A stretch of DNA of 34,652 nucleotides from an uncultured Planctomycetaceae bacterium. Lineage in GTDB: Bacteria; Planctomycetota; Planctomycetia; Planctomycetales; Planctomycetaceae. Under the pieces are notes generated by a model. The model saw only the letters and a program-made list of their open reading frames with translations. It was not told where the DNA came from and ran no database searches. Numbering within the stretch: position 1 is the stretch's first letter; each line of letters begins with the position of its first letter. Of this stretch, positions 1 to 34,652 are shown one piece after another. A program made the translations under genes and the position numbers. Where the stretch lies: assembly GCA_903871805.1 (NCBI GenBank), contig CAIQIE010000288.1, positions 1-34,652 of the forward strand. Direction: 5' to 3'.

Positions 1-75
1 CACGAGAACGAGAACGAGAACGAGAACGAGAACGAGAACGAGAACGAGAACGAGAACGAGAACGAGAACGAGAAC
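1..75. repeat. Hexanucleotide tandem repeat (GAGAAC)x12
   Basis: Twelve perfect copies of GAGAAC run from 4 to 75, preceded by CAC and followed by GAAGC. The array reaches the window edge, so its true length is unknown. The unit is six bases, so copy-number change would preserve reading frame, but no credible gene runs through it here. About 20 bases downstream the sequence carries short GTGCTC repeats, which read GAGCAC on the other strand and so resemble the same motif in inverted orientation. Confidence 0.95.
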
Positions 76-139
76 GAAGCTGCGTTTCATCGTGCTCGTG
101 CTCAGTCCGCCCTGGCGGGCGGTGCTCGTGCTCGTAATC

Positions 140-183
140 GACTCGCTGGGGAGCGACTCGCTGGGGAGCGACTCACTGGGGAC
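140..183. repeat. 15-bp tandem repeat, about 2.9 copies
   Basis: The unit GACTCGCTGGGGAGC occurs at 140-154 and 155-169. A third copy at 170-183 has one substitution in its first 13 bases and then diverges. It lies in noncoding sequence downstream of groEL. No function can be assigned. Confidence 0.85.
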
Positions 184-382
184 AAACGGCTCACCATGGA
201 CACCGCAACTATGGCTGTTAATCCGTCGCTGCTGCGTGGCCGGCGGTGTTCCGAGCAGGAGCCGGATGCTGCATGACGACTAACAACCCACCCGAACTGC
301 TGTCTCCCCCATCAGTCCCATGCGCAACAACCAGGCCAGATGCTTGCGGATTCGGATTTGTGCCCTGTTAACCGTGCTGCAT

Positions 383-416
383 AAAAAAAACCGCATCTGC
401 GGAAGCAGATGCGGTT
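383..416 (-). terminator. Rho-independent terminator of groEL
   Basis: A 12-bp perfect stem (389-400 paired with 405-416) closes a GGAA loop. On the minus strand it is followed by a run of eight U residues (plus-strand A tract 383-390). It lies about 130 bases past the groEL stop codon in the correct orientation to end the groES-groEL transcript. Confidence 0.9.
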
Positions 417-543
417 TCGTAATTTGCGATAACAGCGACAGTGGCCATCATGCTCATGAGCCAGAAGTCAGAGCCCAAAGTCCTGTGAGCAAACGTCTTA
501 AAACGCTTTAGCACCGTGGATTCAGGCTCAGTGGCGACCTCTG

Positions 544-2163
544 TTAGTACATATCTTCGCCGCCGTGGCTGTGACCCTTTTTGTCATCTTTTGGCTTTTC
601 GGCGATCAGGGCGTCGCTGGTCAGCAGCAGGATTGAGACGCTGGCTGCGTTCTGCAGGGCTGTGCGAGTGACCTTGGTTGGGTCAATCACACCAGCCTTC
701 ACCATGTCTTCAAACTTTTCCGTGGCTGCGTTGTAGCCGTAGTTGCCTTCTCCGGAAGCGACCTTTTCGCAAACCACTCCGCCGTCAACGCCGGCGTTGT
801 CTGCAATCTGGGTCAGTGGTGCACGGCAGGCACGAACGATAATGTCGTAACCGACCTTTTCGTCGTGAGACAGCTTGCCAGGCTTAACGCTGGTGGAAGC
901 TCGCAGGATCGCTACACCGCCGCCTGGAAGAATACCTTCTTCGACAGCAGCGCGAGTTGCATGCAGAGCATCTTCAACGCGAGCCTTCTTTTCCTTCATC
1001 TCGCTCTCAGTCGCTGCGCCCACGTTCACCTGAGCCACACCGCCAGCAAGTTTCGCAATTCGCTCTTCCAGCTTTTCACGATCGTAATCGCTGGAGCTGT
1101 TTTCGAGTTCGCGGCGGATCTGCTCGATGCGTGCCTGGATGTCAGCCTTGCGACCGCCACCTTCCACGACCGTTGTGTTGTCCTTGTCCACGACGATCTT
1201 GCGAGCAGTGCCGAGATCCGAAATGTCAATGCTGTCCAGCTTGACGCCCAGATCTTCAAAAATGGCAGTGCCACCGACCATGATGGCGATGTCCTGCAGC
1301 ATGGCCTTGCGTCGATCGCCGTAGCCCGGTGCCTTCACTGCACAGATTCGGAACGTGCCGCGAAGCTTGTTGATCACCAAAGTCGCAAGGGCTTCGCCTT
1401 CGACGTCTTCTGCGATGATCAGCAACGGCTTGCCGGAGTTCACAACCTTTTCAAGAACCGGGACAAGGTCCTTAATGCTGCTGATCTTCTTCTCGTGAAT
1501 CAGAACATAAGCATCTTCCAGGACAACTTCCATGCCTTCGGAATCAGTCACGAAGTATGGAGACAGGTATCCACGGTCAAACTGCAGACCTTCAACAACT
1601 TCGAAGTTGGTTTCCAGGCTCTTGCCTTCTTCGACGGTAATCACGCCGTCCTTACCAACCTGCTCCATTGCGTCAGCCAGAATACGGCCAATTTCCTCGT
1701 CGCCGTTGGCAGCAACTGTGCCGACCTGAGCGATGGACTTGCGTGAGCGGCATTCCTGAGCCATGCCCTTCAGGTTGGCAATGATATCAGCAACGGCCTT
1801 TTCCATGCCGCGCTTCATTTCCAGAGGACTAACGCCGGCCACGACGGCCTTCAGGCCTTCGTTGTAGATGGCTTCTGCCATGACGGTCGCTGTTGTTGTT
1901 CCGTCTCCGGCAACGTCGCTCGTCTTGCTGGCAACTTCACGCACCATGCGGGCGCCCATGTCTTCAAACTTGTCAGGAAGTTCAACTTCCCGAGCTACTG
2001 TTACTCCGTCCTTGGTCACTGTCGGAGAACCAAAACTTTTTTCAATGATGACGTTCCGACCACGTGGCCCCAGAGTCACCTTCACGGCCCGTGCCAGCTT
2101 CGTCACGCCACGACGCATGGCTTCCTGAGCTTCCTGATCAAAGGCAATCATCTTTGCTGCCAT
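544..2163 (-). CDS. groEL: 60 kDa chaperonin GroEL
   Basis: ATP-driven chaperonin subunit that folds cytosolic proteins in a double heptameric ring capped by GroES. The 539-residue product has family length and aligns throughout: [17 protein letters not shown] near residues 29-45, the nucleotide-binding GDGTT at 86-90 including the ATPase Asp87, and the PGGGVA segment near 415. The start is supported by GGAGAGAG upstream of ATG. The C-terminus is HSHGGEDMY, a short His/Gly tail rather than the (GGM)n tail of the main E. coli-type chaperonin. It follows groES by 211 bases, an unusually long gap for this operon, and ends at a strong terminator. Planctomycetes often carry several groEL copies, so this may be one paralogue of several; other copies cannot be seen from this window. 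Confidence 0.98.
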
Positions 2164-2374
2164 GAGAACTCTCTCCAGTCAATGAATTCAACTCGAAACT
2201 ATGTTCGATTCGTTTGAAGTGAAAATCACAGTGAGGCCGTCGGCGAACCGCCGATCCGCAGCTGCTCACACAACTCTCGCCAGAAACCTGACCCTTGACG
2301 ACTTACCATCGCTTCGTGATCCGGACACCCAGCCCGCAGGCTCTTCTGAACCCACTCTCTACATTACAGTGACA

Positions 2375-2686
2375 CTAGACAGTCGCCAGAATGTCGCTCT
2401 CACGCATCAACAGGTAGGTCTGATCGCCAACGGAGATCTCGTCACCCGCGTAGGAGCTGAAAATTACTCGGTCGCCTTCCTTGACCGACAGTGGAATCCG
2501 TTCACCCTTGGAATTCACATGACCGTCGCCCACAGAGACTACCTCGCCACGCTGAGGCTTATTCTTTGCCGCATCCGGAAGCAGAATCCCGCCCGCAGTC
2601 TTCTCTTCAGCCTCGGCTCGCTTCAATACGACACGATCCCCCAGAGGCACAATTCGAGTCCCGCCCGCGGAAGCCTTCTTTGCCAT
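2375..2686 (-). CDS. groES: 10 kDa co-chaperonin GroES
   Basis: Lid of the GroEL chamber. The 103-residue reading begins MAKKASAGG and contains the RIVPLGDRVVLKR strand, the mobile loop (EEKTAGGILLPD) that contacts GroEL, and the closing beta strands ending ESDILATV. The frame stays open upstream to 2749, but AGGAGAGG lies just ahead of the ATG at 2686 and GroES homologues start here, so I chose that start. It is slightly longer at the N-terminus than the usual 95-97 residues. It is transcribed with groEL. No CIRCE (HrcA) inverted repeat was found upstream, so the control mechanism is not evident. Confidence 0.97.
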   Translation of the reverse strand: MAKKASAGGTRIVPLGDRVVLKRAEAEEKTAGGILLPDAAKNKPQRGEVVSVGDGHVNSKGERIPLSVKEGDRVIFSSYAGDEISVGDQTYLLMRESDILATV

Positions 2687-3223
2687 GATCCTCTCCTGAC
2701 CTTCAGTCAAATTTTCTCTGCTGGATAGCAATTCTTTACCTGCTTCCAATCACCGACCCAGCGTCACAGTGACCGCGCTGACCTTAACTACCGGCCAGAA
2801 CTGCAGATATTGCTTATGAAAAACGCAGCAATGCGAATCACGTACCATTTTTTCAGGATGTTGCGTAAACTGATGGCTTGATTGAGTTTAGGTGCAATCA
2901 CCATAGTGTGCGGTTTTCCCGGGAGCCACGGCGACTGCCGTTTTGACACAAGAATTGTCCGCCCGCCGCTCTTGCTATCAGTGACAGTGGTTTGAGGATC
3001 AGTCCTCTACTTCTCCGCGATTTCGGCTGCTGCCTTTCCGTTAGCACATTCCGCAAAACCACTGTGATCCGTAAATTCTGTAAATGTTGCAGAATCCCGA
3101 GAACCCGCTTGAACAGACGCACGCTTTCTCTTAGCTTGCGGTTTCTCTCTCGCTGTAAACAGAGCTCGTCTAGTTTTTCCACCAGTCGGCATAAACCGAT
3201 TGTCCGTGACAAGGACGCCGCTC
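2687..3223. other. Divergent intergenic region upstream of groES
   Basis: About 540 bases separate groES (-) from the next plus-strand gene. It must hold the groES promoter, but I cannot identify convincing -35/-10 boxes or a CIRCE element. A minus-strand frame of about 61 codons (3007-3191, basic, Ala/Lys-rich) is open here. It has only a weak ribosome binding site and no recognisable family, so I do not call it as a gene. Confidence 0.5.
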
Positions 3224-3979
3224 ATGAATGGTCTGCTTACGGTTTCCCCCGCAGTGGCCGGAACTCTGGCAACAGGTCGGTTACGCCTCGCCGAAATGAT
3301 TGTTCGACAAATTTCGCAAGGCCGTTGTCGGCTCACAGGCCCTTTACCGCACTATCAACGCCCGTTCTCTGCAGTGATGCAAACGGCAGTTCTTCACGCC
3401 CAAACGTTTCTGTGGCAGAATGATGTCCACTCTGCCGATCGGCTGATTCAAAACGCTTTGGAACGTTGCACAAAGGGGCACGAAATCAGCTCGTTCCAGC
3501 CTGCCGACTGGCTGTTTCTGGCCAGACTGGCGTTTCTGAAAGATGAATCCGACTCGGCCGAAATGTTTCTCGCACGGGCAGTGGCGACCCGAAAACGGCA
3601 CTTCTCAGATCAGCACGCCTCAAACGCAACCTCAACAAGTGTGGTAGACAGTAATCACTGCACGGAATTGCTGCTGGAAACTCTTCTTCATTTGCGGCAG
3701 AACCGTATTTCGCCAGCACAGGACGCACTGCGGGTTTGCGAACTTCAGCAAAACATTTTCGATGCCCCTGACCTGCTTAGACTTATTCTGCTGACGCGTT
3801 GCTGTCTGGAACTGCATAACCACAATTTTCAGAAGGCATGGCGTTGCTTTCAGGCTGCTGACATTCTGAAGCTTGTGGGTGATTCAAGATATTCTGTGTC
3901 GAGGGACACAGTTGTGAGATCGCAGCGGTTGTGGATCCGACAGTTGGCCGATCTTCAGCACACGGCCGAAGATAACTGA
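3224..3979 (+). CDS. Uncharacterised helical repeat protein
   Basis: I do not recognise this 251-residue product. It has no signal peptide or membrane segment and is rich in Leu, Ala, Gln, His and Cys. Repeated helix pairs (for example around WLFLARLAFLKDESDSAEMFLARAV and LLRLILLTRCCLELHNHNFQKAWRCFQAA) suggest a TPR-like solenoid that would mediate protein contacts. The frame also opens at a TTG at 3200; ATG at 3224 is preferred because AAGGA lies eight bases upstream. It is convergent with the TPR gene at 4249-5661. The function is unknown and TPR membership is an inference from helix pattern only. Confidence 0.6.
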   Translation: MNGLLTVSPAVAGTLATGRLRLAEMIVRQISQGRCRLTGPLPHYQRPFSAVMQTAVLHAQTFLWQNDVHSADRLIQNALERCTKGHEISSFQPADWLFLARLAFLKDESDSAEMFLARAVATRKRHFSDQHASNATSTSVVDSNHCTELLLETLLHLRQNRISPAQDALRVCELQQNIFDAPDLLRLILLTRCCLELHNHNFQKAWRCFQAADILKLVGDSRYSVSRDTVVRSQRLWIRQLADLQHTAEDN

Positions 3980-4012
3980 ACGCTGCTCTGCTGGAATCAG
4001 GAATCCGGTCAG

Positions 4013-4040
4013 GATCAACACGGGCGGATCAACACGGGCG
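4013..4040. repeat. 14-bp direct repeat, two copies
   Basis: GATCAACACGGGCG occurs twice in perfect tandem (4013-4026 and 4027-4040) between the stop of the preceding gene and the foldback element. Confidence 0.9.
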
Positions 4041-4061
4041 GCAGCCAACATTCAGGTTTTA

Positions 4062-4200
4062 AGCGAGTGCTTCGTCAAATCTTTGTTTTTGGGTTACGTC
4101 ATTCTCGCGCAGGCGGGAAACAAGTGCCGCGATCTGGATTCCCGCCTGCGCGCGAATGACGGTGAACCCCAAGTTCAGGCTTTGATAAAGCACTCGTTGC
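4062..4200. repeat. Long imperfect foldback (MITE/REP-like) element
   Basis: Two arms of about 60 bases (4062-4119 and 4139-4200) are inverted copies of each other with few mismatches and small gaps, separated by a 19-base loop. The inner parts (GTCATTCTCGCGCAGGCGGGAA against TTCCCGCCTGCGCGCGAATGAC) are nearly perfect, and the outer parts (AGCGAGTGCTT and AAGCACTCGTT) still pair. The element has no coding capacity; the open frame across it (4083-4439) is a by-product. The core resembles the dispersed palindromic sequences found in intergenic regions of many bacteria. It lies between convergent genes, where the transcript could also act as a bidirectional transcription barrier. Confidence 0.85.
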
Positions 4201-4230
4201 CCGGGACGACACTTTCATGCGGCCCCGGGC
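4199..4230. repeat. Short GC-rich inverted repeat
   Basis: GCCCGGG (4199-4205) pairs with CCCGGGC (4224-4230) across an 18-base loop, immediately after the foldback element and 19 bases from the stop of the minus-strand TPR gene. There is no T tract on either strand, so it is not a classical terminator. Confidence 0.6.
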
Positions 4231-4248
4231 TCATTTGGCGGGACAAAG

Positions 4249-5661
4249 TCACATCGGGGACTGAGAATTTGCTGATTCCTGAGCGTTATTTTCAAGGAAT
4301 TCTTTTTTGGGAATCGGCGGCGGAGAATCTGGGGGATTTACAACTGCAGCGGCGGCGGTGTTCTCCGGCAGAGGAATGGGTTCGCCGAGGTCCACCAGAA
4401 ACTGCCGACGGTTCTCGCTCTGGTTGTGCCGTTCCCTAACGATGGTTTCTTTATCCGGAAAGAAAATGAACAGCCCGCGATAAACCCGTTCGGCAAATTC
4501 GCCTTCGCCACATTCCACTGCCATATCGGCCAGTTTCATACGCCCTTCGAAATCATCGTAGTTGGCACCTACGATTTTCAGTTGTTCGTTCATCTGGTCG
4601 CGGAGCACCTTCAGCGGGTCCAGGTTTTGCTGAACTTTTTCCGCAAGTTCCGTGTTGCCTGTCAGGATGGCCAGTTTCTGCAGCACGCCGAGGTATTCCA
4701 TATTTCTTGGAAAAGTGGCACAGGTTGCAAAGACTTCCGGTAGAGCCTGGCGGGCCTTTTCCGGGGTGTTGTAGGCCAGCATGACTTTTCCGAACGTGAC
4801 GGCAAGCTGTGGATTAGACGGTGAGTCACGCTTGGCTTTGTCGAGGGCCACTTCGGCCTCCTTTAACTTCCCTTCTGCCAGCAATCGCTCTGCCCGAAGA
4901 TGGTTTTGAGCAGTCGGGTTGTCCAGCAGTTCTGCGTACTTGTCCACATCCTTGAAATCCCCCGTGATTGCCCTGGAGCGGAGAAGCCGAACTGCCTTCA
5001 GACTGTTCTCTGGATCAGTTCTGTCTGCGTCGATGGCGGCCGCATAGTCCGTTTGAGCTTCCTGGACTTTTCCGAGGTCGAAGAGAATTTCACCGCGCTG
5101 ATACAGGACTTTTCCGAGTTGATATTTTTTCTCTGCGAGTACGTTGAGGTGACCCAGGGCCGGTTCGAACGCCTGAACAGTGCCCAGCATTCCGGCGATA
5201 GTCAGGCGAGCCATGTCTCCGTTGTCCGGGTCATCAGCGATGGAATTGAGCACTTCCGAGGCTTTGCTGAGTTGTCCGGAGATGCCATACGCTCGACCGA
5301 GACTTAGCAATGCCTTGACTCGTACAACTTTGTCCTCCGCCGCATTCTTAAACAGAGGAATTGCCTTCAGTGGCTTGGAGCTGCCAAGAAATACCACTCC
5401 TTCGAGGAATTGCACCTGAAGTTCCCGTCCGGGAACGCGTTTTAGGCGTTCAATCTGAATCAGCAGGGCAGGCAGGTCGGATTTTTCTGAGGCGACGAGG
5501 GCTTCGGCCAACACAAGATCGCCGTCCTCCGGCACCAGACGGGATCCCACACGGAAGATCAGGGCCGCGCCAAACACCGCGATCCCTGCCCAGACCCACC
5601 AGGGCATGCCCGTTGATACTCGAGAAACTGATGGACGCTGTGTTTTAGTATTTTCTGGCAT
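4249..5661 (-). CDS. Membrane-anchored TPR protein
   Basis: The 470-residue product starts MPENTKTQ. One hydrophobic segment (WWVWAGIAVFGAALIF, about residues 19-34) anchors it, with the rest probably outside the membrane. From about residue 55 to 400 it is a chain of Ala/Leu-rich helix pairs typical of tetratricopeptide repeats (for example LLSLGRAYGISGQLSKASEVL and VLYQRGEILFDLGKVQEAQTDYAAAI). The tail is Pro/Asn-rich and probably disordered. The frame stays open to 5829, but the extra N-terminal 56 residues are Cys-rich and unlike a protein start, so I use the internal ATG; no clear ribosome binding site decides it. TPR solenoids are scaffolds for protein complexes; the partner is unknown. 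Confidence 0.85.
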   Translation of the reverse strand: MPENTKTQRPSVSRVSTGMPWWVWAGIAVFGAALIFRVGSRLVPEDGDLVLAEALVASEKSDLPALLIQIERLKRVPGRELQVQFLEGVVFLGSSKPLKAIPLFKNAAEDKVVRVKALLSLGRAYGISGQLSKASEVLNSIADDPDNGDMARLTIAGMLGTVQAFEPALGHLNVLAEKKYQLGKVLYQRGEILFDLGKVQEAQTDYAAAIDADRTDPENSLKAVRLLRSRAITGDFKDVDKYAELLDNPTAQNHLRAERLLAEGKLKEAEVALDKAKRDSPSNPQLAVTFGKVMLAYNTPEKARQALPEVFATCATFPRNMEYLGVLQKLAILTGNTELAEKVQQNLDPLKVLRDQMNEQLKIVGANYDDFEGRMKLADMAVECGEGEFAERVYRGLFIFFPDKETIVRERHNQSENRRQFLVDLGEPIPLPENTAAAAVVNPPDSPPPIPKKEFLENNAQESANSQSPM

Positions 5662-6112
5662 AGCGAGTTCAAGAGGATAGGGAAAACAGGGATCAGGGAC
5701 TGCCAGACTGCTACTGCAGCAGATCTGAGTAGCTGTTTTGCAGGTTTTGTCGACAAGCGAAGAATTGCGGTGAAACAGATTATCCTGCCAGATATGCAGT
5801 TGGCAACAAACGCGGTCTGACACAACCAACGCTCAGGTGTTTAAGGTTCCGTGCCGGAAAGACCAGACAGCGGAGACCTCACTCGCCACGTTTGCTGTCT
5901 AAATTACGCGAAACGCCCGTTTTCTGCTGAGGATTCGTCGAAATTTGAACAAGACATTGAGTGCGGAAGTTTCCTCACTCTGGACAATTCCATGGTCAAC
6001 TACGATCATTTGGTCGCTGGTATTTGAAAGAATAGCGTTTTTTCAACGGCACGCAGCATTCAAATCGACCGTCCGCCTGAAGTCTTTTCTAAATTTCTGT
6101 CAGCTTCATCTC
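5662..6112. other. Divergent intergenic region
   Basis: About 450 bases between the TPR gene (-) and the apbE-like gene (+). Both frames extend into it as open reading, but their translations look non-coding. No clear promoter, repeat or RNA structure was found. Confidence 0.5.
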
Positions 6113-7204
6113 ATGTCTACCGACTCCGCAAAACCCTCACGGCGTGATCTGATGACGGGATTTCGGGGCGTGCCAAAGCCCCTGACCGGGACGGACGAAA
6201 AAGCGTTACGCGGCAATCCTCCCTCTGGTGGCGGTACCCTGCGACTCAGCTGCCGAGCGATGGCCTGTGATTTTTCCGTGATCATGAACCCGGGGAGCAC
6301 CGAACAGCTTGAACCGGCCGGACAGGCACTGGAGCTCATTGCGGAAATCGAAAGCTGGATGAGTCCGTACAGAGAATACAGTGAACTTTCACAGCTAAAT
6401 CGAATGTCTGTTCGCGAGCCGATGCAGATTCGTCATGAGTTCCTGCGATTTCTGGAGCTTGCGCAGCAGCTATTCCAATTAACGCGTGGGGCATTTGATC
6501 CGGCAACCGGGGCACTCACGTTCCTTTGGCGAACCTGCCGGAAACAGGGCCGAATTCCTTCGGAGGAAGAGATCCGCGGCGCATTGCGGCAATGTGGGTT
6601 CCAGCATGTGGAATTGATCCCTCAGGCCTCGTCTGTGTGTTTTCTGCAGCCGGGGCTGAGTCTGGATCCCGGCGCCTTCGGAAAAGGCTTTGCTCTGGAT
6701 GAAGCCGTTTCGTGGATCAAAAGTCGGGAGGATGGGCCTCGAGACTTTCTAATGCACGGCGGGCACAGCAGCCTGATTGCTGGGGGCCTGCACAATTCCC
6801 TTGATGGCTGGCCGGTTGGGCTGGGAAATCCCCTTTTTACTGAAAAACGGCTGGCAACAATTCTTCTGAAAAATCAGGCAATGGGGACCAGTGGTTCAAA
6901 TATCCAGTTCTTTCGCCATCAGGGTCGACGATACGGGCATATTCTGGATCCGTTCAGCGGCTGGCCAGCAGAAGGAATGCTCTCTGTGACCGTTTTGGCC
7001 CCCTCTGCCGCGATTGCTGACGGGCTTTCCACCGCGTTTTTTGCAATCGGGGTGGAAAAGGCGGTTGAATGTTGTCGTCAGATGCCGGACATTGGTGTCA
7101 TCCTGATCCCGCAGCCGGAACGCGGTATCAGGCTGAAACCTGTGATCATGGGAATTCCGGCGGATCAGATCTGGTGGAGTGAAGACCAGGTAGAACTCAG
7201 TTAG
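6113..7204 (+). CDS. apbE: ApbE-family FAD:protein FMN transferase
   Basis: Members of this family transfer FMN from FAD onto Thr/Ser of target flavoproteins (such as NqrB/NqrC and RnfG) in a Mg-dependent reaction outside the cytoplasmic membrane. The 363-residue product shows the family motifs in order: SELSQLN (90-96), RGAFDPATG (125-133), LDPGAFGKGFALD (184-196), MHGGHSSLIAGG (214-225), MGTSGS (257-262), HILDP (276-280) and ADGLST (302-307). The N-terminus carries RRDLMTG but no convincing hydrophobic stretch follows, so the export route is unclear. The frame is open from 5945; ATG 6113 is preferred because family homology begins after it. No obvious flavoprotein target lies next to it. 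Confidence 0.92.
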   Translation: MSTDSAKPSRRDLMTGFRGVPKPLTGTDEKALRGNPPSGGGTLRLSCRAMACDFSVIMNPGSTEQLEPAGQALELIAEIESWMSPYREYSELSQLNRMSVREPMQIRHEFLRFLELAQQLFQLTRGAFDPATGALTFLWRTCRKQGRIPSEEEIRGALRQCGFQHVELIPQASSVCFLQPGLSLDPGAFGKGFALDEAVSWIKSREDGPRDFLMHGGHSSLIAGGLHNSLDGWPVGLGNPLFTEKRLATILLKNQAMGTSGSNIQFFRHQGRRYGHILDPFSGWPAEGMLSVTVLAPSAAIADGLSTAFFAIGVEKAVECCRQMPDIGVILIPQPERGIRLKPVIMGIPADQIWWSEDQVELS

Positions 7205-7506
7205 GCTGTTGGCCTTCCATCGGTTTTTTTGAGTTTTCCTGCAAAGGCCACCGGGAGTTTGATAGTGGAGTGATAGACCGCAGCGGCGACGCGTCAGTAA
7301 GAGGTGGTGGTCTGGAGGTTGATGCCTGGTCCAATAGTTCGGGTATCAATTCTCTGAGTTCTGAGTTTTGACTGTACCTGGTTTTTCGTTTTTGGCTTGA
7401 GGGTTTTGTTTTTCAGGATCCTCAGTATCCTGTGTTGTTTCTGCCCACATCGGGTCAGGCGTGATTTCCCGGCTGATCAGAAAGTATCGACAGGAGTTGT
7501 TCGCCT
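7205..7506 (+). other. Intergenic region between apbE and DoxX genes
   Basis: About 300 bases rich in G and T, with a T7 run at 7225-7231 soon after the apbE stop but only a weak hairpin before it. AGGAG at 7492-7496 serves the next gene. I see no gene or RNA here. Confidence 0.45.
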
Positions 7507-8685
7507 GTGGTTGATTATCAGAAGTATTCTCGGCTTGCGATCGTGTTCCTGGTCACTCTCAGAGTGGGGCTTGGGTGGCAACTGTTGTACGAGGGATTGT
7601 GGAAAATCAACACCCTCAGCACCCCTTACCCATGGACCTCGGAAGGTTACCTGAAAAATTCTCAGGGGCCGATGCGGAAGGTTTTTCGTTCCATGGCTGG
7701 GGATCCGGACGGCATGAATTGGCTGGATCCGGAGTTGGTTGGTGCGCGATGGGATGCATGGAAGAAGCGTTTTTCCTCGCATTATCAACTTAATGAGTCA
7801 CAGCAGTCTGCTCTCAGTCGCCTGATCGACGGTTCTACAGCCTACGCTGCAGCACTGGAAACTCTGCCCGCGGATGTCGATTTTAAGGCACTGAATCTGG
7901 ACAAGGTCATCAGTTACGACCAGAAGCAAAAGCGGCTGAATATCGATGGTGGGCGACACATGCTGCCCGCTGAGAAACAGGCGTTGGAGGCACAGGTTGA
8001 AGGTCGCACTGGACCAGAGTACGAGGCTTACAGGACGGCGCTGAATGCCGCCTACACGCGAGCAGGAAAGCTGTCTTACAAAGAAAAAGTGCGGGCTCAT
8101 CTTCAGGGGGATCCTGACAACGCCGGGCTCATTGACGGTCGCATCAGTCAACTGAAGCTGTACGACGAAATGCTGGTTCGATACGAAGGGAAGCTTGAAG
8201 CAGCCGATCTTCCCTATCAGTTTGAACATTTGAACCGTACCTGGCGGGACGTGCGTGAAAAAGGCACTGAACTCGCCGGGCCAGTGTTAGCACTCGACAA
8301 GGAATTGCAGGACGAGGCGATGCAATTGCTGACGGTGGATCAGGTGCAGTTGGGCCCTCCGCGACAGCCATTTACCACCCTGAAAATTGCGGACAGCCTG
8401 ACGATTGCCGGTCTGACCGGCCTGGGGCTGTTGCTGATCTTTGGACTCTTTACAAGATTTGCCGCGCTTTCGGCGGCGTTTATGCTGTTTGGTTTTTACA
8501 TGGCCATGCCGCCGCTGCCAGGAGTTCCCGATGTTCCCGGGCCGGAACATAGCTTCATTGTGAATAAGAACCTGATCGAAGTGATGACACTTATGGCCCT
8601 GGCTTTCATTCCTACGGGAAAATGGTTTGGTTTGGATTGCCTGATCCCTTCAATCGCCTTCCGGAAAAAGGCCCAGGCGAACTGA
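7507..8685 (+). CDS. DoxX-like membrane protein with large soluble insertion
   Basis: The 392-residue product has a first transmembrane helix with the DoxX-type start (LAIVFLVTLRVGLGWQLLYEGLWKI, residues 10-34). About 250 polar, Gln/Glu/Lys-rich residues follow, and then three hydrophobic helices from about residue 297 (LTIAGLTGLGLLLIFGLFTRFAAL, AAFMLFGFYMAM, NLIEVMTLMALAFI). Ordinary DoxX proteins are about 130-150 residues, so the soluble domain is inserted between helices 1 and 2 and probably faces outside. The start is GTG with AGGAG ten bases upstream. DoxX/SURF4-like proteins are linked to quinone or thiol redox functions in some species, but the role here is unknown. A Tat-exported oxidoreductase gene follows in the same orientation 253 bases downstream. 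Confidence 0.85.
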   Translation: MVDYQKYSRLAIVFLVTLRVGLGWQLLYEGLWKINTLSTPYPWTSEGYLKNSQGPMRKVFRSMAGDPDGMNWLDPELVGARWDAWKKRFSSHYQLNESQQSALSRLIDGSTAYAAALETLPADVDFKALNLDKVISYDQKQKRLNIDGGRHMLPAEKQALEAQVEGRTGPEYEAYRTALNAAYTRAGKLSYKEKVRAHLQGDPDNAGLIDGRISQLKLYDEMLVRYEGKLEAADLPYQFEHLNRTWRDVREKGTELAGPVLALDKELQDEAMQLLTVDQVQLGPPRQPFTTLKIADSLTIAGLTGLGLLLIFGLFTRFAALSAAFMLFGFYMAMPPLPGVPDVPGPEHSFIVNKNLIEVMTLMALAFIPTGKWFGLDCLIPSIAFRKKAQAN

Positions 8686-8736
8686 GGTGCGGACAGGAGA
8701 GCGGTGAGGGTAGGAGAGCGGTGCGGACAGGAGAAC
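8686..8736. repeat. 17-bp tandem repeat, three copies
   Basis: Three successive units, GGTGCGGACAGGAGAGC (8686-8702), GGTGAGGGTAGGAGAGC (8703-8719) and GGTGCGGACAGGAGAAC (8720-8736), start directly after the stop codon of the DoxX-like gene. They differ at three to four positions. There is no coding role. Confidence 0.85.
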
Positions 8737-8892
8737 AGCCTGCAAACTGGTTGATTTCCAGATAGATGTGTCGGTGATCGTCATTTCTGTATCAGAACAA
8801 ACTGAAAACTGCCGGCCGATCCTGATGATATGTTCTTCTGTGGCTGACTTCTGTTTTTGATCTTATTAGTTTCCCTTGATCCCCTGACAGAT

Positions 8893-8912
8893 TCCGAATG
8901 TTAGTATTCGGA
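8893..8912. promoter_or_regulatory. Palindrome upstream of oxidoreductase gene (possible operator)
   Basis: TCCGAAT (8893-8899) and ATTCGGA (8906-8912) form a perfect 7-bp inverted repeat with a 6-base spacer. It lies 27 bases before the ATG of the Gfo/Idh/MocA gene and just ahead of its GGAG (8928-8931). A dimeric regulator could bind it, or it could form a hairpin in the leader. No regulator is identified. Confidence 0.45.
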
Positions 8913-8938
8913 GATGAGTTTATCTGCGGAGTTTTTTC

Positions 8939-10489
8939 ATGGACATTACGCCGGAACAATCAGAAATCGGAAAAGACAATTTCAACGAAGCCGTCGCGTT
9001 CACACGACGAGACCTGTTGAAAACTGCTGCCGTCGGTGGGGTTGGTCTGGGGGCCCTGTATTTCAACTATGAAAAACTTAACGGGTCCCCGGTAAAAACA
9101 GCCTTCATTGGATGTGGTGACGAAGCCAATGTGCTCATCACCGAGCACCCTGCGGATTTTATGGAGATTGTCGCCGTTGCAGATCCGCGCCCGGCAAACA
9201 TTGAGCGTACATTCAAGGGAAGTCACCCCGAGGTGCGTGTTGGTCTGGTCAAAAAGCTTGGCCAGGCGAAAGCCAGTGAGATCAAGGTCTATGCCGATCA
9301 CGAAGCGTTACTGAAAGATAAGGACGCCCTGGGCCTGGAAATGGTTGTGATCGCCGTGCCACTCAGTCAGCACGCTCCTATCGCAATTGCCTGTCTGGAA
9401 GCTGGCCTGCATGTACTGACCGAAAAGCTGATGGCACACAATGTTACTGAGTGCAAGCAGATGATTCGGAAGGCCGAGCAGAAGGGCTTGCTGCTGGCGG
9501 TTGGTCACCAGCGTCACTACAGCGTGCTGTATGACAATGCCAATGATCTGATCCAGAAGGGTTTGCTTGGAGATATCAAGTTCATCCGCGCCCAGTGGCA
9601 TCGCAACAACAGCTTTCCCGGCAGCGACAGCTGGAAGAAGTGGGATCGCGGTGCGGAAGCGAAGAAAGACAAAGAACCCCTGCTGGAACTTGAAAAATCC
9701 GGGCGTCTGAAGGAGCTGGGCTATGACAGCGCCCGGCAACTTGTGGATTGGCGTCTTTACAACAAAACCGGTGGCGGATTGATGGCGGAACTGGGCAGTC
9801 ACCAGATGGATGCCAGCAGCATCTTTCTGGGAAAAGTTCATCCCATTGCTGTGCAGGGGTACGGCGGTCGTAATTTCTACGGAGTCAAAGGGGTTGGGCC
9901 AAAGGAAAACTGGGATGATGATCGCGACATCGCGGATCACATCTACGTGACCTTTGAGTTCCCCGGTCGTCACTACTCAGAAGACCAGAACGATATCGCG
10001 ATCGTGACCTATTCTTCCATCAACACAAACCGGCAGGAATTTTACGGCGAAACCGTCTACGGCAGCCGTGGAACGCTGGTCATGAAGGAAGAGAAGGAAG
10101 CCCTTCTGTATAAGGAACAAAGTGCAGGTAGCGGTGGGGGACTTGAACAGCGACTCTGGGTACTGGACAACTCAGCCGGCGGCGGCCCAGTGCTTGACAG
10201 CTACAACACCTCAGCACCGTCAGCAGCAGGGGCAATGACCAAGGGAGCCATGGGGGACAAAGTCAGCCGTGGTTATCGCGAGGAAATGGAGCACTTCTGC
10301 TATTGCCTGCGAAATGGCAAAAGCTGGAAAGAACTTCGCTGCAATGGTCGCGTGGCGATGGCCGACGCAATCATGTCCCTGACTGCGAACCTCGCGATGA
10401 AGCACAAGAAGCGAATCGTGTTCAAGGAAGAGTGGTTTGACGCAGATAACGATGCGGTGCCTGAAACGGACGAGCAGATTACTACCTGA
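8939..10489 (+). CDS. Tat-exported Gfo/Idh/MocA-family oxidoreductase
   Basis: NAD(P)-dependent oxidoreductase of the glucose-fructose oxidoreductase/inositol dehydrogenase type; the sugar substrate is unknown. The 516-residue product begins with a twin-arginine signal ([21 protein letters not shown], about residues 22-42). A Rossmann domain follows with [13 protein letters not shown], the [28 protein letters not shown] segment (EKL where most relatives have EKP) and VGHQRHYS. The catalytic-domain signature reads [14 protein letters not shown]. The C-terminal half holds the usual alpha/beta substrate domain. The start is fixed by GCGGAG seven bases upstream. Planctomycetes encode many Tat-exported members of this family, thought to act on polysaccharide-derived sugars in the periplasm. 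It ends at a strong terminator. Confidence 0.93.
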
Positions 10490-10509
10490 CCGGCCGCGGA
10501 AATCACAAG

Positions 10510-10540
10510 GCCCGTCCGCTTGCTGCGGACGGGCTTTTTT
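10510..10540 (+). terminator. Rho-independent terminator of oxidoreductase gene
   Basis: A perfect 10-bp stem, GCCCGTCCGC (10510-10519) with GCGGACGGGC (10525-10534), closes a 5-base loop and is followed by six T residues (10535-10540). It lies 20 bases after the stop codon. Confidence 0.95.
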
Positions 10541-10619
10541 CTTGCGCTCAATTGCAGGTGGTAGGGGGTTTCGCGAGAGTCGCCTCTGGTTTCTCTGGAA
10601 GTGCCTTGGGGCTGGGCGA

Positions 10620-12125
10620 TCAGTTCTCTCGAATCTTTTTCAGAAGCCCCTGCATCTCTGCGACTCGAGCGGAATTCGCTTCTGCAAGATTCCGAGTTTC
10701 GCCGGGATCGGTTGTCAGGTCATAGAGCTGCAGTTCGGGCGCATTTGCGGTTTCGATGTTTACCTGTCGGCTCAGTGCCGGGCCGGAGTGCGCTTCGATC
10801 AGTTTCCATTTTCCCTGACGCAGCGAAATCGCCCCTGCCTGCTGCACCAGATGGTCTCGACCATTCCGGTCTTCCTGTTTCAGCGTTCGCAGGAGATTCT
10901 GACTGTCCCTGCCGGAGCCGGGCGGCAGTGGTTCACCAGTGAGTTCAGCGAAGCTCGCCAAAAAATCAATCTGACAAATCAATGCCTCGGACACCGATCC
11001 CGGCGCGATCTTTGCGGGCCACCTCACCAGAAATGGTACTCTGGTTCCCCCTTCAAAGGCACTGTATTTTCCTCCGCGCCACGGTCCCGCAGGACGATGA
11101 TTACCGATTTTCTCGACAGCATCATCTTTGTATCCATCGTTTAGAACGGGTCCGTTATCACTGGTGAAAATCACAATGGTATTCTGTTTCAGTCGGTGCT
11201 GGTCCAGGCTTCGCAGGATTTCGCCGACGGACCAGTCCAACTGTGCGATCGCATCTCCGCGAGGCCCCATGGAGGTCGTGCCAACAAATCTGGGGAGAGG
11301 AGCGCGAGGAACATGAATGTCGTGTGTGCTGAAGTACAGAAAGAATGGCTGTTTTTTGTGTGACGCGACATGCTGGTCGATAAATCGTACCGCTCGGCTG
11401 GTCAATACCTCCGCCATGTCCTCATCCACCCACCGAGCAGCTTTCCCGCCCGACATAAATCCAATCCTGCTGATACCGTTGACAATGGTGGAATTGTGGC
11501 CGTGGTCCCACTGCATCTTCAGGAGTTCCGGGTTCTGCAGCCCCGTGGGTTCGTCCCCAACGGGACCTGAAAAACTCACATGAATCGGATCGTTTGCGCT
11601 GAGGCCGACCACGGAATGATTCTCGACGTAGACACAGGGAACGCGATCACCAGTCGCAGGAATGATGAAGCACTCGTCAAAACCAACTTCCATGGGACCG
11701 GGAAAAATTGGTCGATTCCAGTCAATGACCCCCGTTCCGAGTCCCAGGTGCCATTTTCCAACCGCAGAGGTCCTGTACCCGGCCTTTTGCAGCACTGACG
11801 GCAGAGTGACTCTCTCTGGCGTAATAATGGCCGTGGCGTCGCCGGTCGCGATTCCGGTTCCTTTTTTTCGCCATGCGTATTCGCCGGTCATCAGTGCATA
11901 GCGAGATGGAGTGCAGGTTGCGGCCGCGCTGTGGCCATCGGTGAACCGACATCCTTCTTCGGCGATTCGGTCAATATTGGGGGTGCTGACGCTGCGGTTA
12001 CCGTTGCAGGACACGTCACCAAAGCCAATGTCATCCGCATAGATAATGACAATGTTTGGGTGTTGCCCGAAGCTGACAGACGCCAGCAGCATAACGACCA
12101 GAAATCCTCCTGTTTTGTGCCACAT
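10620..12125 (-). CDS. Secreted arylsulfatase-type sulfatase
   Basis: Hydrolyses sulfate esters, probably from sulfated polysaccharides. The 501-residue product has a signal peptide (residues 1-20, ending SVSFG). Metal ligands are seen in NIVIIYADDIGFGD (Asp31, Asp32), and the sulfatase signature CTPSR is at 71-75. Cys71 would be converted to formylglycine by the FGE enzyme, as in type I sulfatases. GKWHLG (123-128) and FTSDNGP supply further active-site Lys, His and Asp. Length and C-terminal region (LYDLTTDPGETRNLA) are typical of arylsulfatase A-like enzymes. No FGE gene is visible in the window. It lies tail-to-tail with the oxidoreductase and behind the terminator of the preceding minus-strand gene, so it is probably its own unit. 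Confidence 0.96.
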   Translation of the reverse strand: MWHKTGGFLVVMLLASVSFGQHPNIVIIYADDIGFGDVSCNGNRSVSTPNIDRIAEEGCRFTDGHSAAATCTPSRYALMTGEYAWRKKGTGIATGDATAIITPERVTLPSVLQKAGYRTSAVGKWHLGLGTGVIDWNRPIFPGPMEVGFDECFIIPATGDRVPCVYVENHSVVGLSANDPIHVSFSGPVGDEPTGLQNPELLKMQWDHGHNSTIVNGISRIGFMSGGKAARWVDEDMAEVLTSRAVRFIDQHVASHKKQPFFLYFSTHDIHVPRAPLPRFVGTTSMGPRGDAIAQLDWSVGEILRSLDQHRLKQNTIVIFTSDNGPVLNDGYKDDAVEKIGNHRPAGPWRGGKYSAFEGGTRVPFLVRWPAKIAPGSVSEALICQIDFLASFAELTGEPLPPGSGRDSQNLLRTLKQEDRNGRDHLVQQAGAISLRQGKWKLIEAHSGPALSRQVNIETANAPELQLYDLTTDPGETRNLAEANSARVAEMQGLLKKIREN

Positions 12126-12242
12126 GATCGTACTTTCTGAAGCCCTTGTTACTGACCTGAACCGGAATCATTTGTTCCCTGCTGCCAGCACCTCATTCCG
12201 CGAATTTCACGGAATCAAAGGAGTGTGGCAGAAGTTTCCTTA

Positions 12243-12282
12243 TAAAAAAAAACTGCTCTTCCGCGGAAAACAGAAGAGCAGT
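12243..12282 (-). terminator. Rho-independent terminator of the thioredoxin-like gene
   Basis: A 10-bp stem pairs ACTGCTCTTC (12252-12261) with GAAGAGCAGT (12273-12282) around an 11-base loop. On the minus strand it runs into a U tract (plus-strand A run 12244-12252). It is about 50 bases past the stop of the 12329-14410 gene and so separates it from the sulfatase. Confidence 0.9.
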
Positions 12283-12328
12283 GAATAATTTTGGCGTTTG
12301 ACCGCAGTGAATTCAAAGCAGGGCAGCA

Positions 12329-14410
12329 CTAAGTGCGTGGAGCCGATTTTTCCGCAGCAGCGGCACCTTTGTCAGGTGCTTCCGGGGTTTCGGGCGTTGT
12401 GGCCTTCAGTGATTCCAGTTTTTTCCCCTGAACGAGCGTGTCCACAGCCACATCGAGGTTACGAGAGGTGATACCGCCTTCCACAAGGCCGTCTTTGTTC
12501 ACCAGAAACATGGTTGGGACGGAAACAATTCCGAATCCGTAATCTCCCGGAGGTGCACCGGGCTGGGCAGACGCATCACGCAGGTTCTGCCATCGAGCAT
12601 CGCTGGATTTGAGCCACGCTGTGGCAGCGGCGGCGTCCGGATCCAGGTTGATTCCAAGAATCTCAAAGCCACTTTTCTGGTGCTTTGCGTACACAGTTTT
12701 CAGCGTTTCCGCATCCTCAATGAACGGCTGAGCGTACGATGCCCAGAAAACTACGAGCAGAACTTTTCCCTGATACTGATCGATACTCAGGGGTTGCCCC
12801 TGAAGTGTCTTTCCAGTGAGGCGAAATGGAGTGCCTGTCAAATTGAGCCGGCGGAGCGCTCCCTGAGCTTTGATTCCCCCTTCAGTTTTGGGGTAGCTCT
12901 TTGCCAGGGTGCCGTACCATGCTTTGGCATCCTCAATGCGTCCCATGAGTTCGTAGCTGATGGCTAACTGCACGACAGCATCCGGAGCATCTTCGGAATC
13001 CGGCCATTGCCGAGCATAACTTTCAAGCTGCTCAAACCACCACTTCTGCGTGGCTTCGCGAGCCTTGCGGGCGTCCGCTTCGCCGGTGGCTTTATCGTCT
13101 TCCTTCAGACGCACCGCGTATTCAGCCATCAGGCGTCGATAGAAGACGTAGCCGAGCAGTTTCTGGTTGGCCTTAACGGCAGTTTCCAGCTTCTGGAGGC
13201 GGACCAGCCCCTCACGATACAGGCCTGACTGAGTTGCCGTGGAAAGGCTGTCAGTAAACTGCTGAATCCACTGTGCCTGTTCTTCCTCGGTTCGTGCGAG
13301 GGCAATCAGCTTTTCTGAAAGGTTCGCTCGACCAACATTGTAGTCGGTCAGCTCGTTGGCCGTTGCGTCCGGTCGAGGACTACTTTCGTCGAGCTTCTGA
13401 AGTTCAGCCAGCAGCTTCTGCATTTCTGCGGACATTTCCGAAGCTCCTCCGGAAGTTTCGCCGCTCTCTCCCGACTGCATCAGCACACCGCCCAGAGACA
13501 CCACCATGTTACCACTGGCGTCGAGGGGGGCGGGAACGGTCACCAATTTCCAGACTTCCCCGACCTGAACCATTTCACCGATAGAGATGAGGTCCAGTTT
13601 CTCTCCATTCTGTACATAGGCCATCGCGTTTTCGTAGACAGTAATGTCACGAGCCCCGCCGCTTTGTTCTGCAAGGACCAGACTCGGTGGTGGCGGATCA
13701 AAACGGACCCACACACTTTTGGAATTCAGTACTTTGGAGTTAGCAAGTGCAGCCTGTGCCTTCTTTGCCATATCGGAAATCGATTGCTGCAGCTTTTGAG
13801 TGGTGGCAGCCGGTAATCGCAGCGTCTGAATGTCAGTTTCGGTCAGCATCACGGTGCTGAGAGTCTTCAGATCACTGGCAATCAATCCTTCGACAGCCAC
13901 GCGGGCTGCTTCCTGGGCGGAAATCACCTTCCACTGATCAATTTTTCCGTCTTCGTCCTGGTCGATCCCCCAGCGAGTTCCACCCCAGTTCATCCAGCGA
14001 TACTGGTCAGGGCGAGTGTTCTTCTTCGCCTTGTAGTCACCGTTTGTATCGATCTCACGGTACACTTCCAGCCCAAGGTGATAGTAGCGAAACATGTCTG
14101 GTGGACCGTCACCATTGGAGTCCGTAAATCGGCGCAGTTGCTCATTCGCCGGTCCATAAACAACAAAGCTGTTCTTTTCCTGCACCAGGCGGCATTTGGC
14201 GAAATCCTCGGGCTTTGGCGTATCATATTCCACACCGCGCTGGACGGGCACATACTGCTTCAGAAGTTGATCTGCAGTAATCTGTTTCTGCTGGGCCGGC
14301 AGGCTCTCTGCAAGCCCGATAACTGCCACCGCTGCCAGCAATGCCACCAGACGTGCTGTCCCCCGATGCCCTGCGGCCTCGTCCATCTGACGATTTCTCA
14401 CACGACGCAT
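12329..14410 (-). CDS. Secreted thioredoxin-fold protein lacking CXXC, with EF-hand-like loops
   Basis: The 693-residue product starts MRRVRNRQ and has a signal peptide ending near SLPAQQ (about residue 40). Three acidic loops resemble EF-hand calcium sites: DSNGDG (about 97-102), DTNGD (121-125) and DQDEDG (150-155). The middle is helical with TPR-like stretches. From about residue 525 it has a TlpA/AhpC-TSA fold (GKVLLVVFWASYAQPFIEDAETL), with the cis-proline in SVPTMFLV near 632. The position of the redox CXXC reads SYAQ, so both cysteines are missing. It probably binds or scaffolds rather than exchanging disulfides. The start is supported by GGAG and AGGG ahead of ATG 14410; an upstream start at 14479 is open but lacks a signal-like context. 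The tail is Ala/Glu/Pro-rich. Confidence 0.88.
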   Translation of the reverse strand: MRRVRNRQMDEAAGHRGTARLVALLAAVAVIGLAESLPAQQKQITADQLLKQYVPVQRGVEYDTPKPEDFAKCRLVQEKNSFVVYGPANEQLRRFTDSNGDGPPDMFRYYHLGLEVYREIDTNGDYKAKKNTRPDQYRWMNWGGTRWGIDQDEDGKIDQWKVISAQEAARVAVEGLIASDLKTLSTVMLTETDIQTLRLPAATTQKLQQSISDMAKKAQAALANSKVLNSKSVWVRFDPPPPSLVLAEQSGGARDITVYENAMAYVQNGEKLDLISIGEMVQVGEVWKLVTVPAPLDASGNMVVSLGGVLMQSGESGETSGGASEMSAEMQKLLAELQKLDESSPRPDATANELTDYNVGRANLSEKLIALARTEEEQAQWIQQFTDSLSTATQSGLYREGLVRLQKLETAVKANQKLLGYVFYRRLMAEYAVRLKEDDKATGEADARKAREATQKWWFEQLESYARQWPDSEDAPDAVVQLAISYELMGRIEDAKAWYGTLAKSYPKTEGGIKAQGALRRLNLTGTPFRLTGKTLQGQPLSIDQYQGKVLLVVFWASYAQPFIEDAETLKTVYAKHQKSGFEILGINLDPDAAAATAWLKSSDARWQNLRDASAQPGAPPGDYGFGIVSVPTMFLVNKDGLVEGGITSRNLDVAVDTLVQGKKLESLKATTPETPEAPDKGAAAAEKSAPRT

Positions 14411-14673
14411 CCCTGCATCTCCGTCGAAAATCTGTGAACCGTGTCTCCTGCCGGGTGCTGACAGATTGGATGTCAGCAAACACCGGCAACTGATGCCGAA
14501 TACTAGTGCATTTCGGCAATTGACGTCACCCCCGTTTTTTTTAATGAAAACGAGAGGATTTGCAGCGTTTTTTCATGGATCCGGGCCGGGTGGCCGTTTT
14601 GTTTGCGGGTTCTGGCTGCGTTCTGAGCGTCTCTGATAGCGCACGGAACGTCGCCAGCCATGCTGGCAGAGCG

Positions 14674-17001
14674 TCAGTCCTGAATATCAGAAATCATCGT
14701 TCGATCGAATGCTGAGTGGGCGGAAGCTTCCGCTGTTTTTCCGGCACTCGCTGAGGTATGGTCAGCCTCTCTGGATGCACTTCCATCGGCCATGGGAATG
14801 TCGGCAGGCCGGTTCGCTGTGCCTGCGGAGGCACTGTTCAGCTGACCTCTTTCAAAACGCCCCCACCAGGCATCACCGTCATCGATCGTCCAGCGACCGA
14901 ACTCCGGACACTTTCTCAGCAGGTTTGCCACGTCACGAGCAGTTTGCGGCCGGTTTGCCGGATTTTTTTCCAGACACGCCAGTACGGCAGTTTCCAGTTC
15001 GGCTGATACATTCCGTCCCAGACGCTGCGAGGGCGGAGTGGGTGCTTCCATAATGTGCATGCGCAGCAGATCCACGAGGTTGGAAGAGACAAAGGGCGGG
15101 TGGCCAGTCAGCAGGTAATAGGCAGTTGCACCTACGGCATAAAGGTCGCTTCGCGCATCGACCAGTGCTGGTGCGTTGATGCCCTCTGGAGAGATATATA
15201 AGGGTGTGCCAGTGAGTGAATTTGCAGCAGTCATGCCTGCCTGCTTTTTCTCGTCCAGGGCCTTGACCAGACCAAAATCCAGCACTTTGATTACGTCCGG
15301 CAGACCACCACGGCGATTCAGCATAATGTTGGCGGGCTTGATGTCTCTGTGAACCAAACCTTTACTGTGGGCTTCAAACAGAGAACCACAGATCTGCAGC
15401 AGCAGGTGGATCACTCGACTTTCCGGCAGTGGCCCGGCCTGACTTATAAGGTTTTCCAGGTTAATTCCGTCGAGAAACTCCATCGCGTAGTAGAAAACGC
15501 CCTCCGGGGTCCGCCCATAATCGTAAATTGCAATCGTATTGGGGTTATTCAGCTGGCAGGTAATCTGCACTTCGCGTTCAAATCGGGCGACCGATCCGGC
15601 GTTGATCTTTTCTATATCCAGCAGCTTGATGGCCGTTGGTCGTCGCAGCATGGCATGTCGACCCTTGTAAACGACTCCCATTGCGCCTTGTCCAAGTTTC
15701 TCCAGCAATTCGTATTGTCCCACCTGCTTAGCGGCAACAGTGGCTTTGCGAGCTTCACGCTGCAAACGTGACACGATGATCGTGAAGGTGAAAATTGCGA
15801 TGGAGCTCATAACCAGCAGGCTAAAAAGAACTTCAAAAGTACGCTGCAGAATCGTGAGTGGTCGGTAGGCTTCTTCATGATCTATTTCCGTCGCGACGCC
15901 GATGTCGTAATCTGACAGCCACTTCCATGCCCCCACGACAGTTACCCCACGGTAATCACGGTAGCCATCAAGATCGAAGTTGGCAGAGTTATCCAGAGCA
16001 GCCTGTACCATGCGTGTCAGTGGCATGTCGCGTCGAAGTGTTGTTGGCCGAAATCCTTCAACAAGGTTGCCCTGTGGTGCGGTCAGCTGAATTGTCAGCA
16101 TGGAAGAACTGCCGTCTTCCTGAGGCACAAGTCCCAGCAGCTTCAGCTCCTCATCAAATCGGCTGTTGGATACCATCAGGCCTCGGCGATTGAATGCATA
16201 GGTCTCTCCTGATTTCCCAAGTTGTCCGAGCTGCAGGATCTCCGTAAACTCTTCCTCCGGGCGTATCTGAAGTGCCAGAACACCGATCACCTGAAAATTG
16301 TCGTCGCGGACAGGCGACACGGCATACATTACGGGCATATCCGTGTGATACTTGCCTCCGGAAGATTTCATCAGCGAGACACTGCGGAACGGCACCGACA
16401 CTGTGCTCTGTCCATCAAGGGCTTTTGTCATGAATGACTCAAATAAAGTAATCTCCGATTGCCCGATCAGAGTATGGTCAGATGCTGACAGGATTCGTCG
16501 AGTCTTGTCGGCGAGAATGTAGTCCGTATACCGATACGATGACATCATGGGACTTAACTGACGGTCCAGATCCCTGTGCAGCGAATCCGCTGTGGTCGGA
16601 ACTTCACCCGGTTCAGCCGACGCTAACGGCAGATCTTCGTTGGCCAGCAACTTCGTCAATCTTCGGATCTCATTCGAATTTGCAGCCGACTGCACGTGCG
16701 ACTGCTGTACCTGAAACCAGTTTTGCAGCATGGCAACTTCCACGTGCAGCAGCGTTTGAAGTCCGGAACGCAGGTTATCCCGCATCGTGGCTTCTATTGC
16801 AGAACGAACCAGAAAGCCTACCGTCCCCAGAATCGTGACGGCAATGATTGGCCAGATCCAGAGGTTCCTTCGCAGAAAGACACTGGTTGCCTGTACCGTT
16901 CCCGACAAAGAGTTGCTGGCCCATGTCATCCGCGCGGCATGGCGGGAATTGTGTACAGAGGCTTCTGCCTGATTCTTTCGCAGGAGATTGAATGGATTCA
17001 C
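14674..17001 (-). CDS. Membrane sensor Ser/Thr protein kinase with extracytoplasmic Cache-like domain
   Basis: Hanks-type kinase of 775 residues. Order: cytoplasmic N-terminus; transmembrane helix about 49-66; an extracytoplasmic sensor of about 320 residues that resembles a double Cache domain (for example YRYTDYILADKTRRILSASD, GKSGETYAFNRRGLMVSNS, GAWKWLSDYDIGVATEID); second helix about 391-411; then the kinase. The kinase has the glycine loop GQGAMG (437-442), catalytic Lys459, HRDIKPAN (551-558), DFG (575-577) and GTPLYISPE, so it should be active. The C-terminal 70 residues are Ala/Ser-rich. This is the layout of bacterial chemoreceptor-like sensors with a kinase output, so a small-molecule ligand is likely but unknown. 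It lies 256 bases downstream of the sigma54 activator in the same direction. Confidence 0.93.
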   Translation of the reverse strand: MNPFNLLRKNQAEASVHNSRHAARMTWASNSLSGTVQATSVFLRRNLWIWPIIAVTILGTVGFLVRSAIEATMRDNLRSGLQTLLHVEVAMLQNWFQVQQSHVQSAANSNEIRRLTKLLANEDLPLASAEPGEVPTTADSLHRDLDRQLSPMMSSYRYTDYILADKTRRILSASDHTLIGQSEITLFESFMTKALDGQSTVSVPFRSVSLMKSSGGKYHTDMPVMYAVSPVRDDNFQVIGVLALQIRPEEEFTEILQLGQLGKSGETYAFNRRGLMVSNSRFDEELKLLGLVPQEDGSSSMLTIQLTAPQGNLVEGFRPTTLRRDMPLTRMVQAALDNSANFDLDGYRDYRGVTVVGAWKWLSDYDIGVATEIDHEEAYRPLTILQRTFEVLFSLLVMSSIAIFTFTIIVSRLQREARKATVAAKQVGQYELLEKLGQGAMGVVYKGRHAMLRRPTAIKLLDIEKINAGSVARFEREVQITCQLNNPNTIAIYDYGRTPEGVFYYAMEFLDGINLENLISQAGPLPESRVIHLLLQICGSLFEAHSKGLVHRDIKPANIMLNRRGGLPDVIKVLDFGLVKALDEKKQAGMTAANSLTGTPLYISPEGINAPALVDARSDLYAVGATAYYLLTGHPPFVSSNLVDLLRMHIMEAPTPPSQRLGRNVSAELETAVLACLEKNPANRPQTARDVANLLRKCPEFGRWTIDDGDAWWGRFERGQLNSASAGTANRPADIPMADGSASREADHTSASAGKTAEASAHSAFDRTMISDIQD

Positions 17002-17257
17002 GACACTTCTTCCAGTGACAGTTTTTCAGATCCGAGCGCAATGCCCTCCGGACCCCAGACGCGGCCTGGAGCGGAGGCTTATGAAACCGTAGTTCACCCC
17101 TTGCCGCGCTCTTCAGGCCCACCGACGAAAAACTTCTGAATCCACCTGGATTATCAGTCGTGTTCCGCAAATTCCTCAGAATCGTCAGTGAAGAAAGGCG
17201 GTACCCCTGATGGAATCGTCAATACCACGCTGCCGCCTGCCTTTGACCGTCGAGCCA

Positions 17258-18829
17258 CTAATCGTCCTGATTTTCAAGGCCCTCAGCCTGGTCTGACTTT
17301 GCCCGCACCGTTCTGCGATCCAGCTGCAACAACTTCGCAGCCTTCTCGAAACTCTTTGTCTGGCGATAAGCAAACCGACAATAACGCTGCAGCAGTTCAT
17401 CTGCGGTCAGTCTGAGTTCCTGCATCCCGCGGGCTGTGGTCAGAATCTCAGCCGAGCATCCTGAATCATCCAACAGGTGCGATGCCCGTCCGCCCGGCGT
17501 CCATGGGGAATATGCCCCGCAGATAATCACGTTTCTGACGCATTGTTCCAGTTCACGAATATTCCCCGGCCAGCGATAGGCGTCGGGCAGATTTCCGTGA
17601 ATCCACTGCAGTACTTCCGCCGTAATGGCTTCGCTCTCTTCCGGAACCATGCGGCCCACAACCTGGGCGACCAGGTCAGCCAGCATCCGGGGATTGTCTT
17701 CCACCTGCGATGTAAGAGATGGCGTTTCGATAACATCCGAGCACAGACGGTAATACAGGTCCTCCCGAAATGTCCCGGCTTCAATTTCGTATCGCAGATC
17801 ACGGTTCGTCGCCGCAATGACCTTTCCCTCAAACTCGCGAATCTTTGTTTCCCCCAATCTCTGAAACTGACGGTTCTGCAGCACTCTGAGCAATTTGACC
17901 TGTGTCGCTGCGGTGAGTTCACCAATTTCGTCCAGCAGCACTGTGCCATGTTCACCACAGGCCTCCAGCCACCCCACTCGCGCGGAAACCGCATCGGTGA
18001 ACGCACCCTTCGCATGGCCAAACAACTCCGACTCCACCAGATTGGCAGCAAAGGCTGAAACATTGATCGCCGAGTAAACGTCATGCGGCTGGACCTCAAA
18101 CCGTTGCTCACGCACAACAAACGGAATTCGCCGCGACAGGCCAATTGCTCGAGCGACCAATTCCTTACCGCTGCCGCTGGGGCCTGAAATCAATGTCGTA
18201 ATCGCCGACATCGAGCGAACAAGTGTGCGGCGGTAACGTCGCAGATCATGCGTAAAAATTGATTGCCAGATTCGCTCCCGCAGTCTCGCTGCTGGACGTG
18301 ATCGTCCAATGACGGAGTCAAAGATGCTGAAAAACGCGCGGTAGATCTGATGAAATAACTCAAACAGAGAGACCTTCTGGTCCAGTGAAGGGAGCTGTAT
18401 CCCGGTCAGTTTCATGCGATTGTCGAATTGTCCGGAAAATCTTTCCCACGCCTTCCGGTCAATCGTGGCCTGATTCTCCGGCAACTGCGTGCGCCCTCCC
18501 CAGTACTCCAGCATATCGTAAAACAGAACATAGTTGGCAAGCTCCTCGTAGACCAGCAACTGCTCGTCACTGCCTGTTGCACCGTCCTGCAGCCGGGCAC
18601 GAACAGCGTCAGCCAGTGCTCGCGCTCTGTCCAGAATCAGGATCAGGTTTGAGCGTCGATTCAATGTTTGTTCCGGAGTCAGGCTCCAGAAGGGATCCGC
18701 CTCCGGGACGAAATCGTCTCCTAACGCCTCCTGCTCCAGCACCATTCGCTCTGTGCTAAAGGGATTGGTGTAGTTCAGACTTCCTACCGCACGAGCAAAT
18801 CGGAGATCCTTTGCCGGAATCAATGCCAT
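17258..18829 (-). CDS. Sigma54-dependent transcriptional activator (AAA+ enhancer-binding protein)
   Basis: Uses ATP to remodel sigma54-RNA polymerase at -24/-12 promoters. The 523-residue product has an N-terminal region of about 200 residues with no receiver, GAF or PAS signature I can recognise. The AAA+ domain follows: Walker A GPSGSGKE (216-223), the sigma54-contact loop as GAFTDA (275-280, where GAFTGA is usual), Walker B GTVLLDEIGE (295-304), ATN sensor (340-342), FREDLYYRL (354-362) and WPGNIRELEQ. A C-terminal Fis-like helix-turn-helix (SFEKAAKLLQLDRRTVRAK) binds enhancer DNA. GGGAG lies eight bases before ATG. It is divergent from the VIT/vWA gene, whose upstream region carries a -24/-12 sequence, so that gene is its likely target. 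Confidence 0.94.
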   Translation of the reverse strand: MALIPAKDLRFARAVGSLNYTNPFSTERMVLEQEALGDDFVPEADPFWSLTPEQTLNRRSNLILILDRARALADAVRARLQDGATGSDEQLLVYEELANYVLFYDMLEYWGGRTQLPENQATIDRKAWERFSGQFDNRMKLTGIQLPSLDQKVSLFELFHQIYRAFFSIFDSVIGRSRPAARLRERIWQSIFTHDLRRYRRTLVRSMSAITTLISGPSGSGKELVARAIGLSRRIPFVVREQRFEVQPHDVYSAINVSAFAANLVESELFGHAKGAFTDAVSARVGWLEACGEHGTVLLDEIGELTAATQVKLLRVLQNRQFQRLGETKIREFEGKVIAATNRDLRYEIEAGTFREDLYYRLCSDVIETPSLTSQVEDNPRMLADLVAQVVGRMVPEESEAITAEVLQWIHGNLPDAYRWPGNIRELEQCVRNVIICGAYSPWTPGGRASHLLDDSGCSAEILTTARGMQELRLTADELLQRYCRFAYRQTKSFEKAAKLLQLDRRTVRAKSDQAEGLENQDD

Positions 18830-18897
18830 CTCTCAGTCTCCCTTGCCTGTCCTGAAACCAAAGTCGTTCGTCTTTGTCGTGAAATGTACATCGCAGG

Positions 18898-18930
18898 TGC
18901 ATTAAAAGCACATGTGTGTGCGTTGAAAGC
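18898..18930. promoter_or_regulatory. Candidate enhancer (UAS) for the sigma54 activator
   Basis: Two near-identical 12-mers, TGCATTAAAAGC (18898-18909) and TGCGTTGAAAGC (18919-18930), start exactly 21 bases apart, two helical turns. Overlapping inverted repeats are GTGC-N7-GCAC (18897-18911) and GCACA-N4-TGTGC (18908-18921). The site lies 68 bases upstream of the -24/-12 sequence, a usual distance for enhancer sites. It also lies 69 bases upstream of the activator's own start, so autoregulation is possible. Binding is inferred, not shown. Confidence 0.45.
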
Positions 18931-18967
18931 TGATGTTGGATTGGTGGTGTTGTGGTAAGGTATTGGT

Positions 18968-18981
18968 GTAAAACGCTTTAC
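18968..18981. repeat. Short inverted repeat in the divergent promoter region
   Basis: GTAAA (18968-18972) and TTTAC (18977-18981) form an inverted repeat with a 4-base spacer, just upstream of the -24/-12 sequence. It may be a further protein-binding site, but it is short enough to be chance. Confidence 0.3.
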
Positions 18982-18997
18982 GTCGTTTGTTTTCTTT

Positions 18998-19013
18998 TGG
19001 CATCGGAAGTGCA
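18998..19013 (+). promoter_or_regulatory. Sigma54 (-24/-12) promoter of the VIT/vWA gene
   Basis: TGGCATCGGAAGTGCA matches the consensus TGGCAC-N5-TTGCA at the invariant GG and GC pairs with the exact spacing required. Mismatches are T for C at the sixth base and G for T before TGC. With GC at -13/-12, transcription would begin near 19024, giving a leader of about 40 bases before the ATG at 19065. The adjacent divergent gene encodes a sigma54 activator, which strengthens the call. Confidence 0.65.
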
Positions 19014-19064
19014 AATCCGGTCCCTGTCAGAAAATTCGTCCAATCCATGTCAGGGAGAACTTCG

Positions 19065-21272
19065 ATGAAAAAGGATTCAATGTTGCGTCGTATGGCCATC
19101 AGGATGGCCATTTTTCTCGGGGCCGCACTGCTCACCTCGCGGGCGTCAGTTGTCGCCTCCGGACTGCTGATCGCCGATGGAGGTTCTGGTGGCATCCTCG
19201 AAATTCAAAGCCACGAAGTGTCTGTGATGATCAACAATGGTATCGCGGTAACAGAAGTGCGGCAGGTGTTTCGAAACACCGAACAACGTGTGGTTGAGGC
19301 GCTCTACACATTTCCCGTTCCCAACAATGCCAGTGTCAGCAATTTCAGCATGATCATCAATGGCAAAGAGATGATCGGGGAAGTGGTGGAGAAGAAGCGT
19401 GCGCGTCAGATCTACGACAGCTACAAAGCGGTGAAGCGAGATCCGGGTCTGCTGGAACAGGTCGACTACCGCACTTTTGAGTTGCGGATCTTTCCGATTG
19501 CCGCCGGTGCGGAGCAGCACATTAAAGTGACCTATTGCCAGCAACTGGACTTCGATCATGACAACGCCACATGGGTTTATCCTCTGGCCACGACAACACG
19601 CCCAGGGCTGGATCAGAAAGTTCACGGCAAGTTTGCCCTTACTGTTGATGTGAAGAGCGAAATTCCCATCACCAGGGTCTTCAGCCCTTCTCATGAAGAT
19701 GATTTTGTCATCTTCAGTCACGATCCGAAGTACACGCGTGCCAGCATGGAAACGGAAGGTTCAGACCTCAGCCGTGATGTGGTCATCAGCTTCGACACAG
19801 AACGACCGCGTACCGGTATTGATGTGATCACATCACGTCAGCAGAGTGGCGAAGATGGCTACTTCATGCTGACAATGACGGCCGGTAAAGAGCTGGAAGA
19901 ATATGGTGCCGGGATGGACTACGTCTTCCTGGTGGATATCTCCGGAAGTATGGCGAATGACAGCAAACTGGCTCAGTCACGTGCCACGGTTGATTCTTTT
20001 ACTGACGCCCTTGGAAATGAGGATCGCTTTGACATTCTGACGTTCAGCAGTGTCCCGGAGATGCATTTCGGTACTCTGACTGCTGCTGATGACAAAACAC
20101 GTGCATCAGCTAAGGAATACCTTGCTTCGAAGAAGGCTCGTGGGGGTACCGTTTTGCGTCCGGCACTGCAGACGGCCTACAAGTATCGCAATCCGGACCG
20201 ACCGCTGAATGTGGTGTTGCTGTCCGATGGGATGACGGAGCCTCAGGAGCAAACAGAGCTGCTGAAGCTGATCTCTGAAGCCCCGACGGGTACTCGCGTG
20301 TTCTGCATCGGAATCGGTAATGAAGTCAATCGCCCGCTGCTTCGCCAGATGGCCGAGGGGGCCGGTGGTCTGGCGGCGTTTGTTTCCATGGAAGATGACT
20401 TTGCCCGCCAGGCGCAGTTGTTTCGCCGAAAGTTAATGCGCCCCGTTGCGACAGACGTGACTATTGAGGTCAAAGGAGTGGACCTTGCCGATGTGACTCC
20501 GGAGAAGCTTCCGGATTTGTTCTACGGAGCCCCGCTGCGACTTTTCGGCAGGTACAAATCGTCAGGCAATGCGGAAGTCACTATTCGTGCCAATGTGATG
20601 GGACAGCCCACAACACAAACCGTGTCCGTGAATCTGCCCGAAGTCAATAATGCGAATCCCGAGATTGAACGGATGTGGGCTTTGGAGCAGGTGCAGCAAC
20701 GCATGGGGCTGATTCGCCAGAAAGGTGAGTCTCCTGAACTTGTGCAGGGAATCGTAGCATTGTGCGAAGGGTATTCGATCGTCAGTGAATACGCCTCATT
20801 CATTGTTCTGGAGAACGACAGCGAGTACCAGCGATGGTCCATCGAACGTCGCAATCTGAACCGCGTTCAGCGTGACGAAGCCGCTCACCAGAAATTGCAG
20901 CAGGAACTTCAGGCTATTCGCGAAAAATCGCTCGCCAACCTCGGTCCTGCTGATGCTGCCACACCGACATCAGCCAGTCCGGATACGAGTGCTGATTCGG
21001 CCGCCAGTGCTCCGCAGGCATCTCAGCCGACTGGACAGCCGGGGAATGCACCGACTGTCCAGCAGACCACTCCGACTGACCTGAACTGGTCACGCCCGCA
21101 GCAAACGAACGCTCCTCAGCAAAGTCCACAACCGTCGCAATCACGCAGGCCGAGCTTTGGTGGTGGCGGTGGTGGTGGTGCCGTTGATCCGATCACCGGA
21201 CTGATGGCTGTCGGACTCGCCGGAGCCGCTTTTGCAGCCCGTCGAAGAAACCGCAACCATGGGAAGTCATAG
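19065..21272 (+). CDS. VIT/von Willebrand A surface protein with GlyGly-CTERM-like tail
   Basis: The 735-residue product has a signal peptide (MKKDSMLRRMAIRMAIFLGAALL..., to about residue 32). A VIT domain follows at about 40-165 (VSVMINNGIAVTEVRQVFRN, YTFPVPNNASVSNFSMIING), as in inter-alpha-trypsin inhibitor heavy chains. The vWA domain spans about 285-455, with a complete metal site DISGS (Asp291, Ser293, Ser295) that could bind ligands through a divalent ion. A Pro/Gln/Thr/Ser-rich linker (about 640-697) leads to seven glycines (699-705), a hydrophobic stretch (ITGLMAVGLAGAAFAA) and RRRNRN. This tripartite tail matches the GlyGly-CTERM type recognised by rhombosortase, and a rhombosortase-like gene follows. 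GGGAG seven bases before ATG 19065 fixes the start. It ends at a strong terminator. Confidence 0.93.
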   Translation: MKKDSMLRRMAIRMAIFLGAALLTSRASVVASGLLIADGGSGGILEIQSHEVSVMINNGIAVTEVRQVFRNTEQRVVEALYTFPVPNNASVSNFSMIINGKEMIGEVVEKKRARQIYDSYKAVKRDPGLLEQVDYRTFELRIFPIAAGAEQHIKVTYCQQLDFDHDNATWVYPLATTTRPGLDQKVHGKFALTVDVKSEIPITRVFSPSHEDDFVIFSHDPKYTRASMETEGSDLSRDVVISFDTERPRTGIDVITSRQQSGEDGYFMLTMTAGKELEEYGAGMDYVFLVDISGSMANDSKLAQSRATVDSFTDALGNEDRFDILTFSSVPEMHFGTLTAADDKTRASAKEYLASKKARGGTVLRPALQTAYKYRNPDRPLNVVLLSDGMTEPQEQTELLKLISEAPTGTRVFCIGIGNEVNRPLLRQMAEGAGGLAAFVSMEDDFARQAQLFRRKLMRPVATDVTIEVKGVDLADVTPEKLPDLFYGAPLRLFGRYKSSGNAEVTIRANVMGQPTTQTVSVNLPEVNNANPEIERMWALEQVQQRMGLIRQKGESPELVQGIVALCEGYSIVSEYASFIVLENDSEYQRWSIERRNLNRVQRDEAAHQKLQQELQAIREKSLANLGPADAATPTSASPDTSADSAASAPQASQPTGQPGNAPTVQQTTPTDLNWSRPQQTNAPQQSPQPSQSRRPSFGGGGGGGAVDPITGLMAVGLAGAAFAARRRNRNHGKS

Positions 21273-21307
21273 CAGGCTGATCTGGCGTACCTGACGAAGG
21301 CCGCGTG

Positions 21308-21338
21308 TCCCGAGCGGTTGATGCCGCTCGGGATTTTT
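21308..21338 (+). terminator. Rho-independent terminator between the VIT/vWA and rhomboid genes
   Basis: A perfect 10-bp stem, TCCCGAGCGG (21308-21317) with CCGCTCGGGA (21324-21333), closes a 6-base loop and is followed by five T residues (21334-21338). It lies 35 bases after the VIT/vWA stop and 41 bases before the rhomboid start. It would lower, but need not abolish, read-through into the protease gene. Confidence 0.88.
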
Positions 21339-21379
21339 CTGCTTGTGGATTTGACCTTGGAAGACGGCTGGAGATTCCC

Positions 21380-22111
21380 GTGAACACAACTGCTCTGAAC
21401 GCCTCCGCGGTTGCAGGATCGGCTGCCAATGCATCAGGGAGATCCGCTGGTTGCCAGCATACCTGTTCTGCTAACGAGTCTGCTTTAGCGTCTGCTGTTT
21501 CGGTGCCTGTGGAACTCATCACAAACGCGATTCAGTGGGTTAAGCTGACTCGGAAAGTTCCGATTTGCCTGCTCATTTCCCTGTTCTGCCTTGTACTTCA
21601 CTACGCGACGGCTTTTCAAAGTCCTGCTGAATTTCACTTTGGCAGGTTCGACATTCAGAACCCACTCCCATTGTTGACGTGTCACTGGCTGCACTGGTCG
21701 GACAGTCATTTGTTCTGGGATCTGGTGGTTTTTGCCATCGTTGGCATGCTCTGCGAATTTCTGTACCCGAAGCATTTTTGGCGGACGCTGTTGTCGTCGT
21801 CGATCCTGATTCCTCTGCTGGTGATGATCTCCGAGCCGCAGTTGTTATGTTATCGTGGCTTGAGCGGCCTGGATTCCGCACTGGTCGCACTGCTGGTGAC
21901 CAGGCTGCTGCTGGAAGACATCCGGCGACGTAATTCGCAGGGCATCGCGATGTTTTCGATCTTCCTTGTCCTGCAGTTTTTGAAGATCGCTGCCGAAGTG
22001 TTGGTGCAAGGGAATCTGTTTGTGACGAACGGGGACTTTATTCCGGCCCCACTGGCCCATCTCACTGGTGCCAGCATTGGATGCTGTATTGGCCTGTGGC
22101 GTCGCGGCTGA
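21380..22111 (+). CDS. Rhombosortase-like rhomboid intramembrane protease
   Basis: Intramembrane serine protease of the rhomboid family, 243 residues. After a polar Ala/Ser-rich N-terminus of about 57 residues come about six hydrophobic segments. HWLHWSDSHLFWDLVVF (102-118) matches the loop/helix containing the conserved His/Asn-type positions. YRGLSGLDSALVAL (158-171) holds the catalytic serine (Ser162), and PLAHLTGASIG (224-234) holds the catalytic histidine (His227). The short length, the YRGLSG context and the lack of extra domains point to the rhombosortase subgroup, which cleaves GlyGly-CTERM tails; such a tail ends the preceding gene's product. The frame opens at 21305 inside the terminator; GTG 21380 with GGAG six bases upstream is the likelier start. 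The subgroup assignment is inferred from motifs. Confidence 0.85.
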   Translation: MNTTALNASAVAGSAANASGRSAGCQHTCSANESALASAVSVPVELITNAIQWVKLTRKVPICLLISLFCLVLHYATAFQSPAEFHFGRFDIQNPLPLLTCHWLHWSDSHLFWDLVVFAIVGMLCEFLYPKHFWRTLLSSSILIPLLVMISEPQLLCYRGLSGLDSALVALLVTRLLLEDIRRRNSQGIAMFSIFLVLQFLKIAAEVLVQGNLFVTNGDFIPAPLAHLTGASIGCCIGLWRRG

Positions 22112-22215
22112 AGTCCCAATCCCGGCAATCTTTTGACGTCGCGATTTCGCTCGACAGATAAGGGAGGCAAGCGCAGTGGGCATGCTACTCGGCCGGTGAA
22201 TCTGCGAAAGACTGG

Positions 22216-22686
22216 CTATTTAAAAGCGGCGGCAGCGGCCACGGCCAGTTGATCGCACCGTTCGTTTTCCGCATGACCGGAATGGCCACGGACCACGGTA
22301 AAAGAGATCGCGTGCTTTGCGAGCAGTAGGTCCAGTTCTTTCCAATGCTCTTCGTTGGCAATTGGGACCCATTGGCGTCCGTCTTTGCGTCGCCAATCGT
22401 TTCGCTTCCATCCCGGAAGCCACTCCATGCAGCCTTTGGCGACATAGGTACTGTCGGTGATGACTTCCACCTTTGATCGACGAGACAGTTGCTTCAGGCC
22501 CTCGATGACGGCCTGAAGCTCCATTCGGTTGTTTGTGGTCCGCGCTTCGCCGCCGCTGAATTCTTTTTCTTTGCCGGATGACGGGTGCCGTAGAATGCAG
22601 CCCCATCCACCAGGCCCGGGATTTCCGCTGCAGGCCCCATCAGTGAACAGTTGGACAAACGGGAGTGCAGTTTTTTCAGGCGACAT
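22216..22686 (-). CDS. rnhA: Ribonuclease HI
   Basis: Endonuclease that cuts the RNA strand of RNA-DNA hybrids, used in primer removal and R-loop clearance. The 156-residue product has the full active site: Asp16 in FTDGACSGNPGPGGWG, Glu56 in NNRMELQAV, Asp78 in ITDSTYV, and His138 and Asp145 in GHSGHAENERCDQLA. The basic handle region (GWKRNDWRRKDGRQW) used for hybrid binding is present. It follows infA on the same strand after about 60 bases and is convergent with the rhomboid gene. Length and motifs match the bacterial type I enzyme. Confidence 0.97.
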   Translation of the reverse strand: MSPEKTALPFVQLFTDGACSGNPGPGGWGCILRHPSSGKEKEFSGGEARTTNNRMELQAVIEGLKQLSRRSKVEVITDSTYVAKGCMEWLPGWKRNDWRRKDGRQWVPIANEEHWKELDLLLAKHAISFTVVRGHSGHAENERCDQLAVAAAAAFK

Positions 22687-22748
22687 GAAGACCTGGAGGG
22701 CAGAATGGCAACTGGAGACAATAGCCCGGAGAAAAGGGGTACCGGGGC

Positions 22749-22967
22749 TTACTTTTCTCGGTAAACGATACGACCACGTTTGAGGTCGTATGGAGAAACC
22801 TCAACCACTACGCGGTCGCCTGGAACAATACGAATAAAGTGCTTTCGCATCTTACCCGCAACGTGGGCCATTACCTGATGGCCATTTTCCAGTTCCACGC
22901 GAAATTGTGTATTCGCGAGTGCCTCGACGACATTGCCTTCAACCTGAATTGCTTCTTCCTTCGACAT
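22749..22967 (-). CDS. infA: Translation initiation factor IF-1
   Basis: Small OB-fold factor that occupies the ribosomal A site during initiation. The 72-residue reading [21 protein letters not shown]... through [42 protein letters not shown] matches the family along its whole length. The frame opens six codons earlier at a GTG (22985), but homologues start at MSKEE. An AGGA directly abuts the ATG, closer than usual for a ribosome binding site, so the exact start stays slightly uncertain. It stands apart from ribosomal protein genes, next to rnhA. Confidence 0.96.
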
Positions 22968-23532
22968 TCCTGCGACTTCTTTCACCCTCGGTCAAACACA
23001 CGAAAGCCCCAATACACCTACCGCGAGAACCGCCCGAATCACCACCGACCCCAGGGAATCAACCCAGGGATGATCGGATGGGCGTCTCAGTCTGCGGCCC
23101 GGCGATATTGAATAGTGACGTTCAAGCGGCAGAAACTCAAGGTCCAATTGAAATTCCAGCCGGGAGAATATCACGATTGGATCAAAAATGCGTTTTTCGC
23201 CTGCCGGATTCCAGTTTTATCACTGCATTTCCCGCGTTTCCAATTCAAAACTCCATTTTCTGAGGCGACTGGGACGGAGCCCCCCGGCCCGTAGTCGGAT
23301 CAGCGTCCGCCTTTTTCGACCACCCCGCTGAAACCAATCGCCATTATTCCGACGAACAGGCAAACGCCCCCAGTATGCGGGCTGACAGGTTTGGCTGCGT
23401 CTCTGCAGGGTGGACGTGTCATTAAGGCAGTACGAAGAGATCTTTTACGACGAGATACTTTTTTGGTCGCCCGGGTTTTCAGGGAAACTCCAAATGATCA
23501 CCAGTTTTCGCGACTGACAATCCTGCGGAAAC
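22968..23532. other. Intergenic region upstream of infA
   Basis: About 560 bases between infA and the downstream end of the sialidase-like gene, both on the minus strand. It must include the infA promoter, which I could not pin down. No frame here gives a plausible protein, and I saw no tRNA-like fold or clear terminator for the sialidase-like gene. Confidence 0.5.
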
Positions 23533-24687
23533 CTATTTTTTCCCGGGAACTTTCAGATTCACACTTTCCGCGAGGATGGCCGGTTGTGATCGGTGCCTGC
23601 CTTCCCAGAAAACGACGGCTTTGTCGCTTTTCGGTCCGCAGACAACGATCGGATCCTGAGCCTCGCGAGCAAGCAAGGCGGGGGCTTCATTGCCGGCTCG
23701 CTGTACCAGCAGATCACCAATCCTGTCAGACGTCCATACAATCAGGGAACCATTTTCGTTCGCGGCGATCCACGGCTGATGGCCCTGTCCCAGAAGCTGT
23801 TCCCGTTCATTCCCGGTACAGCAATAAACAGATCCTTCGCGACGCCACACGGTCATTAGTTGTCCACCAGGTCCTGTTGCAAGCATTCCGCCGTCCATTG
23901 GACAGGCATTCAGTTTCCAGTGTCCCCGCCCCAGTTGTTCGGCCTTCGTGAATGTCTCGCCGTTGTCGACACTGGTGGTAACAAACATGTCTCGATTACC
24001 GGCCAGAGAATTTCGAAACATGACAATTAGTGCTTTGCCGTGAAAGAACGCGGAGGGATGACAGCATTCACACACACTTTTCTCCGGGGAACTGTAGGCC
24101 CGCTTATTCGGCCCCCATGTTTTGCCCCCGTCATCGGACCTGCTGCAATAGATTGCCGTTCCCGGATCCCGCAGGTCCAGCCAGACACTCCAGACAACCC
24201 CGGATGTTCCTGCGGCCATCGCATGCAGTCCTTCACGTGCGGACGACTCGACATCGTTGACTCGCACTGGTCCGCTCCACGTTGCGCCCATGTTGTCAGA
24301 GGTCCATGAAAGCAGGTCTCCGTCACGCCCCTTGCCCTGCTTTCCACCAATCGCGGTGGCAACGATCGTGTTTCCCGTAACACAAATCCTGGGACCGCGT
24401 CTCATTCCCAGCGACATGTTCGGAACCGCAAATGCCCTGACTGGTTTTACAAACCTGCCATCAACTGCTGCAGTCCGGGAATAGAACACCTCGTTACCCA
24501 TGCCATAGACCACATGCACTGCGCCTGACGCATCGACTGTCGCCTGTGGCTGCTTCGGGATCTGTTCGGAATTTCCTGACGCGACAGTGTAGACATCAGC
24601 GTGCGCGGCCCCTGGCAGTGTCAATTCCAGACAAAAGGCAAGCAGCAGTGGAATGCCAAAGGGCAGCAATCGGAGGCAGCGGAGCAT
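23533..24687 (-). CDS. Secreted BNR/Asp-box sialidase-like protein
   Basis: The 384-residue product starts MLRCLRLLPFGIPLLLAFCLELTLPGAAHA, a clear signal peptide ending near residue 30. It then folds as a beta-propeller: Asp-box motifs are seen in TSDNMGATWS, SRSDDGGKTWG and SVDNGETF, the S-x-D-x-G-x-T-W pattern of sialidases and related enzymes. An RRGPRI segment could supply one Arg of a sialidase triad, but I cannot confirm the remaining catalytic residues. It may be an exo-sialidase or a non-catalytic propeller. A CECC motif and several other cysteines are unusual for an exported propeller. The frame is open upstream to 25170 with non-protein-like sequence; ATG 24687 fits the signal peptide although its ribosome binding site is weak. 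Confidence 0.85.
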   Translation of the reverse strand: MLRCLRLLPFGIPLLLAFCLELTLPGAAHADVYTVASGNSEQIPKQPQATVDASGAVHVVYGMGNEVFYSRTAAVDGRFVKPVRAFAVPNMSLGMRRGPRICVTGNTIVATAIGGKQGKGRDGDLLSWTSDNMGATWSGPVRVNDVESSAREGLHAMAAGTSGVVWSVWLDLRDPGTAIYCSRSDDGGKTWGPNKRAYSSPEKSVCECCHPSAFFHGKALIVMFRNSLAGNRDMFVTTSVDNGETFTKAEQLGRGHWKLNACPMDGGMLATGPGGQLMTVWRREGSVYCCTGNEREQLLGQGHQPWIAANENGSLIVWTSDRIGDLLVQRAGNEAPALLAREAQDPIVVCGPKSDKAVVFWEGRHRSQPAILAESVNLKVPGKK

Positions 24688-25305
24688 GTGGATTTCTTTT
24701 TTCGGGAGTTTCTTTTGCAACGAATTCTTCACGGGATGCGATTCCAGCATGAAGCCCTGGAAATCGCAACTGCAAACAAATGGGGCTTCCCGGCGAAACA
24801 GCAAGCCTGACCCGCCATGGGATGACACTCCGTGATTTTGCAGTCCTCTGAGAAAAATGCGGGAACGGGAAATTGACAGCAATCTCTGGTCAACCTGGCG
24901 CAAGCATTGCGGAAGCTTCGATCCACGTTCCTGCCCGTCGTGACAGGAGCCGGTCTTTTGAGACCTCCCGGAAACCGTGGCGCCCTGATAGTTCATGAAG
25001 GCGTTCAACTGGGTAAAATGCGTCGTGTTTGTTTGCGAGGGATTGATTGATTGGGGGGATTTCCTGTACTGGGTTACAAATTTCCCGACTGTTGCTTGCT
25101 TTTCCTGTAGTGTGCAAAGTGTGGGACTTCTGTTGTATTCCTGCCACACCAAGTCTCTGTAGTTCCGCACTGGATGTAACTGTCATTGAAGGGGAAGCGT
25201 TTGCAGGTCGTTGAAAAGACGACTGATGCGTCGGCATGCAAGATGACCTTTTCGCAGCGGTTGTTCAGCCTGGTGATCATTCTGTAAAGTTCTGGAGTTT
25301 ATACT
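24688..25305. other. Divergent intergenic region before the first PEP-CTERM gene
   Basis: About 620 bases between the sialidase-like gene (-) and the PEP-CTERM gene (+). A GTGTGG...CCACAC inverted repeat lies near 25119-25149. No sigma54-type promoter was found. The long upstream extension of the sialidase frame covers most of this stretch but is not protein-like. Confidence 0.45.
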
Positions 25306-26073
25306 GTGGCGATTTATCAACGCATTTTTATTCTGCTGCTGGCGGGGCTGCAGTGCTCTTTCGTGATGGCCGACACCCTCCTGATCGACGATTTCTCGAC
25401 AAACCTGTTGTTTCGTAATCAGAATGGCTCGGGTGGCCAGGGCGTGTTCGGAACAGTGGTATCAGAATACTTGGGGGACCCGGATTATCAGATCAATCTT
25501 GGAGAGACGAACACCGCATTATGGCAGGATTCAGGCAGTGGAATCATCAGTACCACGCGAAAGGGGTTTGCCTCAATCTCGAGTAAGCCTGGCTCGGGTG
25601 CCTACTTTAGCATCAGCGGTGGCCTACTTTCGACGAACACTGACGATGACACGATTCTGTCAAGCCTCCAGATGACCTATCAGATGCCGTCCAATACAAA
25701 GATTGACATGTCGGACTGGTCATATTTCGTCATTCAGTTCGAGTCCCTCGACGCGACTGCACAGAGTCATTTACGTGTCGCGTTATCAGTTTCCGATTCT
25801 GCCATCATCGCTGACGCTGTGGCGAATCCAATGGCGACATTTTCGAATCAAAATCTTGTCGTGGGTAAAAATGCCTTCGATATGCGGGCGGCGACCATGA
25901 GGTTGGGCAATATCAAACAAGTCAGCAGCCTCTCAATTTCTATTAGCTCCGACTTACCGGGTGCTGAGTTCCGCATTGATAGTTTTTCCCTGGCGCCCAT
26001 CCCGGAACCGAGCCCGTATATCGCACTTGGAGTTGTCCTTGCCGGTTGCGTCCTGATCCGACGCCTTCGATGA
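25306..26073 (+). CDS. PEP-CTERM sorted exported protein (copy 1)
   Basis: The 255-residue product has a signal peptide (MAIYQRIFILLLAGLQCSFVMA) and a beta-rich, Ser/Asp/Asn-rich body of unknown function starting DTLLIDDFSTNL. It ends with a PEP-CTERM tail: IPEPSPY (232-238), a hydrophobic helix (IALGVVLAGCVLI) and RRLR. Proteins with this tail are cleaved and processed by an exosortase and often end up in extracellular matrix or on the surface. No exosortase gene is in the window. The start is GTG with GGAG nine bases upstream. It is a diverged paralogue of the gene at 28455-29282, sharing DDFSTNL near the N-terminus, a middle block (SLQMTYQMPS... against CLTYNFSTRQ...) and the tail layout. 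Confidence 0.85.
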   Translation: MAIYQRIFILLLAGLQCSFVMADTLLIDDFSTNLLFRNQNGSGGQGVFGTVVSEYLGDPDYQINLGETNTALWQDSGSGIISTTRKGFASISSKPGSGAYFSISGGLLSTNTDDDTILSSLQMTYQMPSNTKIDMSDWSYFVIQFESLDATAQSHLRVALSVSDSAIIADAVANPMATFSNQNLVVGKNAFDMRAATMRLGNIKQVSSLSISISSDLPGAEFRIDSFSLAPIPEPSPYIALGVVLAGCVLIRRLR

Positions 26074-28454
26074 ACTCCGTCGAGGGCCACGACGCTCGCT
26101 TAGCTTCAATTTCTCCGAAGAGATCGAAAATCAGAATTCCAGAGAAGTTTTCTTTAGCGTCTTGCGGCAAACGCTCCCTCCGCAGCATTTTGGCAGAGTT
26201 GCCAACACGCGATGTCCTGAAACCTCTCGATGATGCCTAACGGCTCACGGGCTGCACTATCGCGCTCACTCACCACTCGCCCTTGCTCCGAAGGCAAGAA
26301 TGAATACCCCGAGACCTGCTGGCGGCTCATCGTAACGCGTTGTACTTTACGAAGCTGCCGTCAAAGTTCGCCTCGAGGCTCGTTGTACGCTTCAATCCGA
26401 CGGAATCGGCAACCTGCAGGCAGCCAGGGCAGCGGCATTGGATAGTCGGCCGCAGGGGCAGACGGGCGGTTGCTGAAGCGAGACCTGCGATTTCCGCTGT
26501 GCTCACAAATCAACATCTCCGCCAAACCTGGGGGGCAGGTCAGCAGAGCCTCCAATCGTGTTGCCCCCTGGCAGCCTCGCGACCTATGGCTGGCAACACG
26601 AATGGATCCGAACGCTTGATCCCGATATGGCTTTGCCTCACATGATGGAACAAAGCCGCTGATGCATGCCTCGGGGCTTCAGATCGCTGGTGCTGTTCTT
26701 CGCCAAACTCGCTCAAGTCAATGAGCCAGCTTCACAATGCAGGGCAATAATTTTCAGCGATGACGCTGTCGGACTATCCTGGAGGCAATAGTCTACGACA
26801 ATCGACCTGAGCCGTTGCTGGACCACTGACGGCTTCCTCCTGATGTACTCGCAGTCCACTGGACCTATCGATTAAGCAGCCTCATTGATCTCGAATACGC
26901 CCTGCTGATTTATCCAGCGTGGCTTTCCGATGCCACCGTGGGAAAAAAGACGGCCTGCCTGCATCGAACAGCGAAAGTCTGCTGCTTCTATAACTCAGGA
27001 AACTTCGGTCGCCGGTTTTCACCTGTTGCGTCTACTTGCCAGCAGACTGGGCTGAAGAGGGCTTAAGAAGCAGCACAGGCACCACAGCAAATATTCATTA
27101 AACTTCATAGACACTCGAGCGACCTGAACTGAGTATCCAGCCGCCCTGCAACCAGTGGGGAAGAGTATTCTTCGCCATGCCGAGGTTTGTTTTCTCGCCT
27201 TGATTTCATTGAAAATCCTTCGCCAGTTGTGACCACGAGCCGTCTGCGGTGGTGAACAGCCGAGCGGACCGGAGGACTTCATCTGGATCCGCGAAAAAGC
27301 TGGGATCCTGCTCACACGATCAGGTGCCACCATCCGGAATGAGTGCGTCATACGTTCGACTACGCACGGGAAAGCCAACGTGAAAAAACGCCCCCCCGAA
27401 CCCGAGGTCGCAGATTTTTAGAAGTATGTGGTGACAAAATGTGATCGTAACGGGCCACAGCTCGGTTTTTATTCCGCTGGATAAGGAGGACTCACGCTGA
27501 GGCGATGTCAATCTCAAGTTCATGACCTCTCGTCTGACACTCAGGAGTGTATGGGCAGGAAAGCTTGCTGAAAGTAGCGCCGGCTGTTCGGTCTTACGCC
27601 TTTTGGCCAAAGAAATTGTTCGTATCGAAAAGCAATTTGCTGCAGGAAGCTGCTCTGGATTCTTTACCCTGGCACTGCGTTTGAAAGCTCTGGAAATATC
27701 ATGCGGAGTTTTTTCTGCCAATTGGCGATGAGGCCGGCTTTCGTTTGAAGCCAGCGGCGTGCATGCTGTATGGGCATTTGCTGCATTGAAACTCTGCGAT
27801 GATTTGTGAAGTTCTGCCATGACGCTACCGGCCTGGGCGGCCCTGAATTGGTTGGTAAATTTCAGTTGTTGCCAAAAGACAACGCCGCCACACATTGATG
27901 CCGTCCGTGATGCGAAAATTCCACAACTTTCCACATCTGATGTGACTGGTAGAGACTTTCCAGCTGATAGGGTTTTGTGCCCATAGACAGGTTGTCGTTT
28001 TCCGTCAACGAACTAATTTTCCCCGCGTTGATGCTGCAAAACTGACGCTAATTGGGAGTGTTGCATCAGAATAGCGGACTCGCAGGCGGCAGATTTGCCA
28101 CGCGGCAATCAACTCAGAGTAGTCAATAGATTCGTGTTAATCGAACCTGGAGAGAGTTTAAACGGTTTGGGTGAGGCCGCTGAAGTTGGTGTGCATGATT
28201 TCTGTTCTAAAAGACGCAGCCAGCGGTTTTCGGAACAAATCCAGGGCGGCGGAAAATGTACTGGTCCAGAGTGACTGAAGGTACGGCTTACGGCGCGGAA
28301 TGCACAGTTCTGGTAGCCGGAATTTCCGGTTTTCGAATGGCAAAGCAGAGACGGTGTCAGGTCTGTTATTAGTTTTTTTACTTGGCTGGTCACTGCTTTC
28401 GCAGACTCGGTCGCATCTGTGCGAACATCGCAAAATGTGTTTGGGGGTCAATTC
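26074..28454. other. 2.4-kb gene-poor region between PEP-CTERM paralogues
   Basis: No open frame in this stretch yields a protein I can support. The longest (27320-27934, minus strand, 204 codons) has no good ribosome binding site and a compositionally odd translation. I found no tRNA, CRISPR, transposase motif or terminator. The region could be a decayed gene cluster, a remnant of an insertion, or a long untranslated or regulatory stretch. No DDFSTNL-like third paralogue was seen in it. Confidence 0.5.
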
Positions 28455-29282
28455 ATGAAACTTTTTAATGGATTATTGCGAGGGGGAATGTTCCTGCTGG
28501 CATTGGCACAAGCCACTGTGTTTGCCGACTCGATCCTTCTTGATGATTTCTCGACGAACCTGACATTATCAAACGTCGTTTTTTCTGCCTTAAATTCGGA
28601 CGGAACAGTAAACCCAACCGGCAGTACGGCTGGAAGCGCCGTGTCGTCATTCTGGAAGCGAATAGAACTTGCCCCTGGCAACATGGCGACATGGACAGAT
28701 ACGGTATCGCCATCGTTTCCAAATGGGATCCTCGGTGGCGTGCGCTCTGGTGAAATTCGTAACGGCACCGGCAGTAACCAGAAATCAAACTTTAAAATCC
28801 TGAATGGCGTCATGAATGTCGACTCACCCAGCGCAAATATGCTCTGTATGACATGTCTGACCTATAATTTTTCGACGCGGCAGGATCTTTCAATCGTCAG
28901 CCGGCTGATTGTGGATTTCACAACGTTTGACGTGAGTGCACGGGGCAAGGTGACTATGTCTGTTTCACTTTTTGACGGGGTCACGACATCATCAGGGGAC
29001 CTTGCCACCACGACTGTCAACGCGGGGTTAAATTATTTCTGGTTGACAGGTATGCAGAATTGGGGTCGGCTGAACATGAGTCAGATCCAGCAGGTTAAAG
29101 TGGGATTTTCCACCAATACCCCCGGGGTTGACTTCACCGTGAATTCGCTTGCTTTTACTCATGCCCCCGAGCCGAATTCGCTTATTGTGCTGGGTGCAAT
29201 AACGGGTATCTCAGTAGTAATTCGCCGGTTCAAAAATCGTCGTCGTCGAATGCTGCTGATATCACATCAACAATGTGGCTGA
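28455..29282 (+). CDS. PEP-CTERM sorted exported protein (copy 2)
   Basis: The 275-residue product has a signal peptide (MKLFNGLLRGGMFLLALAQATVFA) followed by DSILLDDFSTNL, as in the paralogue at 25306. The body is Ser/Thr/Asn-rich and predicted mostly beta. The tail is APEPNS (237-242), a hydrophobic helix (LIVLGAITGISVVI) and RRFKNRRRR, then ten more residues (MLLISHQQCG). An extension beyond the basic cluster is unusual, since PEP-CTERM proteins normally end there. The frame opens at 28419; ATG 28455 is chosen for the signal peptide and a GGGGG tract upstream. Function is unknown; surface display or matrix release through an exosortase encoded elsewhere is inferred. Confidence 0.82.
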   Translation: MKLFNGLLRGGMFLLALAQATVFADSILLDDFSTNLTLSNVVFSALNSDGTVNPTGSTAGSAVSSFWKRIELAPGNMATWTDTVSPSFPNGILGGVRSGEIRNGTGSNQKSNFKILNGVMNVDSPSANMLCMTCLTYNFSTRQDLSIVSRLIVDFTTFDVSARGKVTMSVSLFDGVTTSSGDLATTTVNAGLNYFWLTGMQNWGRLNMSQIQQVKVGFSTNTPGVDFTVNSLAFTHAPEPNSLIVLGAITGISVVIRRFKNRRRRMLLISHQQCG

Positions 29283-29305
29283 CGATTTGACGAGTATTGC
29301 GAAAC

Positions 29306-29332
29306 TCATCCACGACTGGCAGCAATGGATGA
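29306..29332. repeat. Inverted repeat between convergent genes
   Basis: TCATCCA (29306-29312) pairs with TGGATGA (29326-29332) across 13 bases, shortly after the second PEP-CTERM gene. No T tract follows on either strand, so a terminator role is doubtful. Confidence 0.35.
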
Positions 29333-29412
29333 AAATGGTGGTAACCCAGGTCCGGCGCAGAACATAGAAACTGTTTCAGAACTGACGTCCGTAAATGCCA
29401 GAGTTTGTTTGA

Positions 29413-31770
29413 CTACCGTCGGAGGTAATTCTGTTTTTGAGTTTCCTCTGGAGTGCGTTTGTCAGAGTCAAGGTCGAGTATCACCATAGAGTGGTGGCTG
29501 AGGACGGGGACAGTAACCTGGACTCCGTGTGCCGTTTTTTCCAGTGGAAGCTCGATGTCTTCCGGTTGCAGCATGGCTCGGGTCACCGTGTACTGTTTTC
29601 TGATGTCCACGCGAATTCCATGAATTGGAATGATCTCCTCACGCAGCGGGACGTCGTCGACCGGCAGGGCATGATCCGCTGTCGTGTTGACGTTATTCAG
29701 CAGGTGTACGATCAGTCGCTCGCCGCCGAGCGGATTTTTCTGATGCATGACCGTGCTATGCACACACATCGGTGCCCGCACCTGGATCGGCGGTGATTCG
29801 GCCGCTGCCCAGGTAATTGCTTCGCGTAAGATCAGTCGCTGATAAGGATACGGGTAAAGGTAATAGGCAGAATCGAGCCCCGCAGCGATATAGACCACTC
29901 GCCCTTTGCCAAATTGCCGTGCTGTCAATGCCGGCGAATCAACAGCACCGGCTTCACCCTTCACCCTAAGCACCGCCAGAGTTTCTGCCGCATTGCCCTG
30001 AACTGAGACGTTGACTGCCGGTCCCTTAAATGTCACTGGTTCTTCGCCGACGTACGCCTTTATCGAACCTTGTTTCAGAAATGAGTCCGTTTTCAGTTGC
30101 AGGTCGAAGACATTCCGGCGTTTTTCCCAGTAATCCGGCCCGATGGATTTTGCGAAATTCTCGTCAATCGTCGCTGGTAACGCCGGGGAGGAAGTCACCA
30201 GTCCGCGGTAGTCCACGCCGAAAATGTCTGCTAAGGCAAAGTTTTCACGCGGTGTTCCGAATTCATCAAACAGGGATGTATCCTGAGTTGCCACGAGGCC
30301 GCCGCCATTTCGCACAAACTCCCGAATGGCATCCGCCTGCGACTGATCCAGACACGCGGTATCCGGGAGTATCAGGACTTGATACGTCGCCAGATCCTGC
30401 GGATTCAGGTTCCAGTCACTAATCACATTGGTTGGCAGGTGTTCCTCGACAACGGCCCGAAACGCTCCAAAGACGCTGGCCATGTATCGCTCCTCCACCT
30501 GCCCTGCACTGCGACCATAGAAGTTGCGAGTGTTGTCGCTCATGACCAGGGCTGCCCACGGCTCCGGACGCTTCCGACTCAACCATTCTCGCCGCCTCTG
30601 GATCTCATACATGCAGTGATACACGGACTCCTGCAGACGTTGGGGCTGTTTGACCGCGATGCTGGGACTGGTTCCCCAGGTGACGGCCAGCAACATCCGT
30701 GACAGAACTTCGTGGCCCGGAAAACTGTCGTTGCCATACGGATTGCCGTGGCTCATGAGATAGGGTTCACTGAATGCCACTCGGTGATTGGTATAGGCCC
30801 ACATGCAGGCATTGGCGAACGCAGGCACGATGGTGGACCCTCTGTTCGATTCATCCATCCAGAATTCCTGATCCGGTGCGTCCAGAAGCAGATTCATTCT
30901 TGCGGGCATATTTCGCGGGATGCTCAGGAAGTGTCCGAAGCGTCCTGCGTTTGTGCTCCATGTCACCAGTGCAACATCAGGTTTAATGCCTTTCAAACGC
31001 GTCTGCATCCGTCGGACAAGATCTTCCATTCGACGGTCAGCCCAGTGCTGATACTTCCGAAATTCGGCGTCGTTCATGTCGGTATTTGGAATTTCCTGCC
31101 CGGTATCCTTTCGGTAACTCTGACGGCAATGGTTGCAGTAGCACACGCCGCCGTAATGCAGTCCATCAAAACTGAAGGCATCGACATCGGGAAACTGTGT
31201 GAGAATCTCAGCCAGAACCTCAATAAAAAAATCGCCATACGGTCCCAGCAGACACAACATCCCTCCGTGTGGAAATTTCTGCATGTCTGTCTCAGGAATC
31301 TCTGTCGTGTTCGTGGCAATTCGACGCCATTCCGGGTGAAGTTCGTACACCTCAGACTGCAGGCAAGGTGGATAAACTCCCAGGATCCTGACCCCCAATG
31401 CCTGATACTCAGCGATGTCCTTCTGAAGCTGCCCCGGTACCACATGTGGGTTTCTTCGTTTCAGAAGTTTGCTGTCGTAGTAAGCATAGAACGGATCGAC
31501 AAATCCCATTTCGCTTAATCGGACGCCATGACGTGCCGCTTCGGCCCTCTGTTCTGAGGACATCACCGACAGCGTATAGCCGCACCCTGGTATGTCGTGA
31601 AGCCATTCAGGAATCTGCACTTCTCGGAACGACTGTGAGTCAAAAGGTTGAGCCGCAATCGTTTGCCCCCAGATGGCGGATGGTTCATCTGCGAAGACAC
31701 GGTGCCCGGGCTGCCCGTTACTCAGGAATACGAAAATCAGCAAAAAACTGGAAATTACCGAGTTGTTCAT
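29413..31770 (-). CDS. Secreted glycoside hydrolase-like protein with beta-galactosidase trimerisation-type domain
   Basis: The 785-residue product has a signal peptide (MNNSVISSFLLIFVFLSNGQPGHRVFA). The N-terminal half looks like a (beta/alpha)8 barrel of the hypothetical glycoside hydrolase type, with FPDVDAFSFDGLHYGGVCYCNHCRQSY, whose Asp and paired CxxC residues are typical of that group. From about residue 400 an amidotransferase-like fold follows (YQVLILPDTACLDQSQADAIREFVRNGGGLVATQDTSLFDEFG), as in the trimerisation domain of GH42 beta-galactosidases. A beta-rich C-terminus closes it. A catalytic acid pair cannot be assigned from sequence alone. The frame opens at a TTG (31788); ATG 31770 with AGGCAGGG upstream is the better start. 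Polysaccharide breakdown is the likely role. Confidence 0.85.
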   Translation of the reverse strand: MNNSVISSFLLIFVFLSNGQPGHRVFADEPSAIWGQTIAAQPFDSQSFREVQIPEWLHDIPGCGYTLSVMSSEQRAEAARHGVRLSEMGFVDPFYAYYDSKLLKRRNPHVVPGQLQKDIAEYQALGVRILGVYPPCLQSEVYELHPEWRRIATNTTEIPETDMQKFPHGGMLCLLGPYGDFFIEVLAEILTQFPDVDAFSFDGLHYGGVCYCNHCRQSYRKDTGQEIPNTDMNDAEFRKYQHWADRRMEDLVRRMQTRLKGIKPDVALVTWSTNAGRFGHFLSIPRNMPARMNLLLDAPDQEFWMDESNRGSTIVPAFANACMWAYTNHRVAFSEPYLMSHGNPYGNDSFPGHEVLSRMLLAVTWGTSPSIAVKQPQRLQESVYHCMYEIQRRREWLSRKRPEPWAALVMSDNTRNFYGRSAGQVEERYMASVFGAFRAVVEEHLPTNVISDWNLNPQDLATYQVLILPDTACLDQSQADAIREFVRNGGGLVATQDTSLFDEFGTPRENFALADIFGVDYRGLVTSSPALPATIDENFAKSIGPDYWEKRRNVFDLQLKTDSFLKQGSIKAYVGEEPVTFKGPAVNVSVQGNAAETLAVLRVKGEAGAVDSPALTARQFGKGRVVYIAAGLDSAYYLYPYPYQRLILREAITWAAAESPPIQVRAPMCVHSTVMHQKNPLGGERLIVHLLNNVNTTADHALPVDDVPLREEIIPIHGIRVDIRKQYTVTRAMLQPEDIELPLEKTAHGVQVTVPVLSHHSMVILDLDSDKRTPEETQKQNYLRR

Positions 31771-32320
31771 CGAGCCCTGCCTGTTCAAATAACAGCCTGC
31801 GATTGTTTTCCGGGTCGGATCCTAACACAGCGGATGAACTGGAACCAAACAACCGTTCAACAGGAACAGCCAGGTGTCAGTGCAACTGAGATTGTCTGCT
31901 GACTGGTATGTTTCCGTTTGCCTGTGGACTGTATTCATTTCGCCAAACTCACTGAATAGCGGAGTCCACTGCAGTTTGGTCATCGACGACCGATGAATGC
32001 TCACCAAAGCCAGCATGAGGCTTTTTGTGCCTGATGACTCGCTGCAGGTATGGTCCGCACGCGACGTGCGGGGAATCTCTGACAGCAGAGCAGCGTGCGA
32101 CGGTCCGTGTTTTCGAATTGTGGAGGGGACTCCGTTGATCCCATCACTTGCCTTGCGGTGCGTTTGACATGAAAAAAGCGAGCATCCCCAGTGGCCCGAC
32201 TCGCAAAACGGCCAGAGTGTCGTCTATGATCGACGGGGGGTGTTCCTGCGGCAAGTGAACCAGTCGCTGCAATCTCAGGGGCCCCTGTGTTCTGCGTCCT
32301 TTCCGAAAGTGCCGGACAAA
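31771..32320. other. Divergent intergenic region before the RND exporter
   Basis: About 550 bases between the glycoside hydrolase-like gene (-) and the exporter gene (+). A perfect 7-bp hairpin, CCGCACG-CGA-CGTGCGG, lies at 32055-32071. No promoter boxes are clear, and short frames here look non-coding. Confidence 0.5.
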
Positions 32321-34630
32321 ATGTGGCGGGTGATCTTTCATCGATACAGTCGAGTCATTGCGATTTTCGGCTGGTGCCTGATGCCTTTCGTGACGGCCCT
32401 GGGACTGAAGGCACTGGGCAGCAGTGTGAATGAGGTGCGGGACTGGCTTCCCGAGGGTTACCAGGAAACAGTGGAGTACCAGCAGTTTCTGGAGTATTTC
32501 GGTAACGATGAGTTTGTTCTGGTGTCGTGGGAGGGCTGCACGCTGGAGGATCCACGGCTGGATCGATTTGCGGAGCGCGTGCTGTCTGAATCGTTGTCCG
32601 AACGCGAGCCGTCAGCCCACGAATCGCGGAAGTCGATCCCGTCCCTCGAGCTTCGGATTTCAACCGGCCGATCGGTGCTGAATGACCTGACATCTGCTCC
32701 TTTGAACCTGAGTATCGACGAGGCAAAACGGCGGCTGGCGGGGACAATGATCGGCGGTGACGGGCAGCAGACCTGTGCCATGCTGTGGCTCTCTCCCACG
32801 GCCAGAATGAATGTTCATCAGACCCTGGAGACTCTGCGTCGGTTTCTTGGAGAAAGTGGCGTTCCATCGCAGGACATTCGCTGGGCGGGCGCCCCGGTGC
32901 TGAATGCGGAGCTGGATGCTGCCAGCCTGCGGTCCATGTCCAAAGCGATTGTGCTGAGTTGTCTAATTGCGGTGGTAATCGCATGGGTGGCATTCCGGGA
33001 CACCTGGATCATTGTCATGGTCCTTGTGACCGGTTTTTATAGTGCGGCGCTCAGTCTTGCGGTGCTGCCAATTTCCGGCGTGCCGATGAATTCGCTGCTG
33101 ATCACCATGATTCCGATGGTCTATACCGCCGGGATTTCCGGTGCCATTCACATGTGCAATTACTATCAGGAGGCTGTTCGGCAGCGTGGGCCTGCTGCTG
33201 CGGCGGAACGAGCGATCGAGTGTGCCTGGTTGCCGCTGGCGCTGGCAACAAGTACGACCGCAACTGGATTATTGTCCATCTGCCTGAATGACCTGCGCCC
33301 GGTGCAGCAATTCGGTTTTTTTTCTGCAATCGGGATTGGTTTGAGCTGGATTTTGCTGGTGTTCTGGCTTCCGGCGGCGCTGTCTTTGCTGAAAGCTGGA
33401 CAGAAGCAGGAACTTATGAAACTGAGTGCTGACGACGAGATTGGCGATGCGCCATTGCCAGAGTTCTGGGTACGCACCGGGAAACTGGTGGTTCGTCATG
33501 GCTCGATCATTACGTGTCTTTGTCTGGCACTGATGGCGATTTCTGTTCCAGGAGTTGCCCGACTGCAGATTACTTTGAATCTGCTGGATGAGTTTTCGGA
33601 GGATGCTGAGATTATTCGGATGGGTTCATGGATTGAAGACCGGATTGGCAGGATGACCTCGTTTGAGGTGGTGCTGCGATTTCCTGGTCAGAACCGGCTG
33701 AGTGCTTTTGAACGGCTGTTTCTGATTCGGCGTATTCAGCAAAATCTGGAGTTGTTACCGGAAATCGGGGGGACCATGTCCATCGCCAGTTTTGCGCCGT
33801 CACTCAGCGGACCGGACTCTGGAGTGTTGCAGCGCGCTGGAATCAATCGATACATGAAGCAGCAACGGGCTCCGCTGGAAACGTCCGGGTTTCTGCGGGT
33901 TGTGGATGGGGATGAATTATGGCGAATCAACCTGCGACTTCCCGGAGCAGAGCATGTGGACTACAACGTGATAATCCACGAGGTGCGCAAGCGAGCCATG
34001 CAGGAATTGACAGGGGACCGTTACAGGGATGTGAAGGTGTTGTGCACGGGAATTGCTCCCGTGATCTATAAGGCCAGACGTTCACTGGTCGATGGTTTGA
34101 TTCAGGGGCTGGCGAGTGACGTTGTGCTGATTGTGGTTGCCATCGTGTTGACGATGCGAACACTGTCCAGTGGTTTTCTGCTGATGATGACCAGTCTGTT
34201 TCCCACGCTGCTGGTTCTGGGAACGATCGGCTGGCTGGGGATCCCGATCAATGTTGGGGCCGTGCTGGCACCGTGTGTGGCATTGGGTGTCACCGTAGAT
34301 GATTCCATCCACTTTGTTGTCTGGTTTCGCAATGGAATTCGGCGAGGATTATCTACGGCGGATTCGGTATTGCTTGCGTGGCGAGCATGTGCAAGACCAA
34401 TCTATCAGAGCTGGATGCTGCTGGGGCTGGGAATGGCAACACAGTTTGTCAATGACTTTGGCTCGATCCGTCAGTTCGGCATGATGATGGTTGCCATGCT
34501 CACAGCCAGTGTGGTGGGCAACCTGATCCTTCAGCCAGCCCTGCTCGCCTGCCCCGCGGGAATTCTGGTGGGCAGAGGTTTTCGCAGGCAATCGAAACTC
34601 TCCGCAGCTGACTCAGAACAGGCGTTGTGA
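32321..34630 (+). CDS. MMPL/HAE3-type RND superfamily exporter
   Basis: Proton-driven inner-membrane exporter of the RND superfamily; substrates in the MMPL/HAE3 branch are often lipids or hopanoids. The 769-residue product has the duplicated layout: helix 1 (YSRVIAIFGWCLMPFVTAL), a first periplasmic loop, a bundle of about five helices from AIVLSCLIAVVIAWVAF to LVFWLPAALSLL, then a second half with helix SIITCLCLALMAISV, a second loop and a final bundle. GVTVDDSIHFVVWF in the last bundle is the family signature with the paired Asp. It is about the usual length and is complete, with its stop near the window end. The frame opens at GTG 32240; ATG 32321 (MWRVIFHRYSRVI) is the more typical start, though neither has a strong ribosome binding site. 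Confidence 0.9.
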   Translation: MWRVIFHRYSRVIAIFGWCLMPFVTALGLKALGSSVNEVRDWLPEGYQETVEYQQFLEYFGNDEFVLVSWEGCTLEDPRLDRFAERVLSESLSEREPSAHESRKSIPSLELRISTGRSVLNDLTSAPLNLSIDEAKRRLAGTMIGGDGQQTCAMLWLSPTARMNVHQTLETLRRFLGESGVPSQDIRWAGAPVLNAELDAASLRSMSKAIVLSCLIAVVIAWVAFRDTWIIVMVLVTGFYSAALSLAVLPISGVPMNSLLITMIPMVYTAGISGAIHMCNYYQEAVRQRGPAAAAERAIECAWLPLALATSTTATGLLSICLNDLRPVQQFGFFSAIGIGLSWILLVFWLPAALSLLKAGQKQELMKLSADDEIGDAPLPEFWVRTGKLVVRHGSIITCLCLALMAISVPGVARLQITLNLLDEFSEDAEIIRMGSWIEDRIGRMTSFEVVLRFPGQNRLSAFERLFLIRRIQQNLELLPEIGGTMSIASFAPSLSGPDSGVLQRAGINRYMKQQRAPLETSGFLRVVDGDELWRINLRLPGAEHVDYNVIIHEVRKRAMQELTGDRYRDVKVLCTGIAPVIYKARRSLVDGLIQGLASDVVLIVVAIVLTMRTLSSGFLLMMTSLFPTLLVLGTIGWLGIPINVGAVLAPCVALGVTVDDSIHFVVWFRNGIRRGLSTADSVLLAWRACARPIYQSWMLLGLGMATQFVNDFGSIRQFGMMMVAMLTASVVGNLILQPALLACPAGILVGRGFRRQSKLSAADSEQAL

Positions 34631-34652
34631 GCTGGTTTCGCAACAGAACGGC

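Follow-up and report, generated by a model that had tools for sequence, protein, structure and literature searches.

A rhombosortase-type protease with a variant active site, encoded beside a single glycine-tailed VIT/vWA protein: a likely dedicated sorting unit in Planctomycetaceae

Rhombosortases encoded next to their only target were described in 2011 by Haft and Varghese, who found this arrangement in 16 of 21 single-target genomes, with Rhodopirellula baltica among the organisms listed, and who reported a histidine four residues after the catalytic serine (Ser+4) as nearly universal in these enzymes (PMC3237569). In the same account, including the legend of its Fig. 3C, homologous VIT/vWA proteins carry GlyGly, LPXTG or PEP-CTERM tails. 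In Vibrio cholerae, VesB is cut by the rhomboid RssP and remains at the cell surface, bearing a group that contains glycerophosphoethanolamine (PMC6219818). The first-pass annotation of the locus analysed here had proposed that a rhombosortase-type protease serves as the private processing enzyme of a VIT/vWA protein. The proposal itself is supported below, but not as a novelty, because both the arrangement and the exchange of tails were published in 2011 (PMC3237569). The dedicated pair being already known, what appears to be added here is a variant active site, the linkage of this variant to VIT/vWA proteins, tails of the form GGG-A-phi-D-P and a link to sigma-54. The first-pass annotation had not remarked on the active-site change, the DP of the tail, the activator gene or the promoter.

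The window, that is, the whole analysed stretch of 34,652 nucleotides from an uncultured Planctomycetaceae bacterium, contains the following features, with the motifs, gene linkage and promoter-like sites discussed below all read from sequence:

17258..18829, minus strand: sigma-54-dependent activator (AAA+, 523 aa; PF00158, 156 bits), divergent from the VIT gene
18997..19013, plus strand: promoter-like sigma-54 site of the -24/-12 type, TTGGCATCGGAAGTGCA, some 50 nt ahead of the start codon of the VIT gene
19065..21272, plus strand: VIT/vWA protein, the presumed substrate (735 aa from ATG 19065; signal peptide-like start)
21156..21269, plus strand: sorting tail FGGGGGGG-AVDP-hydrophobic-RRRNRN (residues 698-735; read directly)
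21307..21338, plus strand: terminator-like hairpin and T run between the VIT and rhomboid genes (12-pair stem)
21380..22111, plus strand: rhombosortase-type rhomboid protease (243 aa from GTG 21380; motif YRGLSGLDSA)

The translated 735-aa VIT/vWA protein has the N-terminus MKKDSMLRRMAIRMAIFLGAALLTSRASVVASG and the C-terminus RRPSFGGGGGGGAVDPITGLMAVGLAGAAFAARRRNRNHGKS, matches the Pfam models PF08487 (VIT, 105.6 bits) and PF13768 (VWA_3, 67.2 bits), and contains a MIDAS-type DISGS motif from residue 291. The seven glycines, hydrophobic segment and RRRNRN noticed earlier at its end are borne out by the DNA and the translation, and the tail follows the GlyGly-CTERM layout, in which a Gly-rich motif without cysteine is followed by a hydrophobic segment and then by basic residues. 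The GlyGly-CTERM model TIGR03501 gives no match to this tail; the variant GlyGly model TIGR03867 yields 7.5 bits with the whole protein and 13.2 bits with the 60-aa tail (cut-off 19.7), and no sorting-tail model of NCBIfam or Pfam that matched the tail did so above its cut-off. Tail motifs in the relatives were parsed by local glycine count, and the printed rows were inspected by eye. GGGA and DP are invariant among the 16 tails from the order, and most targets of enzymes of the same active-site type (D-type, see below) have tails that read GGG-A-phi-D-P. Among 73 tails from a bacteria-wide scan for the variant enzyme, two are matched by TIGR03867 and none by TIGR03501 at E <= 0.001; targets of this group are overlooked by the current GlyGly-CTERM model.

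The gene that follows in the same orientation encodes a small rhomboid, and its catalytic residues are Ser162 and His227, exactly as first annotated, if translation starts at GTG 21380; with the alternative earlier start, GTG 21305, the hairpin would fall within the gene. The protein matches the Pfam Rhomboid model (29.8 bits, cut-off 22.6) and the NCBIfam rhombosortase model TIGR03902 (72.7 bits, E 3e-20). The assignment to rhombosortases held insofar as TIGR03902 is the best model and, in a scan of the genome itself, gives this rhomboid 75.7 bits and the others at most 48.9; it fell short in that the score is under the cut-off of 84. The structure is predicted to be GlpG-like (mean pLDDT 91.8; the best 34 PDB hits are GlpG crystal structures). 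The enzyme has the serine in GxSG, the TM6 histidine and, by prediction, the rhomboid fold that characterize rhombosortases, but reads SGLDS, without a histidine four residues after the catalytic serine. The variant active site is SGxD[ST], with Asp at Ser+3 and Ser or Thr at Ser+4, as opposed to the classical SGxxH. The Ser/His dyad is retained, the GLSG serine and H188 being invariant in the 20 aligned rhomboids of the order. A profile search of Planctomycetota that was blind to Ser+4 found His or Asn at this position in 3 of 30 places over the cut-off, and a search of plasmids for classical rhombosortases as controls gave no match.

The VIT/vWA and rhomboid genes are adjacent in all 15 relatives from the order where this could be tested (in two more the pair is split at contig ends), and the bacteria-wide scan places a VIT/vWA GlyGly gene upstream, in the same orientation, at 73 of 73 testable loci; no case was observed in which the two are not neighbours. 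At 10 of the 73 loci the intergenic gap spans 277-870 nt and holds an open frame of at least 80 aa, so that a short intervening gene is possible there. The L118 locus likewise has space for a short gene between the pair.

This linkage bears directly on the possibility that the enzyme is an ordinary housekeeping rhomboid lying by chance beside a membrane-anchored VIT protein. The sub-threshold score of the window enzyme would fit such a rhomboid, as would the fact that the GlpG model also matches 16 of the 20 rhomboids aligned from the order. However, all 20 match TIGR03902, for which the best E is 6e-36, while for the GlpG model it is 2e-8; among 80 scan relatives, 64 attain approximately the TIGR03902 cut-off (E <= 1.2e-23, converted from bits); and the other rhomboids of the genome score far lower. 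Linkage at 73 of 73 loci across several phyla already contradicts a chance association, which we regard as highly improbable.

The enzyme also appears to have a single target. The genome encodes one VIT protein, and a further tail of the same kind was not found there (next best E 0.09), the genome being about 87.5% complete. Two candidate routes to a second target were rejected: the DNA pattern for GGA-phi-DP occurs once more, at a place where that reading lacks an open frame of at least 80 aa, and TIGR03501 hits in the genome are below the cut-off, the best of them away from the protein end. At E < 1e-3, the tail profile finds a single hit in each of 12 genomes among 59 relatives; 11 of the hits belong to known pairs, and in the remaining genome (G783) a rhomboid likewise adjoins the hit. 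Such a tail is absent from all 12 complete distant VIT proteins, which come from genomes of the order without a rhomboid match (a thirteenth, running off its contig, was left out). The linkage, the single VIT protein and the lack of a second tail all support the earlier suggestion of a protease dedicated to one VIT/vWA GlyGly protein, and we consider it likely that the pair is a dedicated sorting unit in which the variant rhombosortase trims the VIT/vWA tail, with sigma-54 control probable.

The further suggestion that the rhombosortase replaces the sortase finds no support in this lineage. The class GN sortase model TIGR03784 (E <= 1e-5) has no hit among 170 order genomes, with controls positive in three Gram-positive genomes, and for lack of any such hit the replacement of a class GN sortase in this lineage was rejected. 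The window VIT/vWA protein scores 256.1 bits against TIGR03788 (cut-off 551.65), and direct reading of its tail reveals no LPXTG.

We infer the following course of cleavage, anchoring and regulation. The signal peptide would direct export of the VIT/vWA protein, and the glycine-hydrophobic-basic tail would keep it in the inner membrane. The SGxD[ST] rhombosortase would cleave the tail where the glycine run stops, with Gly705-Ala706 as the probable scissile bond, a site predicted by analogy with G383/S384 of VesB (PMC11389362). The new C-terminal glycine may then acquire an anchor of lipid type, the fate reported for VesB, or stay free, and the pair would probably be switched on by sigma-54 via the divergent adjoining activator. 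Rhomboids commonly just release their substrates, and a casual view of the locus brought no conserved candidate transfer gene to notice; both points favour shedding, in which the cut would set the VIT/vWA protein free in the periplasm or medium and the new end would carry no lipid. Release is one possible outcome discussed by Haft and Varghese, but the LPXTG and PEP-CTERM tails of VIT homologues in the same work (PMC3237569) suggest that attachment is needed, and the nearest studied case, VesB, remains surface-bound in its modified form (PMC6219818). We treat shedding as a substantial, if minority, possibility.

Returning to the dedicated unit, the N-terminal 200 residues of its putative activator contain no Pfam domain that could be found. 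A homologue of the activator is divergent and adjacent at 44 of 64 scan loci, compared with 0 of 11 distant VIT loci with at least 700 bases upstream, and is lacking at 20 of the 64 scan loci and, within the order, at 10 of 19 loci. The promoter-like site precedes the VIT gene at 24 of 64 loci (opposite strand, 0 of 64; gene-body windows, 2 of 514) and the pattern is absent from the other 40; in the two nearest relatives of the window (L175 and L176) the site is degraded to a form that does not surpass shuffles. The genome encodes RpoN. The dCache kinase at 14674-17001 was considered as a fourth member and rejected, as its N-terminal part occurs at the locus of only one other organism, the nearest relative (L155/L175).

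The terminator-like hairpin between the genes suggests that the pair may not form one simple operon. Such hairpin sites number 3 in 1.1 kb, compared with 1.5 in shuffles, and the fold of the whole intergenic interval is no better than shuffles (z -1.3). Hairpins of other sequence lie at a like position in L175 and L176, and at 7 of 73 scan loci overall.

An additional claim is that enzyme and tail are co-adapted, His or Asn at Ser+4 going with Gly, and Ser, Thr or Cys with Asp or Glu, at the third residue after the cut. The tail residue is Gly for 6 of 6 His/Asn-type enzymes and Asp or Glu for 82 of 92 [DA][STC]-type enzymes (Gly in 5, other in 5; Fisher p 4e-7), and VesB has Gly at the same position (G386; PMC11389362). 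However, the contrast occurs once on the tree, and a single independent pair gives no power for a test; Stieleria, Neorhodopirellula and Rubripirellula loci (L244, L246, L247) pair a D-type enzyme with Gly tails, those of the cultured planctomycetes Neorhodopirellula pilleata (L244) and Stieleria tagensis (L247) reading GP where others read DP; and substitution of VesB G386 is tolerated (PMC11389362). We hold co-adaptation to be somewhat unlikely. A strict Asp-Asp pairing was rejected, given the one independent contrast and the 10 of 73 tails without Asp or Glu (L212, L226, L227, L231, L235, L240, L244, L246, L247 and L249).

A broader reading, which we think doubtful, would make the SGxD[ST] or SGxA[STC] enzymes of Planctomycetota, Verrucomicrobiota and their neighbours a separate rhombosortase branch. 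Each such enzyme would privately serve a single VIT/vWA surface protein whose tail reads GGG-A-phi-[DE]-P, and a sigma-54 activator belonging to the unit would complete it as the third gene and act as its switch. Lying roughly one turn of helix away from the catalytic Ser, the conserved Asp would then either alter the catalytic site, possibly to Ser-His-Asp in place of the rhomboid dyad, or read the acidic residue of the tail.

The pair would represent a one-enzyme, one-substrate rhombosortase pathway in environmental bacteria, with natural variants of both active site and tail. The single target and these variants make the recognition rules and the fate of the cut end testable without a many-target background.

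Among the described systems, the pairs of Haft and Varghese are alike in having a small rhomboid adjoining a single GlyGly-tailed target and in including VIT/vWA homologues among the GlyGly proteins; Rhodopirellula baltica and Opitutus terrae are listed, with the targets of these two species unstated in the text concerned, and the words sigma, RpoN and enhancer are absent from the main text (PMC3237569). The present pair differs from them in the Ser/Thr at Ser+4, the Asp at Ser+3 and the GGG-A-phi-D-P tail unrecognised by TIGR03501. The RssP-VesB system shares the tripartite tail and the Ser-His rhomboid, and its cut falls in the glycine motif, as would the cut here by analogy (PMC6219818, PMC11389362); V. 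cholerae, however, is described as having six GlyGly-CTERM proteins, with VesB a serine protease, whereas here one VIT/vWA target lies beside the enzyme. The class GN sortase and its LPXTG VIT/vWA protein (TIGR03784/TIGR03788) similarly combine a private enzyme with one adjoining VIT/vWA target, but involve another enzyme superfamily and another tail. The PEP-CTERM genes under PrsR resemble the window in joining sorting-tail genes to -24/-12 sites and a sigma-54 activator, and are described as having many targets, EpsH/exosortase and an activator with a receiver domain (PMC1569441), whereas in the window there is a single target and the activator has no recognised input domain. If the sigma-54 link is true, rhombosortase would join PEP-CTERM among the sorting systems tied to sigma-54.

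The features to which the text refers are as follows.

17258-18829, minus strand: activator gene, with a sigma-54 interaction domain (156 bits)
18997-19013, plus strand: sigma-54 -24/-12 promoter-like site TTGGCATCGGAAGTGCA, before the VIT gene
19065-21272, plus strand: VIT/vWA gene (735 aa)
21307-21338, plus strand: hairpin resembling a terminator, with a 12-pair stem and a T run, between the VIT and rhomboid genes
21380-22111, plus strand: rhombosortase-type rhomboid gene (243 aa)
25306-26073, plus strand: gene of a small protein with the PEP-CTERM tail IPEPSPYIALGVVLAGCVLIRRLR at its end (17.3 bits against TIGR02595, which has a cut-off of 16)

Both genes of the pair read as the first-pass annotation had described them, in DNA and in translation. 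The VIT/vWA gene starts at ATG 19065, and its product has an N-terminus that by eye is signal peptide-like, VIT and vWA domains (Pfam), DISGS as its metal-site motif (residue 291), and a tail in which seven glycines lead into AVDP, a hydrophobic stretch and a final RRRNRN. The rhomboid residues Ser162 and His227 are reproduced when numbered from GTG 21380, the likelier start because the other upstream GTG (21305) just precedes the hairpin. This hairpin could hold the enzyme level under that of its substrate. Hairpins of different sequence lie at a similar place in the two nearest relatives, L175 and L176.

A rhomboid match (E <= 1e-5) was found in 19 of the 170 Planctomycetales genomes and, among the matches listed, a close VIT homologue (at least 55% identity) in 17, one a fragment, all of which belong to the 19. 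The proposed co-occurrence was borne out: the two genes adjoin on one contig in 15 of these 17 genomes, the exceptions being G021 and G132, where each gene is on a contig of its own, near contig ends. In the remaining rhomboid genomes (G049 and G050), and at a second copy in G047, the rhomboid adjoins a more distant VIT protein with the tail GGGGAVEW. A further 104 genomes of the order have, among the matches listed, a distant VIT match without a rhomboid match; in a sample of 13 distant loci (L050-L062; L051 runs off its contig), none of the 12 complete-ended ones from rhomboid-less genomes has a glycine-hydrophobic-basic tail.

Across bacteria, 84,980 species genomes were scanned with one pattern taken from the rhomboid alignment, YRGLSG[LIV]D[ST][AG], and the best 80 of the 146 resulting relatives were retained. 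Selection by the motif fixes it throughout this set but puts no constraint on the gene next door. Of these best 80 loci, 73 have a same-strand VIT/vWA gene upstream; the other seven (L181, L202, L213, L222, L237, L243, L248) have fewer than 530 bases before the motif. By the adjacency test applied, the two genes are neighbours in 63 of the 73, and the other ten, with 277-870 nt up to the rhomboid homology, may hold a short intervening gene because the gap contains an open frame of at least 80 aa. The phyla given in the record titles are Planctomycetota, Verrucomicrobiota, Lentisphaerota and Kiritimatiellota, and one record each bears the label Desulfobulbaceae, Proteobacteria, Deltaproteobacteria or Paceibacterota; all except L244 and L247 are metagenome bins, the labels of which can be wrong.

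The family models gave a mixed answer on the assignment made in the first-pass annotation: the protease agreed with it in rank, not in score, and the tail went unrecognised by TIGR03501 (GlyGly-CTERM). The protease is by far the best match of its own genome to the rhombosortase model TIGR03902 (75.7 bits in the genome scan; runner-up 48.9), and scores 72.7 bits, under the cut-off of 84 (Pfam Rhomboid, 29.8 bits). The tail has no TIGR03501 match and a match under the cut-off (19.7) to the variant model TIGR03867, which 13 of the 16 order tails match at E <= 10. The best 34 PDB matches of the predicted rhomboid structure (mean pLDDT 91.8; 21 sequences in the input alignment) are GlpG structures.

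Most likely, judging from sequence and analogy, the VIT/vWA protein would be exported and held temporarily in the membrane by its tail, as its architecture implies; the neighbouring rhomboid would then cleave the tail, a step to which family resemblance and linkage point. The new end would be attached to an envelope lipid, or the protein released, by analogy with VesB, whose cleavage, glycerophosphoethanolamine and surface location are treated in PMC6219818, PMC11389362 and PMC13393428. By the same analogy, attachment appears favoured over release at only somewhat above even chances. That the two genes function as a dedicated sorting pair we consider highly probable. Passages of PMC3237569 already report a dedicated rhombosortase-target arrangement and tail swaps on VIT/vWA proteins, and its Discussion raises regulated cleavage as a possibility; its main text lacks the words sigma, RpoN and enhancer.

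The product of the activator gene has NCBIfam activator matches that, among the best 25 of 28, are all far below cut-offs (best RtcR, 193 against 650). Of the 64 scan loci that have a VIT gene and no fewer than 700 bases of upstream sequence, 44 carry an activator homologue next to that gene in divergent orientation; among the order loci, nine of 19 have one. No homologue turned up at the 11 distant VIT loci with an equally long upstream stretch (13 searched), nor at the six other TIGR03902-matching places of the own genome. Alignments spanning most of the length (e.g. residues 1-515) argue for one activator family. The sigma-54 contact loop is GAFTDA in the window activator, not the usual GAFTGA; the 48 match lines from scan loci show GAFTGA 26 times, GSFTGA 14 times and GAFTDA four times, with no loop found in the remaining four. 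A Ser/Thr kinase gene (14674-17001, minus strand; dCache match below cut-off) adjoins the activator gene; outside the window, the nearest relative (L155/L175) is the one case in which the N-terminal part of the kinase was detected close to the pair.

The promoter pattern TGGCAYN6[TG]GC occurs on the coding strand, within -250 to +150 of the open-frame start, in 24 of 64 loci, against 0 of 64 on the opposite strand and two of the 514 windows taken from gene bodies (Fisher p 4e-23; the promoter p-values are overstated because many loci are close relatives). A stricter pattern gave 9/64 against 0/514, and a looser one 26/64 against 23/514. Loci with the activator (18/44) and without it (6/20) differ little. 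L175 and L176 carry TCGGCATCGGACGTGC at this place, scoring no better than shuffles. RpoN is encoded in the own genome. Sigma-54 sites preceding PEP-CTERM genes are described in part of PMC1569441; in the main-text portion of a sigma-54 regulon survey covering Planctomycetia (PMC12316311), sortase, rhomboid, von Willebrand and vWA are absent. In the open-access literature, a scope outside which most subscription journals and preprints fall, no paper was found on rhombosortase together with sigma-54, and only the 2011 paper (PMC3237569) on rhombosortase and Planctomycetes.

GGGA and DP are invariant in the 16 order tails. Directly after GGG-[AP]-phi, 62 of the 73 scan tails have Asp, five Gly and two Pro, and Glu, Ala, Asn and Thr occur once each; TIGR03867 alone among NCBIfam models matches these tails at E <= 0.001 (2/73). 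By analogy with the VesB site S381-G382-G383/S384-I385-G386-W387 (a passage of PMC11389362), the cut in the window tail is predicted at Gly705/Ala706, with Asp708 third past it. Among 98 different rows with the tail known, this third residue is Gly with all six His/Asn-type enzymes and Asp/Glu with 82 of 92 enzymes having [DA][STC] at +3/+4 after the catalytic Ser (Fisher p 4e-7, but one independent contrast on the tree). VesB tolerates changes at the corresponding position (same source, in part). We offer enzyme-tail co-adaptation as a hypothesis from these sequences. Run against 59 relatives, a tail profile matched 12 times at E < 1e-3, never more than once in a genome, and the next best in the own genome reached only E 0.09; a second target there may have gone unseen because the genome is ~87.5% complete. 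One pair found through the tail profile only, in G783 (L278), joins a GGGPIDI-tailed protein to a rhomboid with GLSGVASGL. The PEP-CTERM protein, ~3 kb downstream, is likely a substrate of another sorting system.

For a motif-independent view, the TIGR03902 profile was run over 392 Planctomycetota genomes and matched 65 places (E <= 1e-14) spread over 60 genomes. Thirty of these places score above the cut-off; 60 of the 65 were examined with flanks, and G051 C28 was taken separately. A VIT gene was found upstream at 24 of the 30 (with a gap of 1,100 nt at L118) and at none of the other six, of which L107 and L123 are near contig starts and L111, L114, L116 and L121 are not. At L111 (G344) and L114 (G472) the rhombosortase adjoins a 327-aa non-VIT protein whose tail is of the GGG-hydrophobic-basic kind and which may be a dedicated target of another sort. 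At L169, L170, L171 and L097 the neighbour of a D-type rhomboid (SGxD[ST] instead of SGxxH) is a VIT/vWA protein whose tail reads GGGG[AC]VEW.

A quick tree was built from 118 rhomboid domains after removal of the motif columns. One of its branches (SH-aLRT 87, not starred) separates 91 of the 92 D-type rows and eight other rows from all six His/Asn types, 12 other rows and a single D-type row, the long-branched L097 (GGGGGCVEW tail). This suggests that the variant rhomboids are related to one another, without forming a firm clade. At +3/+4, 18 of the 30 over-cut-off places have D[STC] and six have A[ST]; three have His/Asn at +4, and three have other or unalignable residues. These counts make Asp or Ala at +3 the usual rhombosortase form in Planctomycetota, whereas virtually all rhombosortases of the Haft & Varghese set, as described in part of PMC3237569, have His at +4.
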